Source: Dolichospermum sp. DET69 | GTDB taxonomy: Bacteria > Cyanobacteriota > Cyanobacteriia > Cyanobacteriales > Nostocaceae | DNA length: 64,000 bases | Assembly (NCBI GenBank): GCA_017355425.1 | Contig: CP070233.1 | Coordinates: 1,342,501 to 1,406,500, forward strand | Direction of reading: 5' to 3' | In this document: positions 1-64,000 of the stretch, one piece after another | Layout of the letters: every line of letters begins with the position of its first letter | Position numbering within the stretch: the first letter of the stretch is position 1 | Translations under genes and position numbers: made by a program | The notes under the pieces: generated by a model | Seen by the model: the letters and a program-made list of their open reading frames with translations, nothing else | Database searches by the model: none | What the model was told of the DNA's origin: nothing

Positions 1-1
1 A

Positions 2-1453
2 GTGTATCAGGAATGGATTGCCGACTTGGATACACCTGTATCTGCTTGGTATAAAGTATGTGCAGATAAACCTTATAGCTTTTTGCTGGAATCGGTGGAA
101 GGTGGAGAAACTGTAGGACGTTATAGTTTATTGGGTTGTGATCCTTTGTGGATTCTGGAAGCAAGGGGTGATAAAACTACCCAAACACATCGAGATGGTT
201 CTCAACAAGTTTTTACAGGTGATCCTTTTATTACTTTGTCTGAATGTCTAGCACCTTATCACCCAGTAAAACTACCAGAATTACCTTCAGGAATTGGCGG
301 TTTATTTGGGTTTTGGGGTTATGAATTAATTAATTGGATTGAGCCGCGTGTACCAATTCATGCTCAAGATGAGAGAAATATCCCGGATGGGTTATGGATG
401 CAGGTAGACCAACTATTAGTTTTTGACCAAGTAAAAAGGAAAATTTGGGCGATCGCTTATGCAGATTTACGTGACCCCGCAGGTTTAGAGGTAGCATATC
501 AAAAAGCGAGCGATCGCATTCAAGAAATGGTACGCAAGCTATCTTTACCCCTATCACCAGAAAAAACTCAATTATCTTGGACAGCCCCCGGAAACAAGCC
601 CAAAGCGGGAATAGAGGAATATACCAGCAACTTTACCCGCCCAGAATTTTGTGCCAGTGTAGATAAAGCTAAAGCACATATCAAAGCAGGTGATATTTTT
701 CAAGTAGTTATTTCTCAACGCTTATCAACAGAATATAAAGGCAATCCCTTCGCCTTGTACCGTTCTCTGCGGCAAATCAATCCTTCCCCCTACATGGCTT
801 ATTTTAACTTCCAGGACTGGCAAATTATCGGTTCTAGCCCTGAAGTCATGGTGAAGGCAGAATGTAATGATCAAGGGGAAATTATCGCCACAGTCCGTCC
901 TCTTGCAGGAACTAGACCTAGAGGAAAAACCAGCCAGGAAGATGCAGCCTTAGCCGCTGATTTACTTCAAGATCCCAAAGAAATCGCTGAACACGTTATG
1001 TTAGTTGATTTAGGCCGTAATGATTTGGGGCGAGTGTGCAGCAGCGGTACTGTAAAAGTTGATGAATTAATGATCGTTGAACACTTCTCTCATGTTATGC
1101 ACATTGTTAGTAATGTCGTGGGTAAGTTAGCACCTGGTAAAACCGCTTGGGATTTACTCAAAGCTTGTTTTCCCGCTGGTACTGTTAGCGGTGCGCCTAA
1201 AATCAGAGCGATGGAAATTATCAACGAATTAGAACCAAGTCGCCGGGGTGTATATTCTGGTGTATATGGATATTACGATTTTGAAGGACAATTGAATAGT
1301 GCGATCGCCATTAGAACTATGGTATTACATAATCAGACGGTGACTGTCCAAGCTGGTGCGGGTTTGGTAGCTGATTCTGACCCAGAAAAGGAATATGAAG
1401 AAACTCTCAATAAAGCTAGAGGGTTATTAGAAGCAATTCGTTGTTTAAGGTGA
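2..1453 (+). CDS. trpE: Anthranilate synthase component I (5' partial)
   Basis: Catalyses chorismate plus glutamine-derived ammonia to anthranilate, the first step of tryptophan synthesis, in the cytoplasm. The 483 visible residues hold the chorismate-binding signatures RPLAGTRPRG (about residue 299), DPKEIAEHVMLVDLGRNDLG (about 327) and CFPAGTVSGAPKIRAMEI (about 390). The reading frame begins at the window edge with a GTG, and from family knowledge TrpE normally has further N-terminal residues, so the true start probably lies upstream. The C-terminus (LLEAIRCLR) is complete. The last 24 bases, including the stop, recur exactly about 326 bp downstream (see findings). PabB is an alternative, but the length and motifs fit TrpE. 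Confidence 0.9.
   Translation: MYQEWIADLDTPVSAWYKVCADKPYSFLLESVEGGETVGRYSLLGCDPLWILEARGDKTTQTHRDGSQQVFTGDPFITLSECLAPYHPVKLPELPSGIGGLFGFWGYELINWIEPRVPIHAQDERNIPDGLWMQVDQLLVFDQVKRKIWAIAYADLRDPAGLEVAYQKASDRIQEMVRKLSLPLSPEKTQLSWTAPGNKPKAGIEEYTSNFTRPEFCASVDKAKAHIKAGDIFQVVISQRLSTEYKGNPFALYRSLRQINPSPYMAYFNFQDWQIIGSSPEVMVKAECNDQGEIIATVRPLAGTRPRGKTSQEDAALAADLLQDPKEIAEHVMLVDLGRNDLGRVCSSGTVKVDELMIVEHFSHVMHIVSNVVGKLAPGKTAWDLLKACFPAGTVSGAPKIRAMEIINELEPSRRGVYSGVYGYYDFEGQLNSAIAIRTMVLHNQTVTVQAGAGLVADSDPEKEYEETLNKARGLLEAIRCLR
1430..1453 (+). repeat. 24-bp direct repeat, left copy (trpE 3' end)
   Basis: The last 24 bases of trpE, from GAAGCAATTCG to the TGA stop, are repeated without mismatch at 1756-1779. 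The two copies bracket a 77-codon gene. Confidence 0.9.
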
Positions 1454-1516
1454 TTTTCGCACAAAGACGCAAAGTTTGAGATTTTGAATTTTCCTGATCA
1501 ATACTGGAGTTAAATT

Positions 1517-1750
1517 ATGATACCAGCTATTAGTAAACCTTCAACATTACTTGGTCGAATTAAAGTTGAAAAAGTAGATAAATTCAATTTATTTAGATTT
1601 ACTGATGAACTCCAGAAGCGAATGGAAGAACTTTTGGAGAGAAAAAAAGCTGATTTACTGACTTCAGAAGAAGTTGTAGAATTGGAAGTTATTGGAGAGT
1701 TAGACAGAATTTTTACTCACATCAATGCGATGTTAGTAGCTCAAGTATGA
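1517..1750 (+). CDS. Small acidic protein, unknown function
   Basis: A 77-residue soluble protein that I do not recognise. The middle (about residues 28-70) is rich in Glu, Lys and Leu and is probably helical, with heptad-like spacing around LQKRMEELLERKKADLL. There is no signal peptide or membrane segment. It starts at an ATG 64 bp after trpE, preceded by a GGAG motif, and is bracketed by the 24-bp direct repeats. Its position before a TA pair and its size would suit an antitoxin or small regulator, but nothing in the sequence proves it. Confidence 0.6.
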   Translation: MIPAISKPSTLLGRIKVEKVDKFNLFRFTDELQKRMEELLERKKADLLTSEEVVELEVIGELDRIFTHINAMLVAQV

Positions 1751-1755
1751 CTATT

Positions 1756-1779
1756 GAAGCAATTCGTTGTTTAAGGTGA
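1756..1779 (+). repeat. 24-bp direct repeat, right copy
   Basis: Exact copy of trpE bases 1430-1453, including a TGA. It lies just after the stop of the 77-residue gene and is not part of any gene here. Confidence 0.9.
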
Positions 1780-1816
1780 CTTTTAACCAATTAAATCCCA
1801 GCAGGAGAATAGAAAT

Positions 1817-2062
1817 ATGAGTATTGTGATTACAGATGAAGTTTTGCAGACAATTCAAATGTCTGATAAAGAATTAGTGCAAGAAATAGCAATTTTGCTC
1901 TTTGAACAAGAACGGTTTACTTTAGGACAAGCGAGTCATTTTGTAGGAATGAATCAACTTGAATTTCAACGATTACTTGCTAGTCGAAAAATTCCCATTC
2001 ACTATGATATTGCTGAATTTAGGGAAGATGTAAAGAGTTTGAAAGCTAATAATTGGCGATGA
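1817..2062 (+). CDS. UPF0175-family antitoxin-like protein
   Basis: An 81-residue protein with the UPF0175 pattern: an N-terminal helix (MSIVITDEVLQTIQMSDKEL), then LLFEQERFTLGQASHFVGMNQLEFQRLLASRKI, a winged-helix-like DNA-binding segment, and the terminal IPIHYDIAEFREDVKSL. The family usually pairs with a DUF3368 toxin, as it does here: the stop TGA overlaps the ATG of the next gene by 4 bp (ATGA), so translation is probably coupled. A GCAGGAGAA ribosome binding site precedes the ATG. A paralogue lies at 24901-25137. Confidence 0.8.
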   Translation: MSIVITDEVLQTIQMSDKELVQEIAILLFEQERFTLGQASHFVGMNQLEFQRLLASRKIPIHYDIAEFREDVKSLKANNWR

Positions 2063-2541
2063 TTATTATTAGCAATACATCACCTATCAGTAACCTCGCT
2101 GCGATTGGACAATTAACTTTGTTGCAGCAACTTTATGGTAAGGTCATTATTCCACAAGCAGTTGATCAGGAAATTCTTGCTTCTGGTAGTACAGATCCGG
2201 GTACACTAGCACTTGAAACTCTCAATTGGATTGAAGTTATCCCAGTTACAAATGTTGTTCTATTTCAGACTCTACAAACAATTTTAGATCCAGGTGAAGC
2301 AGAAGCGATAGCTCTTGCTGTTGAGTTAAATGCTGATAGACTGATTATTGATGAACGAAAAGGTAGAAATGAAGCAATAAAGTCCGGTTTACAGGTTACT
2401 GGAATCTTAGGTATTGTATTAGCAGCTAAACAACAAGGATTTATTTCACTGGTAAAACCTATATTAGATGATTTGATTACTAATGGTTTCTGGATTCGTG
2501 AACAGTTGTATGCAGAAGTTTTATTAGTTGCAGGAGAATAG
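2059..2541 (+). CDS. DUF3368 PIN-like toxin
   Basis: A 160-residue protein of the DUF3368 family, which has a PIN-like nuclease fold and is treated as the toxin partner of UPF0175. Visible features are the N-terminal ISNTSPISNLAAIGQL with its early acidic/Asn site, DPGEAEAIALAVE around residue 78 with a conserved Glu, and DRLIIDERKGRNEA around residue 94. The start is the ATG at 2059, which overlaps the antitoxin stop; a TTG six bases earlier is less likely. A broken homologue lies at 24655-24895. RNase activity is inferred from the family. Confidence 0.8.
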   Translation: MIIISNTSPISNLAAIGQLTLLQQLYGKVIIPQAVDQEILASGSTDPGTLALETLNWIEVIPVTNVVLFQTLQTILDPGEAEAIALAVELNADRLIIDERKGRNEAIKSGLQVTGILGIVLAAKQQGFISLVKPILDDLITNGFWIREQLYAEVLLVAGE

Positions 2542-2610
2542 CAACCGGATGATATAAAATAATATAAATCTCTGTTTAGTTAAAATTTTAGCATTTGCGT
2601 GGGGTGAAAT

Positions 2611-2796
2611 TTGAGTTTAGACAAACAACGAGAATTACTAGAAAGTTTCATAGTTGATAATGAAGATTTAGAAGAACTAGAAGCAAAACTGGCTGAATTC
2701 AATATTTTTGAAGCTATTGGTGTAGTCAGACAAGAAATTAGACATTCAAATTTTTTAGCATTTCTTTTAGATCCATCTCAAAATCATAGACATTGA
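2611..2796 (+). pseudogene. PD-(D/E)XK nuclease family protein, N-terminal fragment
   Basis: A 61-residue reading frame with a TTG start. It matches the N-terminus of a cyanobacterial PD-(D/E)XK nuclease-superfamily protein, with the typical FNIFEAIGVVRQEIRHSNFL and AFLLDPSQNH stretch. The frame then stops (NHRH*) where the family continues into the nuclease core, and no continuation is found before coaE. The catalytic residues are therefore missing and this is probably a decayed remnant. Confidence 0.65.
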
Positions 2797-2866
2797 ATAG
2801 TGCGAGATATCATACAAACGAAAAAAAGATTGATATTCCATCAATCCATAAGCAAAAATATATTAA

Positions 2867-3475
2867 TTATATCAGTTCCAAAAGTGTTGAATCTTGCAAT
2901 AAAACTTTATCAATTTGTTGTAAAAGTGATTCTAAATTACCACAATTATCTAAAACCACATCAGCACGAGCAATTTTTTCCGCAATAGGTAATTGACTAT
3001 TAATTCTCGCTGCTGCTTGTTCTGGTGTTAAATTATTGCGTTCTATTAATCGCTGTTGTTGCTGTTGTGCTGAACAAGATACCACCCAAATTTGATTAAC
3101 TAGATTTTCTAAATTAGCTTCAAATAATAAAGGAATCACTAAAATTAAAGTATTTGCAGAGGATTCTTTAATATCTTTATCAAAACAATTTCTCACATAG
3201 GGATGAATTACCCTTTCTACCCAATCACGTTTTTCTGGTTGATGAAAAATAATTTCTCCTAATTTTGCTCTATTTAAATTACCATCATTTAAAAGAATTT
3301 CTGTACCATATTTTTCAGCAATTTGTGACAAAATAGGAGAACCTACAGATACCGCATCTCTAGCATAAATATCTGCATCTAAAATCGGCAAATTATAAGT
3401 TGTAGCTAAATAATTAGCCACTGTACTTTTACCCGTCGCAATTCCCCCAGTTAAACCAATTAAGTTTTTAGTCAT
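2867..3475 (-). CDS. coaE: Dephospho-CoA kinase
   Basis: Phosphorylates the 3'-OH of dephospho-CoA with ATP, the last step of coenzyme A synthesis. The P-loop GLTGGIATGKST is near the N-terminus, followed by the DADIYARDAV substrate segment and the lid region VVSCSAQQQQQRLIERNNLTPEQAAARI. I chose the ATG at 3475 (MTKNLIGLTGG) because the frame upstream of it is made of an interspersed hairpin repeat (GGGCGCAGG/CCTGCGCCC) and not family sequence. The length of 202 residues is normal. It lies 34 bp downstream of hemD on the same strand and may be co-transcribed. Confidence 0.92.
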   Translation of the reverse strand: MTKNLIGLTGGIATGKSTVANYLATTYNLPILDADIYARDAVSVGSPILSQIAEKYGTEILLNDGNLNRAKLGEIIFHQPEKRDWVERVIHPYVRNCFDKDIKESSANTLILVIPLLFEANLENLVNQIWVVSCSAQQQQQRLIERNNLTPEQAAARINSQLPIAEKIARADVVLDNCGNLESLLQQIDKVLLQDSTLLELI

Positions 3476-3477
3476 AA

Positions 3478-3502
3478 GTAGGGGCGCAGGGCCTGCGCCC
3501 AT
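3478..3502. repeat. GC-rich hairpin repeat (GGGCGCAGG family)
   Basis: A short palindrome GGGCGCAGGGCCTGCGCCC between hemD and coaE. The same element occurs four times at 12680-12923. It could act as a weak terminator or processing hairpin, but it looks like a dispersed repeat. Confidence 0.7.
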
Positions 3503-3509
3503 TCATTAG

Positions 3510-4319
3510 TCAATGATTTGTCCATTTAATTATGGCATTTGTTAAGCCTTCTAAAGTATATTCTTCCGCTTCAATATCTACTCTCCCAAATATAGTCTGA
3601 CAAGTTTTTGAAGTTTGGGGACCAATGGAAGCTATACAAACTCTGGCAAAATTTTCAGGATTATAGGTAAATATATGTGCTGTTAATTGCGAGAAAAATA
3701 GGACTGTTTTAGAACTGGCAAAAGTAATAATATCTACATTATTATTAACTAAAGCATATTCAGCCGCAGCCGGGATACTTTGAGGACAGCAAGATTCATA
3801 AGCGGGAACTTCAATTACTTCTGCACCTTTTGCGGTTAATTCTTTCACTAATACTTCTCTTCCCCCACTTTCAACTCTGGGAAATAATATCTTTTTCCCT
3901 GTTAATGATTCGGGAAAATTCTCTACTAAAGAATCAGCAACAAAATCAGGAGGAATAAAGTCAGCTTGAATATTTTGTTTTTGTAAACTTTGGGCTGTTT
4001 TTTCCCCAACGACTGCAATTTTTACACCCTCTAAGGCATTTTTATCTTGACCGGATTTTTCTAATCTTTCAAAAAAGTATTCTCCACCATTACTAGAAGT
4101 GAGAATTAACCAATTAAAAGTTGATAACTGCAAAATTGCCTGATCTAAAGCCTCCCAACTGCTAGGGGGTCCAATTTCTAAAGCTGGCATTTCTATCACA
4201 TTAGCGCCTGCGGAGATTAAGCGATCGCTAAATTGATTTGATTGTCCCACAGAACGGGTAACTAAAATAGTTTTACCAGCAAGAGGAGATAGAGAAAGAT
4301 TATAATTCATGGTTGACAT
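3510..4319 (-). CDS. hemD: Uroporphyrinogen-III synthase
   Basis: Cyclises hydroxymethylbilane to uroporphyrinogen III, the branch-point precursor of haem, chlorophyll, sirohaem and cobalamin. The two-lobed HemD pattern is visible: LAGKTILVTRSVGQSNQFSD at the start, WLILTSSNGGEYFF (about residue 83), KIAVVGEKTAQ (about 108), ILFPRVESGGREVL and IITFASSKTVLFF (about 207), IASIGPQTSKTC (about 238). I chose MSTMNYN at 4319 (MNYN at 4310 is possible), because upstream codons fall in a GTAGGTTGGGTT-type repeat. It sits with cobA upstream, which fits supply of the sirohaem pathway, and nirA in this window needs sirohaem. Confidence 0.88.
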   Translation of the reverse strand: MSTMNYNLSLSPLAGKTILVTRSVGQSNQFSDRLISAGANVIEMPALEIGPPSSWEALDQAILQLSTFNWLILTSSNGGEYFFERLEKSGQDKNALEGVKIAVVGEKTAQSLQKQNIQADFIPPDFVADSLVENFPESLTGKKILFPRVESGGREVLVKELTAKGAEVIEVPAYESCCPQSIPAAAEYALVNNNVDIITFASSKTVLFFSQLTAHIFTYNPENFARVCIASIGPQTSKTCQTIFGRVDIEAEEYTLEGLTNAIIKWTNH

Positions 4320-4320
4320 T

Positions 4321-4440
4321 AAATTTGTTGCAGTATCCGTAGGTTGGGTTGTTCGCATTAGCGTTGCGAAGCAATAGAATGAAACCCAACAAATTTCCGA
4401 AAATGTTGGGTTTGGTCTTTGTTCAACCCAACCTACAATT
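4321..4440. repeat. Palindromic GTAGGTTGGGTT / AACCCAACC interspersed repeat
   Basis: An inverted repeat between cobA and hemD: arms of the type GTAGGTTGGGTTG and CAACCCAACCTAC enclose a region with GAAACCCAACAAA. Related copies lie at 14740-14815 and 40770-40890. It looks like a small non-autonomous element (MITE) and has no coding potential. Confidence 0.7.
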
Positions 4441-4478
4441 ACAATTTTACAAAGGGGATATTTTTAATTGCAAGTCAT

Positions 4479-5198
4479 TTACAGAGAATCGCGTAATCGG
4501 ACAACTTCACCAATAACTATAACCGCAGGAGAGAGAGATAAACCAGCAGTTTGTGCGAGGATATTTCCCAGTTCTCCTATCCAGATTTCTTGATTGGGTG
4601 TTCCAGCCCAACGGATAATAGCAATCGGGGTAGAATCAGATTTTTTATATTTTATCAGTTGCTGGATTATTTCTGGTAAATTTTTTCCCCCCATCAAAAT
4701 TACTAAAGTTTCTAAGCTTGCTAATGCTTCCCAGTTTAAAGTTTCTGGCTCATGGGCTGTACAGACAGCAAAACAACGACTAAGAACATTATCCGTGAGG
4801 GGAATTCCGGCTAATAATGGTGCTGCTAATGCCGAAGAAATTCCGGGAATGATTTCAAATTCACAACCTGCATTTTTTAAAGCCGCAATTTCTAAAATAC
4901 AGCGCCCAAATATCAAAGGATCTCCAGATTTTAGTCTCACAACTTGTTTTTTATCTAAACAATATTTTACTAGTAAATCATTAATTTCTGTTTGGGAAGT
5001 GCTGGGTTTACCTCCACGTTTACCAACATCTATTTTTAGACAATCAACCGGGACACAATCTAATAATTGACCATCAACCAAAGCATCATACACCAATACC
5101 TGAGCAGATGCTAACAGACGATAGGCTTTAACAGTTAAATACTCTACATCTCCAGGACCTGCACCAACAAGATAAACTTTACCTGTTTCTCTAATCAT
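4479..5198 (-). CDS. cobA: Uroporphyrinogen-III C-methyltransferase
   Basis: Transfers two methyl groups from S-adenosylmethionine to uroporphyrinogen III to give precorrin-2, the entry to sirohaem and cobalamin. Family motifs are seen: VYLVGAGPGDVEYLTVKA near the N-terminus, VVRLKSGDPLIFGR (about residue 85), GISSALAAPLLAGIPLT (about 119) and PAVIVIGEVVRL at the C-terminus. The 239 residues correspond to the single-domain SumT type, without a CysG oxidase domain. It lies upstream of hemD on the same strand, 160 bp away, with a repeat element in the gap. Confidence 0.92.
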   Translation of the reverse strand: MIRETGKVYLVGAGPGDVEYLTVKAYRLLASAQVLVYDALVDGQLLDCVPVDCLKIDVGKRGGKPSTSQTEINDLLVKYCLDKKQVVRLKSGDPLIFGRCILEIAALKNAGCEFEIIPGISSALAAPLLAGIPLTDNVLSRCFAVCTAHEPETLNWEALASLETLVILMGGKNLPEIIQQLIKYKKSDSTPIAIIRWAGTPNQEIWIGELGNILAQTAGLSLSPAVIVIGEVVRLRDSL

Positions 5199-5322
5199 AT
5201 TTATTCCTGACTCCTAATAATTTAATAAATTCTATAAATCACCAAATTTTTCCCTGCCCTAGTAGTCAATACTCACCAAATTTCGCTAGATTAGATCAAG
5301 GTACACATAATAGGAATTTTCA

Positions 5323-6018
5323 ATGTCAGCACAATTGTTACTGGTAGATGACGAACCGGGATTGCGGGAAGCCGTCAAAGAATATTTACAAGAAAGCGGT
5401 TTTAGGGTTCAAACTGCCAGTAATGCCCGTGAAGGTTGGGACTGGATGCAACAGAACACCGCTGATTTAGTCATTTCTGATATCATGATGCCCCAAGTGG
5501 ATGGCTATCAGTTCCTCAAGCAAATGCGAGATGACCCCCGCTTTCAAGCCTTACCAGTGGTATTTTTAACCGCTAAAGGCATGACAGGCGATCGCATTCA
5601 AGGCTACCATGCCGGAGTAGATGCTTATTTACCCAAGCCTTTTGATCCTGATGAGTTAGTCGCCATAGTGGAAAACTTACTAGCACGTCGCAGCGCCCAA
5701 ACCCCCAAAACCGGAGAAGATAGCGAAACCCCAAATCTTGCCGATTTGGCTAATCAAATCGCTCAAATTAGAATACTATTAACTCATAGAAGTGCCATAT
5801 CCCAAACCCCAGCCCCTTTTAAAATAGATTTGACTCCTAGAGAGCAAAGTGTTTTAAACCTGGTAGCAGAAGGATTAATGAATAAAGAAATTGCCCGTCG
5901 CTTAGAAACAAGCGTCCGCAACGTCGAAAAATATGTTAGCCGTTTATTTAGTAAAACTGGTACTAATAGCCGGACAGAGTTAGTTCGTTTTGCTCTAGAA
6001 CATGGTCTAGCTAAGTAA
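5323..6018 (+). CDS. rre1: NarL/LuxR-type response regulator, Rre1/Ycf29-like
   Basis: A two-domain regulator of 231 residues. The receiver domain (1-120) has the acidic pocket DDE at 9-11, phospho-acceptor D53 (ISDIMMPQVDGYQF), T83 and K105 (LPKPFDPDEL). The output domain (about 165-231) is a LuxR-type helix-turn-helix with LTPREQSVLNLVAEGLMNKEIARRL. Sequence and layout resemble cyanobacterial Rre1, the homologue of plastid Ycf29, which works with the Hik2/Hik34 kinases in stress signalling; that role is family knowledge. No kinase gene is adjacent. It is divergent from cobA, so the two share the region 5199-5322. Confidence 0.85.
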   Translation: MSAQLLLVDDEPGLREAVKEYLQESGFRVQTASNAREGWDWMQQNTADLVISDIMMPQVDGYQFLKQMRDDPRFQALPVVFLTAKGMTGDRIQGYHAGVDAYLPKPFDPDELVAIVENLLARRSAQTPKTGEDSETPNLADLANQIAQIRILLTHRSAISQTPAPFKIDLTPREQSVLNLVAEGLMNKEIARRLETSVRNVEKYVSRLFSKTGTNSRTELVRFALEHGLAK

Positions 6019-6283
6019 ACTACCCTCTTAGTGATTAGAGTTAATTGGTAAAAAAATGGTAAAATGCACCTGGATAACTTTGCTGCCGAAATAGTAACAC
6101 CTTGTTACATATTCTTACTGCTGATTTTCCCAGTTTGCCAGCATGGAGACGCAAATATTGTAGACGCAATTTTACGTTTACAAGCAAACTTATGATTAAG
6201 GACAATAGGTAGAGGCAGACTTTTAAAACTTCATCTTGAAAACTCTAAATTAGATGGGCTATTATCATAAATTACACTAAATA

Positions 6284-6565
6284 CTATTGAATAGTATCAG
6301 CGAAATTGCGTAAACGCATAAGTTGGCGACGCATTTGTGGAGAGGCTTTAAACTCCGAAATCTCCTGAGCTTTAACAGATGCTTGTAAGGTTTCTAAAAA
6401 ATCATCAGATCCTTCGGTTAAAGCCTCTAGTAATACTTGTAACAATTGTTCACGATCACTCAACAGACTCTTTTCCTCAATCAAACGGAATTTGAGGTGA
6501 ATTTCACACTCGTAAACACCTACTTCAGGATTATTTATTTGACGTGGTAATGCTTTAGAGTTCAT
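6284..6565 (-). CDS. Npun_R1517-family heterocyst regulator-like protein
   Basis: A 93-residue protein with the strongly conserved sequence NPEVGVYECEIHLKFRLIEE near the N-terminus and EALTEGSDDFLETLQASVKAQE in the middle. I recognise it as the small family found in heterocyst-forming cyanobacteria (Npun_R1517, Asr1734 in Anabaena), linked to control of heterocyst differentiation; its mechanism is not known to me. The full family length appears present and there is no membrane segment. A long AT-rich region of nearly 700 bp lies upstream, leaving room for regulation. Confidence 0.75.
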   Translation of the reverse strand: MNSKALPRQINNPEVGVYECEIHLKFRLIEEKSLLSDREQLLQVLLEALTEGSDDFLETLQASVKAQEISEFKASPQMRRQLMRLRNFADTIQ

Positions 6566-7252
6566 ATTTTTGAGGATTCCTTTACTTAGCGGTCATACGG
6601 TTGAGGGACTAAATCTCCAGAAAAATGCCTTATACTTTTTTTATACTTTTGTGAATCCAAAGTTTTTGCAGATCAGAATTTATTCTCATCCATAAAACTG
6701 GCATTCTATTCCACTCCCCCCTGTCTTTTTTTAGTTAGATTTTACTATTTTTTGTTCTTTCCTTACTAGTTATGGCATATCTGAGCCATAAACTATTATT
6801 CAATTTTTGAGATGTTATACCATGAAGTTTTTGTCAAGAGTTGATTAGTCCTTATTAAAGGTTTTTACATCAACTTATTAAAAACGTCAAGAAATATTAT
6901 TTTTTTTACTTTTATCCTATGATAATACTTAGGCATTTGTACTGAAGACGCTCCTTTGATAAATGCAATTTATAACTGTAGAAAAATTCAGTCAAGTCAC
7001 TACAAGATGAGTACATTTACACGAGAGAAAATCAGAATCAGTAAAAAAATCAGGGAATTTTTGTAAAAAATCACATATATTTGGACAAAATTAATTTAAA
7101 AAATTCCCAAAAACTGCTCTCGCTGATACATGGCGATATTTTTTGGACTGAGACTTCAATTTTAGACTTTAGCATTCATTTCTGCTGTAAGCTCAAACAT
7201 AGCAGTTAAAATGATTGCAGTGTAATTTAGCTAAATTCTTACACCCAAATTT
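6566..7252. other. Long AT-rich intergenic region without a gene
   Basis: This is the shared upstream region of the divergent heterocyst-regulator-like gene and ndhM. It is very AT-rich, with poly-T and poly-A runs near 6640-6730, 6900 and 7040-7110. I see no reading frame of note, no tRNA and no perfect NtcA site (GTA-N8-TAC). Confidence 0.6.
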
Positions 7253-7609
7253 ATGGATAACCTGATGCTGCTCAAGTCCACAACCCGTCATGTTCGCATT
7301 TTTGCGGCGGAAATGGACAAAGATGAACTGATTCCGAGTAATCATGTCTTGACACTAGATATTGATCCAGACAACGAATTCAACTGGAATGAAGATGCTC
7401 TGCAAAAAGTTTATCGCCAATTTGATCAACTGGTAGAAGCATCTAGTGGCGCGGATCTAACCGATTATAACTTACGCCGCATTGGCTCAGACTTGGAGCA
7501 TTATCTGCGATCGCTTCTCCAAAAAGGCGAAATTAGCTATAATCTCTCCAGTCGGGTTACTAACTACAGTATGGGACTACCCCAAGTAGCAGCTAGTAGC
7601 AATCAATAA
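7253..7609 (+). CDS. ndhM: NAD(P)H-quinone oxidoreductase subunit M
   Basis: A subunit of the cyanobacterial and plastid NDH-1 complex, an oxygenic-phototroph-specific part of the stromal/cytoplasmic arm used in respiration and cyclic electron flow. The whole family sequence is recognisable: MLLKSTTRHVRIFAAEM, LTLDIDPDNEFNWNEDALQK, LTDYNLRRIGSDLEHYLRSL and the end LSSRVTNYSMGLPQV. It is 118 residues, a normal length. The ATG at 7253 is preferred, with an ATG at 7265 (MLLKS) possible. A hairpin with arms GGCGAAT/ATTCGCC follows at 7634-7650. Confidence 0.95.
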   Translation: MDNLMLLKSTTRHVRIFAAEMDKDELIPSNHVLTLDIDPDNEFNWNEDALQKVYRQFDQLVEASSGADLTDYNLRRIGSDLEHYLRSLLQKGEISYNLSSRVTNYSMGLPQVAASSNQ

Positions 7610-7633
7610 ATATAGTACATATTTACTTAGTCC

Positions 7634-7675
7634 TGGCGAATATAATTCGCCGGCTATGTCAAGTTTTCTTGACAG
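7634..7675 (+). terminator. Two hairpins after ndhM, possible terminator
   Basis: GGCGAAT-ATA-ATTCGCC at 7634-7650 is followed closely by TGTCAAG-TTTT-CTTGACA at about 7657-7674. Neither has a clear U-tract behind it, so the terminator role is only possible. Confidence 0.35.
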
Positions 7676-7823
7676 GTTGAGAATTAGTTCTGCTATTGCT
7701 ACATATTCCCACAAAAATAAAAGTTATGATGAGCCTGTGGGTTGCAAAAGAAATGCGCGGTAGCAACTGCTGCTACGAAATATTGTTGAAGAAAATGCCA
7801 ATTGCAGAATCGGTGGGAAAACT

Positions 7824-10037
7824 ATGGAAAATGATGCGGTAACGCTCTGCTGCCCAAATGAATATTGTCAATCTGCTAATCCCCTCACCCACAAATTTTG
7901 CCAGCAGTGTTCCACACCCTTACCGAAGCGTTATCTCTGGGCTGTGGGAGATGCTCTAGACCACTATCATCCTGGATCTATCTTAGCTGATACCAGCGGA
8001 CAGCAAAGCGATGCCAGCGGCGGGCAAAGCCAACGCTATTTAGTCATTAATAAATCTATACTTTTAGATATCAAACCTGGTTTATTGCCCCAAATACCTG
8101 AATTAGATGATGTAGATAAAATTAAACCTTATCTCAAACTAATTCCCTATCGTCTCCATATACCGCAAGTTTATGGAGTTTTCAATTTAAGTAATGGGCA
8201 GATCAAAACAGAAATATTACTATTAGAAAGACCACCATTAATAATTGATGCAACCATCACTCAAGCAAATCTATGCAGCACTTTAGATACTGTTTGGAGT
8301 GAAGCTTCATCAATTCGCCAACTTCATTGGTTGTGGCAATTAGCTAATTTGTGGCAGCCCCTAGCCATTGAAGGAGTAGCATCTAGCCTCATAGACCCCT
8401 ATGTATTAAGAGTTGAAGGGGTACTAATTCGCTTACTGGAATTGCGTTTTGATGGCAAAAACCCACCGACATTATCCCAATTAGGAGAATTTTGGCGGCA
8501 ACTACTCAAAAATACTAAACCAAATATTGCGCCATTTGTTCAACAAGTTTGTGATCTACTAATTCAGGGGGAAATTAACTCATCGAGCCAATTAATTCAA
8601 ATTTTAGATCAAGGATTGAGCCAATTAGAAAAATTCCAAACAACTACTATTAAAATCTATACCAAAACAGACTCAGGCCCAAGCCGTCCACGCAATGAAG
8701 ATGCTTGTTACCCCTGTGCGGATACTCTGATTAATAAACCACCTCAAAATAACGCCCTAGCCATTGTCTGTGATGGTATTGGTGGACATGAAGGCGGCAA
8801 TGTGGCTTCTAACCTGGCAATTGAAACTATTAAGCAACAAGTCAAGGAACTGACTTCACTTCCTGACGATTATATAGATCCCTCAATGCTACTTTCTGAT
8901 TTAGAACGAGCAGTAGCAACCGCTAATGACAAAATCAGCCAGCGCAACGATAGCGAAAATCGTCAAGGACGACAACGCATGGGAACAACCATTGTGATGG
9001 CTTTACCTGTTGCCCATGAAATGTATATTACCCATGTCGGTGATAGTCGTGCCTATTGGATTACTCGCCATAGTTGTCATCAAGTTACCTTAGATGATGA
9101 TGTCGCGTGCCGTGAAGTCCGTTTAGGCTATGCTCTCTACCGAGAAGCATTGCAACATAATGGTTCAGGCTCATTGGTTCAGGCTTTGGGAATGGGTAAA
9201 AGTACCTCACTACATCCCACATCTCAACGCTTTATTATTGACGAAGATGCTGTTTTCTTGCTCACATCCGATGGCTTGAGTGATTTTGATAGGGTGGAAG
9301 AATCTTGGGAAACTGAAATATTACCCCTTCTCTCCGGGAAAACAAGTATAGAAGATGTTGCCCAAAGACTAATAGAAGTTGCCAATACTAAAAATGGACA
9401 TGATAATGTCACTGTTGCTTTAGTACATTATGATGTTAAATACTCTGAACCAGATATAATAATTACAGCAAATATTTTTAACCTTTTAGCTAACACATTA
9501 TTAGATCCATTCGCTGATCCGGTCAATGGTGAGAGTTTTATTAATAATCAGAAAACTCAAGTTATTGCCGAAAATAAAAATATCAAACTTTCCCAAGTAC
9601 CATTACAGTTGTTGATTATTTTAGGATTAACGTTATTCGCAGGTTTATTAGGATATTGGTTTAAACTACAACTCAAATCACCAACAAAAATATTTTCATC
9701 TCCTTCCCCATTTTCTACTCAACTGCCAAATCTGGCTACACCAAGAACTTTACAAAATCTCTCGACTAATTGGGTAATTCAAGCTAATAGTCCCATAACT
9801 GTAAATAATAAAACTTTTCCGGCTGAAAGTTTTTTCCAAGTTATGGAGAAAAAAGCTAATCCTAATGCTGAAGATAATCCACAAGTGCTTTTGCGCGTCT
9901 GTAAACAATCCAATTCTGCACCACAAACTTCTAAAACAGTCCAACTTAACTTTTCTGAACTACAAAATTTAGCTAAGGACATATCTATATTACAATCTGA
10001 TCAACGCAGTCCTTGTGGGCAAACAACTGACAACTGA
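7824..10037 (+). CDS. PP2C-type protein phosphatase with zinc ribbon and one membrane span
   Basis: A 737-residue Ser/Thr phosphatase that should remove phosphate from proteins in a metal-dependent way. Residues 9-30 form a zinc ribbon (CCPNEYCQ...KFCQQC). The PP2C domain (about 275-535) has all main motifs: SGPSRPRNEDA, CDGIGGHEGGN (about 317), YITHVGDSRAYW (about 402), LTSDGLSDF (about 482) and GHDNVTVAL (about 525). One membrane helix (LQLLIILGLTLFAGLLGYWF) is near 595, followed by an extracytoplasmic tail. Residues 57-70 come from two 21-bp repeat insertions (see findings). A CHAT-FHA gene follows on the same strand 111 bp downstream, so the two may act together; FHA domains bind phosphothreonine. 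Confidence 0.88.
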   Translation: MENDAVTLCCPNEYCQSANPLTHKFCQQCSTPLPKRYLWAVGDALDHYHPGSILADTSGQQSDASGGQSQRYLVINKSILLDIKPGLLPQIPELDDVDKIKPYLKLIPYRLHIPQVYGVFNLSNGQIKTEILLLERPPLIIDATITQANLCSTLDTVWSEASSIRQLHWLWQLANLWQPLAIEGVASSLIDPYVLRVEGVLIRLLELRFDGKNPPTLSQLGEFWRQLLKNTKPNIAPFVQQVCDLLIQGEINSSSQLIQILDQGLSQLEKFQTTTIKIYTKTDSGPSRPRNEDACYPCADTLINKPPQNNALAIVCDGIGGHEGGNVASNLAIETIKQQVKELTSLPDDYIDPSMLLSDLERAVATANDKISQRNDSENRQGRQRMGTTIVMALPVAHEMYITHVGDSRAYWITRHSCHQVTLDDDVACREVRLGYALYREALQHNGSGSLVQALGMGKSTSLHPTSQRFIIDEDAVFLLTSDGLSDFDRVEESWETEILPLLSGKTSIEDVAQRLIEVANTKNGHDNVTVALVHYDVKYSEPDIIITANIFNLLANTLLDPFADPVNGESFINNQKTQVIAENKNIKLSQVPLQLLIILGLTLFAGLLGYWFKLQLKSPTKIFSSPSPFSTQLPNLATPRTLQNLSTNWVIQANSPITVNNKTFPAESFFQVMEKKANPNAEDNPQVLLRVCKQSNSAPQTSKTVQLNFSELQNLAKDISILQSDQRSPCGQTTDN
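7992..8033 (+). repeat. Two tandem 21-bp small repeats inserted in the PP2C gene
   Basis: Units 7992-8012 and 8013-8033 lie between GAT (7989-7991) and CGC (8034-8036), so they split what would read GCTGATCGC. Each is 7 codons, so the frame is kept and 14 residues rich in Gly, Ser and Gln are added. Confidence 0.7.
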
Positions 10038-10110
10038 CCACTGACAACTAACAACTAACAACTGACCACTGACAACTAACAACTGACCACTGACCACTGA
10101 CCACTGACAA
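10028..10110. repeat. Short tandem repeats (7-bp ACTGACC/ACTAACA type)
   Basis: Overlapping copies of CTGACCA, CTGACAA and CTAACAA follow one another from the end of the phosphatase gene up to 10110. Such heptamer tracts are common between genes in Nostocales. Confidence 0.85.
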
Positions 10111-10148
10111 AAATATCTGTGTCTTGAACGTTTAGTTTCTACCAATCC

Positions 10149-11786
10149 ATGTCCAGCCTGAATTTGGCGATGCCTTCGGTGAGTATAGCGATCGCCCGTC
10201 TAGTAAATACTGGTACAGATCACTTCGCCATTTGGGTAGTAAAAGCACCATATCCCAGTGGCTATGTTCTCCGTGATTGTATTTTCTCGGCTGAACTTAA
10301 TCAAGTTTGGCAAGAATGGCAGCAAATGTTTGCTGGTCATAGTCCATTAGATGTTACATCCGGTGCAACTTCCGCATTAGTTAAGACATTACCCTTAACT
10401 ATAATTTCATCTACTGAAGGTCAAATTCCCAGTCCCTATAGTAGTCGTCTGATGCAATCCTTGGGCATTAATCTCTGGCAATGGATATTTGATGGGGCTA
10501 TTCTGAGTAGTTGGGAACGGAGTCGGGGGATAGCTATGGGTCAACAGACTCAATTACGCTTTCGTTTGGAAATCCGTGATCCTGATCTGATTGCTTTACC
10601 TTGGGAAATTATGCAGCGGGAAGTAGGACAATCAGCCATATCTCTATCCCAAGATGTTTTATTTAGTCGGACTATCAGCGAAGTTGAACCTCTGCCAGAA
10701 TTGCGAACCGACCGGGCTGTCAATATTCTGTTGGTGTTAGGACATGATCAGAAATTACAATTAGATCAGGAAGCGTTATTACTGAAAAAGACATTGTTAG
10801 AGGGTCGCCCTGTGGGTAAAACTGCCGCTGGATATGCACCTAGTACAGTAAAAACATTGGTGCAACCTACTAAGACAGAGTTAATTCGGGAGTTAGAAAC
10901 TAAAGCTTATAATGTATTCTTTTATGCTGGACATGGATTACCAGATCCAGATGGAGGCTCATTATTTTTAGGAAATGAACTGAGAATGAATGGTAGAGAA
11001 TTAGCTCAGATTTTAACTCGTACAGGCATAAAACTGGGAGTTTTTAACGCTTGTTGGGGAGCGCAACCAGCAGCAGTTGATCACCAGGCTATACCTGCTA
11101 GTAGTTTGGCTGAGGTGCTGATTCGTCATGGTGTGCCAGCGGTTTTAGGGATGCGTGATCAAATTGCTGATGCCGAAAGTCATAGTTTTATTCAAACGTT
11201 TGCTGCCAGTTTGCGATCGCGTAAATCAATTGATGAAGCAGTGACAATAGCCAGACAAGAACTATTAACACTGTATAAATTCAATCAACCAGCTTGGACA
11301 TTACCAGTTCTCTACCTCCATCCTGATTTTGACGGAGAACTGATTAAGGATGTAGGTGAAGGAGTTACGGAACTACCAGATACATGGATTTCTGGCACAG
11401 CTACCCCTAGGAATACAGCTTATTTGCGATGCCTAGGGCGGGCGAAGACATCGCTCTTGCCAGGGGGTAAAACTTGGCCATTACGTCCTGGTGTCACCCG
11501 CATCGGTCGCACGAAAGATAATGATATTGTCATCCCCGAAATTTATATTTCCAAACGCCATGCGGAAATTTTATGTCGGCATACTCTCCAGGAAACTACA
11601 TCAATTACTACTTATTACTTGCAAGATTTCTCCACCTATGGAACTACCTGGTATTTAAGCCCTAACGGTTGGCAACAAATCCTGCGGGAAGAAGTACCTT
11701 TAACATCGGGAATGCAGTTGATGTTTGGGAGTTCTAAAGGTGAAATTTGGGAATTTATTCGAGAAGAAGATAGTAGAAGTCAGTAG
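10149..11786 (+). CDS. CHAT-domain (caspase-like) protein with C-terminal FHA domain
   Basis: A 545-residue protein. The middle is a CHAT domain, a relative of caspases and separase: the His-Cys pair is in YNVFFYAGHG (H262) and GVFNACWG (C302), followed by VPAVLGMRDQIADAESHSF and WTLPVLYLH. The C-terminal part (about 440-535) is an FHA domain with RIGRTKDNDIVIP, SKRHAEI and DFSTYGT, which should bind phosphothreonine peptides. No signal peptide or membrane segment is seen. Both catalytic residues are present, so protease activity is plausible, but substrates are unknown. It follows a PP2C phosphatase, suggesting a phosphorylation-dependent switch (inference). Confidence 0.85.
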   Translation: MSSLNLAMPSVSIAIARLVNTGTDHFAIWVVKAPYPSGYVLRDCIFSAELNQVWQEWQQMFAGHSPLDVTSGATSALVKTLPLTIISSTEGQIPSPYSSRLMQSLGINLWQWIFDGAILSSWERSRGIAMGQQTQLRFRLEIRDPDLIALPWEIMQREVGQSAISLSQDVLFSRTISEVEPLPELRTDRAVNILLVLGHDQKLQLDQEALLLKKTLLEGRPVGKTAAGYAPSTVKTLVQPTKTELIRELETKAYNVFFYAGHGLPDPDGGSLFLGNELRMNGRELAQILTRTGIKLGVFNACWGAQPAAVDHQAIPASSLAEVLIRHGVPAVLGMRDQIADAESHSFIQTFAASLRSRKSIDEAVTIARQELLTLYKFNQPAWTLPVLYLHPDFDGELIKDVGEGVTELPDTWISGTATPRNTAYLRCLGRAKTSLLPGGKTWPLRPGVTRIGRTKDNDIVIPEIYISKRHAEILCRHTLQETTSITTYYLQDFSTYGTTWYLSPNGWQQILREEVPLTSGMQLMFGSSKGEIWEFIREEDSRSQ

Positions 11787-11792
11787 TTAGAA

Positions 11793-11828
11793 GTCACCGA
11801 GTCACCGAGTCACCGAGTCACCGAGTCA
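11793..11828. repeat. Short tandem repeat, 8-bp unit GTCACCGA
   Basis: About four and a half copies of GTCACCGA follow directly after the CHAT-FHA stop codon. Confidence 0.85.
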
Positions 11829-12049
11829 GGAGTAAAACCCTGTTGTGGTCTGAGTTTCATTAATTGTAAGTTAACAGGACAATTAATGTGCTTACCACCT
11901 TGTTTGTTTGATATTATTTATCTGCTATTTACTGTATTAAGATTTCTTAACTTCAACAGATAAAGATGCTGGAGTTAATTATTTTACGGAAATCCAATTC
12001 TTCAGATTGTAGCTGTCAACAAGAGCAATGAATTAATAGTGAGAAGAAA

Positions 12050-12682
12050 ATGACAAACCAAATTAACGACTTAAATATTTTAAATATTGTCCCCTCGAAT
12101 ATAGATTTAGAATTTCTAGAAGCACTACTAGAACCTGAAGATGCTACATATCCCTGGAATCTGGCTGATGAAGCCTCAGAAGCTTATTTTCATGATTTAG
12201 AACTACAGTTTGGTTTGCAAGAGTTCTCAAACGCAGAACTGATCACGAGTGCTGATAATTTTTATCAAAACCTAGATATAATTTGGGATCAAGTTACTGT
12301 TATTGAAGACAAAAATATTAATAAAAATACAGTTAATTATCTTCAGGAAGCTTTGCAAACTGCTTTTTCGGTTATCCCTGGAGTTTTACTCACTGCGATA
12401 GCGCAAAAGGCTTCTGAAGTTTTCATTCTTGAACAATCAGTTAGTGAGAAACTAATGGAATGTGTGCAAGCTTTACTACCCAATTGGGAAACAGATGATC
12501 TGTTGGTTTTAGCTCGTCCTTTTGCTTATGCAATGCGAAGTGGTGAATCACACACACTAACATCCATAATTAGAGATATTGAACATCGAGATTGGGCAAG
12601 TTTATCAGAAATAGAACAAGCAAAAATTACTTTAGCGATCGCTGATTATGCCCTTCAACATCTCTCAAACTCTGACTCCTAA
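12050..12682 (+). CDS. Unknown 210-residue acidic protein
   Basis: I do not recognise this protein. It is acidic and mostly helical by composition, with a hydrophobic stretch LQTAFSVIPGVLLTAIAQKA near residue 105 that may pack as a core helix rather than span a membrane. Its place between CHAT-FHA and FHA-PrsW genes suggests a role in the same block, but there is no motif to support this. The last 14 codons start a 71-bp unit that is repeated three more times downstream (see the next entry). Confidence 0.65.
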   Translation: MTNQINDLNILNIVPSNIDLEFLEALLEPEDATYPWNLADEASEAYFHDLELQFGLQEFSNAELITSADNFYQNLDIIWDQVTVIEDKNINKNTVNYLQEALQTAFSVIPGVLLTAIAQKASEVFILEQSVSEKLMECVQALLPNWETDDLLVLARPFAYAMRSGESHTLTSIIRDIEHRDWASLSEIEQAKITLAIADYALQHLSNSDS

Positions 12683-12923
12683 CTGGGCGCAGGCCCTGCG
12701 CCCCTACTTCCGCTGATTATGCTCTACAACATCTCTCAAACTCAAACTCTTAACTGGGCGCAGTCCCTGCGCCCCTACTTCCGCTGATTATGCTCTACAA
12801 CATCTCTCAAACTCAAACTCTTAACTGGGCGCAGGCCCTGCGCCCCTACTTCCGCTGATTATGCTCTACAACATCTCTCAAACTCAAACTCCTAACTGGG
12901 CGCAGGCCCTGCGCCCCTACTTC
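12641..12923 (+). repeat. Four 71-bp tandem repeats that include the 3' end of the preceding gene
   Basis: Units begin at 12641, 12712, 12783 and 12854, each with GCTGATTATG. Each holds the gene's last codons, its stop and a hairpin (GGGCGCAGG/CCCTGCGCCC). The first unit is the real gene end; later units carry CTCTACAACATCTC in place of CCCTTCAACATCTC and have drifted slightly. The hairpins might help end both converging transcripts. Confidence 0.9.
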
Positions 12924-12932
12924 GGACTCCGG

Positions 12933-14282
12933 CTATTTTGAGTCGAGAAAGCGGGTAGCAAAGTTTTGTGATCTTGTTGGTGATAATACCCGGGCTTTGA
13001 GAATGGCAGCCATGAGAAAGGCATAAGATAAAACACCAACTACTACCAAGAAAAAAGCATTAATAGAACCTGTCGCATTCCATAAAGCGTGAAGTGCAGA
13101 AGCACTCAAATAACCCACAGAGAGAATTTGCTTGCCTTTCAGGGGTTTTAATACAGCCAAACCAACAAAGTAGCCTAAATATCCGCTATAAGCCATGTGT
13201 CCAGCTACAGAACCTAAAATGCGGGGAATAAGTAGCTGTAAACCCATTGATTGACCAGAATTTTGAGAAATTAAGGGTACATACTGACCAAGGGTTTCTA
13301 GTAAAGTAAAGCCCACAGCGGAAGCTGTACCCAGAAGAATGCCATCCAAGGGTTCCCAAACTCCAATCCGTTCTTTCCAAGGAGATGGTAAGGAGTTGCC
13401 AATCCAATACGCGCCTAATACTGGTAATATTTTTAGCAGTTCCTCCATTAACCCCGCACCAAAAAACATTCGTACTAATAATTCGGTAAAAGTGATCCCA
13501 TCTTGAGATGTAGTATCCAACGTTCCAGGTAAGATATCTCGGAATACTTTGATGAATAAATCTAATATAGGACTGAGCAAAATTAACATTGTACTCAATG
13601 CCACAGCCATGAGTACCCACCAAGGCTTGGATTTACCACATAATTGATAAACAAAATAGTAAGCCGCAAAAGCAATGTAAGATCCCACAATTACCTGATT
13701 TGCCTGGGGATAACCTACACTAGCAAACATCAACACTACAAAAACTACCGTCAAGATTCCTGGTATAAGGTAGGCTTTGCGAGTTAGATCCTTACCAGTA
13801 GAGATAATAGGAAACAATTGTGTGAAGCTTACAGAATCTTGCTTTGATGATAAATGATGGTTATTAACAGATGATAATACTGTGGCTTTACTAACATTTA
13901 TCACCGTTTTTTGAGCAATAACTTCATACTCGAAAATAAATTGTGGTCCATCAGCACCAAGGGAAATGTGATCACCTAAATGTAATTCTTGACATCCTTG
14001 TAAGTGTTTTCCATTTAAAAAAGTGCCATTGGCACTATTCAAATCACAAATTACCCAGCTATGACGGCTGTCTGGAGACAAAGAAAGGGGACGGATTACC
14101 GCATGACGACGAGATACCATTCGGTATATCATGGCATCCAAGACAATTTGGCAGATGGGGTCACGTCCAATTACCATTTCTTTACCAGGAAGCAATGAGT
14201 AGCGAGATGCTGACTCTGAAGCTTCGACCTTACTGGACACCAACCGCAGAAATGCATTCTGTCTTGCGTTTTTGCCTGTCAT
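12933..14282 (-). CDS. FHA domain fused to PrsW-type intramembrane protease
   Basis: A 449-residue protein. The N-terminal FHA domain (about 25-115) shows VIGRDPICQIVL, MVSRRHAVI and DLNSANGTFLNGKHL, the phosphothreonine-binding pattern. After a linker come about eight membrane helices of the PrsW family (glutamic-type intramembrane proteases): MEELLKILPVLGAYWIG (about 277) supplies the EExxK motif, GFTLLETLGQY (about 324) the FxxxE motif, and the later helices the conserved His in GHMAYSGYLGY and SALHALWNA. Bacillus PrsW cleaves an anti-sigma factor; here the substrate is unknown. The fusion suggests that membrane proteolysis is steered by phosphorylation. It converges with the 210-residue gene. 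Confidence 0.85.
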   Translation of the reverse strand: MTGKNARQNAFLRLVSSKVEASESASRYSLLPGKEMVIGRDPICQIVLDAMIYRMVSRRHAVIRPLSLSPDSRHSWVICDLNSANGTFLNGKHLQGCQELHLGDHISLGADGPQFIFEYEVIAQKTVINVSKATVLSSVNNHHLSSKQDSVSFTQLFPIISTGKDLTRKAYLIPGILTVVFVVLMFASVGYPQANQVIVGSYIAFAAYYFVYQLCGKSKPWWVLMAVALSTMLILLSPILDLFIKVFRDILPGTLDTTSQDGITFTELLVRMFFGAGLMEELLKILPVLGAYWIGNSLPSPWKERIGVWEPLDGILLGTASAVGFTLLETLGQYVPLISQNSGQSMGLQLLIPRILGSVAGHMAYSGYLGYFVGLAVLKPLKGKQILSVGYLSASALHALWNATGSINAFFLVVVGVLSYAFLMAAILKARVLSPTRSQNFATRFLDSK

Positions 14283-14950
14283 CGAGTTACTGAGTGTGTC
14301 TAAACAAATTCTATGGCTGATGCCACGCTATCAAATTTTGTGGTAGTAGACTTGACTTTAGCAATATTCACGGCCGCGCACCCTTTCTAAATATACTATA
14401 GCTTTACTAATCTTCCCATTGCTCTCTCCAAAATACAAAATTGAAAAATCATTTTTTTTAACATATCTCTTACGGGAGCCGTAGGCATACCACTCTAGAT
14501 GCAGAGAACACAAAGTAAAGGAAAATTCTTAACTGCAATGTATTGGAATATATACAATTTACACAGAAACTGGACAAAAGACTTTCAATTCTGTTCCATT
14601 TTTCCTGCTATAAGAATGATAAATGATATTTGAAAAATTTTAAGTAGTGTAGGGTGGGCAATGCTCACCCTAGGTATATTATGGCTACGCCACGCAAACT
14701 ATCAAAAATCAAATATTAGTCCTATCAATACCTTAGCCATTTTTGTGTAGGTCGGGTTGAGCCAAGAGAAACCCGACGTATTTGTTGGGTTTGTTCCCTC
14801 AACCCAACCTACGAATCAATGATTTTTTTTTAGCTAAGAGGTCGTTTGATAGCGTAGCCATAAAGTCATGATTGATGTATCAAATATTTTTTTACCCCAC
14901 CCTAACCCTCCCCTTGGAAAGGTGAGGGAACTTCATTTTCCGATTTCCCC
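14283..14950. other. Intergenic region with dispersed repeats, no gene seen
   Basis: The upstream region of the FHA-PrsW gene. It contains a hairpin GTGTAGGGTGGGCA...GCTCACCCTAGG near 14648-14673 and a GTAGGTCGGGTTGAG repeat at 14740-14815. The latter resembles those at 4321-4440 and 40770-40890. No reading frame of interest is present. Confidence 0.6.
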
Positions 14951-15155
14951 CCTTTATAAGGCTACGGTGTACACACATCTCTAGACAGGATGCTAAACGT
15001 GATCCGATCCCCCTAAATCCCCCTTAAAAAGGGGGACTTTGAAGAATTTAGCCCTCCTTTATAAGGCTACGGTGTACACACATCTCTAGACAGGATGCTA
15101 AACGTGATCCGATCCCCCTAAATCCCCCTTAAAAAGGGGGACTTTGAAGAATTTA
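14951..15155. repeat. Two 105-bp tandem repeats
   Basis: Units begin at 14951 and 15056 with CCTTTATAAGGCTACGGTG. Each holds a CCCCCTTAAAAAGGGGG palindrome. They are nearly identical and point towards the 71-bp units that follow in the opposite sense. Confidence 0.85.
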
Positions 15156-15160
15156 GCCCC

Positions 15161-15372
15161 CCTTTTTAAGGGGGGTTGGGGGGATCTAAACGTTGTGGGG
15201 CAACTCTAGAAGACTTGTGTGTACACTGTAGCCTTTTTAAGGGGGGTTGGGGGGATCTAAACGTTGTGGGGCAACTCTAGAAGACTTGTGTGTACACTGT
15301 AGCCTTTTTAAGGGGGTTGGGGGGATCTAAACGTTGTGGGGCAACTCTAGAAGACTTGTGTGTACACCGTAG
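15161..15372. repeat. Three 71-bp tandem repeats, inverted relative to the 105-bp units
   Basis: Units begin at 15161, 15232 and 15303 with CCTTTTTAAGGGGG and end with TGTGTACACTGTAGC. Their ends are complementary to the GCTACGGTGTACACACA parts of the 105-bp units, so the whole block can fold into large hairpins. Confidence 0.85.
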
Positions 15373-15485
15373 CTTATTAAGGGGGGATTAAGGGGGGTAA
15401 AAAATCACGACGTATTACTTTTCAAACATCGTCTAAGGTATTGCATCCTGTTAATCCTTAAATCCTGGCAATCCTGATTCAGACT

Positions 15486-15938
15486 TTATTTTTGAGAATG
15501 ACTACTCCGAATTATCCAATAACTAATTGATAGAGAAAGAACCGCAATCCCTAAACCGATAATTTCTATACCTTCAGTTACTTTTAAATCAAGAATAATA
15601 ATTTTCCGAGCAATGGCAATCAAAGAAGTAGCAATAACTAATTCAACTTGTAAAACGTGCTTTTTTAAGTAGCCAGTAATATTTTCTAATATTTCTAAAG
15701 CAATTAAAACATTCAGAAATAATCCAAAAGTTTGAAATAATGTCTGACTAAAACGACCTTTTTCTGGAGAAAGTATTTCCCAAAAAATAAATATTGCTAA
15801 GTCAGAAAGTGTAGCGAAAATTACTATTACCATAAGTAGAGATAGTAATTTGGAAACTATTACCTCGATTATTTCAATCAAGTGAATAAAACTTTTATCA
15901 TTGCTAACTTCTAGAAACCTTTTAATTAATTTTCTCAT
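15486..15938 (-). CDS. PsiE-like membrane protein
   Basis: A 150-residue protein with four hydrophobic segments, in order LLSLLMVIVIFATLSDLAIF, LFLNVLIALEILENI, VELVIATSLIAIARKIIIL and IIGLGIAVLSLSISYWII. Together with the basic stretch between helices 2 and 3 this matches the phosphate-starvation-inducible PsiE family, whose function is not known. It acts in the cytoplasmic membrane. A good ribosome binding site (AAGGAG) precedes the ATG. A CTTAACTTTAACC stretch just upstream recalls a Pho box but is too close to the ATG and incomplete. Confidence 0.75.
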   Translation of the reverse strand: MRKLIKRFLEVSNDKSFIHLIEIIEVIVSKLLSLLMVIVIFATLSDLAIFIFWEILSPEKGRFSQTLFQTFGLFLNVLIALEILENITGYLKKHVLQVELVIATSLIAIARKIIILDLKVTEGIEIIGLGIAVLSLSISYWIIRSSHSQK

Positions 15939-16407
15939 TTGATACTCCTTGGTTAAAGTTAAGCTGAAAATTATGAAGATAAAACAAAAACCTTGTAGAT
16001 AAATCTCAAGGATAAAAAAGCATCATATATTTTCTGCTTTCACAAACTTTGCAGTTTAAGAAATTGCATTTAAAAGTAATAGCTTATTACGGTTCTACCG
16101 CTCCCTTTATGATTTTCCCGGAAAAATATGGCGTAAACCCTTATCATGATTAGGTTTGAGGCTTTAATATTCCTCAAAAATAGCGATCGCTTATTAATTT
16201 AGATCAAACCCATGTACAGCAACGGTTTTAGACACCTAAAAGGGATGTTTGATCATAAGGGGAACGGTAGAACCCTTATTACTTAGATTTTAAGATTAAT
16301 CATGATCATGCTTTGACAATTTAGGTATTTAAAATAATAATCATAACTATTGATCATTAACTATAGATTAAATTGTGAATTCCTAATTGAGGAATCTAAT
16401 TAAAAGC
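15939..16407. other. Intergenic region between psiE-like gene and narB
   Basis: It contains the 5' region of the psiE-like gene and the 3' region of narB. The main structure is a pair of inverted 23-bp arms at 16091-16113 and 16252-16274. Between them lie a HIP1 site (16183-16190) and a hairpin TTTGAGG...CCTCAAA (about 16155-16180) that could end narB or psiE transcripts. Confidence 0.6.
16091..16274. repeat. MITE-like element with 23-bp inverted arms
   Basis: The left arm begins GGTTCTACCGCTCCC and the right arm ends GGGGAACGGTAGAACC; 21 of 23 positions pair. The element is about 184 bp and has no reading frame. Confidence 0.5.
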
Positions 16408-18588
16408 TTACCATTGGGAGGACTGAAGTTGATAATTTTTAATAGTAGATTCTATAAGAATTGGTAATAATTGCACAGCACAGGCTTTTAATTCTGGTTG
16501 GTGGGAATCAGGACAAGCTTCTGGATGGGTAAGCGTATTAGCTTCCGCATCATCTGCCCATAGTTTACCCCAGTGCATAGGTACAAAGACAGTACCGGGA
16601 GAAATAGCTTTTGTGACTTTAGCCGGAAACTTAGTTGTACCACGACGCGATCGCACTTCTAACCACTGATTATCAATAATACCCAAATTAGCAGCATCAC
16701 GGGGATGGATTTCAATAAACGGTTGGGGGTGCAATTTGCGAATTTTCTCAATTCTGCCAGTGCGTGTTTGTGTATGCCAATGTCCGTACAATCTACCAGT
16801 AGTTAATATAAAAGGATAATTGTCATCAGGTGGTTCGGCTAAACCTTTAGAATAATATGCACCAAACGTAGCGCGTCCATCAGTTGTATGAAAGCATAAA
16901 TTAGTATATAGACGTTTAGTTTCTGAATTACTACCTTGTGAATAAGGCCAATGAGTTGGACCTTGTGCGGCTAAAACCTCATGATTTAAACCAGACATAT
17001 CACAAGGACGCTGACGAGTTAACTGGACAAATTCCTGATAAACTTCCGCAGAATTATTAAAAGCAAACTTATCTTCAAAACCTAATCTTCTTCCCACTTC
17101 TGCAAAAATTTCCCAATCAGCTTTTGCTTCTCTTGGTGGTTCACGAAAAGCTGAACACAGAGTTACAATTCTTTCAGAATTAGTCATAATTCCAGTTTTT
17201 TCACCCCACTGCGCCGCAGGTAACAAAACATGAGCATAAGCTGATGTTTCTGTTGGGTAATAAGCATCCTGATAGATAGTAAAAGGAGATTTTAATAAAG
17301 CCTTTTTAGTGCGTTCTAAATCTGGCATACTCACAGCCGGATTAGTAGCAGCAATCCATAATAAACCTACATTTCCTGTTTCCAAACCAGTAATTATTTC
17401 CCAAGCAGTTAAACCAGGAACAGAGGAAATTTGTCCTGTTTCTAAACCCCAAAAATCCTCAACTTCTGCCCGATGTTGGGCATTTTTTACCGACCGATAT
17501 CCTGGTAATAAATGAGATAAACCTCCCGCTTCTCTGCCTCCCATAGCATTAGGTTGACCTGTCAAAGAAAAGGGACCAGCACCAGGTTTACCGATTTGTC
17601 CCGTCATTAAATGTAAATTAATAATCGTTCTGACTTTAGCCGTACCTTCAGAAGATTGATTAACACCCATTGACCATAAAGAAAGTACAGATTTTGATTT
17701 TCCCCAATATTTAGCAGCGGTTTCTAAATCTTCAATACTAATACCACAACGACTGGCTACAACTTCTGGTGAATAATGCCGAATTACCTCAGCATAAGCC
17801 GGAAAATTGCTAGTACAATCATCAATAAAAGCTATATCTATATAATTCCATTTCATTAATAAATGGGCCATCCCATTTAACAAATCAATATCTGTACCTG
17901 GACGAATAGCTAAATGTAAATCGGCTGCTTCTGCGGTAGGAGTGCGACGAGGATCAACCACAACCATTTTAACATGGCGATTTTTTTTATGATATTTTGC
18001 TAACCGATTAAAAATAATTGGATGACATTCTGCTGTATTTGTCCCAATTAAAAAAGCACAATCAGTTAATTCTAAATCATCGTAACAGCAAGGAGGCCCA
18101 TCAGCACCAAAACTTTGAATGTACCCAGATACCGCGCTAGACATACACAACCGGGAATTAGCATCGAAATTATTAGTTCCTAAACAACCTTTAAGTAACT
18201 TTTGAGCAATATAATAATCTTCAGTTTGAAATTGTCCAGAACCATACATACAGATAGAATCTGTTGCTTGATTTAATCGCAATGTTTGAATACGTTGAGT
18301 AATAAGATCAAAGGCTTCATTCCAGCTTACCCGCCGAAATTCTTCATCTAAAGAATCGCGTACCATTGGATGATGCAATCTACCCTTATCTAAAGATTCA
18401 GCAATTGTCGCCCCTTTAACACATACCATTCCTTGACTTGAAGGATGGGATTTATCACCCCTAACTCGCCAAATTGGAGTTCCTTCACTATCTCTATTTG
18501 TGGCTTTTCCATGTTGGGCTGGTGGAGAAACTTCTAAACCACAACCAACACCGCAATAAGGACAAAGTGTTTTGGTAAATTCATTCAT
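16408..18588 (-). CDS. narB: Ferredoxin-dependent assimilatory nitrate reductase
   Basis: Reduces nitrate to nitrite in the cytoplasm with electrons from ferredoxin. It is 726 residues, of the molybdopterin oxidoreductase family. The N-terminal 4Fe-4S cluster is bound by C9, C12, C16 (CPYCGVGC) and C56 (GMVCVKGA). The molybdopterin regions include [24 protein letters not shown] with the conserved Cys for the metal site, [13 protein letters not shown] and [15 protein letters not shown]. It is the last gene of the nirA-nrtP-narB operon, 103 bp after nrtP. The order is known from other Nostocales, and expression should follow the NtcA promoter at 22005-22046. Confidence 0.96.
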
Positions 18589-18691
18589 GGTATTTGCAGG
18601 GTTAAAAATTTATTTCGCGCAAAGACGCAAAGAAGCAAAGGTGCAAAGTACATTATTAGATTTTGCTTTTTTACGTCTCTGCGTGAGATAA

Positions 18692-20188
18692 TTATTCTTC
18701 CATGAAAACAGGTTGAGAATTGATTATTTCTATCTCATTTTCATGATCAGATGCAAATGAATCTTTGGGTTCTTTGAGGAAGAATCCACACATGAAGGCG
18801 CAAATCATGGCGGCTATTCCCATTGTTGCAAATAGGGTTGATGCGTCTGTTAAACTAAAGATGGTCAGATAAACTACGCCGCCAAAGTTACCATAAGCAC
18901 CGACGTTTCCGGCTATTTGTCCTGTTGCTTCTTTTTTGATTAATGGGACTATTCCATAAGTTGCACCACAACCAGCTTGAGCAAAGTAAGCAGCAAACAT
19001 TGTCACAGCAATTGCTAAGGGAATAGGCCAATCTTTGTTAATGAAATGTGCCATTAAATAACCAATTGCAATCCCCGCAGAAACTATTGTTATTGTCCAT
19101 TTACGCGAACCTAATTTATCAGAAATTAACCCACCGCTAGGACGAGAAATTAGGTTAAGAAAGGGATAAATAGAGGCAATCATTCCAGCTACAATATGTT
19201 CTAAACCAAAGGTTTTTTCAAAAAATGCCGGTAGCATGGAAACGACTGCAAGTTCTGAACCAAAGTTAGTAATGTAGGTAAATTCTAATAATGCTACTTG
19301 TCCGAATTGATAACGTTGATTTGCGGGGTAAGTCTTTTTCCCAGTTAGTAATTCTTGATTAACTTGATATGCTTGGTAACTTTGGTAAGCAAATAATCCT
19401 GCTAATACAACCCAAACTATATACATTTGGCTGAGTGTGAGGAAATGAATTTTCTTTTGTTCTAGTCTCCAAGCTAATAAGCCTAATGCGAATATTAAAC
19501 CAAGGTTAGAAACAATTAACGCCCAAAAGCTTTTGATTGATGTTACTTCTAATGAGCCATTTTTCTTGGGTTTTTGATAAACTTTACCAATCGGTGTATC
19601 TTGAACGCTTTTAAAGTAGAATAATCCGTAAATTGCGGCAACAATTCCTGTTAATGCGATTGTTAATCTCCAGTTAGAACCACTACCACCTAAAAAGCTA
19701 GTTGCGATTGCAATTGTTGGTAAAGCAAATTCTGCTCCAAATGCGCCAAAGTTACCCCAACCACCATAAATACCTTGAGCAATTCCCATTTCTTTGGGAG
19801 GAAACCATTCAGCTACCATGCGGATTCCTACAACGAATCCAGAACCAACTATTCCCATTAATAAGCGACTTATTACTAATTGGTTAAAGTCTTGGGCTAA
19901 TGCTGTTGCTAAACAAGGAACAACTGCAAACATTAATAACAGGGAATAGGTAATTCTTGGTCCGAATTTATCCAATAACATCCCAATAATCAGACGAGCG
20001 GGAATTGTTAATGCTAGGTTACAAATTCCTAATGTTTTAATTTGTTCTGGTGCTAAATGTAATTCTTTACCTATTGTGGTGGCGAAGGGGGCAAGGTTAA
20101 ACCAACAAACAAATGTTAAGAAGAATGCAAACCATGTCTGATGTAAAATCCGATAGCGTCCTGTAAATGACAATAATCCTTTTAGCAT
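18692..20188 (-). CDS. nrtP: Nitrate/nitrite transporter, MFS type
   Basis: Takes up nitrate and nitrite across the cytoplasmic membrane. The 498 residues form about 12 membrane helices of the nitrate/nitrite porter group in the major facilitator superfamily. Visible signatures are RLIIGMLLDKFGPR, GSGFVVGIRMVAEWFPPKEMG, AQGIYGGWGNFGAFG, SRPSGGLISDKLGSRK and the later NVGAYGNFGGVVYL, with the two Gly- and Asn-rich nitrate signature segments. A long central loop (about 205-285) and a polar tail after the last helix may be regulatory. It sits between nirA and narB. NrtP replaces the ABC-type NrtABCD of some other Anabaena strains. Confidence 0.95.
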   Translation of the reverse strand: MLKGLLSFTGRYRILHQTWFAFFLTFVCWFNLAPFATTIGKELHLAPEQIKTLGICNLALTIPARLIIGMLLDKFGPRITYSLLLMFAVVPCLATALAQDFNQLVISRLLMGIVGSGFVVGIRMVAEWFPPKEMGIAQGIYGGWGNFGAFGAEFALPTIAIATSFLGGSGSNWRLTIALTGIVAAIYGLFYFKSVQDTPIGKVYQKPKKNGSLEVTSIKSFWALIVSNLGLIFALGLLAWRLEQKKIHFLTLSQMYIVWVVLAGLFAYQSYQAYQVNQELLTGKKTYPANQRYQFGQVALLEFTYITNFGSELAVVSMLPAFFEKTFGLEHIVAGMIASIYPFLNLISRPSGGLISDKLGSRKWTITIVSAGIAIGYLMAHFINKDWPIPLAIAVTMFAAYFAQAGCGATYGIVPLIKKEATGQIAGNVGAYGNFGGVVYLTIFSLTDASTLFATMGIAAMICAFMCGFFLKEPKDSFASDHENEIEIINSQPVFMEE

Positions 20189-20313
20189 TTTTGTTTCTCA
20201 CACAATAATTTAACAATTGGATATGAAAACCTACAGACAATTATGAAATTGCCTAAATTGATGATTTATCAAACGCGGATAAACGCAGATGATTTGATAT
20301 CTAGTTTGTGAGG

Positions 20314-21876
20314 TTATACTATTGCTGGTTCTCGCAATTTTGCATCAAATTGGGTAATTAGTATTTCTCTTAATATGGGTTGTAAGTCTTCGCAGGGAAT
20401 ACTTTTTTGCACACAAGTTCCTAAATGTGCGTCTTTTCCCACTGTTCCCCCCATGTAAATGTCTACACCTTCAGACATTTGGCCATTTTTACGGACTTTT
20501 GTTCCCATTAAGCCAATATCTGCTACTTGGGGTTGTCCGCAGGAGTTAGGGCATCCTGTCCAATGAATTCGCACAGGACGTGATAATATTAATTCAGATT
20601 CCAATGATTTAATCATTGCTAGGGCGCGATTTTTGGTTTCTATTAAGGCAAAATTACAAAATTGTGCGCCTGTACAAGATACTAATGATCGCATCAATAA
20701 ACCAGGATTAACTGAAAATTTCTCTAATATTGATTCTGTGAAAAATGTTGTTAAACTCGAATCAGGAATATTAGGGATAATGATATTTTGTTCTACGGTA
20801 AACCGGATTTCTCCACTTCCATAAACTTCCGCTAATCGGGAAATTGCAAACATATCATCAGCAGACAATCTTCCGACGGGAATATTTAAACCTGCGTAGT
20901 TAAATCCAGGTTGTTTTTGTTTATATATTCCCACATGATCCCGTTTTTCCCAGTCAATTTCATCTTTAACTGCTGCGGGTAATAATGATTTACCAAACCG
21001 GGTTTCTACTTCAGCGCGGAATTTTTCTATTCCCCATTCATCAAGTAGCCACATTAATCGGGCTTTTAGTCTATTTGCGCGTAAGCCATGATCTCGGAAA
21101 ATCTCGACAATGACTTTGCATAATGATACAACTTCGGCGGGAGATACCCAAACATTGAGAGGAATAGCAGCTTCACAACGTTTTGCCGAAAATAAGCCGC
21201 CGACAATGACGTTAAACCCAAAGATTGGGGTTTCATCTTCATTTCCCCAAAAAGCGGGAATAAAGGCTAAATCGTTAATTTCTGCATGAACTGAATTATC
21301 TCTTCCCCCAGTAATTGCAATATTAAATTTGCGGGGAAGATTGCTAAATTCGGGATTACCTTCACCGTTGTTAGTCAGCATATCTTGGATTTGCTGGACT
21401 AATTCTCTAGTATCATAAAACTCATCTTCATCTAAGCCAGCTACAGGATCACCTGTAATATTACGGACGTTATCCATCCCGGATTGGATAGTAGTCAATC
21501 CGACTTTGTGAAATTTATTAAAGATATCGGGAATATCTTCAAAACTGATCCCGCGTAGTTGTATATTCTGTCTGGTGGTAATATCGGCGCTGCCATTTTC
21601 ACCGTAACGCTGTACCACTTCTGCTAAAGCAGACATCTGATTGCTGTTGAGAATGCCGTTAGGTAAACGCATTCGCATCATGAATTTACCGGGAGTGACT
21701 GGACGGAAAAATACACCTAACCATTTTAGGCGATGGTTGAGGTCGTTTTCGTCCATTGCTTCCCAACCGATTTGGGCAAAATTTTCTATTTCGCTTTTAA
21801 CTGCGAGTCCGTCTTTTTCGGCTTTGAGTTTCTCGAATTTATTTAGTTTGTCTGTGGTAGTTGCTGTTTCTATCAT
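20314..21876 (-). CDS. nirA: Ferredoxin-nitrite reductase
   Basis: Reduces nitrite to ammonium with six electrons from ferredoxin, using sirohaem and a 4Fe-4S cluster. The 520 residues include the cluster and sirohaem ligands in SCTGAQFC (about residue 395) and GCPNSCGQPQVADIGLMG (about 438), and the repeated substrate-side motifs RQNIQLRGI and RFTVEQNIIIPN. Length is normal for the cyanobacterial enzyme. It is the first gene of the operon. The leader is about 130 bp from the predicted -10 box to the ATG. Sirohaem would come through the cobA step, encoded at 4479-5198. Confidence 0.96.
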   Translation of the reverse strand: MIETATTTDKLNKFEKLKAEKDGLAVKSEIENFAQIGWEAMDENDLNHRLKWLGVFFRPVTPGKFMMRMRLPNGILNSNQMSALAEVVQRYGENGSADITTRQNIQLRGISFEDIPDIFNKFHKVGLTTIQSGMDNVRNITGDPVAGLDEDEFYDTRELVQQIQDMLTNNGEGNPEFSNLPRKFNIAITGGRDNSVHAEINDLAFIPAFWGNEDETPIFGFNVIVGGLFSAKRCEAAIPLNVWVSPAEVVSLCKVIVEIFRDHGLRANRLKARLMWLLDEWGIEKFRAEVETRFGKSLLPAAVKDEIDWEKRDHVGIYKQKQPGFNYAGLNIPVGRLSADDMFAISRLAEVYGSGEIRFTVEQNIIIPNIPDSSLTTFFTESILEKFSVNPGLLMRSLVSCTGAQFCNFALIETKNRALAMIKSLESELILSRPVRIHWTGCPNSCGQPQVADIGLMGTKVRKNGQMSEGVDIYMGGTVGKDAHLGTCVQKSIPCEDLQPILREILITQFDAKLREPAIV

Positions 21877-22004
21877 GATCTTTTTTTGGGGAACAGGACT
21901 TAATTAACTGTGTATCCGTGTTCTTATCGGTTTTGTGCTTGCCACTTTGGGGAAATAACTGATAGTAGTTTCCTGGTTGGTGGTGTGACAGTTTCGATAT
22001 TGTT

Positions 22005-22010
22005 ACGTTA
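22005..22010 (-). promoter_or_regulatory. -10 box of nirA operon promoter
   Basis: On the minus strand this reads TAACGT, fitting TAN3T. It lies 22 bp after the NtcA site, the usual spacing of NtcA-activated promoters. Confidence 0.7.
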
Positions 22011-22032
22011 GTGTGATTTTTCATAACAATTC

Positions 22033-22046
22033 GTATAGTAGGTTAC
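22033..22046 (-). promoter_or_regulatory. NtcA-binding site upstream of nirA
   Basis: On the minus strand it reads GTAACCTACTATAC, a perfect GTA-N8-TAC. With the -10 box 22 bp further on it forms the standard class of nitrogen-controlled promoter, so the operon should be switched on when ammonium is low. Confidence 0.85.
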
Positions 22047-22059
22047 TAAATTTGAGCAA

Positions 22060-22100
22060 TTATGCAAAAAACGAATATGGTAATTGCGGTTTTTGCATAA
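22060..22100. promoter_or_regulatory. Inverted repeat, candidate NtcB (LysR-type) operator
   Basis: TTATGCAAAAA (22060-22070) and TTTTTGCATAA (22090-22100) form a perfect 11-bp inverted repeat just upstream of the NtcA site. LysR-type activators such as NtcB are known to act on nir promoters. The assignment to NtcB is inference. Confidence 0.5.
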
Positions 22101-22262
22101 GCCAGATAATTTGTTTTTGCCAAATAAGCTTATATGAATTGTTTAAGCGTTGTTAAGTGAAAGTATGATGTTTTTCATGCAGAGACGCAGAGACGTAAAG
22201 GCGCAGAGACGAAGAAATTGAGAGATAGAATTTTTGACTTTTATACCTCGAATTGTCTCTAA

Positions 22263-24500
22263 TCAAAATAGTGAAAGTTGACCTTCTTTTTTTAGTGTCC
22301 AACTATTTTCTCCTATTCGTTCTCCAATATCTTCCAATACACTCAAAATAGTTTGATTTTCTGGGGTAGTTCCATTTTTCAAAAGCGGTAACAGATGCAA
22401 AACTATTTCATCAAAATTTAAACTTTTATTTTCTCGTTCCATTCTGCGTAAATAACTAATCAAATAGTATTTAATTCTCAATTTTACATCAATATGTGAC
22501 TTGAATTTTGCATCTTTTTTTAGGGTAAATAATTCAGTTTTTTCATCATAGTCAAAATTACCCATTAAAATAGTTGTTAAATCTGAATACTCTTTTTTTA
22601 ACAAGTCTAAAAAGCCTAATTCTAAACCTTTAATAATTAGTTCGTCGTTAATTTGTTCCAGGGTTGCACCGTCATTTTTAGCAATAATTCCTTCAATAGT
22701 CTGAATAACAATTTCTGCAATATCCATTCCTAAATTGGCTTTCATTATGGCTTTAGGACTGCGAACTTTGCGAAAATTAATGATTAGTTGTCCTGATAAA
22801 ACTGTAAAAGGATTTTGTCTTTTCTTAAAACTTGTTTGTCCGTTTTTTTGCGGTACTGCCCCGATATATTCAAAACCACAACTTTCCGCAGTGTCAATAA
22901 TTAAATGCCAAAATTCAGGATCTTTATGAGCAAATACAAATGATAACCAACGATCAAATTTTAACACTCGATACATTTCTTTGATGCTTTCAGCTATTAA
23001 TTGATTATATTGATATTTAGTTTTTTGATGTTCTCCTCCTTCAATTGCTTCTTGTTCATAGTCTTCCTCAGTTACTTCTAAATCAAGCCAAGTATTCCAC
23101 ATTATCGATAAATCTAAATAGGGGATTTTTTTCCCATAAGGAGGATCTGTATAGATATAGTCAACACTTTCTTTAGAAATAAAACTTAAATTAGTGGCTG
23201 AAGCTTTAAGTATTTGAGCATGAGAAATGGTTTTTTTATTAATATAATATTCGATCTCTTTTTTAGCTGATACTATTTTTTGAAATCGTAGTTCAAAATA
23301 TTTCATAAAATCAAGTTCAACTGGGTTAGGTGCAATTCTATAGCGATAATAAACAAACAGAGAACAATTACCACCAGGACGAACAAGACGATTTGAAGTA
23401 TGATATGTTAAATTTATTCTAGTTATCATTCCAGAAAACATTAGCATTAATGTTTTTTTGATGTTAATCTCTTTTTCTTTTTTAATTAGAGATTTTAATA
23501 AAGCTAACCGCGCTAATTGTTGCTCAGTAAATAACTGTTCTACAGTTTCCACATCTGAACCTTTAGGTAATTTTATACCTTTGGGATAGGGATATTTTGT
23601 TAATGCTTTTTTAATATCTGTTTCCGTAGTAGGTTCTTTCTTTTGATATTCTGTTTTTATTCTTTCAAAAGCTGCTGAAATTTCATTAAAATCTACAGGA
23701 TTAATTAAGGAATTAACTAGAAAAACTGCCATAGGATTAATATCTGTACTAATGGCTTTTCTATTATTCATTAAAGCTTCAATTGCTGTTACTCCACTAC
23801 CTCCAAAAGGATCAAGAATTAAATCCCCCGGTTGACTAAAATTTTTAATATATTCAGCTACAACATTCCAAGCTTGTTTAGTAAAATATCCATGAACGCC
23901 AAAATGTCTTCTCGCTGCTCGTTTTGTAACTACAATTTCTTCTAATAAAGGACGGGTATTATAATTAAAATCACCCTTAGATTTAACTGTAGCTATGGTA
24001 GTTTCATAATTAAAGTTTTTACCAGATTGAAAACTATTAGGTGATAAATATTGAGTTAATTTTTCCCAATGATATTCAATCTCATCAAGTTTAAAAAATA
24101 AAACAGGTATATTAGTTGCAGTAGTTTTAAATATAGCAAACTCTACACCATTACAAAGAGAAAAATAATTACTCCTAATTTCGGGGTGCGTAGCATAACT
24201 ATAAACTTGCTCAACATTATCACCATCTTTGATATTTTGATTTGGTGCTTTAGCATCAAGTACCCAAGCAAAATTATTTTCTACTTTTAAAACGTAATCA
24301 GGAATAAGATTTACAGGGCGTTTTTTACTACCACTTTTCAAAAAAGGATGTTGTAATGTTTTACTACGAACTATATTTGTTTCTGTATACCCAAGTGCTT
24401 TTAAAATAGGAAGAATAATTACTTCTCTGACACTATCTTCTTTGAAATCTGGGTTTTGTTGTAGTGTCTGAAAGTTTAAATTACCAAAAAGATTATCCAT
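22263..24500 (-). CDS. Fused nuclease-DNA methyltransferase, restriction-modification type
   Basis: A 745-residue protein. The N-terminal part (about 1-130) resembles the N-terminal domain of type I restriction R subunits, with a PD-(D/E)XK-like core PDYVLKVENNFAWVLDAK (D68, D82, K84). The middle is an amino-methyltransferase: DPFGGSGVTAIEAL (230-243) binds S-adenosylmethionine and TDPPYG (about 451-456) is the catalytic motif for N6-adenine or N4-cytosine. A helical C-terminal part of about 190 residues may bind DNA. No helicase motifs are seen. One polypeptide could cut and methylate, like type IIG enzymes (inference). The gene is AT-rich and contains no HIP1 octamer that I can see, suggesting recent transfer. 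Confidence 0.8.
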   Translation of the reverse strand: MDNLFGNLNFQTLQQNPDFKEDSVREVIILPILKALGYTETNIVRSKTLQHPFLKSGSKKRPVNLIPDYVLKVENNFAWVLDAKAPNQNIKDGDNVEQVYSYATHPEIRSNYFSLCNGVEFAIFKTTATNIPVLFFKLDEIEYHWEKLTQYLSPNSFQSGKNFNYETTIATVKSKGDFNYNTRPLLEEIVVTKRAARRHFGVHGYFTKQAWNVVAEYIKNFSQPGDLILDPFGGSGVTAIEALMNNRKAISTDINPMAVFLVNSLINPVDFNEISAAFERIKTEYQKKEPTTETDIKKALTKYPYPKGIKLPKGSDVETVEQLFTEQQLARLALLKSLIKKEKEINIKKTLMLMFSGMITRINLTYHTSNRLVRPGGNCSLFVYYRYRIAPNPVELDFMKYFELRFQKIVSAKKEIEYYINKKTISHAQILKASATNLSFISKESVDYIYTDPPYGKKIPYLDLSIMWNTWLDLEVTEEDYEQEAIEGGEHQKTKYQYNQLIAESIKEMYRVLKFDRWLSFVFAHKDPEFWHLIIDTAESCGFEYIGAVPQKNGQTSFKKRQNPFTVLSGQLIINFRKVRSPKAIMKANLGMDIAEIVIQTIEGIIAKNDGATLEQINDELIIKGLELGFLDLLKKEYSDLTTILMGNFDYDEKTELFTLKKDAKFKSHIDVKLRIKYYLISYLRRMERENKSLNFDEIVLHLLPLLKNGTTPENQTILSVLEDIGERIGENSWTLKKEGQLSLF

Positions 24501-24531
24501 TTTTTCTTTTTCCTTATCAAATTTTTAGATT

Positions 24532-24645
24532 AAAGCATTTTTAACCGCATCATGGCAAGTTTTTATAGCTATATATTATACTAAACCAAAACTTTATTAT
24601 ACATCAAACTTAATAGTTAAACAATTAACTTCAAAATCTGACACA
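24532..24645 (-). pseudogene. Relic of an xisH 5' end and upstream region
   Basis: Bases 24532-24561 match the xisH coding region near 25955-25985, and 24576-24645 match the xisH upstream region near 26043-26107, with an internal deletion between. It is too short and broken to be a gene. Confidence 0.7.
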
Positions 24646-24654
24646 ATTTATTAC

Positions 24655-24895
24655 TTATAAATTAACACTGGAGTAATGAACAGACATCACAAAACTAACA
24701 TTATTAACAGCTTTTACAATAATCCAGTTATAAGTTTTGACTTCTTTTGCTCCTGGTATTGAATCTCCCCATTGTGTTAATTCTTGAAAAACGGCTGATG
24801 ATATGATAATTTCTCCATAAAGTTGTTCTAATAATTGGATTTTTCCTATAGCTGAATAGATTAGTAATAGGTGAAGTATTGCTAACTATGATCAT
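24655..24895 (-). pseudogene. DUF3368 toxin, frameshifted and truncated
   Basis: The minus strand begins MIIVSNTSPITNL, as in the intact DUF3368 toxin at 2059-2541. One extra T near 24864 then shifts the frame. In the shifted frame the family sequence goes on as SAIGKIQLLEQLYGEIIISS and later VFQELTQWGDSIPGAKEV, then stops after about 80 residues, half the normal length. The start lies 5 bp after the stop of the antitoxin at 24901-25137. The toxin should be inactive. Confidence 0.75.
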
Positions 24896-24900
24896 AAATT

Positions 24901-25137
24901 TTAGATAATTCCCAAGTTTTTTAAATCAACGTCTAAATCAGTTTCATCATAATGAATATTAATGTTTCTCATAGCTAATTCATTTTGAAATTGCAGTAAA
25001 GGCATTTTAGCCAGTTGGGATGCTTTACCGATACTATTTTTTTTTCTTTGAAACAATAAGATAATCAACTCTAAAACTAATTCTTTTTCTGATAATCCAC
25101 TTGCTTGGACAATATCTTCGGAAATGACTAAGCTCAT
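24901..25137 (-). CDS. UPF0175-family antitoxin, orphaned
   Basis: A 78-residue paralogue of the protein at 1817-2062: MSLVISEDIVQASGLSEKEL, then LIILLFQRKKNSIGKASQLA, then LQFQNELAMRNINIHYDE. A strong ribosome binding site (GGAGG) precedes the ATG. The reading frame looks intact while its toxin partner downstream is broken, so this is an antitoxin without a working toxin, a pattern expected after toxin loss. Confidence 0.75.
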   Translation of the reverse strand: MSLVISEDIVQASGLSEKELVLELIILLFQRKKNSIGKASQLAKMPLLQFQNELAMRNINIHYDETDLDVDLKNLGII

Positions 25138-25255
25138 TGAGATCCTCCTGTTAAGACAGACTAGAAAAATTATAACACACAGGTAGAGGCTTGATACTTT
25201 CTGTTATAAATTTGAAAAGAGACACTAACTTATTTGCATCATTTTAAAAAGAAAA

Positions 25256-25597
25256 TTAAGCAACAGCAAACTCTGTCAACTTCCGAGTTTCTGGATCATA
25301 AAAAGCTAAAACAATATCTTCTTTCGGTACACTTTCTCTTAATAAATCTGTAGCTATTCCCTCTTCAGTCCAATCTTCCTCAATGTAAATTTTCTCATTT
25401 TTAATGCGAATATAAACAGAAATTGTTTTTACTCGTCTATCATTTTTCCAACCAATATTAAACCAAAGATATTGACTTCTTTGATCATCAAACATTAACA
25501 CCTCATCTATATCAGGATCAATTACTTGTGATGAGATTATTTCATATTCAGTTAAAATTTGTTTGATTAAGTTTTGATAATGAGTTAGCTTGTCCAT
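25256..25597 (-). CDS. xisI: XisI-family protein
   Basis: A 113-residue protein of the XisI family, first described as a controlling factor for excision of the fdxN element in Anabaena heterocysts. Visible family features are MDKLTHYQNLIKQILTEY, FDDQRSQYLWFNIGW and IYIEEDWTEEGIATDLL. Its start overlaps the end of xisH by 13 bp, so the two are translated together. No recombinase gene (xisF) or element border is seen nearby. Family members are often found in many copies outside such elements, and their general function is unclear. Confidence 0.88.
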   Translation of the reverse strand: MDKLTHYQNLIKQILTEYEIISSQVIDPDIDEVLMFDDQRSQYLWFNIGWKNDRRVKTISVYIRIKNEKIYIEEDWTEEGIATDLLRESVPKEDIVLAFYDPETRKLTEFAVA

Positions 25598-26001
25598 TTG
25601 ATAACCTCCTCTTGATTAATATCAATAACTAATAGTGAAACTTGATATTTTTGTAAAATCAGTTGAATAGCAACTTGTTCAAAAAACTTTTCATAAATAT
25701 TTTTACCGATTGCTAAAAATACTTTATATTCAGGATGAGTAGCCAAAAGAAAAGTTTGATAAATCAGATATTGACCTAAAGCTGTTTCAAATTCACCCAT
25801 GGGAGAACGACTCAAAAAACTTTTAACTTCAATAACAATTTGTTCACTCTCTTTTGTCGCAGCAATCGTTTTTTCACCAGCTAAATCAGCGATAAGTCTG
25901 ATTTCTTCATACTTAATCGGATAAGGATCAGCGGTAATCGTCCAACCAGCCTTAATTAAAGCATTTTTAACTGCATCATGGTAAGTATCCTTTGCTGGCA
26001 T
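25585..26001 (-). CDS. xisH: XisH-family protein
   Basis: A 138-residue XisH-family protein. It has the family start MPAKDTYHDAVKNALIKAGW, RLIADLAGEKTIAA, then IVIEVKSFLSRSPMGEFETA, which fits a PD-(D/E)XK-like nuclease core (E-x-K in VIEVKSF). I chose the ATG at 26001 because MPAKD is the family start; a longer frame to 26037 adds unrelated residues. It partners xisI. Nuclease activity is inferred from the motif only. A relic of the same gene start lies at 24532-24645. Confidence 0.88.
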   Translation of the reverse strand: MPAKDTYHDAVKNALIKAGWTITADPYPIKYEEIRLIADLAGEKTIAATKESEQIVIEVKSFLSRSPMGEFETALGQYLIYQTFLLATHPEYKVFLAIGKNIYEKFFEQVAIQLILQKYQVSLLVIDINQEEVIKWTS

Positions 26002-26120
26002 TGTTTTATTTGTAATTACAGGGTAAATATTACCCACTCTAATATTATACTAAGCCAAAACTGCATCATATACAAAACTTAATAATTAAACAATTAACTT
26101 CAAAATCTTTATGAACAACA

Positions 26121-26153
26121 AGATCCCCGACTTCTTAAAGAAGTCGGGGATCT
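26121..26153. repeat. 33-bp hairpin repeat, left copy
   Basis: AGATCCCCGACTTCTT and its complement AAGAAGTCGGGGATCT, one base apart, form a near-perfect palindrome. The same element stands at 26945-26977, on the other side of the TA pair. Confidence 0.9.
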
Positions 26154-26236
26154 GAAACTCTGGCATCACAAAACTAGGAAATGCTACAATAGATAACGCC
26201 CATGAATATCATTTACATTTCTTTGGAGGAAATATT

Positions 26237-26533
26237 ATGTTATCAACAGAACTTCAACAAGAATCAATGAAAACAAGAATTGAGAGAATTGTGAATATTT
26301 TGATGGAAGAACGTCCTTTATTTAAGGAAGAACTGAATGATGAGGAAATGATTCAGCATTTATGTAACATATTTCAGAAAAATTTATCTATTAAGGAGTT
26401 TAATATTATAGAAGATCAAGACTTAAAAAAACGTTGTAGCGGTATTTTGTCTGTAGAAATGCTGTCAGGATTATTAGATGATTTAACTCCTGAACAAATA
26501 GCTATTTTTGACGAAGCAGTTAAAAGGAAATAA
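26237..26533 (+). CDS. Probable antitoxin partner of a VapC-like toxin
   Basis: A 98-residue, acidic, helical protein. I do not recognise a named family. It begins with a well-placed ribosome binding site (TGGAGGAA) and ends 2 bp before the start of a PIN-domain toxin gene, the usual layout of an antitoxin-toxin operon. The C-terminus (LTPEQIAIFDEAVKRK) could be the toxin-binding part. The role is inferred from position. Confidence 0.65.
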   Translation: MLSTELQQESMKTRIERIVNILMEERPLFKEELNDEEMIQHLCNIFQKNLSIKEFNIIEDQDLKKRCSGILSVEMLSGLLDDLTPEQIAIFDEAVKRK

Positions 26534-26535
26534 AA

Positions 26536-26940
26536 ATGACTTATTTATTAGATACTAACATTGTTTCTTTTGCTATCAAAAATAATCTCATAATTAAGGA
26601 AAGATTAGAAGAATTACGTTCACAAGAAGAATTAATATCTATTAGTTGCATTACTTATTTTGAGGTTAAAAGAGGTTTGTTTGCAGTAAAAGCAAGTAAA
26701 CAATTAGAAAGATTTGATGATTTTTGTAAGGATTTTCAAATCATTTTCTTGGATGATTTAGCGATTTTAGAAAAAGCGGCAGAAATTCATGCAAATCTTA
26801 GATTAAGAGGATTACCAATCCAAACAGAAGATATTTTAATTGCTGCAACTGCTATTATTAAAGATTTTATTCTCGTTTCTAATGATAGTGATTTATTGAG
26901 AGTTGAAGGATTATGTTTAGAGAATTGGTTACAGGAATAG
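26536..26940 (+). CDS. VapC-like PIN-domain toxin
   Basis: A 134-residue PIN-domain protein with the acidic metal-binding residues in place: MTYLLDTNIVSFAI (D6), ISCITYFEVKRGL (E about 43), LPIQTEDILIAATAI (D about 98) and ILVSNDSDLLRVEGL (D about 116). The family cleaves RNA, often initiator tRNA or rRNA. It is translated right after its presumed antitoxin. The pair stands between identical 33-bp hairpins, and codon use is AT-rich like the rest of this region. Confidence 0.85.
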   Translation: MTYLLDTNIVSFAIKNNLIIKERLEELRSQEELISISCITYFEVKRGLFAVKASKQLERFDDFCKDFQIIFLDDLAILEKAAEIHANLRLRGLPIQTEDILIAATAIIKDFILVSNDSDLLRVEGLCLENWLQE

Positions 26941-26944
26941 AAAT

Positions 26945-26977
26945 AGATCCCCGACTTCTTTAAGAAGTCGGGGATCT
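26945..26977. repeat. 33-bp hairpin repeat, right copy
   Basis: Same palindrome as 26121-26153 apart from the central base. It could also serve as a terminator for the toxin and the converging radical SAM gene. Confidence 0.9.
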
Positions 26978-27001
26978 GAGTATTGAGTATTAAGGAGCTA
27001 C

Positions 27002-28579
27002 TTAACTCACAGTTTCTAACTGTAAAGTCTTAGCTTCTTCTTCCCGTTGATGTTCCTGAAATTCTGCTAATTCTGCTTCTATTTCTGCCTTTACTTCATG
27101 ACGGAATTTGAAAAAATGTTCACCTGTACCCAAGGCAATTAAATAATCATATAATAGATGAGGTTTTTGCCGGGCCATTGTTATTAATTGCTGCCAAAAA
27201 ACAAACCGTGTAGAACGCAACATTCCTTGTCGCCAACAAATAGACATTAAAAATTGGAACTCTGGTTTTGTTAAAGTCCGTTGGTATTTAGCCCGCCAAC
27301 CTTCCATCATCATAAAATGGCGAAAAGTCCGTTTTAGGTAGGGCATAGGTTCATACAAATTCCAAAAAGAATCAATAAACTCCTCTGCAATTTCCGACAT
27401 TGGCCGAGTCGGAACAAAATTCATTAAAGCCTTTTGAGAACCCATGAACTCACCTAAACCATCCCTCAACCGTCCTTCTTTTTGCAAACGAGTCCACATG
27501 GCTGTATTCGGTAATGCTTGCAGTAAATTTAGATGAGCTTGGGGAATACAGGTTGCTTCCACAAATTCTTGAATCCGTTTACCTGCACCTGGTTTTTCAC
27601 CATCAAATCCTAAGATAAAACCAGACATAATTTGCAATCCGGCTTTAGTAATTTTATTGCAGGATTCAACTAAGGAACTGCGAGTATTTTGGGGTTTATT
27701 AATTCCTACTAAACTATCTACATCAGGGGTTTCAATCCCCATAAATACCTGAACAAAACCAGCTTTTACCATCAATTCTAGTAATTCATCATCTTCTGCT
27801 AAATTTAATGAAGCTTCTGTTAATAAAGCAAAAGGATAATTACGTTCTTCCATCCAGGGAATTAATGCTCTTAAAAATACTTTAGCATTGCGTTTATTGC
27901 CAATAAAGTTATCATCAACTATAAACACATAACGCCACCAACCCATCTGATACAAAGCATCCAATTCTGCGAGAATTTGTTCAGGTGTTTTTGTGCGGGG
28001 CTTGCGGCCAAAAAGGGTAATAATATCGCAAAATTCACATTGAAATGGACAACCTCGTGAAAATTGCACCGTCATTGCTATATAAGCATTTAAGTCTAAT
28101 AAATCAAATCTGGGTAAAGGAGTTGTGGTGACATCAGGTTTTTCTATAGCCCGGAAAATCCCCTTTTCTTCTCCCTTTTCTAAGGCTTCTAAGAACATGG
28201 GAATAGTGATTTCCCCTTCATCTAAAATTAAATAATCTGCTCCGGCTTCTAGCACAAATTCGGGTACAGATGTGGCAAATGGTCCCCCCACTGCGACTTT
28301 TTTCCCTAATCTCTTACCTTTTCTAATTGCTTCCCCAAAATCCTGTTTTTGGATAATCATTGCAGAGATGATGACTATATCGCACCATTCCCAATCTGCA
28401 TCTGTCTCCAGACCGATATTGCGATCGCTCAACCGGAATTCCCAATCCTGCGGTAACATCGCTGCCACCGTGATTAAACCTAATGGTGGATTGGTAGCAC
28501 GTAACCCAGCTAAATCAATGGTTTCCTGATAAGACCAAAAAGAATTGGGCATTATCGGCCAGATTAATAAAGCTTTCAT
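27002..28579 (-). CDS. B12-binding radical SAM protein (DUF4070 type)
   Basis: A 525-residue cobalamin-dependent radical SAM enzyme. The N-terminal B12-binding domain (about 1-140) is followed by the radical SAM core with the 4Fe-4S motif CPFQCEFC (about 176-183), and then a DUF4070-type C-terminal region with LNLLQALPNTAMWTRLQKEGR. Such enzymes often methylate unreactive carbons. The layout is like hopanoid methylase HpnP, but the N-terminus (WPIMPNSFWSYQETI) differs from the HpnP pattern I know, so I do not assign that function. It appears to be a single-gene unit; the substrate is unknown. Confidence 0.85.
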   Translation of the reverse strand: MKALLIWPIMPNSFWSYQETIDLAGLRATNPPLGLITVAAMLPQDWEFRLSDRNIGLETDADWEWCDIVIISAMIIQKQDFGEAIRKGKRLGKKVAVGGPFATSVPEFVLEAGADYLILDEGEITIPMFLEALEKGEEKGIFRAIEKPDVTTTPLPRFDLLDLNAYIAMTVQFSRGCPFQCEFCDIITLFGRKPRTKTPEQILAELDALYQMGWWRYVFIVDDNFIGNKRNAKVFLRALIPWMEERNYPFALLTEASLNLAEDDELLELMVKAGFVQVFMGIETPDVDSLVGINKPQNTRSSLVESCNKITKAGLQIMSGFILGFDGEKPGAGKRIQEFVEATCIPQAHLNLLQALPNTAMWTRLQKEGRLRDGLGEFMGSQKALMNFVPTRPMSEIAEEFIDSFWNLYEPMPYLKRTFRHFMMMEGWRAKYQRTLTKPEFQFLMSICWRQGMLRSTRFVFWQQLITMARQKPHLLYDYLIALGTGEHFFKFRHEVKAEIEAELAEFQEHQREEEAKTLQLETVS

Positions 28580-28715
28580 TAAATATATTTCCCTGAGTTG
28601 TGTTCTGTTAAAAACCCATTTAGTCTTTAACTATAAAAGCTGGATAAATTGGTTTTTATCCGTCTAGGGGTACAGTTTTTTAAACTTCATGATTAAGAAA
28701 CCAAATAGATGAAGT

Positions 28716-28823
28716 ATGAATAAAATACAGTTCAGTAAACAAGAGTTATCTGCGTCTATACCTGATACAAAATATGTGGTGAATTTATCTGAAAATAGCT
28801 ATAATATTACTCTGTTAACTTAA
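28716..28823 (+). CDS. Possible 35-residue peptide overlapping the higB relic
   Basis: A short frame, MNKIQFSKQELSASIPDTKY and onward, ends in TAA whose last A is the first base of the next ATG (TAATG). The overlap suggests translational coupling, but no ribosome binding site is clear and the peptide has no known relatives to me. Confidence 0.3.
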   Translation: MNKIQFSKQELSASIPDTKYVVNLSENSYNITLLT

Positions 28824-29044
28824 TGGGTGTTATTAGCAAAAGAATACTTCGGGAATTTTGGGAAAAGCACTCCCAAGCAGAATCAGGACTTTTATTATGG
28901 TATCAGCGCATCTCCGATGCTCACTTAGTAACTTTTAATGATGTTAAACGAATTTTTCGATCAGCAGACTGTAACCACTATATAAAACTAATTACTATAT
29001 TTCCTCCACGACCAATTACCAATGAAGATGAATTAATTGTCTGA
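28823..29044 (+). pseudogene. higBA relic: HigB N-terminus joined to HigA N-terminus
   Basis: Residues 1-49 (MGVISKRILREFWEKHSQAE and onward to DVKRIFRSAD) match the N-terminal half of HigB mRNA-interferase toxins. After that the sequence changes to NHYIKLITIFPPRPITNEDE, which resembles the start of the HigA antitoxin that normally follows. The toxin's second half is thus deleted and the antitoxin is cut after about 20 residues, where the 79-bp minisatellite begins and supplies the stop codon. The product cannot be a working toxin. Confidence 0.65.
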
Positions 29045-30122
29045 ATCAGGATACCCAGGATTTTAGGCTTTTCAGGATTGTTATTGATGAATTATCTGTG
29101 AGTTATAGATTTTAATTGTCTGAATCAGGATACCCAGGATTTTAGGCTTTTCAGGATTGTTATTGATGAATTATCTGTGAGTTATAGATTTTAATTGTCT
29201 GAATCAGGATACCCAGGATTTGAGGCTTTTCAGGATTGTTATTGATGAATTATCTGTGAGTTATAGATTTTAATTGTCTGAATCAGGATACCCAGGATTT
29301 GAGGATTTTCAGGATTGTTATTGATGAATTATCTGTGAGTTATAGATTTTAATTGTCTGAATCAGGATAGCCAGGATTTGAGGATTTTCAGGATTGTTAT
29401 TGATGAATTATCTGTGAGTTACAGATTTTAATTGTCTGAATCAGGATACCCAGGATTTGAGGCTTTTCAGGATTGTTATTGATGAATTATCTGTGAGTTA
29501 TAGATTTTAATTGTCTGAATCAGGATACCCAGGATTTGAGGATTTTCAGGATTGTTATTGATGAATTATCTGTGAGTTATAGATTTTAATTGTCTGAATC
29601 AGGATACCCAGGATTTGAGGATTTTCAGGATTGTTATTGATGAATTATCTGTGAGTTATAGATTTTAATTGTCTGAATCAGGATACCCAGGATTTGAGGA
29701 TTTTCAGGATTGTTATTGATGAATTATCTGTGAGTTACAGATTTTAATTGTCTGAATCAGGATAGCCAGGATTTGAGGATTTTCAGGATTGTTATTGATG
29801 AATTATCTGTGAGTTATAGATTTTAATTGTCTGAATCAGGATACCCAGAATTTGAGAATTTTCAGGATTGTTATTGATGAATTATCTGTGAGTTATAGAT
29901 TTTAATTGTCTGAATCAGGATAGCCAGGATTTGAGGATTTTCAGGATTGTTATTGATGAATTATCTGTGAGTTATAGATTTTAATTGTCTGAATCAGGAT
30001 ACCCAGGATTTTAGGCTTTTCAGGATTGTTATTGATGAATTATCTGTGAGTTACAGATTTTAATTGTCTGAATCAGGATACCCAGGATTTGAGGATTTTC
30101 AGGATTGTTATTGATGAATTAT
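29041..30122. repeat. Minisatellite of 79-bp units, about 13.7 copies
   Basis: Units start every 79 bp at 29041, 29120, 29199 and so on to 30068, each with CTGAATCAGGATACCCAGG. Copies differ at few sites (TACCC/TAGCC, TTTTAGGC/TTTGAGGA, GTTATAG/GTTACAG). The unit contains the CTGAATCAGGAT motif of a repeat also found singly at 49302-49440 and near 15440-15480. No copy codes for protein. Confidence 0.97.
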
Positions 30123-30444
30123 GGAATCTTAATGAAATTCAATATTTCCCTGTTCACTCTCTCTATTATATTACCAAAATGTAATAAATCATTATCATTT
30201 CCTTCTATCAACCCACATCCTTCCTCAAATCCCATTATCAATAACTCGATTTAAAACTAATTTTATGTAACGCTGCATAGAATCATAAAATCTATTGATT
30301 GATAGATCTTTATCTGCCTCTATCTGCCTCTATCTGCGTTCAATTACTCTTGAGATTTTATTCTATGCTTAGGACGGTTTTCAGGGGTTTGACATCACCC
30401 TCAAGGTCTATAAAATTGAGCAAGTTCTCGTTACACTGATAATT
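30123..30444. other. Upstream region of trpS, no gene seen
   Basis: AT-rich DNA after the minisatellite. It includes three tandem copies of ATCTGCCTCT-like sequence (about 30311-30340), and otherwise only the presumed trpS promoter. No T-box or other riboswitch is visible. Confidence 0.5.
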
Positions 30445-31452
30445 ATGGGTAAGCAGCGCGTTTTGTCGGGAGTTCAACCAACTGGTAACTTACACTTAGG
30501 TAACTATTTAGGTGCAATTCGTAACTGGGTAGAAGTTCAAGACCAGTATGAAAATTTCTTTTGTGTGGTAGATTTACACGCTATTACAGTACCACATAAT
30601 CCCGCCACCTTAGCGGCTGATACTTACAACATTGCGGCTTTATATTTAGCCTGTGGTATTGATTTACAGTATTCTAGCATCTTTGTCCAATCTCACGTTT
30701 CCGCACACAGTGAACTAACTTGGTTGTTAAATTGCATTACCCCCCTCAACTGGTTGCAAGATATGATTCAGTTTAAGGAAAAAGCCGTTAAACAAGGGGA
30801 AAATGTTGGTGTTGGTTTGTTAGATTATCCTGTGTTAATGTCAGCGGATATTCTGCTTTATCAAGCGGATAAAGTTCCTGTAGGTGAAGATCAAAAGCAG
30901 CATTTGGAACTAGCGCGGGATATTGTCAACAGGTTTAATCACCAATTTGCTAAGAAGAAACCAGTTTTGAAATTACCAGATCCTTTGATTAGAAAAGAAG
31001 GTGCAAGGGTGATGAGTTTGACAGACGGAACCAAGAAAATGTCAAAATCAGATCCTTCAGAATTAAGTCGAATTAATCTTTTAGACTCTCCAGAGGAGAT
31101 TACCAAGAAGATTAAACGCTGTAAAACTGATTTGGTGCGGGGTTTAACCTTTGATGACTCAGAACGCCCAGAATGTCATAATTTATTAACTCTGTATACC
31201 CTACTGGCTGGAAAAACCAAAGAAGAGGTAGCAGTTGAGTGTGCAGATATGGGTTGGGGACAATTTAAACCTTTGCTGACAGAAACAGCGATTCAGGCTT
31301 TAAAGCCAATTCAAGATAAATATGCGGAGGTAATGGCAGATAAGGGCTATTTAGAGTCAGTATTGCGCGATGGTGGCGAAAAAGCCAGGGCGATCGCTAA
31401 TCAAACTTTAGCAGATGTTAAAGCTGCTTTGGGTTTCACAGTTCCACTTTAA
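30445..31452 (+). CDS. trpS: Tryptophanyl-tRNA synthetase
   Basis: Charges tRNA-Trp with tryptophan in the cytoplasm. A class I synthetase of 335 residues, normal length. The HIGH-type motif is in GVQPTGNLHLGNYLGA near the N-terminus and the KMSKS loop is in DGTKKMSKSDPSE (about residue 196). The signature GEDQKQHLELARDI is also present. A single gene with its own upstream region. Confidence 0.97.
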   Translation: MGKQRVLSGVQPTGNLHLGNYLGAIRNWVEVQDQYENFFCVVDLHAITVPHNPATLAADTYNIAALYLACGIDLQYSSIFVQSHVSAHSELTWLLNCITPLNWLQDMIQFKEKAVKQGENVGVGLLDYPVLMSADILLYQADKVPVGEDQKQHLELARDIVNRFNHQFAKKKPVLKLPDPLIRKEGARVMSLTDGTKKMSKSDPSELSRINLLDSPEEITKKIKRCKTDLVRGLTFDDSERPECHNLLTLYTLLAGKTKEEVAVECADMGWGQFKPLLTETAIQALKPIQDKYAEVMADKGYLESVLRDGGEKARAIANQTLADVKAALGFTVPL

Positions 31453-31581
31453 ATCGGCGGTTAGAAACCGCGTCTACACAGACAAAACCCACCTGCGTGG
31501 GTTTCAAAATCTTGCTTATGAACTACCTTTAAGGTTTAGGCTTTTAGGTGTAATTTGTTTTACCCTTTAAGAAAACCGAAC

Positions 31582-31617
31582 TATTGACACTCTCAGGTCT
31601 AAAGACACTGAGATTCT
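31582..31617 (-). repeat. TnpB-element right-end remnant (inverted copy)
   Basis: On the minus strand this reads CAGAATCTCAGTGTC...GAGAGTGTCAATA, an imperfect copy of the end at 33328-33362 (GAATCCCCGTGTC...GAGAGTGTCAAG). It follows the TnpB fragment in the order expected for an IS605-group element. Confidence 0.55.
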
Positions 31618-31757
31618 GCGGACAGAATAGTTTTAGGCAAAACCCAAAGTCTAATTCTCGCTACGATTGTCAAGGATCGTCTACTGAGTTGATTAAGTGA
31701 AAGACCTAATCTTCCCGCTACTTTTCGCAAAATATTCGCTGCACCATTTAGATTAGT
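31599..31757 (-). pseudogene. TnpB (IS605-group) C-terminal fragment
   Basis: About 50 codons on the minus strand read NGAANILRKVAGRLGLSLNQ followed by LSRRSLTIVARIRLWVLPKT and a stop. This is the usual C-terminus of cyanobacterial TnpB, the RNA-guided nuclease of IS200/IS605 elements. The RuvC core and zinc finger are gone. The element end at 31582-31617 overlaps its 3' end, which is also where guide-RNA sequence lies in intact elements. Confidence 0.6.
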
Positions 31758-31782
31758 ATATCAACATATTTATTGAATAGCA

Positions 31783-31965
31783 ATGCCATTCCAGAAAAAT
31801 AACAAATTAGGTTTCACAAGTAAACAGCCCTTTGATAAAGACCCTGTTTGCTTTAAAGTGTTGCCTGGAGTCAAGGCAAACTTAAAAGCCGTCCCAGACT
31901 GGCAAGAACGATTAAGAGAATTTACTGATAAGCTTATAGAAAAAATGAAGACTGAAGGCGAATAA
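31783..31965 (+). CDS. Small conserved cyanobacterial protein, unknown function
   Basis: A 60-residue basic protein, MPFQKNNKLGFTSKQPFDKD and then VCFKVLPGVKANLKAVPDWQ. Proteins with the same FTS..PFDKDPVCFK and PDWQERLREF pattern occur widely in cyanobacteria, often near mobile DNA, but I know no function. The C-terminal half is probably helical. No membrane segment is present. It lies 75 bp upstream of metF on the same strand. Confidence 0.65.
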   Translation: MPFQKNNKLGFTSKQPFDKDPVCFKVLPGVKANLKAVPDWQERLREFTDKLIEKMKTEGE

Positions 31966-32039
31966 ATTCGCCCGTGTCGCTTATATCTCAGGGAACCAAG
32001 CCACTGAGTTTTACGCTTACCAAGTTATCCTATAAAATT

Positions 32040-32948
32040 ATGCCGGATACCGATAGCACTTTTAATAACTTTCGTAAAGCTGCCCAAAAGGGTGACTTTT
32101 TAATTACCGCCGAAGTTGCACCCCCCAAAGGTGGAGATCCTACCCACACCATCAAAATGGCAGCGACTCTTAAGGGAAGGGTTCATGCTGTCAATATTAC
32201 TGATGGTAGCCGGGCTGTGTTGGGGATGTCTCCGTTAGCAGCTTCAGTGATTTTATTGCAAAATGGCATTGAGCCAATTTGTCAGTTTGCTTGCCGCGAT
32301 CGCAATAGAATAGGATTACAAGCGGATTTAATGGGCGCTCATGCCTTGGGTATCCGCAACATTTTAGCTTTAACAGGTGATCCGATCAAAGCAGGTGATC
32401 ATCCTGAAGCAAAAGCCGTTTTTGATTTAGAATCTGTGCGGTTATTGCAGTTAATTAGAAACATGAATCAAGGGTTTGATTTTAATCAAAAACCTCTCAC
32501 TGATGGGGCTTTAGATTTATTTGTTGGTGCAGCAGTAGATCCCCAATCTAAAAGTTGGTCAGGTTTACAAAGTCGGTTTGAAAAGAAAATAGTCGCCGGA
32601 GCGCAATTTTTTCAAAGTCAATTAATTACTGATTTTGAAATATTAGAAAAGTTCATGGATAAAATCGCCGGAGGTTATAACAAACCGATTTTGGCGGGAA
32701 TCTTTCTCTTGAAATCGGCAAAAAATGCCCAGTTTATTAATAAAGTTGTTCCCGGTGTGAATATTCCTGAACATATTATTAATAGATTGGCAAAAGCGAA
32801 ACATCCCCTAGAAGAGGGCATGAAAATTGCAGCAGAACAGGTACAAATTGCACGGGAATTGTGTCAGGGTGTGCATCTAATGGCGGTGAAGAGAGAAGAT
32901 TTGATTGCGCCGATTTTGGATTTAGCGGGGGTGGAAAAGGTTAGTTAA
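32040..32948 (+). CDS. metF: Methylenetetrahydrofolate reductase
   Basis: Reduces 5,10-methylenetetrahydrofolate to 5-methyltetrahydrofolate for methionine synthesis. Visible family parts are ITAEVAPPKGGD near the N-terminus, LKGRVHAVNITDG, CQFACRDRNRIGLQADL with the catalytic-site region, and NILALTGDPIKAGDHPEAK. It is 302 residues from the ATG at 32040 (MPDTDSTFNNF). An upstream in-frame GTG at 31974 would add 22 residues without family resemblance, so I reject it. Relics of TnpB elements lie on both sides. Confidence 0.88.
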   Translation: MPDTDSTFNNFRKAAQKGDFLITAEVAPPKGGDPTHTIKMAATLKGRVHAVNITDGSRAVLGMSPLAASVILLQNGIEPICQFACRDRNRIGLQADLMGAHALGIRNILALTGDPIKAGDHPEAKAVFDLESVRLLQLIRNMNQGFDFNQKPLTDGALDLFVGAAVDPQSKSWSGLQSRFEKKIVAGAQFFQSQLITDFEILEKFMDKIAGGYNKPILAGIFLLKSAKNAQFINKVVPGVNIPEHIINRLAKAKHPLEEGMKIAAEQVQIARELCQGVHLMAVKREDLIAPILDLAGVEKVS

Positions 32949-33007
32949 TATTGAAATTAGATACCTGATATACTTAATAAGTCAGGTATCTATAATATCA
33001 TCAACAT

Positions 33008-33226
33008 CGAGGGCGGGGAAACCCCACCCCTACAGGGTTCGTAATTTAATAACTGTATCTCATCTAAGTGCATACCGCTATATCGGCTTTAAAACATTTT
33101 GTTAGTGATAAAAGTCAAGATATAGCGGTTCTCCGGCGGATGAAATACAATCGAGGGCGGGGAAACCTCACCCCTACAGAGTTTGTAATTCGATGACTGT
33201 ATCTCATCTAAGTGCATACCGCTATA
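33008..33226. repeat. Two 75-bp direct repeats
   Basis: Copies at 33008-33082 and 33152-33226 begin CGAGGGCGGGGAAACC and end GCATACCGCTATA. A reversed piece TATAGCGGTTC lies between them at about 33121-33131. Noncoding. Confidence 0.85.
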
Positions 33227-33240
33227 GACTTAAACTAAGT

Positions 33241-33362
33241 TGAACCGAAAGTTAACGCTTGGGGAGAGTCCCACCTTTGAGGTAGATAACGCCAGGAGTC
33301 TAGTTTAAGTGGTCTCGTTGAACTAAGAATCCCCGTGTCTTCAGACCGGAGAGTGTCAAGAA
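33241..33362 (+). repeat. TnpB-element right-end remnant
   Basis: The sequence contains GGGGAGAGTCCC and the end GAATCCCCGTGTCTTCAGAC followed by CGGAGAGTGTCAAG. This is the structured 3' end typical of IS605/TnpB elements, where the guide RNA scaffold lies. No tnpB reading frame remains in front of it. Confidence 0.5.
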
Positions 33363-33392
33363 TTACATACTTCTATCAAAAGGAATATAACC

Positions 33393-34502
33393 GTGACTTT
33401 ATTTCACAAGCATACTAATTTATTAATAATGTCCGCATTGCTGGGATTAATAGCTTTGCCAAGCATGATAACTCCAGCTACAGCCCAAAAAGTTGATAAT
33501 AGTGGTAATACAGACAAAAATCCCAGTCTTAATCAACCTAATTCTACCCCCACCTACCCAGCCGCACCACCACCAGAACGAATTAAACCCTTACCCAATG
33601 AGAGACAATTGCAACAGAGGGAAACGGAAGTAGATTATCGAATTAGTAACCTACTGGGAGATCTTACAGGTAATCTGTGGGTAGGTTCGTGGCGCGGATT
33701 ATCACGTATTGACCCCAACACAGGTAGAGTTATTTCTCGTGTCAGTTTACCAAATATTGCTATTAGTGCTTTAGTCCAAGATAAAGTAGGGCGTTTGTGG
33801 GTAGGAAATAATGAAGGTTTAGCAAGAGTAGACCCCCAGACAAGTCAAATTACAGCCCAAAATTTATTATTACCCTCCAAACGAGTATTATCACTGCTAC
33901 TTGATAAGCGGGGTTACTTGTGGGTAGGAACTGATGCTGGGTTAACTCTAGTTAGTCCTGACCAAGGCTTAATTATGACCACAGTTCAAAATATGCCTGG
34001 TGTCAGTGTTAACACAATGACTTTAGATGCTGACGGTCAACTGTGGGCTGGGACTTTAGAGGGAATAGTCAAAGTTAATACTTCCAGTGCTTTACTGATG
34101 AAGAGAATTCAAAATCTACCTGGGGGAACTGTCCAGACTTTAGCAATTAGTCCCCAAGGATTAATTTGGGCGGGAATGCCAAATCAATTGTTAGTGATTA
34201 ACCCAAAAAATGGTATTGTGTTACGGTCTGTTACTCCCCTGCGCGGACGCAACGTTACATCAGTCAGATTTGCCAAAGATGGTAGTGTGTGGGTGGGTAC
34301 TAACAATGGTTTACTCCGATTAAACCCATATACAGGAGCAGTATTAGACCAAGTTATGGGACTTCCTTCTAGTCGAGTTTTGACCCTAGCACCAGATATT
34401 GGTAATAAATTATGGGTAGGAACAACAGAAGGTTTAGCTTGGTTAATGCCTTCAGTCGGTAAAGCCCAACCTCATTTTGGTTTTGGTCGGTATGTAAAAT
34501 AG
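33393..34502 (+). CDS. Secreted beta-propeller protein (two-component-regulator propeller type)
   Basis: A 369-residue protein. A signal peptide is likely at 1-31 (LLIMSALLGLIALPSM, cleavage near TAQK), then a Pro-rich linker to about residue 70. The rest holds about seven repeats of the type GNLWVGSWRGLSRIDPNTG, GRLWVGNNEGLARVDP and KLWVGTTEGLAWL, the propeller repeats found in periplasmic sensor parts of hybrid kinases. No kinase domain follows, so this is a stand-alone, probably periplasmic, binding protein. Its ligand is unknown. Confidence 0.8.
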   Translation: MTLFHKHTNLLIMSALLGLIALPSMITPATAQKVDNSGNTDKNPSLNQPNSTPTYPAAPPPERIKPLPNERQLQQRETEVDYRISNLLGDLTGNLWVGSWRGLSRIDPNTGRVISRVSLPNIAISALVQDKVGRLWVGNNEGLARVDPQTSQITAQNLLLPSKRVLSLLLDKRGYLWVGTDAGLTLVSPDQGLIMTTVQNMPGVSVNTMTLDADGQLWAGTLEGIVKVNTSSALLMKRIQNLPGGTVQTLAISPQGLIWAGMPNQLLVINPKNGIVLRSVTPLRGRNVTSVRFAKDGSVWVGTNNGLLRLNPYTGAVLDQVMGLPSSRVLTLAPDIGNKLWVGTTEGLAWLMPSVGKAQPHFGFGRYVK

Positions 34503-34605
34503 GGAACAGGGAACAGGGAACAGGGAATAGGGAACAGGGAATAGGGAATAAAGGAAAGAATTTTCCAGTAATTCCTCATCCAAAATCTAAAATCTAAAAT
34601 CTAAA
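34503..34605. repeat. Short tandem repeats (GGGAACA/GGGAATA, AAAATCT)
   Basis: Heptamer copies GGGAACA and GGGAATA run from 34503 to about 34553, then AAAATCT is repeated at about 34581-34605 just before panB. Confidence 0.9.
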
Positions 34606-34613
34606 ATTTGGTT

Positions 34614-35387
34614 ATGGCAGTTACTACCCAACAATTAACTCAATGGAAACAACAGGGACGTGCGATTGTTGCTTTAACTGCCTGGGATTATGCGATCGCT
34701 CAACTTTTAGATGTCGCTGGTGTAGACTTAATCCTAGTTGGTGATTCTCTTGCCGTTATCCTAGGTTATGAAACTACCTTACCCATAACTTTAGATGAAA
34801 TGATCCATCATGCTAAAGCTGTGCGGCGTGGTGTCAAAAACGCTTTAGTAGTGGTAGATTTACCATTCTTGACTTATCAAGAAAGCATCTCTCAAGCCAT
34901 GCACTCCGCCGGCAGAGTATTAAAAGAAACAGGAGCGCAGGCGGTAAAATTAGAAGGTGGTTATCCGGCAATGGTAGAAACCATTACCCGGTTAGTACAA
35001 TCTGGGATTCCCGTTATGGGTCATGTCGGATTAACACCCCAATCAATCCATCAATTAGGGTTGCGACAACAGGGAAAAACCCAGGAGGAGGGAGAGAGGA
35101 TTTTGAATGAAGCGATCGCTCTCGAACAAGCCGGGGTTTTTGCTATAGTATTAGAACATATTCCCGCCAAACTAGCTCTGCAAATTACTGATAAACTCCG
35201 TATTCCCACCATCGGCATCGGTGCAGGTTCTAGCTGTGATGGTCAAGTATTAGTCACTTCTGACATTCTCGGACTTTCGGAAAAACAACCACCATTCGCC
35301 AAAGTTTATACAAATTTACGAGAAACAATTACCAACGCTGTACAAGATTACGCTGTTGAAGTCCGAGAAAGACAGTTTCCAAAGTAG
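34614..35387 (+). CDS. panB: 3-methyl-2-oxobutanoate hydroxymethyltransferase
   Basis: Makes ketopantoate from alpha-ketoisovalerate and methylenetetrahydrofolate, the first committed step of pantothenate (and so CoA) synthesis. The 257 residues contain the family motifs [36 protein letters not shown] (metal-binding Asp), [24 protein letters not shown] and [17 protein letters not shown] chose the ATG at 34614 (MAVTTQQL); a TTG at 34608 is possible. CoaE, encoded at 2867-3475, acts later in the same pathway. Confidence 0.95.
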
Positions 35388-35558
35388 TTAATATTTCAGG
35401 AAAGAGAACCTTTTATCAAGCTATTGATTTTGAGGTTATTGACTAATTTTGTTTTTTTCTTTCATCCATTCCGTCAACTTATCTGACATCTCACACATTA
35501 CAGATTCCACTATGTCAATCCTAATTAACTGATTTTGGTTTTCTCCTTCAATCCTAAT

Positions 35559-35789
35559 TTACCGCTTTTGATTATCTAACATAACTTGTTGCTGAATAGC
35601 TACTTCAGCTAACCGGATATTTTCTTCTATTGGTACACCCTCTGCTGTCACCATTGGCGCATACCATGTAGCTTCTGAATCAGGAGTACGGCGACTCACC
35701 AGAATATCCAAAGCTTCCCAATCATTGGGATTCTTACGGACATAAGCTCTCAGTTCAGAATTTGACATTTCAGTAAAATCAGGTTTCAT
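35559..35789 (-). CDS. Small cyanobacterial protein, DUF6887-like
   Basis: A 76-residue soluble protein, MKPDFTEMSNSELRAYVRKN with PNDWEALDILVSRRTPDSEA following. The pattern matches a small family often called DUF6887, usually coded directly after a DUF6888 gene, as here: its ATG at 35789 lies inside the last codons of the upstream frame. The function is unknown; a TA-like role has been guessed only from the paired layout. Confidence 0.7.
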   Translation of the reverse strand: MKPDFTEMSNSELRAYVRKNPNDWEALDILVSRRTPDSEATWYAPMVTAEGVPIEENIRLAEVAIQQQVMLDNQKR

Positions 35790-35967
35790 CAATAAACCTC
35801 CAATTTCCTTCAGGAAAAATTAATATTTGGATTTCATCACCTGCGAGAATGTATACATATCCCTTCATTTCATTAAATCGAATTAAATGGATATCTAGAA
35901 AACAGTTAGACAAATTGTGGCAAACCCTGAGACAGGTTAGGGCTTGTACGGCAGTAGGATGATAAAT
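35779..35967 (-). CDS. Small cyanobacterial protein, DUF6888-like, start unclear
   Basis: About 60 codons on the minus strand read PTAVQALTCLRVCHNLSNCF, then LDIHLIRFNEMKGYVYILAG, then DEIQILIFPEGNWRFIDET and a stop, which matches the DUF6888 family. The stop overlaps the start of the DUF6887-like gene by 11 bp. No ATG, GTG or TTG exists in frame before the conserved start; an ATT at 35967 is the nearest candidate. The gene is either started from a rare codon or has lost its start. Confidence 0.55.
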   Translation of the reverse strand: MYHPTAVQALTCLRVCHNLSNCFLDIHLIRFNEMKGYVYILAGDEIQILIFPEGNWRFIDET

Positions 35968-36122
35968 AGTAGTTTCCTCAATTGTGACATAAATAATCTT
36001 AAAACGAATCTGGTGATATTTGATTACAAGTCACTTCACTTTCAACTACTGCCAGCCCTTCCTGGACTCAAGCTATCTAAAAAAGGAAAATATCCGCATC
36101 AGAAAAAATCCTCAATCCCCAA

Positions 36123-37085
36123 TTAAACCAACTTCAAATCAGGATATTCAGCAAACAAATCATCTGATGTTAATGTATCCCCTTTTGCTTGGGGAGTCCA
36201 TAGCAATTCAATAGCTAAAAGTTGTTCACTAGGAAGACTACCAATTTGACGTAAGGCTTGACGTAAATCATCAGCACTATTAATAGCAGGAATTTCACAC
36301 TTACCCAAAGTTGCTGCTAATAAAGTGACAATAATATATTCTCCTGGTCCTTCGGTAATCAAGCGAGTGGGATTATCTTCACCAGATAAAGCTTCCTGAC
36401 TCAGAACAGCTTTTAGTTGATTATTGACATTAGAGAGAGTTTCTTCACTAAACTTACTGCGTTCCGCTAAAGATAAACGATTGAATTGAGATTCTGCGGA
36501 ATTTAACTTTGCTTGTTGAGTTCCACCACCCGCATATACCCAATATTCAGGGTGACGCAATAAAGCCAAACTAGCCTCTTGTAAAACTTCGCTTCTGCCT
36601 TCTGGGCTATTGGTATCAGCAGTTTCAGCAATGCGATTTAGTTCGGGTTGTAGATCTCTAGCTTGGGCTAGTAAACCAACTTGTAAGCGAGTAACGGAAA
36701 CAGAAGGGTTGCTGCTATAGCTGACTTCTTCCGTTTCTCCATTGGTAACACGGCGAAATGTTTGGACTAAAAAATTCGCCATGGTAAAAAAGATGATAAT
36801 CCCAAACAAACCGCCAAAACCACCACCGAAACCCCATAAGGGCAAAAGAAACGGAAATCCGAAACCACCACCATAGGGAGCATAGTAGCCACCACCGCTA
36901 GGCATATTAGTGCGTGGTGCATAAGTACGACTAGAAGGCATTCTAAAGGAACCACCACCAATTCTGCCACCACTACGGGCTGCTAAAGCATCATTAGCAT
37001 GACTAAAGGCTAAAGTTAGCACTAAGCTAAGGATAAAGACGGTTTTAAATAGGGGTTTGAGGAATCTTTGTAGTTTTTTACTCAT
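36123..37085 (-). CDS. DUF1517 family protein, membrane-anchored
   Basis: A 320-residue protein. The N-terminus has a signal-like hydrophobic segment (TVFILSLVLTLAFSHANDAL, cleavage possible at ALA-AR). A Gly-rich stretch (about 37-90, with GGRIGGGSF and YAPYGGGFGFPF) follows, then a second hydrophobic segment GLFGIIIFFTMANFLVQTF (about 93-111). The rest (SVTRLQVGLLAQARDLQPEL and onward) is the soluble DUF1517 domain. Homologues exist across cyanobacteria and plants, where they are chloroplast membrane proteins of unclear function. It is a single gene followed by long noncoding DNA upstream. Confidence 0.8.
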   Translation of the reverse strand: MSKKLQRFLKPLFKTVFILSLVLTLAFSHANDALAARSGGRIGGGSFRMPSSRTYAPRTNMPSGGGYYAPYGGGFGFPFLLPLWGFGGGFGGLFGIIIFFTMANFLVQTFRRVTNGETEEVSYSSNPSVSVTRLQVGLLAQARDLQPELNRIAETADTNSPEGRSEVLQEASLALLRHPEYWVYAGGGTQQAKLNSAESQFNRLSLAERSKFSEETLSNVNNQLKAVLSQEALSGEDNPTRLITEGPGEYIIVTLLAATLGKCEIPAINSADDLRQALRQIGSLPSEQLLAIELLWTPQAKGDTLTSDDLFAEYPDLKLV

Positions 37086-38485
37086 AACTCATTTAGGACA
37101 ACAACTGTATTTTTATGATGACTGCCTCTGTTAGAAGAAGCAAGACTATCTATAATCTACCGCTTCTGATCTTGGTTAGGGAGGAAATAGGGAGAGATTT
37201 CTGGAGTTGATAACCGTACCGTGAAACCTCCTTACCATCAAAAAACTTGGGAATCAATTAATAATTCCTCATTCCCGGTGATGCCATACTGATAATGTGA
37301 GGGCTGAAAAAATAATTTGTATCATTTATTAATTAATGATATCAGCAATAATTCTTGTTCAATATTTCAGCACTTACTAATTAAGTGTAAATCCTGCTAC
37401 TTCTAAGTAGTATTTGAGTATCTGAATAAGAGTCTTTTAAATGATACGAGTTTTTTTATATTACTAATTTTGCTACTAACTAATTTTTTCCGGATAGAGA
37501 CGGAATATTTAGCACTTATATTTTAGGGGGTTTTACTTTTTATCAGTGATGTAAGCACGGTGACACTTAAAAATTTTACACTTACTATCTATCAATTGTT
37601 AGCTTAGTTTGAGAAACCAGCTTTGAGAATAGGCTGTATTGTGACAAATATATCCATGTTTACCATTTAAAGGTATTCAATTTTAACATGGGCTAAATGC
37701 AATGATTGATACACTAACAAAAATGAAAATCAGGTAAACAACAAAGGTGAAAATGATGGGAATTATTAAATCATAATTTGGCAGTAAATGCTATGACGCA
37801 GATTACAAAATTACCTATATTTTCTGGCGATTTGGCATCAAAATAGCCAGTATTTGCGATATTATAAAGGAAATAGTTAAAGTTAACAATTTTCCGAGTA
37901 GTTTCTGAGTAATCTCTTGGGAGTATCAGTTATTAATCATAACTATCTTGGATTATACAAATAACTTATCCAGCACTGATAAACCTGGGTAAATTGAACA
38001 ATAATGGGCGGTAAAATAGGTTGAAAATTTGTAATTTTGTCAGCCTGATGTTTGATCATTCCAAGAAAGATTCACCGAATCAGAATACTTGTTAAATCAA
38101 GAATATAGAGGAGCAAGATTTGTTAAAGAGGGAACAGGGAGTAACAAAAAAGGGGGATTTAGACCCCACTCGAAATACTCCACTTATAAAAGTCGAGGTC
38201 TCTTACTCCAAGTTCGGGAAATAGGAAAAACTATTCCCTGTTCCCCTCTTTGATAAAAATAATCTCAGTAAACTCTAAAATTCGTGATTATTTTGATAAA
38301 GCTGAATGCTCACAAATTTAAGAAAAGTATTGCATTTTTTCTAAATCAGCAAAATTTAAAAACTTTATTTCTATATACAGCAAAATTTAGTAGGAATTTA
38401 GCATTGCTAAACCCTTACGGAAGTAAAAGCCTTTTATTGAATTTAAGATAACGCCCTAATTCCAGTTAATTTATCAAGCTTAATT
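37086..38485. other. 1.4-kb noncoding region
   Basis: AT-rich DNA upstream of two divergent genes. I see no reading frame above 60 codons, no tRNA and no CRISPR-like repeats. One inverted repeat is present: GAGGGAACAGGGA near 38129 and TCCCTGTTCCCCTC near 38236. The rest may be promoters, decayed genes or small RNAs that cannot be told by eye. Confidence 0.6.
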
Positions 38486-39721
38486 ATGGAAAATATATCA
38501 CGACTAGGGTTACAAGTTAGAGATAATACAGCTTATCCAGATATCCTAGTTATTTCCCGAATATTCCGCCCAGATGAGGCTGTAATTGGTGAATATGTAT
38601 ATAACCGTTGTTTACAAGATCCAGATCGGGTAATTGTTTTAGCGGGTGGTTGTGCTGGAGATAAAAAATTTGATAAATCCCAGCAATTTCCGGTTTATCG
38701 TTGGTTTAATTTTCCTGCTTGGTGTGATAACTGGTTAGGAAATATTATTCAATCTGGATTCAATATTAGTGCTGCTTTTTTATTAGCTATAAGATTATAT
38801 TTTCGCTATCATTACCGCTACATTGAATGGTGTCAAGGTTATGATTTTCCAGCGTTGTTGGTACTAAGTTATATTTTACCAATTCGCTTTTTTATCTATT
38901 TACATGATAATGATTTAGTCCGTACAGCTAGTAACCCTTTATGGAGATGGCTATTAAAAGTAACTCTCAAACGCGCTGATGGAATTGTTTGTAATAGTTC
39001 TTATATTCGCAATTCTTTGAGAAATACTTTTCGTTTAGACACACCAACTCATGTTATTAATCCAGTCGTCAGACCAGAAAGATTTGGTAATCCTACTAGT
39101 CTGAGTCATATTGATGATTTACGTAATCGCATTCGTCAAACTTACAATATCCCAGAAACAGCAATTGTGATTCTTTCTGTGGGTAATTTAGTTAAATATA
39201 AGAACTTTGATCGGGTAATAGATAATATTCCCGTATTGCTAAATTTTGGTGTGGATGTTCATTATATTATTTGCGGTGAAGGAAGTTGTGAAAATCAGCT
39301 AAAATCCCAAGCCCAAAGGTTGCGAATCGCCAAAAGAGTCCATTTTGCTGGGTATGTACCAGAGCGGGATTTAGCCGGTTATTATGCAGCTTGTGATATT
39401 TTCGCTATGTTGAATTCAGATAATCATCAAGATCAAAATATAGATAAGTTTGGTGTAGTTTATTTAGAAGCAGGTTATTTTGGTAAACCTGTAATTGCTT
39501 CTCGTTTAGGTAGTGTTTTAGATGCGGTTCATCATGAAGAAAATGGCCTGTTAGTAAATCCCGACTCTGGTTATGAAGTTTTGCAAACTTTCAATCGGTT
39601 GTGTCAAGATTCACAACTACGGGAAAAACTAGGCCGTCAAGGTAAGGAATTAGCGAAACGGAAAACCTATCATCGCTGGTTATATAGTCCTGAATCTTGT
39701 TGTTCTTGTTTGTTGAACTAA
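38486..39721 (+). CDS. Glycosyltransferase family 4 protein
   Basis: A 411-residue GT-B-fold glycosyltransferase. The C-terminal donor-binding half shows ILSVGNLVKYKNFDRVI (about 227), IICGEGSCENQLKSQA, RVHFAGYVPERDLAGYYAAC and the acidic motif FGVVYLEAGYFGKPVIASRL (about 321). The N-terminal half has a hydrophobic stretch ISAAFLLAIRLYF that may touch the membrane. It probably adds a sugar to a lipid or polysaccharide; the donor is unknown. The last residues (SPESCCSCLLN) look unusual for the family and may reflect a recent change at the 3' end, which overlaps thiS by 4 bp in convergent orientation. Confidence 0.85.
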   Translation: MENISRLGLQVRDNTAYPDILVISRIFRPDEAVIGEYVYNRCLQDPDRVIVLAGGCAGDKKFDKSQQFPVYRWFNFPAWCDNWLGNIIQSGFNISAAFLLAIRLYFRYHYRYIEWCQGYDFPALLVLSYILPIRFFIYLHDNDLVRTASNPLWRWLLKVTLKRADGIVCNSSYIRNSLRNTFRLDTPTHVINPVVRPERFGNPTSLSHIDDLRNRIRQTYNIPETAIVILSVGNLVKYKNFDRVIDNIPVLLNFGVDVHYIICGEGSCENQLKSQAQRLRIAKRVHFAGYVPERDLAGYYAACDIFAMLNSDNHQDQNIDKFGVVYLEAGYFGKPVIASRLGSVLDAVHHEENGLLVNPDSGYEVLQTFNRLCQDSQLREKLGRQGKELAKRKTYHRWLYSPESCCSCLLN

Positions 39722-39930
39722 CCACCACCAACGATTGTAACTACTTCTAAGCGATCGCCATTTTTAATTTGAGTTTCTAACCAAAATTGACGATGTAAGA
39801 TTTCACCGTTATATTCTACTGCTACTAAACGCGGATTAAAACCTAACTGTTGGAGTAATTCAGGTAAAGCAGTTGGGGATAAACAATTGCGAGTTTCTCC
39901 ATTAACTTGGAGATGAATTTGATTGGACAT
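39718..39930 (-). CDS. thiS: Sulfur carrier protein ThiS
   Basis: A 70-residue ubiquitin-like carrier whose C-terminal Gly is adenylated and thiocarboxylated to supply sulfur for the thiamine thiazole ring. The protein has the beta-grasp pattern (IHLQVNGETRNC, then LPELLQQLGFNPRLVAVEYN) and ends in VTIVGGG, so the active Gly-Gly end is present with one extra Gly. It lies downstream of thiE on the same strand, but hicAB and about 1.2 kb now separate them. Confidence 0.9.
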   Translation of the reverse strand: MSNQIHLQVNGETRNCLSPTALPELLQQLGFNPRLVAVEYNGEILHRQFWLETQIKNGDRLEVVTIVGGG

Positions 39931-40158
39931 AAATAAAAACTTTGAATTTAGGACCTATGAAAATAATAATGTAGTCAGAATCAGAATATCCACCGATTAA
40001 AGGATAAACAGGATGAAATAAGGATTTTATCACCAATTGTCAATTGTACATTATTGAAATCTCTTTCTAATATTTGCTAATTGATATTGATGTATTTCCT
40101 TGTGCGTAGTTGAGATTTTGCTGATATTCTATATAGTTATTCATATTTACTGAGAATA

Positions 40159-40365
40159 TTAAATATCGTCTTCACTCAGATTAGCAACTTTTAGAAAATG
40201 CCGTAATAGTCCAGGTTTTAGTGATTGATTCCCATGAATAGGAACAGAAATTCGGGCTGGACTGTCGGATTTACCATAGATATGATGACTACCATTAATG
40301 CGTAGAAGTTGCCATCCCTGAGATTCTAATACTTTAGCAAAATTTTTCCCTGAAATTGATTTCAT
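40159..40365 (-). CDS. hicA: HicA-family toxin
   Basis: A 68-residue mRNA interferase of the HicA (YcfA) family with a double-stranded-RNA-binding fold. It has [20 protein letters not shown], then the catalytic His segment [10 protein letters not shown], and [20 protein letters not shown] at the end. It overlaps the stop of the antitoxin gene by 4 bp (its ATG lies within it), so the antitoxin is coded first, the reverse of the E. coli hicAB order but common in this family. Confidence 0.9.
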
Positions 40366-40562
40366 ACGGCAATTTCTAATATTTGAGCAGATTCATCAAG
40401 TTCTAATGAATCAATATCAACAAGTAGGCAACCTTCAACGGCTTCATATATATTTTGTAGTAATTCTTCAAAAGTATCTCCCTGGGTGGCACAACCGGGA
40501 ATAGCAGGAACTTCTGCCCAGTAACCTGTTTCTTCTTTATGAATAATGACTTTTATTTTCAT
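40362..40562 (-). CDS. hicB: HicB-family antitoxin
   Basis: A 66-residue HicB-type antitoxin with the partial RNase H fold: [20 protein letters not shown], then [20 protein letters not shown]. The C-terminal DNA-binding domain of longer HicB proteins is absent, which is normal for this short type. It sits immediately upstream of hicA in the thiE-thiS gap. Confidence 0.9.
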
Positions 40563-41151
40563 GGTTTGAAGTTCAAGCTTTTAGGTGTGGTATGATTAAA
40601 CATAATTATATCTTAATAGTATCCCTTCGTTGAATACAATTTTTTTAAGAATTATTGGTGTCTAAAAATTAACAATAATTAATGGATATTTTTCTCCACT
40701 GAGTAATTATTTAAAATAATAATTAATAGTAGTATACAATACCTTAGCCAAATCAAAAAATTCCTTGATTCGTAGGGTGGTTTGTGGAACGTGAACGTTC
40801 GCAAAGCAATGGGACGTATCCCGTCAGGGATACGTAAGGCATAACCCAACAAATACGTCGGGTTTCTCTTCGCTCAAGCCGACCTACACAAAAATGGCTA
40901 AGGTATTGAGTATAGATAGTAAATTTAATGAAATAATCAACGAAAGAATATTGAGAGAACTTACGCACTGTCCAAATCAATCATGATATGCGTTCACCAA
41001 AATACCTTTTTTCAGGGTGCAACTAATTCTATTGTTACCGATAAATCAACCGTAGAGTAGGGGTTTAGCTTTTGCTTTACCCCTAGGATAAATGTGGTTT
41101 TCACAGCAACACATATTTGATATTTTTGGTCAATGCGTAAGTCCTCCTCAT
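40563..41151. other. Noncoding region with interspersed palindromic repeat
   Basis: The span 40770-40890 carries a GTAGGGTGG...CCGACCTAC element with AACCCAACAAATACGTCGGG inside, related to those at 4321-4440 and 14740-14815. A smaller hairpin CGTATCCCGTCAGGGATACG lies at about 40813-40832. No gene is seen. Confidence 0.6.
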
Positions 41152-42189
41152 TCACTTAATTCGATGGAGTTGAGAGAGAAAATATTGAGTTGCTAGAGTG
41201 GGTTGATCAGATTGGATGAGCGATCGCACTACAGCTACCCGTCGCGCTCCTGCATTCATGACATCATTCAAATTACTCATGTCTATTCCCCCAATTGCAA
41301 ACCAGGGAATTTGACAATTTTGAGAAACATATTTCACATATTCTAAACCGGCTGCGGCTTTACCTGCTTTTGTCGGTGTTTCATGCACAGGTCCCACACC
41401 AATATAATCCGCACCTTCGGCAATTGCCCCTTGCATTTCTTGCGGATTTGTGGTAGAGCGGCCAATAATGCGCTGACTGCCCAGTAGTTGACGCGCTATA
41501 GCAATGGGTATATCCTGTTGTCCCAAATGTACACCATCAGCATCCACAGCCAAAGCCAAATCCACCCGATCATTAATAATGAATAAAGCCCCGTAATGGT
41601 GACATAACTGCCGTAGCTGCATAGCCATTTCTAAACGCACCGAATCATCGGCGGTTTTTTCCCGATACTGTAACAGAGTTAAACCACCTTGCAGAGCCGC
41701 TTCCACTATTGCCAATAGGTTATCTGTGGGAGATGTTACCAAATATAAATGCGATCGCCATAATAACTGATGACGCTGATAACCCATCAAATTGCTTTCC
41801 AGGGTATACACTTGATAACGCATTTGTTTACAAGCTGTCCCCATATTCCCATTATAAAGCTTGCCATATTCTTCTAATACTCGCAATGCTTCTTGCACAC
41901 GGCAAAAATTAGCCTGTAATAGAGACGTAATATCAGCCCGTTCTTCCTCTTGGGGATGAGTTAAATCAGTTCCTGGATCACCCGGTGTATCTCGTGCTGC
42001 CCGGATTTCCGCCGTATGCCAAGTACCCAACTCTTGACGCAGGTGTTTACATATACTCGAAAACTGGGCATTATTTAAACCAAACCGACACCATTCCTCA
42101 ATAATTCGCAACCCCTCACGAGCGCGATCTAAATTAGCATCTAAAATGCGATAAACAGTTTGCTGTGTGTGACTATGGGACAAAACCAT
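41152..42189 (-). CDS. thiE: Thiamine-phosphate synthase with N-terminal extension
   Basis: Joins the pyrimidine and thiazole phosphates to give thiamine phosphate. The C-terminal two thirds form the ThiE barrel: TLLQYREK (about 171), INDRVDLALAVDADGVHLGQ (about 206), GRSTTNPQEM, ADYIGVGPVHETPTK and WFAIGGID. The first 130 residues (ILDANLDRAREGLRIIEEWC and onward) are an extra helical domain typical of cyanobacterial ThiE, of unclear role. It lies upstream of thiS in the same direction. No TPP riboswitch is visible in its 5' region. Confidence 0.92.
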   Translation of the reverse strand: MVLSHSHTQQTVYRILDANLDRAREGLRIIEEWCRFGLNNAQFSSICKHLRQELGTWHTAEIRAARDTPGDPGTDLTHPQEEERADITSLLQANFCRVQEALRVLEEYGKLYNGNMGTACKQMRYQVYTLESNLMGYQRHQLLWRSHLYLVTSPTDNLLAIVEAALQGGLTLLQYREKTADDSVRLEMAMQLRQLCHHYGALFIINDRVDLALAVDADGVHLGQQDIPIAIARQLLGSQRIIGRSTTNPQEMQGAIAEGADYIGVGPVHETPTKAGKAAAGLEYVKYVSQNCQIPWFAIGGIDMSNLNDVMNAGARRVAVVRSLIQSDQPTLATQYFLSQLHRIK

Positions 42190-42485
42190 TACAAACCTCT
42201 ATTTTTCATGCTTTGATAGTAATAGCCAGCCTGATTCATATTTTTATGATTAAATATTTGCTAACTAATCGCGGTTAATTTGTCAAGATATAAATAATAT
42301 CGTGGACATACTACTATTAAATAGTATAAAAATTGATTGTATAACAGTTGCCAGGTAGCAGTTGATATACAGTTTCAGAAACTAAGAGGTTGTTTGATAG
42401 CTTGGGTAGCGTAGCCATAAAGGGTTTCGCTGTGACTTTAGGCATTTTTAGATCCCCCCTAACCCTTAAAAAGGGGGGAACGGTT
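42190..42485. other. Noncoding region upstream of thiE
   Basis: AT-rich. It contains AGAGGTTGTTTGATAGC...GTAGCCATAAAG at about 42385-42422, a segment also found near 14840-14867, followed by a CCCCCCTAACCCTTAAAAAG repeat. No gene is seen. Confidence 0.5.
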
Positions 42486-42746
42486 ATCAAAGTCTGCCTT
42501 TTTAAGGGAGATTTAGCGGGATCTAAAACTTTTGATACCGACAAGAGAACTTTTCAAACATCTTCTACCGGAATCAAAGTCTCCCTTTTTAAGGGAGATT
42601 TAGCGGGATCTAAAACTTTTGAGACCGACAAGAGAACTTTTCAAACATCCTCTACCGGAATCAAAGTCTCCCTTTTTAAGGGAGATTTAGAGGGATCTAA
42701 AACTTTTGAGACCGACAAGAGAACTTTTCAAACACCAACAGATTTT
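42486..42746. repeat. Three 87-bp tandem repeats
   Basis: Units begin at 42486, 42573 and 42660 with ATCAAAGTCT. Because 87 is 29 codons, a frame stays open across all three, repeating LFKGDLAGSKTF and DKRTFQTSSTGI. The unit contains the same CCTTTTTAAGGG...GGGATCTAAAA motif as the repeats near 15161, so I consider it noncoding. Confidence 0.9.
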
Positions 42747-42786
42747 CAACGTTCTTGATATATATTTTTCAGGAGTTTTATAAACA

Positions 42787-44340
42787 ATGATAGTTTCCCA
42801 AAAATCCGTGAATACTCGGACAAACTCCCTGAGTTTCTCAATTTTGAGTTTAACTGTTGGTTTAGGAGTGACGAGTACAATACTCTTGATAACAAGTGTA
42901 AGTAGTGTCTTTGCTCAAGTTCCTATGGGAGTCGAACAAATACTCCAAGGTGAAAAAACAATCTCTCAGATTAACCAATCATTTGTCAACCCAAATACGG
43001 GAAATGACAAAACAGGTAATGGTAGTATCAGCGCACCTTGGCAGACAATTGGCCAAGCCTTAGAAGCATCACCATCTAATAGTGTAATTATCCTCTCTCC
43101 CGGTACATATAGTACCCAAACTGGAGAAGTATTTCCTTTAATGTTAAAACCAGGTGTGGCCATTCAAGGAGATATTAACAGCAAAGGCAGCACAGTAACA
43201 ATTACTGGTGGTGGCGAATACCTCAGTCGCAGTTTTGGTGGTCAAAATGTGGCCATTGTCGGTGCTAACCAAGCTAGTTTAAGTGGTGTCACCGTCACTA
43301 ACTCCAATCCTCGTGGTTATGGATTATGGATTGAATCCAGTAATATTCTAGTGCGAGAAAATACCTTTACTAATAATACCCAAGATGGAATTGCTGTTGC
43401 TGGTGATGGTACACCAAGTATTAGCAAAAATTCCTTTGTTCGCAATGGCGCTAATGGTATAACTATTTCTGGCAATGCACGCCCCGAAATCAGGGAAAAC
43501 ATCTTTCAAGAAACTGGTTTTGGGATTAATATTGCCCAAAATGCTGCTCCCGTAGTAGTAGCTAACCAAATTCAGAACAATAGATCGGGTATTATTGTCC
43601 AAGCAAATGCTACACCAATGTTAAGGAATAATCTTCTTCAAGGTAATAGAGAAGATGGTTTAGTAGTAATTGCCCAAGCTAGACCAGATTTAGGTACGAG
43701 TTATGACCCAGGCAAGAATATATTTCGGAATAATGGTCGTTATGATATCAATGCTCAAAGTGCCAAGTTAGTATTTTCTGCGGCTGGAAATAATCTGGTT
43801 AGCAATCGTATCAGCGGTAAAGTGGATCTTCAAGGTACAACCGCACCTACAGCCAGAAATCCTGGTTCTAATCCTTTATCAACAGAAACTTCAGCCCGCA
43901 CCGTTCCCAATTCTCCTAATCAAAGAACTCTAACACCTTTAAAATTTAAACCGGTTCCTCAGCCCAATCAATTGCCACTATTACCAAATAATCTGTCTGA
44001 TTCATCCCAATTTAATTATACGCAACTTGATTCCGGTGCTATTGAATTTGTGGCCCCTCAAGCAGCAGCAGGGGAAAATATTCAGAATTCAGCCCCAATA
44101 TCAGACCCCCAAATTTATCCGGCTTCTGGGCAAAATGTCAGTTACCGGGTGCTAGTGCTAGTTGCAAATAAGCAGCAACAGAATTTTGTCAGTTCTCTCG
44201 TCACTGACGCTTTTCCTAAAGTTTGGCAAGGCCGCAGGGTAATGCAGGTGGGAGTATTCAAGGGTCAAGAAAGTGCCTCTGAAGTGATAAACCTCTTCAA
44301 TAGCAAAGGTTTAAAAACAGTGCTTGAGGCTGTAAAGTAA
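42787..44340 (+). CDS. Secreted DUF1565 parallel beta-helix protein with SPOR-like end
   Basis: A 517-residue exported protein. A signal peptide is likely (LSILSLTVGLGVTSTILLIT, cleavage near VFAQ, about 44). Residues 65-325 are a DUF1565 right-handed beta-helix, with VNPNTGNDKTGNGSISAPWQ and repeated NxFxNN steps such as ENTFTNNTQDGIAV and KNSFVRNGANGITI. After a Pro-rich linker the last 70 residues (YRVLVLVANKQQQNFVSSLV and onward) resemble a SPOR-type domain, which in other proteins binds denuded peptidoglycan. The protein may act at the cell wall. The helix is paralogous to that of 45326-47413. Confidence 0.78.
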   Translation: MIVSQKSVNTRTNSLSFSILSLTVGLGVTSTILLITSVSSVFAQVPMGVEQILQGEKTISQINQSFVNPNTGNDKTGNGSISAPWQTIGQALEASPSNSVIILSPGTYSTQTGEVFPLMLKPGVAIQGDINSKGSTVTITGGGEYLSRSFGGQNVAIVGANQASLSGVTVTNSNPRGYGLWIESSNILVRENTFTNNTQDGIAVAGDGTPSISKNSFVRNGANGITISGNARPEIRENIFQETGFGINIAQNAAPVVVANQIQNNRSGIIVQANATPMLRNNLLQGNREDGLVVIAQARPDLGTSYDPGKNIFRNNGRYDINAQSAKLVFSAAGNNLVSNRISGKVDLQGTTAPTARNPGSNPLSTETSARTVPNSPNQRTLTPLKFKPVPQPNQLPLLPNNLSDSSQFNYTQLDSGAIEFVAPQAAAGENIQNSAPISDPQIYPASGQNVSYRVLVLVANKQQQNFVSSLVTDAFPKVWQGRRVMQVGVFKGQESASEVINLFNSKGLKTVLEAVK

Positions 44341-44372
44341 TGGGTAATTGGTGACAACGAGCAACGGTTACC

Positions 44373-44513
44373 TGTCAACCGTCCACCGTCAACCGTCAAC
44401 CGTCCACCGTCAACCGTCAACCGTCAACCGTCAACCGTCCACCGTCAACCGTCAACCGTCCACCGTCCACCGTCAACCGTCAACCGTCAACCGTCCACCG
44501 TCAACCGTCAACT
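44373..44513. repeat. Short tandem repeats (7-bp CAACCGT/CCACCGT)
   Basis: About 20 heptamers alternate irregularly between CAACCGT and CCACCGT and fill the space between two convergent genes. Confidence 0.95.
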
Positions 44514-44515
44514 GA

Positions 44516-45238
44516 CTAAAAAACCAACTCCAATCTTTCGCTGGTGAGGGATTTGAGTTTGGAGGTGAAGGATTCCGTGCGAGCGCTCTTTTGGGGCATA
44601 AACTGACCAATAGGCGGATGATTGGCGGTTGCTGGTAACATCAACTGTGGGGCAGGTTGGGGGGAAATTTCCTCAATAATTGGCTGTTGACTGATATTTG
44701 GTGTTAATTGAGCAGAAGGAGGGACTGGGACTAGATTTTCTAGGGTAGAGTCTCGTTTCTCTGCTGTTGGCTGTAAATTATTATTTATTTGATATTTATA
44801 ACTAACTGGGGCAGGTAATAAACGAGGATTTTTAGATTTTTCCATCCTGATTTCCTGTTTAGGGGGTGGTAAAACTGGTAGAGAGAGGGAAGTGAGACGT
44901 TCTGGGAATTTGCTACAAATCATGCGCTCAAATTCCATGTTGAAATGATATGTTGTCTCTCCCTTTCGCTGCCAAGAGGTCAAGATTTGCTGGACAGATA
45001 TGGCTTTATAACGACCTTGATACAAAGCTTCAATAACTGCTAAATGTAACCAATGAATGGGATATTCTGATTGCCAGCAGCTAACTAACTCACTAGCATT
45101 GTATCCATTCAGATCAAAGCTGTAGTGAGTTAATAACTTAGTTGCTAATTCGGCCGGAGCTGCAAAGGGTTGAGTAAACGGGGATGTAGTTAACATGGGC
45201 TGCAAGTTATAGGCAACAGGTATAAATATTTCACCCAT
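44516..45238 (-). CDS. Unknown 240-residue protein
   Basis: I do not recognise a named family. The N-terminal 110 residues form a compact helical region with ELVSCWQSEYPIHWLHLAVI and EALYQGRYKAISVQQILTSW, which recalls replication-related DnaD-like domains (weak). The rest is Pro- and Gln-rich and probably disordered, ending with SKLKSLTSERLELVF. No membrane segment is present. It is convergent with the DUF1565 gene, from which it is separated by heptamer repeats. Confidence 0.6.
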   Translation of the reverse strand: MGEIFIPVAYNLQPMLTTSPFTQPFAAPAELATKLLTHYSFDLNGYNASELVSCWQSEYPIHWLHLAVIEALYQGRYKAISVQQILTSWQRKGETTYHFNMEFERMICSKFPERLTSLSLPVLPPPKQEIRMEKSKNPRLLPAPVSYKYQINNNLQPTAEKRDSTLENLVPVPPSAQLTPNISQQPIIEEISPQPAPQLMLPATANHPPIGQFMPQKSARTESFTSKLKSLTSERLELVF

Positions 45239-45325
45239 CGCGTCTAGCCTAGCGTACTTTTAGCTACATGAGTAGTTTTTTTCACTAGCAGCAAAAGTGA
45301 TAGGCAGTGTTTTTCATTCTACTTG

Positions 45326-47413
45326 TCAATTGCTGATATGCAAAACAATATATGGTGAGTTAATAACTTTTGTGCGTTGACTGGCTACTAATGCCTGATA
45401 TACCATGGCGGCAACTTCGGCACGAGTGGCTTCCCTGGTGGGTGCTAGTAAGTTGGGATCTGGATAATTAACAATAATTTTCTGCTGGGTAGCGATGGTA
45501 ACTGCTGTTCGGGCATATTCGGGAATTTTATCTTGGTCAATATAGGTTAGGGTTTTTTGTTCAGTTGCCGAAAGTCCCAATCCGTTAACCAAGGAGACTA
45601 TGACTTGTAGCCGTTGAACGTTTTGGGTAGGACGGAAGGTGCGATCGCTAAATCCGCCCACAAAACCGCCTCTGGCTGCTATTTCAATGGCGTTAGCTGC
45701 CCAAAAATCTTTGGCGATGTCTGTAAATTCTGGGGAAGGACGTTTCGCTGGGGGATTAAAGGCAGCGGCGATTAAAGCTGTGTATTGGGCGCGGGTCATA
45801 GCTTGATCTGGTTGGTATGTGCCATCAGCAAAACCCTGAGTTAAGTTCATACTAACTAATGCCCGAATAAATGGTTCTGCCCAATGGCCAACAATATCGG
45901 AAAAAGAGGGAATCTCTGTCTCTGGTTTGACAATATAGGCAGAGGGCAGAGGATTTTCTAACCCTGTGGCCACGAGTGCCTGATAAATGAGAACTGCTAC
46001 TTCAGCGCGAGTGATGTCCCGCAGTGGTTCTAATTGATCTGGTTGAGGATAATTGACAACTAATAGTTTTTGCGTAGCCACTGTCACGGCACTGGTAGCG
46101 TAACTAGGAATCTGGACGCGATCACGGTATACCATTAAAACGTTAGGATTACCACCACTTAAGTTTAAACCGTTAACAATGGAGACTAGTGCCTGAATTT
46201 TGGTTAAGTTGTTTTCTGGACGAAATGTGCCATCGGGAAAGCCTTTCAAAAAGCCTCTATCCGCAGCACTGGCTATGGCTTTAGCCGCCCAAAAGTCTGA
46301 TTTTACATCTTTGAACTTATTTAGTTGATTACTTTCGGGTAGTTGAAATGTCTTTGTCATCAAGGCCGCATATTGGGCGCGGTTAATTGGTGTGGCTGGT
46401 TGAAAAGAGCCATCAGGAAAACCACTAATAATATCTTTACTGAATAAGGCTTCTACGAAGGCTGCCGCCCAATGTCCTTCTAAATCAGCAAACCTACTGC
46501 TTACTCCTATTTGACTAGGAGTGTCAGCGGTAGCAGCCATGAAATCTATCGCCCCAATCACCTGGGGAAGACTTAACTGATTACCCACAGAGATAATTTT
46601 TTGATCTGTAACATTTTGTAAATCGAATTTACCCTGTTCTCGAAAAATGTTGTCAGCAGGATCTTGGGGACTGCCTAAATCAGGAACAGCATTACCATTG
46701 ACTAAAAGACCACCTTGGGTATTATTAGTAATGAGATTCCGCCGTAATACTGGTTTAGCATCACGAGACAGAGCGATCGCTGTCCCATTGGCTGAAAGTT
46801 GATTATTTGCGACTAAAGGCGCAGCAAAATCACTAATAGCTATGCCTAAAGCATTATTTTCAAATACATTACGCAGCACTTCTCCTTTGCTATTCTTAGC
46901 CATGACTAGCCCACTCACTTTATTGTTAATAAACAAATTATCTACAATACCCGGTTTAGCATTACCAGTGGTGAAAATTCCTTCTCTAGTACAGTTCTTA
47001 AATGTACTATTAGCCACGGTAGGTATTGATGATTCAATCCACACACCAGTACCTTTAGTAGCAGGATTAGTCACCGTCACACCCAAAAGACTGGCATCAC
47101 CTTCTAAGAGTAAAGTGATATTCTGTACCCCAAAACTATGGCTGGTATATTCTCCACTGCCAGAAATGATCATTTCCTGACCTTTATTGGCCTCATTTCC
47201 GACTATCAACATGGACGGTGGAATGACTAAGGGAAAGACCTCTCCATTGGCTGTGCTATAAGTTCCCGTAGTTAACTGAATAATTGTTGATGTTTTCGCC
47301 TGTTTGAGGGCGCAGGTAATACTTTTTAGGGGATTGGCACGAGAACCCGTATTAGCATCATTTCCTGTAACAGGATTCACATAGAGTGTGGCCACAAGAC
47401 TAGAATTAACCAT
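45326..47413 (-). CDS. DUF1565 beta-helix protein with six SLH-type repeats
   Basis: A 695-residue protein. The first 280 residues are a DUF1565 beta-helix close to that of the protein at 42787-44340 (compare GTYSTANGEVFPLVI and SLLGVTVTNPATKGTGVWIE). The rest has two copies of a three-unit S-layer homology module: FADLEGHWAAAFVEAL, FKDVKSDFWAAKAIAS and a divergent third unit ending TRAEVAVLIYQAL, then FSDIVGHWAEPFIRAL, FTDIAKDFWAANAIEI and TRAEVAAMVYQAL. SLH domains attach proteins to the cell wall or, in cyanobacteria, to outer-membrane structures. No signal peptide is visible at the N-terminus, and a stop codon lies just upstream, so export is unexplained. Confidence 0.8.
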   Translation of the reverse strand: MVNSSLVATLYVNPVTGNDANTGSRANPLKSITCALKQAKTSTIIQLTTGTYSTANGEVFPLVIPPSMLIVGNEANKGQEMIISGSGEYTSHSFGVQNITLLLEGDASLLGVTVTNPATKGTGVWIESSIPTVANSTFKNCTREGIFTTGNAKPGIVDNLFINNKVSGLVMAKNSKGEVLRNVFENNALGIAISDFAAPLVANNQLSANGTAIALSRDAKPVLRRNLITNNTQGGLLVNGNAVPDLGSPQDPADNIFREQGKFDLQNVTDQKIISVGNQLSLPQVIGAIDFMAATADTPSQIGVSSRFADLEGHWAAAFVEALFSKDIISGFPDGSFQPATPINRAQYAALMTKTFQLPESNQLNKFKDVKSDFWAAKAIASAADRGFLKGFPDGTFRPENNLTKIQALVSIVNGLNLSGGNPNVLMVYRDRVQIPSYATSAVTVATQKLLVVNYPQPDQLEPLRDITRAEVAVLIYQALVATGLENPLPSAYIVKPETEIPSFSDIVGHWAEPFIRALVSMNLTQGFADGTYQPDQAMTRAQYTALIAAAFNPPAKRPSPEFTDIAKDFWAANAIEIAARGGFVGGFSDRTFRPTQNVQRLQVIVSLVNGLGLSATEQKTLTYIDQDKIPEYARTAVTIATQQKIIVNYPDPNLLAPTREATRAEVAAMVYQALVASQRTKVINSPYIVLHISN

Positions 47414-47904
47414 TGATTGTTAAACGTGTAAGGTTTTAATAGTGACATCCATAACAATACTATTGCCAAATTACGAGGGTGAGATGATAATGCTTTAACC
47501 ATGAACTCCCGTTTCTCACTCTTGCTTGGCAAAAACAATCAGCCTTAAAAATTCCTTAAAGGTTTCCGACAAGGATTTTTTAAATGTATTGACGGGGTAG
47601 ATAAGGGTTTTAGATTCTAAATTACCTTTTCCTCAAAACGCTTATGTATGCTTATTTTTGCCGTTTTTGCCAAAAATTATCAAGGCTCTTATTTTGGCAA
47701 CAGTATTGCATAATTAACCATATTTTTAGTTAAAATCCGGTTGATGAAAAAAAAGGAATAGGGAAACCCTATTCCCTTCGTGTCCTTCGTCCCTATTCCT
47801 TGCGGAACGCTTCGCGAACGTGGTTAATTTTCTATTTCTTTGCTTTGAATTTCATAAATCCTGCTAAAGTAACAAGTTAAATTAGCAGATTTTATGATTT
47901 ATAT
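47414..47904. other. Noncoding region between divergent genes
   Basis: Shared upstream region of the SLH protein and the amidase. It contains a hairpin GGAATAGGGAAACCCTATTCC (about 47755-47775) and GCGGAACGCTTCGCGAACG (about 47801-47819), both of small-repeat type. No gene is seen. Confidence 0.55.
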
Positions 47905-49296
47905 ATGAACAATAACGATCTAGCTTTTACTCCGGCTTTAGAATTAGCACAATTAATCCGTCTGCGGGAAGTGTCACCTTTAGAGTTGGTGGAAGTATAT
48001 TTAGAGAGAATTGAACGCTTAAATCCCCAACTGGGAAGTTATTTTACAGTCACGGCTGCAAAAGCGATCGCTGATGCTAAAAACAAAACGGAATTACTGA
48101 CAACGACTTCAGAATTACCGCCGTTTTTTGGTGTGCCAATTTCCATTAAAGATTTAAGTGCAGTTGCAGGTGTTACCTGTACTTACGGAAATCCGGCACT
48201 GTTAAATAATATTGCTAATCATGATGATGGCGTAGTTACAAAAATTAAACAAGCTGGATTTATTATTCTTGGTAAAACTGCAACTTCAGAATTAGGCTCT
48301 TGTCCTTACACCGAACCTCCGGGATTTCCACCAGCGAGAAACCCTTGGAATTTAGAATATACTCCGGGTGGTTCTAGTGGTGGTGCAGCAGCATCAGTAG
48401 CAGCAGGATTAAGTGCGATCGCTCAAGGTTCAGATGGTGGTGGTTCAGTCCGTGGTCCGGCGGCTTGTTGTGGTGTTGTTGGCATCAAACCAGCTAGAGG
48501 AAGAATCACTAAAGCCCCTGTAGGCGATCGCTTAGGAGGCATTGCTGTTGATGGTCCTCTTGCTCGCACAGTAGCTGATGCAGCGGCAATGTTAGATGTG
48601 ATGTCTGGCTATGTGACCGGTGATCCTTATTGGTTGCCAGATCCGCAACCATCATTTCTCGCTGCGACTCAAATTAAATTAGATTCTCTAAAAGTTGCCT
48701 TTAGTACCAGTATTCAGCCCTTTGGAGAAGCTGATGCTAACTGTAAACAAGGAGTATTAAAAACAGTTGAATTATTGGCACAATTTGGACATCAAGTTAC
48801 GGAACAATATCCAGACTTTAGCGGCTTAATTGAACCATTTATAGCAGTTTGGCAAGCGGGAATAGCAGCAGCAGGAATTCCCTCAGAAGCCTTACAACCT
48901 TTGAACCGCTGGTTATTAGCAAAAAATGGTTCTGCCGGTGAATATCTGCAAGCACTGTCCCAAATGCAAATTACCTCTCGGCAAATTATTGCATTTTTTG
49001 ATACTGTAGATGTGTTAGTATTACCTGTTTATTTACATTCTCCCATTCGTGTAGGTGAATGGGCAGATTTGAGTGCAGAAGAGACATTTGCCAAAATTGC
49101 CCACTGGGTTGCCCCTTGCCCTGTCGCAAATGCTACCGGATTACCTGCGATCGCTCTTCCTGTCGGTTTTGATAGCAATGGTTTACCCCTGAGTGTGCAG
49201 TTAATTGGTAAACCTGCGGCTGAGTCTACTTTAATTAGTCTAGCAGCGCAATTAGAAGCCGCTAATCCTTGGATTCAACATCGGCCAAAATTTTAG
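47905..49296 (+). CDS. Amidase-signature family hydrolase
   Basis: A 463-residue amidase with the full Ser-cisSer-Lys triad: K82 in GVPISIKDL, the Gly/Ser-rich GGSSGGAAASVAAG with the cis-Ser at about 157, and the nucleophile S181 in GSDGGGSVRGPAACCG. It hydrolyses an amide bond, but the substrate cannot be told; family members act on indoleacetamide, cyclic amides or aryl amides. It is not GatA, because the gene is alone and the C-terminus (LPVGFDSNGLPLSVQLIGKP) is that of general amidases. It is cytoplasmic, with no signal peptide. Confidence 0.85.
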   Translation: MNNNDLAFTPALELAQLIRLREVSPLELVEVYLERIERLNPQLGSYFTVTAAKAIADAKNKTELLTTTSELPPFFGVPISIKDLSAVAGVTCTYGNPALLNNIANHDDGVVTKIKQAGFIILGKTATSELGSCPYTEPPGFPPARNPWNLEYTPGGSSGGAAASVAAGLSAIAQGSDGGGSVRGPAACCGVVGIKPARGRITKAPVGDRLGGIAVDGPLARTVADAAAMLDVMSGYVTGDPYWLPDPQPSFLAATQIKLDSLKVAFSTSIQPFGEADANCKQGVLKTVELLAQFGHQVTEQYPDFSGLIEPFIAVWQAGIAAAGIPSEALQPLNRWLLAKNGSAGEYLQALSQMQITSRQIIAFFDTVDVLVLPVYLHSPIRVGEWADLSAEETFAKIAHWVAPCPVANATGLPAIALPVGFDSNGLPLSVQLIGKPAAESTLISLAAQLEAANPWIQHRPKF

Positions 49297-49301
49297 ATAA
49301 A

Positions 49302-49440
49302 CTGTCAGAATCAGGATTTAGAGGATTTAAAGATTTACAGGATTGTTATCCATGAAATAATCTGAAAAACAAAAAGTTTGCAAATATCTCAATATTAAAT
49401 CCTGTCAATCCTTAAATCGGTGGGTATCCTGATTCAGACA
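49302..49440. repeat. Inverted copies of the CTGAATCAGGAT repeat
   Basis: GTCAGAATCAGGATTTAGAG at the left and GGTATCCTGATTCAGAC at the right are inverted. They belong to the same repeat family as the 79-bp units at 29041-30122. Confidence 0.75.
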
Positions 49441-49442
49441 TT

Positions 49443-49928
49443 TTAATTAGCAAGTTTTTCCTGTTCACGAGCATCAACAACTAGAACTAAACAAAGTGCT
49501 GCAACTGCTTTTTCCCATTCTTGACGCACTTTTTCCTCTTCAACCCCATCAAATAAGCCTACCAAACGAGGAACAGCTTGTTCTAAAGCTGCGTGGGGTA
49601 CAGGACGATGTAATTCAACTAAGTGATTAATACTTTCTTGATTGTTGAGAAAACCAACTACCCATTTTGTTGTATGATCTGGACTGTCAGGAACACGCTT
49701 AACTCCTAATTCATTTTTTAGCCAATCATAAAAAAGTGGTAAATGTTCAGCTAAAACTGCACCGGCTGTAGGTAAGGTTTTTTTGAGTAAGTTAATATCT
49801 AAACTGTCCAATTCCTTTTTCAAAGCGGGTGAGTTAAGTACCTCATTTAAAGGTGTTGCAAGTATGGATTCTATTTCTGTTTCGGAAAAATCTAGATTTT
49901 GAGTGAAAGTTGAAATTAAAGATTTCAT
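49443..49928 (-). CDS. Unknown 161-residue protein
   Basis: A soluble, mostly helical protein with no family I recognise. Segments such as LNEVLNSPALKKELDSLDIN, AVLAEHLPLFYDWLKNELGV and AVPRLVGLFDGVEEEKVRQE are regular amphipathic helices. A ribosome binding site (TGGAG) is near the ATG. It is convergent with the amidase and stands before a degenerate region. Confidence 0.6.
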   Translation of the reverse strand: MKSLISTFTQNLDFSETEIESILATPLNEVLNSPALKKELDSLDINLLKKTLPTAGAVLAEHLPLFYDWLKNELGVKRVPDSPDHTTKWVVGFLNNQESINHLVELHRPVPHAALEQAVPRLVGLFDGVEEEKVRQEWEKAVAALCLVLVVDAREQEKLAN

Positions 49929-50199
49929 TTTTTACACTCCAGAGATGATCTCTTAAAGGTATAAAATAATTATAGCAATACTATAAGCTGTTGCTCATCA
50001 TATAATTTCTTTTGCACTGGAGTATTGACAACCAAAAACGCAAATAAATGCTGGTAATTAATCAAAAAATCTGATTTTATTTGCCACTTATTATTTGATA
50101 TTTATTTACAAAACTTAACTAATGGACAACTGATTTGGCATCACAAACAATACATACCCCACCATATTTTTTGAGAAGTGGTCTAAGTACAGAAAATAA

Positions 50200-52349
50200 G
50201 AGAGCATTACCTTCAGACTCGCCCAAACCGCAGTTTTTGATGCTATAAACAGTATTACCAAGACTTACAAAAACTATCATTTCACAGGTACAGCCCCGAC
50301 AATTGTATCAGCAGAAGCCGCCGCCGCCTCAGCCGCTTATACCGTTCTCATCAATCTCTACCCTAACCAAAAAACCTTCTTTGATACTGCTTTAACAGCC
50401 TCCCTAGCTAAAATTACTGACGGTGAAGCAGAAACTACGGGAGTAACCTTTGGTCAAACTGTTGCCAATGATATCCTCACCTTGCGGAGTACAGATGGGT
50501 TCAATACCACCGTAAATTATACACCTGGAACTAACCCTGGTGATTGGCAACCAACACCACCAGCTAATGCTTCAGCTTTGTTACCACAATGGGGACAGGT
50601 GACACCATTCGGATTAACCAGTGGTTCTCAATTCCGTCCTGCTGGTGAACCCGCTTTAACGAGTGATCAATATACTACAGAGTTCAATCAGGTTAAGGAT
50701 TTAGGCAGTATTAATAGTACCACCCGCACTGCTGACCAAACAGAAATTGCCAAATTCTGGGCAGACGGTTCAGGTACATTTACACCTCCTGGACACTGGA
50801 ATCAAATTGCTCAAAATGCCGCTGCAACCAAGGGTAATTCCTTAGTAGATAATGCCCGTTTATTTGCCTTATTGGATATTTCCTTGGCTGATGCAGGAAT
50901 TGCTGCTTGGGATGCTAAATATACCGAAAATTCTTGGCGACCCATTACCGCAATTCAAAAAGCTGATACAGATGGTAATCCTAATACCACTGCTGACACC
51001 AATTGGAAACCCCTAATTACGACACCGCCATTCCCCAGCTATATTTCTGGACATAGTACCTTTAGTGGGGCTGCGGCAACGGTATTAACGACAATTTTGG
51101 GTGATAATGTCAGCTTTAGTCTCAATTCTCTGGGAACTCCTGGTGTTAATCGTACTTTCACTAATTTTAATGCTGCTGCAAATGAAGCGGGAATTAGTCG
51201 GATTTATGGCGGGATTCATTTCAATGCAGATAATAATGTGGATGGATTAGCTACTGGTAAGTCGGTGGGTAATTATGTCTTACAAAACTTGTTAACGAAG
51301 GATGTTCAGGCTCCTGTTATTCAGGCAAGTTTAACTAATGATACGGGTAGCAGTAATACCGACAAGATTACGAATAATCCTGCTATTTCTGGCACGGTTA
51401 CGGATGAAAATGCGATCGCGGTCTTCCGTGCCAAGTTGGACAGTGGGGCTTTTGTGGATGTTTTGGGAACTCTGCAAAAGGTCGGTTTTAGTTTAGACAG
51501 TGCCAAGCTGAAGGAAATTAATGGTAATACGGATCTTAGTCAAGGAGAACATACTCTTGGTTTAGAGGCAACAGATAGCAAGGGCAATGTTTCTGCTGTC
51601 TTGAATTACAGTTTTACCTTGGATTCAGTCTCACCGATCGCGGCGATTACGAGTGATTTGAGTAACGAACCAACCAGTTTAGATGTCACGGTGAGCGAAG
51701 TTGTTTCTGGGGAAGTTTTTGCTCAGGGTTCCTACAGTTTGAAGGTTGTGGGTGGGTCCAATGATGGTCAGTCCGTTGTGATCAATTCTCTTACTAAGGT
51801 TAGTGATACTTTAGTTCGATTGAGTTAGGTTTTGGGGATGCGTCTAAAGCGTTATTACAGCAGGCGTTACCTAATGTTGATCCATCGGTATGGGATGAGG
51901 TTAAGGTGATGTTTGCGCCAGGTTCGGCTCAGGATCGTGAGGGGAATGCCGCAACTCAGGCGATGATTGTCCCTGTGGCTCCTGATCGTTTGCCTGCTCC
52001 GTTACCGCCAGGGGTTGATCCGAAGTTGGTGATTTCGCTACCTACTCAAATTCAGGACATTGAGATTAGCTTTGTTATGGATGATGGTGATAGCGCACCA
52101 GGTGATTTTGATTTTAATGATCTAACCCTCTATCTGGACGACATCAATACAGGGATTATCTTAAATGGTTGGCCGAATGATGCCAATGATTTCAGAAATA
52201 CAGTTTCAGGAACACCTCTGAATGGGGATGCAATTCTAGCCGCCCTTGAAGCTGATGGTAAATTAATTGCTACATTTAGTGATGCTGATCCAAGTGATAA
52301 TTTCTGGGATTTAAGTGGTGGTTTCGATGCGACCCTTAAAATTAAGTAA
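50200..52349 (+). pseudogene. Vanadium-haloperoxidase/PAP2-like gene, truncated and frameshifted
   Basis: The open part begins after an in-frame TAA at 50197-50199 with FRLAQTAVFDAINSITKTYK, an internal part of vanadium-dependent haloperoxidase-like proteins, so the N-terminus is lost. The next ATG is at 50482. The active-site region is present: ARLFALLDISLADAGIAAWD, WRPITAIQ, FPSYISGHSTFSGAAATVL and SRIYGGIHFNADN. After that come extracellular Ig-like repeats (residues APVIQASLTNDTGSSNTDKI). The frame stops at 51828, but in another frame the protein goes on from 51822 (ELGFGDASKALLQQALPNVD) to 52349, so one base is lost. It would be secreted, and is probably dead. Confidence 0.7.
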
Positions 52350-52389
52350 AGTTATCTTGCCATTATTCCCAAACAAGGTTTGGAAGTAA

Positions 52390-52809
52390 ATGAATAAAAC
52401 AAGTCTCAGAGGTCTAGGTTTATTAGCGGCAATACTATCTTTGGCTACTGGTTGTGGTCTAAGTAATTCTCCCATTACGCGGAACCAAGGGTCAGAACGA
52501 ACTCTTAATTTTCCGACTAATCGCTCTTTAGGTAAACTCTATATCCTAGAAGAGAACCTTCATTTTCTGAGCGGTTTGGGTAAGGAAGAAAAAGGAGAAG
52601 CACAAGGTAGCGTTCGTGTTGTAGTACCAGATGGATGGTTGCTAGAATTGCGGGTAAGTTCCGAAGCATCCAGCGATCTTTCTGCACTCTCTGCCCTTAA
52701 AGCTAATGATTTACAGGCAATCTCTCTATTACAATTGATAAAAAAAGACTTTTTCCTTCTTGTTATGCGCCATAGTGCGATCGCTTTTTGGGGTGTGAGA
52801 GGGCGATAG
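52390..52809 (+). CDS. Lipoprotein, C-terminus replaced by repeat DNA
   Basis: A 139-residue frame with a lipoprotein signal: LRGLGLLAAILSLATGCGLS, lipobox LATGC with Cys22 as the lipid anchor. The mature part (NFPTNRSLGKLYILEENLHF, and VRVVVPDGWLLELRVSSEAS) looks like a beta-rich domain in cyanobacterial lipoproteins of unknown function. The last residues (MRHSAIAFWGVRGR) are translated from the HIP1 array that starts about 52776, so the original end is lost or the frame is shortened. Whether it is still made is unclear. Confidence 0.55.
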   Translation: MNKTSLRGLGLLAAILSLATGCGLSNSPITRNQGSERTLNFPTNRSLGKLYILEENLHFLSGLGKEEKGEAQGSVRVVVPDGWLLELRVSSEASSDLSALSALKANDLQAISLLQLIKKDFFLLVMRHSAIAFWGVRGR

Positions 52810-53130
52810 CGAAGCGCGACCTAGGAATCGCTTTTGGGAATGTGGAGGGGTGATCGCTTTTTGGGATGTGAGGGGGCGATCGCTTTTTGAGGGTGTGGGA
52901 GTGCGATCGCTTTTGGGGATGTGAGGGGCGATCGCTTTTGGGGATATGGGAGGGGCGATCGCTTTTTGGATGTGGGAGGGCGATAGCGAAGCGCTCCGTA
53001 GGAATCGCTTTTTTAGGATGTGGAAGGTGCGATAGCGAAGCGCTCCGTAGGAATCGCTTTTGGAGGATGTGGGAGGGCGATAACGTACCCGCAAAGGCAC
53101 TCAGTCCTCCGTAGGAATCGCTTTTTCGTC
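52776..53130. repeat. HIP1-based tandem array 1
   Basis: Imperfect units of about 28 bp, of the form GCGATCGCTTTTTGGGATGT plus GGGAGG. Several HIP1 octamers are split between GCGAT and CGC by insertions: 52808-52828, 52985-53005 and 53034-53054 (21 bp each) and 53082-53118 (37 bp). Confidence 0.9.
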
Positions 53131-53230
53131 CATGTTGGTGTGGGCTTTTCCCATTTTCTTCGATTCAGATTAGAATGAAGATAATATTCAGATTCAGTAT
53201 TCAACACTTATTGTAAGAGAATTACTAATC

Positions 53231-53449
53231 ATGACTAAACTAGAAATAAATCAATTCCAGTCTAATCTGACTAAATATCTTGACTTGGTAATCAAAGGAG
53301 AGAAAATCATTATTACACAAGATAATAAACCAGTGGCAGAAATTTCCCCAATTCAACGCCCATTGAAACGAGGTAGTGCTAAAGGAAAAGTGTGGATATC
53401 ATCAGATTTTAACGAACCTCTCGAAGACTTTAAGGATTATATGGAATGA
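53231..53449 (+). CDS. Phd/YefM-family antitoxin
   Basis: A 72-residue antitoxin with the Phd fold: MTKLEINQFQSNLTKYLDLV, then IKGEKIIITQDNKPVAEISP, the DNA-binding and dimer part. The acidic C-terminus (DFNEPLEDFKDYME) should bind the toxin. Its stop overlaps the toxin start by 4 bp (ATGA). It stands between HIP1 arrays 1 and 2. Confidence 0.85.
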   Translation: MTKLEINQFQSNLTKYLDLVIKGEKIIITQDNKPVAEISPIQRPLKRGSAKGKVWISSDFNEPLEDFKDYME

Positions 53450-53832
53450 AATTATTATTGGATACCCAAATAATTATTTGGTTCGTTAACGATGATCCGC
53501 AACTGAATGATCATCTAAAAGATTTAATCGAAGACAAAAACAATACCATTTATTTAAGTATTGCTAGTCTTTGGGAAATGTCTATTAAATATAATTTAGG
53601 AAAACTAAAATTTGAGAGGTCATATCAAGAGTTTGTTGAGTTAGAAATTATCCAAAGTTGTATCAATTTACTTGACATCAAAGTAAACCACCTTTATGTT
53701 CATTCCCATTTGCCATTGCATCATAAAGACCCCTTTGATCGGCTCATTATTGCTCAATCCATAGCCGAAAATATTCCTCTCATCTCCGTTGATTCTATTT
53801 TTTCGCAGTACCCTGTAACAATAATCAATTAA
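53446..53832 (+). CDS. VapC-like PIN-domain toxin
   Basis: A 128-residue PIN-domain protein of the type paired with Phd antitoxins. Metal-binding acidic residues are visible in MKLLLDTQIIIWFVND (D6), LSIASLWEMSIKYNLGK (E about 43), HHKDPFDRLIIAQSIAE (D about 94) and LISVDSIFSQYP (D about 114). It should act as an RNase. Directly after it, array 2 begins. Confidence 0.88.
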   Translation: MKLLLDTQIIIWFVNDDPQLNDHLKDLIEDKNNTIYLSIASLWEMSIKYNLGKLKFERSYQEFVELEIIQSCINLLDIKVNHLYVHSHLPLHHKDPFDRLIIAQSIAENIPLISVDSIFSQYPVTIIN

Positions 53833-53839
53833 CTAGTAC

Positions 53840-54180
53840 GATAGCGAAGCGCTCCGTAGGAATCGCTTTTTTGGGATGTGGGGGTGCGATCGTTTTTTTG
53901 GGGATGTGGAGGGGCGATCGCTTTTGGGGATGTGGAGGGGCGATCGCTTTTTGGGATGTGGAGGGCGATCGCTTTTTGGATGTGGGGGATGCGATCGCTT
54001 TTTTGGGATGTGGGGGTGCGATCGCTTGTTGAGGGTGTGGGAATGGGCGATCGCTTTTTGGGGATGTGGGGAATGGGCGATCGCTGTTTGGGATGTGGAG
54101 GGGCGATAGCGAAGCGCTGCTGCAAGCAGTTCGCTGTTTGGATGTGGGGTGCGATAGCGAAGCGCTCCGTAGGAATCACA
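53840..54180. repeat. HIP1-based tandem array 2
   Basis: The same type of unit as array 1 with about nine HIP1 sites. Insertions at the same point of the octamer stand at 53843-53863 (21 bp), 54108-54131 (24 bp) and 54156-54176 (21 bp). Confidence 0.9.
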
Positions 54181-54243
54181 AATATCTCATAAAAACTTTT
54201 GCGGTTATAATTATTAGCAATACAGTAAGTTATATTTGCTGCT

Positions 54244-54450
54244 ATGAGTAACGCATTACAATACATCTGTGATTCAGAAGGGCAAACAGTTTCCGTAGTT
54301 GTCCCCATTGCCCTTTGGCAAGAAATAATTGCTGAGAGAGAAACTGCTTATCTACTGAGTAGTCCAGCCATGAAAGCAAGATTACTTACAGCTAGAAAAC
54401 GTCAAGATGGAATTTCTTTAGAAGCAGCCTGTGAAAAACTTGGAATTTGA
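54244..54450 (+). CDS. Antitoxin of a YoeB-type toxin
   Basis: A 68-residue protein, MSNALQYICDSEGQTVSVVV with PIALWQEIIAERETAYLLSS next. The pattern is a degenerate Phd-like or RelB-like antitoxin common in cyanobacteria, with a C-terminal segment KRQDGISLEAACEKLGI. The toxin start lies 20 bp inside its 3' end, so both are translated together. Confidence 0.75.
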   Translation: MSNALQYICDSEGQTVSVVVPIALWQEIIAERETAYLLSSPAMKARLLTARKRQDGISLEAACEKLGI

Positions 54451-54688
54451 TGCAGATGCTTTTGAGGACTTAGCTTGGTGGATCGAAAGCGACCGTAAAA
54501 AAGCATTAAAAATCATCAAACTAATTCGTGAAGTACAACGTAATCCATTTGAAGGAACAGGACAACCTGAAGCTCTAAAACACGATCTATCTGGCTGCTG
54601 GTCACGGCGAATCGATCAAGAACATCGTCTGGTTTATGAAGTCCTAGATGATAAAATCAGAATTCTCGCCTGTCGCTTTCACTACTGA
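54431..54688 (+). CDS. Txe/YoeB-family toxin
   Basis: An 85-residue ribosome-dependent mRNA interferase of the YoeB family. It begins with a GTG inside the antitoxin gene: MKNLEFDADAFEDLAWWIES, then ALKIIKLIREVQRNPFEGTG, then the active-site part LSGCWSRRIDQEHRLVYEV and the C-terminal ACRFHY with the conserved His-Tyr. Family length is normal and the catalytic residues are there. Array 3 starts right after it. Confidence 0.88.
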   Translation: MKNLEFDADAFEDLAWWIESDRKKALKIIKLIREVQRNPFEGTGQPEALKHDLSGCWSRRIDQEHRLVYEVLDDKIRILACRFHY

Positions 54689-54689
54689 A

Positions 54690-54800
54690 AATCGCTTTTG
54701 GGGATGTGGAGGGCGATAGAGCAAGCGCTGACTTGTCAGTTCGCTTTTTGGGATGTGGGAGGGCGATAGCGAAGCGCTCCGCAGGAATCACTTGTTGGGG
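54690..54800. repeat. HIP1-based tandem array 3
   Basis: A short array of the same unit between the YoeB-type gene and the end of the TnsD/TniQ-type gene. Insertions into HIP1 sites lie at 54718-54741 (24 bp) and 54768-54788 (21 bp). Confidence 0.85.
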
Positions 54801-54824
54801 GGATGTGGGGGTACAGCTAGTGTG

Positions 54825-56165
54825 TTAATTCTGAATTTCCTGTGAGTCTACCGAATTATATTCCTTTTCAGTTGGCCAATGAGTTTTCAACTGAAGTCGA
54901 GATACATAACGTACCACAGTTCTGGCATCAACATGAAGTCGTCTTGCTGTCTCCCGCAAACCTAATTTTTCTACTTCTACTAATACCTTTAACTTCTGTT
55001 CCCATACTTCACCAAAGGCTTTAATTTTACCGATGCGTATTTTATCATCATCATTTTGATCGGGACCTGTTCGACAATAAATCATGCCACAAGCACAAGA
55101 AAAAGTACCCACAGGTTTTTTAGCATCACAACATAGAGTAATTGTCAAATTTTTAATTACTGGCTGAAAATAATGGTCTGCCGCAGCATTGAGACATAGC
55201 CAAGGTGGATTACCAAAAGGTTTGTATTCGTAATTGTGTTGGAAAAATTCTTCAGGTGATGTTTGCAAAAATCTCATCATCAGTAAATGCCTGATGGGAT
55301 GAAAGGATTTTCTATGCTTCCTAACAATACTACTAACCCAGTTATTTTTATTCGTGAAACTCACTATCGAATTGACTGCATTGAGAACTTCACGACCGTA
55401 AAATAATAAGAAACTATCTAGTAATTTCTTCTGATAGATTCGACCAGTAGCTGTTGCCAAACCATGCTCAATCATCAAGTTGACATATCGTTTCTGAAAC
55501 CAATTAATTGCCTGGGAAGTTAAGTTACTATTTATCAACCAAAAGATATCTTTAGCCAATACCAGCAATTTTTCTAGTGTTTCACGACTATAAATATTAT
55601 CCTGCTTATTTATATGACAATTTCTTGTACTACTTGCATAATATTCATGTCTATTAAAGCCTTGTAAAGAGACTATACTATTTTGCAAAACTTGCCGATG
55701 TAATGGACAAACTAATACTCCTGGTGTTTGATGGATACGATGCCAGTATGACTCTCCATAATTGTGTAAATCTTCTTCTAAACAAGTAGGGCAAAACCGA
55801 AAATACTTAGGCATAGTGATTGAACTTGCCATAATTCCGGCTCTGGTATGAATATCGCCTCCATCATCTCCTTTCATTGATTCTAAAACTTGACTTGCCC
55901 TTTCTGTCGGTAAAAAAGGACTATATAACGGGTAAAGAGTATGTTTATATATCAAATCTTCTATCTGATAATTTGAAACAAACTGAAGATTTTTAATTAA
56001 ATAATCAAGATTAGATGGTAAATCAATTGTCGCTATAGTAGTTTGCGAATTAAACAATTCCTTGAGTGTCGTTTTTGGACTGGTATTACCACTTCTAATA
56101 TGGTAACGGGCAAGAATACTGTACAAGATTTCATCTGGATAAGGCTTGGGTAAAAAACTAATCAT
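54825..56165 (-). CDS. TnsD/TniQ-family transposition protein
   Basis: A 446-residue target-selection protein of Tn7-like transposons. The N-terminal TniQ domain begins SFLPKPYPDEILYSILARYH and includes a zinc-binding part (FCPTCLEEDLHNYGESYWHR, then VCPLHRQ). More Cys residues lie near 345-370 (CCDAKKPVGTFSCACGMIYC). A helix-turn-helix (LGLRETARRLHVDARTVVRY) is near the C-terminus. In the TnsD family more sequence usually follows, so the protein may be shortened at the end, just where HIP1 array 3 starts. In type I-B CASTs TnsD directs insertion to a chromosomal site without a guide RNA. Its own promoter region is shared with the divergent intron-split gene. Confidence 0.82.
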   Translation of the reverse strand: MISFLPKPYPDEILYSILARYHIRSGNTSPKTTLKELFNSQTTIATIDLPSNLDYLIKNLQFVSNYQIEDLIYKHTLYPLYSPFLPTERASQVLESMKGDDGGDIHTRAGIMASSITMPKYFRFCPTCLEEDLHNYGESYWHRIHQTPGVLVCPLHRQVLQNSIVSLQGFNRHEYYASSTRNCHINKQDNIYSRETLEKLLVLAKDIFWLINSNLTSQAINWFQKRYVNLMIEHGLATATGRIYQKKLLDSFLLFYGREVLNAVNSIVSFTNKNNWVSSIVRKHRKSFHPIRHLLMMRFLQTSPEEFFQHNYEYKPFGNPPWLCLNAAADHYFQPVIKNLTITLCCDAKKPVGTFSCACGMIYCRTGPDQNDDDKIRIGKIKAFGEVWEQKLKVLVEVEKLGLRETARRLHVDARTVVRYVSRLQLKTHWPTEKEYNSVDSQEIQN

Positions 56166-56258
56166 AAAGAAACATCTGAACCATCTTGCAGATTCTTAAC
56201 CATCCAAGTAGTGTCATAAAGCAATATGCCCTCAGACCTAAAAATAAATATTTTAGAT

Positions 56259-56306
56259 ATTACACAATGCCTATAATAATCTAACTTCAGGCATTACACA
56301 ATACCT
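56259..56306. promoter_or_regulatory. Two 14-bp direct repeats, candidate operators
   Basis: ATTACACAATGCCT (56259-56272) and ATTACACAATACCT (56293-56306) differ at one base and are 34 bp apart, about three turns of the helix. They lie between the divergent TnsD-type gene and the intron-split gene and could bind a regulator. Inference only. Confidence 0.4.
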
Positions 56307-57018
56307 AAAATATTTTTGATGAAGTCGTAACCTTCAACTTTAGCCCCGGATGATGTTTATTATGATTAGGAGGTATTGAGTCATTAAAAACCAATGGGTA
56401 AGAAAGGGCAAAAAGGACAAAAAGACGTACCAGAACTGTACGATGAGGTGAAGAAGAGAGTTAGTGCGATTCGTTGTTAGTTGAATCACGGTATCCAGCC
56501 CGTACATAAGCTAACCAACCCAATCTAGCAATAGAAGAAGGTTGAACTCTCGGTCTGATATGGGTGAAAGTCCCATCTACCAGACTCAGGTATGACTCCC
56601 TATCTGCCTACGATGACCCGACTCGGTTTCGGGAGGTCGAAGCTCTTAACTGGACGCAACCAGACATCCGTTGTGGGGTGACACTGGTGCTAACGGGGAG
56701 TTCCCACGGTGAAACAGAGCCTAGAAAAGCAACCTACTTGTGAGCAGGACACAACATCAAAAACCTGACTTCATTGGAGATAATTCCCGCCGCATTTTTA
56801 ACTTAATAGCGGTAAGAGTCTAGGGATTCCAGTGGTTGAATTGGCTACACCTAACGGAACTATCAATCAACCGAGGGAACGAATAAAAACGAGTTGAGGG
56901 TCTGAGGGCGGTCGAACCCCAAGTAGGCTGGACGAGCAGCGGAATCCCCCCAATTCGGGTAGGACAGACCGTAATTGGTCTGAGGTGTTCAGAATACACA
57001 AATTGGAGCAGAGCATGA

Positions 57019-58591
57019 TTGGACACAGAGATAACTAAGCGTGAATCTTGGAAGACGTTGCCCTGGAAGAAATTCCGCCGCAGCCTATTCCGCCTACAAA
57101 AACGAGTGTACAAAGCGGTTCAAGTTGGCGACAAGCGCAAAGCAAAGTCCCTACAAAAGCTGATTCTGAAATCAACCGCAGCAAGATTACTGGCTATTCG
57201 TCAAGTATCACAGCTAAACGCACAGGAATTAGACCGCAGGAATTGACGGCAAAAAGTCCCTTAACTTTAAGGAACGCTTTGAGCTTAATGAACTGCTAAA
57301 AGCATCCGTTAGCAACTGGGTACACCAGGGACTAAGAGATATACCCATCCCTAAAAAGGACGGTACTATCAGGATTCTGAAAATCCCCACTATTGCTGAT
57401 AGGGCGTACCAATGCCTTATCAAATACGCATTAGAACCAGCGCACGAAGCAACCTTCCACGCTTACAGCTACGGGTTTAGGACGGGACGTTCAGCGCATG
57501 ATGCACAGAAAATCCTGTTTAATAACCTAAACTCATCCTGCAATGGAATAGATAAACGAGTTATAGAACTCGATATTGAAAAATGCTTTGATAGGATAAA
57601 CCATTCCGCCATCATGGATAAACTCATCGCTCCTAAGAGTATAAGACAGGGAATCTTCCGATGTCTCAAAGCCGGAGTTAATCCAGAGTTTCCCGAACAG
57701 GGAACACCTCAAGGGGGCGTGGTAAGTCCACTTTTAGCCAACATCGCCTTAAATGGGATTGAAAGTATTCATAGATATCACCGGATGTCAGGCTACAGAA
57801 TCACAGACAAAACCACCAGGAAAGATATTACCGAACCATCAATTCGATATGCGGACGACATGGTAATAATACTCAGACCACAAGACGATGCCACAGAAAT
57901 ACTTGATAAAATCAGTCAGTTCCTAGCAGAGCGGGGAATGAAAGTCAGTGAGAAAAAGACAAAGCTAACCGCCACGACAGATGGGTTTGATTTCCTCGGC
58001 TGGCATTTTAAAGTCCAGAAAAACGGAAAGTTTAGATGTGTTCCATCAGTGGACAACTTTAAATCTTTTCGCAAGAAAGTAAAACACATCGTCAACAACT
58101 CGAATTATGGTGCTACCACAAAGGCTGAAAAATTAGCCCCTGTAGTTAGAGGCTGGAGGAATTACCACCGCTTCTGCAAGATGGACGGGTCAAGAAACTC
58201 GTTATTTCACATCCAAAACAGAGCATTTAGGGTATTCAACAAGGAAACTAAACAGAATCGCTATACCAGTAAGCAATTACTAGATAAGGCGTTCCCAGCA
58301 GTTCCTTACTCCGAAAACAAACACATCAATGTCAAAGGTGAGAAATCACCCTACGACGGAGATTTAAGTTATTGGAGCGAACGTAACAGCAAGCTCTATG
58401 ACAACCATACCTCTAAAGCCCTTAAACGGCAAAGCCATAAATGTGGTCATTGTGGTCTTAAAATGCTCAGTGATGAGAAGGTACATTTACATCATGTTGA
58501 TGCCAATCATAACAATTGGAAACCAAAAAACCTTCTAGCAATTCATGAAAGCTGCCACGATTATATTCACATGAGCAAAAGCGAAAGCTAA
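57019..58591 (+). pseudogene. Group II intron reverse transcriptase/maturase with HNH domain, frameshifted
   Basis: A TTG or nearby start gives DTEITKRESWKTLPWKKFRR, the normal N-terminus. Near 57225-57242 one base too many shifts the frame: the first part ends at TGA 57244-57246, while the protein continues in the second frame with GIDGKKSLNFKERFELNELL. The reverse transcriptase domain follows, with VIELDIEKCFDRI, GTPQGGVVSPLLANIAL and the catalytic YADD (IRYADDMVIIL). Then come the maturase domain (VRGWRNYHRFCKMDGSRNSL) and a C-terminal HNH nuclease (CGHCGLKM and HLHHVDANHNNWKPKNLLAI). The longest unbroken frame with an ATG is 57614-58591. Confidence 0.85.
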
Positions 58592-58599
58592 GAATATCG

Positions 58600-58675
58600 G
58601 AAGCTGGGTGCGGTGAAAGTCGCACGCCCAGATTTAACAGAGAGGGGCGCGGGATAATACCCGCCCTCGACTCTA
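58600..58675 (+). ncRNA. Group II intron domains V and VI
   Basis: Domain V: AAGCTGGGTGCGGTGAAAGT with its pairing arm CGCACGCCCAG. Domain VI: arms GAGGGGCGCGGG and CCCGCCCTC with a bulged A in the ATAATA loop region, the likely branch point. Confidence 0.8.
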
Positions 58676-59050
58676 CCACCTAGCCCTAACTCCTACGGGG
58701 ATTAATGGATTGGATGCGATCGCATCTAGCCTAGATATCAGCAGATCAGAACTTGTGGAGCAAATTGGCACGAAGCGAATTCTCTTGGATGTTAATGCCT
58801 TAACAGAGGAGGATAGAGAAGCCATAAAAAAGCTCTGACAGAACTGATTGCTCTTTACCGTGAGCGTCTTAGCAGTCAGAGTTTATCTGCTGGTAATAGT
58901 TATGAGGGAAGCGTTAGCGAAGCTGACAGTAGGTATCTGATAATACAAATACAAAACCAAATTGAGCAATGGGAGGAAATCCTCTCAAAAATTTCTCAGT
59001 AAAACGGTAATTAGCACGAGTTATCTCACTCCCCAAAGCCGGAGAATACA

Positions 59051-59302
59051 ACTGCTCAACGCCTGACGGCATCTAATGCTGAAGCACCTGCGAACACTGC
59101 CAAACCAAGCGAAATCGGAAAAAGCACTGCTCAACGCCTGACGGCATCTAATGCTGAACCACGTTGATAATATTGCTCTAAATGGCGGGACTTTGACTGC
59201 TCAACGCCTGACGGCATCTAATGCTGAACCACGGTGGGATTCTTGTATTTGTCTAGCGACTTTAGACTGCTCAACGCCTGACGGCATCTAATGCTGAACC
59301 AC
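59051..59302 (-). CRISPR. CRISPR array, 4 repeats and 3 spacers
   Basis: Repeats of 37 bp stand at 59051-59087, 59126-59162, 59196-59232 and 59266-59302. On the minus strand, the direction of the cas genes, each starts GTGGTTCAGCATTAGATGCC and ends GTTGAGCAGT. Spacers are 38, 33 and 33 bp (59088-59125, 59163-59195, 59233-59265). Read from the cas side, the last repeat (59051-59087) has one change (C to G on the plus strand at 59084) and the spacer before it is longer. The array follows cas5 with a 270-bp AT-rich leader. Short arrays are typical of CASTs. Confidence 0.95.
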
Positions 59303-59575
59303 AGCGATTAGTACAGCCTATGAACTGTAGGGCTTCCTAAACGATTTTACAAGCACCTCCAATTAGAAATGAGTAAGTTTGCAAAATTTAACAGTTTAGC
59401 GTCAGTGAATGTAACCCAAAAGGTTTATGTTTAAAAGCTTTCCAATTAATTGCAAGCATATTTTATAAGAACAAAAACGCTGTGTTGCCTATCAGGTAAG
59501 GTATTGATACTACTCATCAATGAATTTTAACTGAACAGGCACATATCCTTGTAAAAATCTCAATATCCTCTATAT
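59303..59575 (-). promoter_or_regulatory. AT-rich leader between cas5 and the CRISPR array
   Basis: No gene is seen. The region is AT-rich and adjoins the perfect repeat at 59266-59302, fitting a leader with the array promoter. I cannot point to a specific -10 box. Confidence 0.5.
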
Positions 59576-60208
59576 TCAGACAGATTGAATGACAGTCCAT
59601 GATAAATCAGGGGGTTGCCATATTTGAGATTCTTGTAGTGTGTAACGTTGCCAACGAGTTCCCTTTGAGCCAACATGATCAACCCAATAAGGTAAGGTCA
59701 AAAACCCTGTTTCATCTTGAATTAACCATAGTAGAGACTCTCCTTGATAGTTCTCTGGTACAAAACTCACGGCATTGACAAGATCCCTGCTTTCACCCAG
59801 GCAAAGTCCACCAAAACGATTGACTGAAGCAGGATTGTTAAAAGCTTGCTGTAATCGTTCTAGTAAAGTAGGTGTTGCTTGATCTTCTCCTGTTTTTAAC
59901 CAAACAACCAATTCAATATTGGTAAGTAATTCCTGGTAATCAGGACGAGAATTACTAAGATCATGAATATTCTTCTTTTTAAATCGCCTGGATGTGCGAA
60001 TGACAACGGACTTTTCTGGTTCGGAGAGTAGAGCTATGGCTAATTTTACACCACAATGCTTATATCTATTTTCTTCCCCTACAAGAGACAATAACATTCC
60101 ATATACTGTTGATGGAGGAGGTACGGGGTATGTTTCAGCGTATTCTCTGGCACGAGATTGGCGAAAACACGCTATGGGTACTTCGACTTTTAAGGCAATT
60201 GTTGTCAA
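59576..60208 (-). CDS. cas5: Cas5, type I-B (I-MYXAN/DevS-like)
   Basis: A 210-residue Cas5 subunit of a type I Cascade complex that holds the 5' handle of the guide RNA. The N-terminal pattern IALKVEVPIACFRQSRAREY with AETYPVPPPSTVYGMLLSLV is the RAMP fold seen in Cas5/DevS. It ends a four-gene run, 16 bp after cas7. It is the last cas gene before the array. Confidence 0.88.
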   Translation of the reverse strand: MTTIALKVEVPIACFRQSRAREYAETYPVPPPSTVYGMLLSLVGEENRYKHCGVKLAIALLSEPEKSVVIRTSRRFKKKNIHDLSNSRPDYQELLTNIELVVWLKTGEDQATPTLLERLQQAFNNPASVNRFGGLCLGESRDLVNAVSFVPENYQGESLLWLIQDETGFLTLPYWVDHVGSKGTRWQRYTLQESQIWQPPDLSWTVIQSV

Positions 60209-60224
60209 ATTATTAACTCCTTAA

Positions 60225-61160
60225 TTAGAGATGCAAATCTTGATTAATTACCTGTTTTAATGCTGCTACGGCTGCCTTCACACCGGGAAAAACATGAGTC
60301 CCTAAATCCTCTAAATCCCTAGAAATTGCACCCCCAATCCATAATTCATTAGGTTCAATATCTCCAGCCTCAATTCTTCGTACTAAATCTGGCACAGATA
60401 TATTTCCTAATTCATCAGTTTCAAAACAATAAAGAATGCGAGGGGAAAAATCATGTGTCCACCGCAAGATTATACTTTCGGGAGAGAAGTCATAGAGAAA
60501 ACGGGCATGATTTCCTGCAACTTCACCAATGGAAATTAAGCCATCGAGAATAGCATTTATACGAACTTGATCTGTTAGACTTTGAGGTATTAGTGCAAAC
60601 CCATATTGATAACGAGTAGCGTGAACTTCTGTTCCATAAAGAGAAGTTCGTTCTTTTTTACCACTTACTGCATTAAAAGTAATATCCCCAGCGAAAGGAA
60701 TCATTGATACTGCACGAGTAACTTCTAATGCACCTCGTCTAGCGGTTTTTTTCCCTTTAGGCTTTTGCTTACTCTTGGCTTTACGAGTTTTTTTGTTTTG
60801 ATCTAATGTTTCTTCCTGTAATTCATCTTCAGATTCCTCAGATATTTCGTTTTTTGCTGCTTCTGCCCGCATAAACCCCAACACATCATCATCTATAAAG
60901 CGAACATTATCAAAGTTGATATCTTGCCAAACGTGTTCTGATTCTGGTTGGGCATTCTCATTCCAAATTCGATTTACTGGATAACCAGAATTTTGCCAAT
61001 AGTAACGTAATGCCCAACGAATCGCTTCCGCAGAAACAGTAGTATGTACTTCTCCTTTCCATATTATTTTCTGCAAAGAAGTTATATTACCTTCATTTTC
61101 TCCACGATTATTAGCTGCTGTTCCATAACTGGTCAGAATATTACCAAATAGATGTAACAT
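60225..61160 (-). CDS. cas7: Cas7, type I-B (DevR/Cst2-like)
   Basis: A 311-residue Cas7, the backbone subunit that lines the guide RNA in Cascade. It begins MLHLFGNILTSYGTAANNRG and has the family features SAEAIRWALRYYW, SMIPFAGDITFNAV, LYGTEVHATRYQYGFALIPQ and GNHARFLYDFSPESII. Residues about 102-140 are a charged linker (Glu-rich, then Lys-rich) between two folded parts. The gene lies 47 bp after cas8. Confidence 0.9.
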   Translation of the reverse strand: MLHLFGNILTSYGTAANNRGENEGNITSLQKIIWKGEVHTTVSAEAIRWALRYYWQNSGYPVNRIWNENAQPESEHVWQDINFDNVRFIDDDVLGFMRAEAAKNEISEESEDELQEETLDQNKKTRKAKSKQKPKGKKTARRGALEVTRAVSMIPFAGDITFNAVSGKKERTSLYGTEVHATRYQYGFALIPQSLTDQVRINAILDGLISIGEVAGNHARFLYDFSPESIILRWTHDFSPRILYCFETDELGNISVPDLVRRIEAGDIEPNELWIGGAISRDLEDLGTHVFPGVKAAVAALKQVINQDLHL

Positions 61161-61207
61161 AAGGGTTATTGAATTGAAATCAATTATTTAATTATGTAAA
61201 AGTGTGA

Positions 61208-62737
61208 TTAACTTTCAGATTTTCCTGACGTTTCTAATCCAGGTTCTTTTCTTTTTTGATAACTGGCAATAGCAATAAACGTTAAATCTCTAGCTATCTG
61301 CCAATTAGTTGCTCCGGTGGTAATAGGTAGTAGTTCTTCCCAATGTTCCTGTAAAATTGAGATTTGCCCTGCTTTACCCCAAAATTCAGCAATAAATTTT
61401 CTAAAATTATCTGCATTAGTACAGCGTCCTAATTGAGATACAAGTCGTTTGTTTTCACGTTCTATTTGTGCATAATCTCCTTCCTTAGTATTTGAATATA
61501 TTTTGGCGTATCTTTTCCTTAATGCTTCATGGCAAGCTAGGATAAAAAGCTTTTGACTAGGAAAATCAAAGTTTGAATTTTGAATCATATTGTATATTTG
61601 TTTGTGTTCTTTAAAAATTTGGTTTAATAGATTTTTATTTTTTATCTTTATATAAAAGTTAGACCACCAGGGGAAACCTTTTGCTAAATTATCTGCTATC
61701 ATTCCCCGAACAAAACTGATATAAAGACAATTTTGATTTTTGTACTGAAAAAAGCCTGTATCTGCAAAATATCTACGGCTGATTTGATAGTAATAGTCAA
61801 TTTTTTCGTTTAATTCAACTATAGCGATTTCTATACGAGTTTTTTGTCGTTCAGACCAATCTGCTGTTCCAAATAGTATTACTTGGCATTGCTTCACTGG
61901 ATTAAGCTGATTCATTTCTCCAGCGTTAGCGTAAGTCAAAAATTTTAATCCAGCATCTCCTATGCTAGAGGCATGGAAATATTTGTAACTCAAGTTCTCT
62001 AATTGCCAATAATACTGGGCATATAGTTCTAAATCCAGCACTTTAGGAATAATTAGAGCATACTGTGTCTCGTCAGGAGAAATGGGCGATAGCAAAGCAA
62101 AATACTGACACGCCATAGGTGCAAATAATAAAATTAGAGCATATTCTGGTTTTTCTTTAAACGTGGTTTCTTTTTCAAAGGCATAATGACGAACTACACA
62201 TCCAGGATATAACCAACCTTTTACACCAATTGGATTTTTTAAGAATTGTCCATGATTATCACAGAGATGTTTAGCAAAGTGCTGATTTGCATAATAAGCA
62301 GCTTTTTTATACTTAACTAGAAATTTAATTTTATCAATAGTAATTAGACTAGATGCTGTACCTGCGGACTTAAAAAACTTATTGTGCTGTAAAAATGTTG
62401 CTGTAATACCTTGATGGATAACTATCTGAGTTTGTAAATCTAGTGGATTATTTAAACCCATGAGAAAGATTAATCCATTATCGCTAATCTGAAAAGATTG
62501 CTTTAATAACCAGTCTAAGACTATAAAATCTTGCCCTTCCCAAAAAAGGCTAATGCTTCGAGGAGTAAGTGACCAAGTTAAATTACCAACTCTTTGAGTA
62601 CATATAGGATAAATTTTCTCTAACTGCTTGAGAGTCATCCAAAGTCCTGCCATGCCTGCACCATGCAACCATGTCATATTAGAATCGCTTAAATTTAGCT
62701 GGATTTTTGGCTTAACTAAACTCTCAACTATCGGCAT
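61208..62737 (-). CDS. cas8: Cas8, type I-B (I-MYXAN/Cmx1-like)
   Basis: A 509-residue large subunit of the type I-B complex, needed for PAM recognition and R-loop formation in this class. It is recognised by position and by the N-terminal pattern MTWLHGAGMAGLWMTLKQLE and the C-terminal AKIYSNTKEGDYAQIERENK region typical of the Cmx1 (MYXAN) group. No nuclease motif is seen. It follows cas6 by 11 bp. Confidence 0.85.
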   Translation of the reverse strand: MPIVESLVKPKIQLNLSDSNMTWLHGAGMAGLWMTLKQLEKIYPICTQRVGNLTWSLTPRSISLFWEGQDFIVLDWLLKQSFQISDNGLIFLMGLNNPLDLQTQIVIHQGITATFLQHNKFFKSAGTASSLITIDKIKFLVKYKKAAYYANQHFAKHLCDNHGQFLKNPIGVKGWLYPGCVVRHYAFEKETTFKEKPEYALILLFAPMACQYFALLSPISPDETQYALIIPKVLDLELYAQYYWQLENLSYKYFHASSIGDAGLKFLTYANAGEMNQLNPVKQCQVILFGTADWSERQKTRIEIAIVELNEKIDYYYQISRRYFADTGFFQYKNQNCLYISFVRGMIADNLAKGFPWWSNFYIKIKNKNLLNQIFKEHKQIYNMIQNSNFDFPSQKLFILACHEALRKRYAKIYSNTKEGDYAQIERENKRLVSQLGRCTNADNFRKFIAEFWGKAGQISILQEHWEELLPITTGATNWQIARDLTFIAIASYQKRKEPGLETSGKSES

Positions 62738-62748
62738 AACAGTAATTC

Positions 62749-63447
62749 CTATCGGCTATTTTTGATCGGGACAAATACTCCACAACCCATTTTGTGTTTT
62801 CCGCCAATACCGTACACTTGCAGCATCAATGAATCTTCATCACTGAGATTTTTCACCTCTAATCTAAAACCTACAACTGTGAACTTCTTGATTTTGATAG
62901 TTCTACGTTCTGGCTGTCCATCTGTGTTAGTAGGAATGCGAACTGTTCCTTGAATACCCAGTTTTTCTAGTTGGCGTTGTGCTGCTGCTAAAAACGTTTC
63001 TGGTTGTTCATAACCCTTAATTACCACGATGCGCGATCGCAAATTTTCCACAGGTTGCAGCAAGTAAATTTGAGGGATTCCCAAGCGGATAGAATGCTTG
63101 CCAATGGTCAGTGATTTTCCAGCGAAGGAATAAACCAAGGGAATTTTTTCTGCTTGTAGCCGCATCCTTAGTCTAGAATGGTCATTAAGTTGAAGTTGAA
63201 GCAAACCTTGTTTATCAGGAATGCCTGGAATAGTTTGAATACTGAGGTTATCCAGAGCATGAATTTGGGATTTTATGTGCGATAGAGCAGCATATAACCC
63301 ATAGCCATGATCTATAGGCAAAGTTTGTCCAATTATACTGAAACTTAAATCCACGTAGGTTAACTGAGGGTTTAAAGCTTCATTTGGATACATCTGCACT
63401 GAACTTTTACAAGTTTGTAGGCTGAAATTGCTACTCATGTTTTTCAT
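62749..63447 (-). CDS. cas6: Cas6 endoribonuclease, type I-B (Cmx6-like)
   Basis: A 232-residue RNA nuclease that cuts the CRISPR transcript within the repeats. The double RAMP fold is suggested by YVDLSFSIIGQTLPIDHGYG (with a possible catalytic His about residue 43) and the C-terminal Gly-rich loop VYGIGGKHKMGCGVFVPIK, the usual Cas6 signature. The start is the ATG at 63447 or 63438 (MSSNFSL). It is the first gene of the cas run on the minus strand. Confidence 0.88.
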   Translation of the reverse strand: MKNMSSNFSLQTCKSSVQMYPNEALNPQLTYVDLSFSIIGQTLPIDHGYGLYAALSHIKSQIHALDNLSIQTIPGIPDKQGLLQLQLNDHSRLRMRLQAEKIPLVYSFAGKSLTIGKHSIRLGIPQIYLLQPVENLRSRIVVIKGYEQPETFLAAAQRQLEKLGIQGTVRIPTNTDGQPERRTIKIKKFTVVGFRLEVKNLSDEDSLMLQVYGIGGKHKMGCGVFVPIKNSR

Positions 63448-63722
63448 CCCGTATCTTTAAAAATCGCTAACTATGAGACAATCTAAAGTTATTTTTTTAG
63501 ATTACCCCATTACTGAATCTTTACCGCAATGCAAATTTTAATTAATGTAAAGCTAATTATTTTTTTGAATTAAAAATTAATATATAGGAGTCCGGTTTGA
63601 TTCCTGAATTTTCCTCCGTAGGAAGGCAAGAGGCAAGGGGATTCGAGAATATGAAGGTGTACTGAGGTTTTTTCAAAAATCAAATAGGAGTCCTATATTC
63701 TATAAATTTTATTTAAAATGAG
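63448..63722. other. Noncoding gap upstream of cas6
   Basis: AT-rich, and shows two copies of TAGGAGTCC (about 63584-63592 and 63686-63694), the first followed by GGTTTGATTCCTG. No gene is seen. It could hold the cas promoter. Confidence 0.4.
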
Positions 63723-64000
63723 TTATTTGAAAAAATCTTCTATAGAAGTTGCTAAGAATTTTATTATTAAAATATGCGTAGTTCTATCTATCACTTGGTT
63801 CATATCACAGGACAGCAGACAATTAATAAAAAAAGTGTCTGGCTTTTTGAGAAGATTTGGGTTTATTGCCTTTAAACAGTTATAACCATAAAAATCTACC
63901 ATACAATCTGAAAAATATTGGTCTTGAAAAATAAACTTACCACCAGGTAAGAGACTCATAAACTTTTGCTTTACTAAATAAGACTTATATTGACTACGAA
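63723..64000 (-). CDS. Partial gene at the window edge, possibly tniQ
   Basis: The minus-strand frame is open from the edge at 64000 to a stop at 63723 (about 92 residues), passing an internal ATG at 63959. The end reads CDMNQVIDRTTHILIIKFLA and TSIEDFFK. I cannot assign it from sequence alone. In known type I-B CASTs tniQ stands just upstream of cas6, so tniQ is the first guess (position only). Confidence 0.5.
   Translation of the reverse strand, partial: RSQYKSYLVKQKFMSLLPGGKFIFQDQYFSDCMVDFYGYNCLKAINPNLLKKPDTFFINCLLSCDMNQVIDRTTHILIIKFLATSIEDFFK

Follow-up and report, generated by a model that had tools for sequence, protein, structure and literature searches.

A type I-B1 CRISPR-associated transposon beside glmS in Dolichospermum sp. 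DET69 that has probably lost one end

Introduction

Type I-B1 CRISPR-associated transposons (CASTs) are Tn7-related systems for RNA-guided insertion. The available text of a review (PMC11406308) describes AvCAST (Tn7743), with separate tnsA and tnsB genes, a Tn7-like TnsC, a TniQ of the truncated-TnsD type, insertion at glmS, and a type I-B Cascade with a short array and without adaptation genes or Cas3. The same text gives PmcCAST (Tn7744), of type I-B2, a fused TnsAB and a tRNA site, and mentions that some I-B1 CASTs are without TnsD. It names CAST regulators for types I-F3 and V-K but not for I-B1, and the regulators in the available text of the CvkR paper (PMC9938897) concern V-K.

The locus described here lies at the end of the window, the whole 64,000-nucleotide stretch of DNA analysed, and continues beyond it; positions past 64000 are in continued coordinates. 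By its gene content the locus is a type I-B1 CAST of the AvCAST type, a Tn7-like transposon combined with a nuclease-free type I-B Cascade. Elements of this kind are already known, and the gene order is ordinary among its family; the only potentially new point is a candidate regulator. Taken as a whole, we consider it very likely that the locus is an I-B1 CAST at glmS which was damaged by deletion or rearrangement and is now most likely immobile.

Results and Discussion

The element and its site

The features of the locus are listed in Table 1. Profile matches place tnsD, the four-repeat CRISPR array and cas5, cas7, cas8 and cas6 at or near the positions originally predicted. That prediction took them for part of a type I-B CAST with tnsA, tnsB and tnsC outside the window, as the extended sequence bears out: tniQ, tnsC, tnsB and tnsA follow directly past 64000.

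Table 1. Features of the CAST locus (positions above 64000 are in continued coordinates)
Feature	Position	Strand	Remarks
Genome repeat copy, family D3	54761-54815	.	local; 9 bases from tnsD stop; possible deletion edge
tnsD, C-terminally truncated	54825-56165	-	446 aa; PF15978 275 bits, PF06527 115 bits
Near-palindromic box 1	56253-56274	.	between tnsD and small gene
Near-palindromic box 2	56287-56308	.	starts 34 bp after box 1
Small gene, exon 1	56394-56463	+	tentatively ribbon-helix-helix-like; 96% identity to residues 1-24 of L005 protein
Group II intron in small gene	56464-58676	+	edges uncertain by a base
Intron-encoded reverse transcriptase/maturase, open 3' part	57614-58591	+	RVT_1 and GIIM over cut-off; HNH below
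Small gene, exon 2	58677-58838	+	ends ATA AAA AAG CTC TGA
Overlapping -1 frame ORF	58829-59002	+	directly after AAAAAAG run; conserved in relatives
CRISPR array	59052-59302	-, probably	four 36-nt repeats; three spacers (34, 34, 39 nt)
CRISPR repeats	59052-59087, 59127-59162, 59197-59232, 59267-59302		
cas5 (Cmx5/Cas5b type)	59576-60208	-	NCBIfam or PADLOC models
cas7 (Cst2/DevR type)	60225-61160	-	NCBIfam or PADLOC models
cas8 (Cas8a1/Csx13 type)	61208-62737	-	NCBIfam or PADLOC models
cas6 (Cmx6/Cas6b)	62749-63447	-	NCBIfam or PADLOC models
tniQ, 3' part	63723-64000	-	last 278 bases of window; 313 aa; extends to 64664
tnsC	64670-66346		extended sequence
tnsB	66330-68573		747 aa
tnsA	68583-69455		290 aa
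Right end	about 69448-69513		three TnsB-type repeats
glmS	69540-71435		

The assignment to I-B1 is made on the defining features given in the review, because the AvCAST sequence was not at hand for comparison. TnsA and TnsB are encoded by two ORFs, one carrying the Pfam TnsA N and C domains and the other Mu-transpos_C. The best PDB match of TnsC is Tn7 TnsC (E 3.2e-81), the only one of TnsD is Tn7 TnsD (E 1.9e-40), and at the limits used all PDB matches of TnsC, TniQ and TnsD are Tn7 TnsC or TnsD chains. TniQ has a TniQ domain and a weak partial match to the TnsD model (positions 1-106 of 355, 25.6 bits, below the cut-off of 32.4), and matches PADLOC TniQ_IB with 243 bits over positions 3-305 of 306. 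The element occupies the Tn7 attachment site immediately downstream of glmS: its TGT end lies 26 bp downstream of the glmS stop, with the repeats spaced 20 bp. Separate tnsA and tnsB and the glmS site rule out type I-B2. Unlike AvCAST as described, the locus has a TnsD shortened at its C-terminus and a group II intron within the gene that diverges from tnsD, and its left end was not found. The truncation does not exclude membership of I-B1, because some I-B1 CASTs are without TnsD (PMC11406308, available text).

The Cas proteins match I-B and MYXAN families, as those of an ordinary type I-B CRISPR system beside unrelated tns genes would. Such a system, which cas3 and cas1/cas2 without transposase genes past 64000 would have suggested, is contradicted by the extended sequence, where tniQ-tnsC-tnsB-tnsA stands instead; a stray tnsD beside ordinary type I-B genes is thus ruled out. 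Moreover, cas1 to cas4, whose absence had been noted, gave no model match in the scan of ten ORFs, tnsD to glmS inclusive (one of the model scans left out glmS). The tns genes adjoin the cas genes in relatives as well, and glmS lies within the analysed stretch in 11 of 13 related loci; the analysed stretch of the other two (G198, G362) ended short of the tnsA-proximal flank. We regard the probability of an ordinary system as negligible. The remaining ORF of at least 100 aa in the element is that of the intron.

Within Cas8, residues 387-496 match a Cas11 chain of type I-B in the PDB, and the protein also matches chain I of 8fcj (E 1.5e-99), which we take to be the PmcCAST complex. The orientation of the array follows from a sub-threshold Rfam CRISPR-DR33 match and from the relatives. 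Apart from the array itself, no protospacer of the three spacers was found in the 99 genomes of the family sample (up to 3 mismatches), and a patterned exact-match search of viral contigs gave none either. BLAST at E≤1 gave three plasmid and two phage records (E 0.3-0.9), which were judged to be chance matches, mostly in repeats.

Gene order in related elements

The position of TnsD on the far side of the array had been thought undescribed, a view that the relatives do not support. The order glmS-tnsABC-tniQ-cas6-8-7-5-tnsD is complete in four of the 13 related loci (L005, G429, G068 and G182) and present in part in three more; it is the order in related glmS-inserted elements with a readable array-to-tnsD stretch. 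Elements of I-B1 type with this gene order at glmS occur in Calothrix membranacea FACHB-236 (L005) and Dendronalium phyllosphericum CENA369 (L006), with identities to our locus of 61% for cas8, 71-74% for tnsC and 69-74% for tnsB. Both share the small regulator-like gene and the twin boxes, but in them the small gene is unsplit and the spacers are different. Together, the locus and its relatives supply apparently intact copies (L005, G429), decayed copies and a clear right-end signature.

Truncation of TnsD

TnsD is 446 aa long here, compared with 627-638 aa in four intact relatives. Its homology ends at residue 444 of the 636 of L005 TnsD, leaving about 190 C-terminal residues missing, and PF15978 is covered over positions 1-237 of 355, compared with 1-355 in L005; in L006 only the first 37 aa match. 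The missing part was not found in this genome at E≤10 (0 of 1), while the corresponding region aligns in G429, G068 and G182. The repeat family next to the tnsD stop has six copies between 52801 and 54815. According to the available text of PMC2918618, Tn7 TnsD 1-498 of 507 and shorter C-terminal deletion forms do not bind attTn7; the truncated proteins are reported still to bind TnsC, except for 1-436, which is inactive.

A short TnsD is not always dead, since G395 has one of 445 aa in a Tn7-like element that is small but complete, has matched ends and a duplication, and shows no glmS or cas match in the stretch read. This intact element is one reason to ask whether our locus might still be a working CAST, its TnsD remodelled as a second, short target selector, its RNA-guided transposition intact and its left end diverged. 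The tns and cas genes do remain open reading frames, and AvCAST with TnsD deleted is reported to show 3.0-fold higher TniQ-driven integration (PMC12719977, available text). However, G395 has three end sites right behind tnsD, whereas here the TnsD homology ends 9 bases from a genome repeat with no such site, and the window has no end detectable by motif or position weight matrix (PWM). We therefore consider a working CAST unlikely, and prefer the reading of a damaged element.

The search for a left end

Ends with TnsB repeats had been expected on both sides of the element; that near glmS is present, but motif and PWM searches of the window revealed no left end. The motif search gave two matches to TTTGCTGT (42159, 93489) and one to AAAAAGTTG (33487), with no further sites beside them. 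In the first 56 kb the PWM score reached at most 14.4; the maxima of ten resamples were 9.9-15.8, and real sites score 18-27. Terminal patterns, run without a shuffle control, gave only scattered weak matches. Of the six genome-wide matches of the end motif, three are right-end sites, one is a remnant and two are without end context; the reversed control pattern gave nine matches. The motif also failed to show the left ends of L005, G068 and G182, and that of G429 was recognised by eye only, near motif matches in an abutting stretch; the undetected left end is thus weaker evidence than the truncation of TnsD. A comparison with empty sites in seven same-genus genomes gave no left boundary, because the downstream side of glmS varies between genomes. 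The elements of G429 and G395 have both ends and 5-bp duplications, read by eye. For two ends with a 5-bp target duplication, our locus thus offers the right end alone, a finding that bears on completeness and mobility and not on descent.

Right-end remnants are present at 3 of 14 glmS sites in the same genus.

Proposed function and present state

Judging from the family, full-length TnsD in an intact element would direct insertion beside glmS, while TniQ with Cascade and crRNA would direct insertion at spacer targets; TnsC would then recruit TnsA and TnsB for excision and insertion of the element. In the present copy, the C-terminus of TnsD, the left end and any cargo were probably lost by deletion or rearrangement, and the small regulator-like gene is interrupted by a group II intron. 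One end of this copy seems to be missing, and the element can probably no longer jump. The array and the genes tnsA-C, tniQ and cas6-8-7-5 are still open, which suits a partial or recent loss and not an old ruin.

Open tns and cas genes alongside damaged mobility parts would also suit an immobile locus kept by the host to act in trans, with TniQ-Cascade-TnsABC moving short non-autonomous elements that have matching ends, or Cascade serving as a silencer. The chromosome has a right-end-like remnant at another place, and immediately beside the G429 element there is a run of some 190 bp that contains sites of both right and left type. Against this, the genome shows only a remnant and no complete short element, and the three spacers have no target in the genomes, plasmids, phages and viral contigs searched; we consider such a role very improbable. 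A damaged, immobile CAST remains the preferred reading.

A candidate regulator

The split gene with a group II intron that had been predicted between tnsD and the array is indeed there, with matches to Rfam RF00029 and to reverse transcriptase/maturase domains. The 5' edge of the intron was set by GTGCG, which we take to be the group II intron start; its 3' domain matches RF00029 at 58599-58676 (51.4 bits), and the intron-encoded reading frame is interrupted near 57240. The interrupted gene tentatively encodes a small, ribbon-helix-helix-like regulator candidate, divergent from tnsD and common to relatives. The Pfam model RHH_1 matches the small protein below cut-off in L005 (E 0.015) and L006 (E 0.13), and is unreported for G429. 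No PDB sequence matches at E≤1, and an AlphaFold model from three alignment rows has helices but no strand, at low confidence (mean pLDDT 64). The twin boxes recur in three relatives. In G362 and G068, the ORFs that lie upstream of tnsD have only sub-threshold Pfam matches, and hence no regulator is claimed there.

These features point to a candidate regulator that would decide between homing to a specific site and RNA-guided insertion. We suggest, as a proposal to which we give somewhat less than an even chance, that a group of I-B1 CASTs has its own regulator: a small ribbon-helix-helix-like protein, extended through programmed -1 frameshifting at AAAAAAG (within ATAAAAAAGC), that would bind the twin near-palindromic boxes lying between tnsD and its own gene and set the frequency of glmS homing versus crRNA-guided insertion. 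In this genome the switch would be broken on both sides, with an intron inside the regulator gene and a truncated tnsD as its target. The described counterparts are Arc_1 and Arc_2 of type V-K CASTs, in the available text of PMC9938897 likewise small ribbon-helix-helix-type proteins divergent from a key CAST gene. They stand upstream of cas12k, whereas the gene here is upstream of tnsD, is weakly matched by RHH_1, and is followed by the conserved -1 frame ORF.

A second intron had been suspected in cas7 of G198; with no Rfam match at the gathering score, the ORF there is, by eye, a transposase-like one of 457 aa.

Gene content and family assignment

The window (C1:1342501-1406500 of the host genome, G000; 6.04 Mb, two contigs) was read on to 94 kb, and tniQ, tnsC, tnsB and tnsA were found past 64000, which bears out the original prediction of a type I-B CAST. 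On the minus strand the order is glmS-tnsA-tnsB-tnsC-tniQ-cas6-cas8-cas7-cas5-array-tnsD, with tnsA and tnsB as separate ORFs and every gene backed by domain scans. The predicted nuclease-free Cascade is also upheld: no cas3, cas1, cas2 or cas4 match occurred among the ORFs scanned in the element.

Coordinates of the element's features and of the −1 frame ORFs (window numbering, continued past 64000, unless a locus is named)
Feature	Position	Strand	Basis or remark
glmS	69540-71435		glmS equivalog model; starting point of the minus-strand gene order
tnsA	68583-69455	minus	TnsA N- and C-terminal domains
tnsB	66330-68573	minus	Mu-transpos_C
tnsC	64670-66346	minus	TniB/AAA_22
tniQ	63723-64664	minus	TniQ domain and weak partial TnsD match
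cas6, cas8, cas7, cas5	in that order beyond tniQ, towards lower coordinates	minus	Cas6/Cas8a1/Cas7/Cas5 models
CRISPR array, four repeats	between cas5 and tnsD
tnsD	54825-56165	minus	beyond array
Likely toxin-antitoxin pair	54244-54450 and 54431-54688		YefM/YoeB type judged by eye
−1 frame ORFs	58820-59002; L005:14023-14414; L006:13957-14348; L083:10200-10588; L054:14378-14745

In PDB searches the Cas8 matched the type I-B Cas8 of 8fcj (E 1.5e-99), which we take to be PmcCAST. The other PDB matches are to Tn7 proteins: TnsC matched Tn7 TnsC (E 3.2e-81), and both TnsD (E 1.9e-40) and TniQ (E 2.8e-15) matched Tn7 TnsD. The part of PMC11406308 consulted describes I-B1 CASTs as close to Tn7 and confined to cyanobacteria, with a glmS-targeting TnsD and a TniQ resembling a truncated TnsD, and gives a TnsAB fusion as a mark of I-B2 and I-D CASTs. 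In its testable features our element fits I-B1, except for an incomplete TnsD and one missing end. It is a known kind of transposon with an ordinary layout, and is probably immobile.

Gene order in related loci

Among 388 genomes of the order, 24 gave a TniQ profile match at E<=1e-40, the host included. We compared gene order in 13 loci: 11 of the other 23 matching genomes and the glmS-inserted elements of Calothrix membranacea FACHB-236 (L005) and Dendronalium phyllosphericum CENA369 (L006). Four carry the complete order with a full-length tnsD beyond the array (L005, G429, G068 and G182; in G182 cas5 and tnsD are ~13 kb apart). Another three show it in part, namely L006 (tnsD match limited to 37 aa), G362 (a contig fragment carrying cas7-cas5-tnsD) and the decayed G330 locus. 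Of the remaining six, as far as they were analysed, G289 stops at cas5; G198 keeps the cas genes, with cas7 interrupted by an insertion, and lacks tnsD; only cas6 is present in G048; and in G272, G405 and G426 tnsC and tniQ lie next to glmS, with cas genes absent. TnsD beyond the array, at first thought unusual, is therefore the order wherever that part was readable.

Right end and glmS site

Of the two transposon ends expected, only the right was found. The glmS stop is followed, after 26 bp, by TGTGGAGGAATAAAAAAGTTGG and two further like repeats, 20 bp apart, which gives the expected TnsB-site array at a position close to the Tn7 insertion point. Right-end sequence of the same kind directly follows glmS in 3/14 other same-genus loci (G002, known from a 3.4-kb contig only, G004 and G013), and is followed there by a stretch resembling that preceding tnsA in our element; G012 and G006, with a single weak match each (up to 3 mismatches), were left out of this count. 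Searches of 20-kb stretches of G004 and G013 turned up no tns or cas genes, and the other 15 genomes examined from the genus do not encode the TniQ. Several lineages of the genus have thus had such an element at glmS, and its genes are now mostly gone. Away from glmS, the host has a right-end site with tnsA-leader-like sequence at C1:4626255 (L072:1460-1600), perhaps a remnant of another insertion.

Truncated TnsD and left end

The host TnsD aligns to residues 1-444 of the 636 of L005 TnsD (75% identity) and then stops; it covers positions 1-237 of the 355 of PF15978, against 1-355 in L005. The missing region aligns in G429, G068 and G182, and has no match anywhere in the host genome at E<=10. 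A repeat copy lies 9 bases past the tnsD stop and five others lie between 52801 and 54203, which suggests a rearrangement there.

Motif and PWM searches found no left end in the window. Genome-wide, the end motif gave three right-end sites, the remnant-like site and two matches without end context (6 matches, against 9 for the reversed control pattern). For L005, G068 and G182 the motif likewise revealed no left end, so the truncation is a firmer fact than the apparent loss of the left end. The interval 53446-54688, left of tnsD, holds a PIN-domain gene and the likely toxin-antitoxin pair, which may be cargo or chromosome.

According to the part of PMC2918618 consulted, Tn7 TnsD fragments from 1-350 to 1-498 (of 507) fail to bind attTn7, and truncated proteins keep TnsC binding, with 1-436 an inactive exception. 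By analogy with these C-terminal deletions, glmS homing has probably been lost in the host copy. Truncation alone does not make a TnsD useless, as a warning example in G395 suggests: its complete 6.4-kb Tn7-like element (L085:9640-16030; both ends, GCGTA duplication) has tnsABC and a 445-aa TnsD, with no cas match and, in the 20 kb read, no glmS match. It adjoins a tyrosine-recombinase-like ORF (by eye).

The G429 element also has both ends, with an ATTGT duplication (by eye, around motif hits of the abutting stretch). Abutting its left end are ~190 bp (L055:17563-17757) with right-type and left-type TnsB sites, perhaps a deletion derivative because the flanking 5-mers differ.

A candidate regulator, paired boxes and a possible frameshift

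Exon 1 (56394-56463) and exon 2 (58677-58838) of the split gene correspond to a 76-aa gene which, in L005, L006 and G429, runs without a break and divergently from tnsD; the frame of the protein encoded by the group II intron is interrupted near 57240. The label ribbon-helix-helix, partly from reading of the sequence, is tentative because Pfam RHH_1 scored below cut-off (E 0.015 in L005, 0.13 in L006; not reported for G429), the PDB gave no sequence match and the AlphaFold model is poor, with helices only.

Two 22-bp near-palindromes (L005 form TTAGGTATTGTGTAATGCCTAA) lie between the small gene and tnsD in the host, L005, L006 and G429, with starts 34-36 bp apart and 4 and 1, 0 and 1, 0 and 1, and 3 and 5 mismatches to the L005 form, respectively. 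Allowing <=4 mismatches, 94 kb of the host gave two matches, both inside the 228-bp intergenic stretch, whereas 2000 Markov resamples of this stretch gave none. Further matches, at 4-5 mismatches, are a third one in the interval of G429 (at 14752) and scattered matches in two other loci, two in G182 and one in G426. Because L005 and L006 are close relatives, independent support comes from about three elements.

In the host, L005, L006 and G110, the 3' end of the small gene reads ATA AAA AAG, one further codon and a stop. Past the AAAAAAG run the −1 frame holds a conserved stretch of ~50 aa (KALTELIALYRERL...), 54-73% conserved as protein in compared pairs, the L005/L006 pair excluded; in G429 the two frames overlap in the same way, at ATC AAA AAG (a CAAAAAG run). 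The overlap looks like a candidate for programmed −1 frameshifting. In G110 the regulator-like gene lies 4.4 kb from glmS (L083:4101-10588), as a remnant or in reuse; the 17.5 kb analysed there gave no match to tns or cas genes.

Our literature search, with the two primary I-B papers, Saito 2021 and Hsieh and Peters 2023, lying outside it, found no I-B1 CAST regulator and no group II intron in a CAST; for the regulator this does not prove a lack of publication. The part of PMC11406308 consulted names CAST regulators for I-F3 and V-K only. The candidate regulator, common to relatives, is the part of the locus worth pursuing.

Spacers and repeats

No targets of the host's three spacers were found in the genomes, plasmids, phages and viral contigs searched. 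The host has two cas1 matches; in the 20 kb surrounding each of them, the arrays are built from different repeats and a search for the CAST repeat found no copy. L005 (13792-13907) and L006 (13785-13900) share their last spacer, TAGCTC[CT]ATGTTCCTTGTAAAGTCC..., followed by an atypical repeat, and differ in the remaining spacers; the shared spacer had no target in viral contigs or plasmids. We take this layout to resemble the private guides of I-F3 CASTs; alternatively, it may be an old inherited spacer. Elsewhere in the window, at 29033-30122, a 79-bp unit is repeated 13.8 times in tandem with 97% matches.
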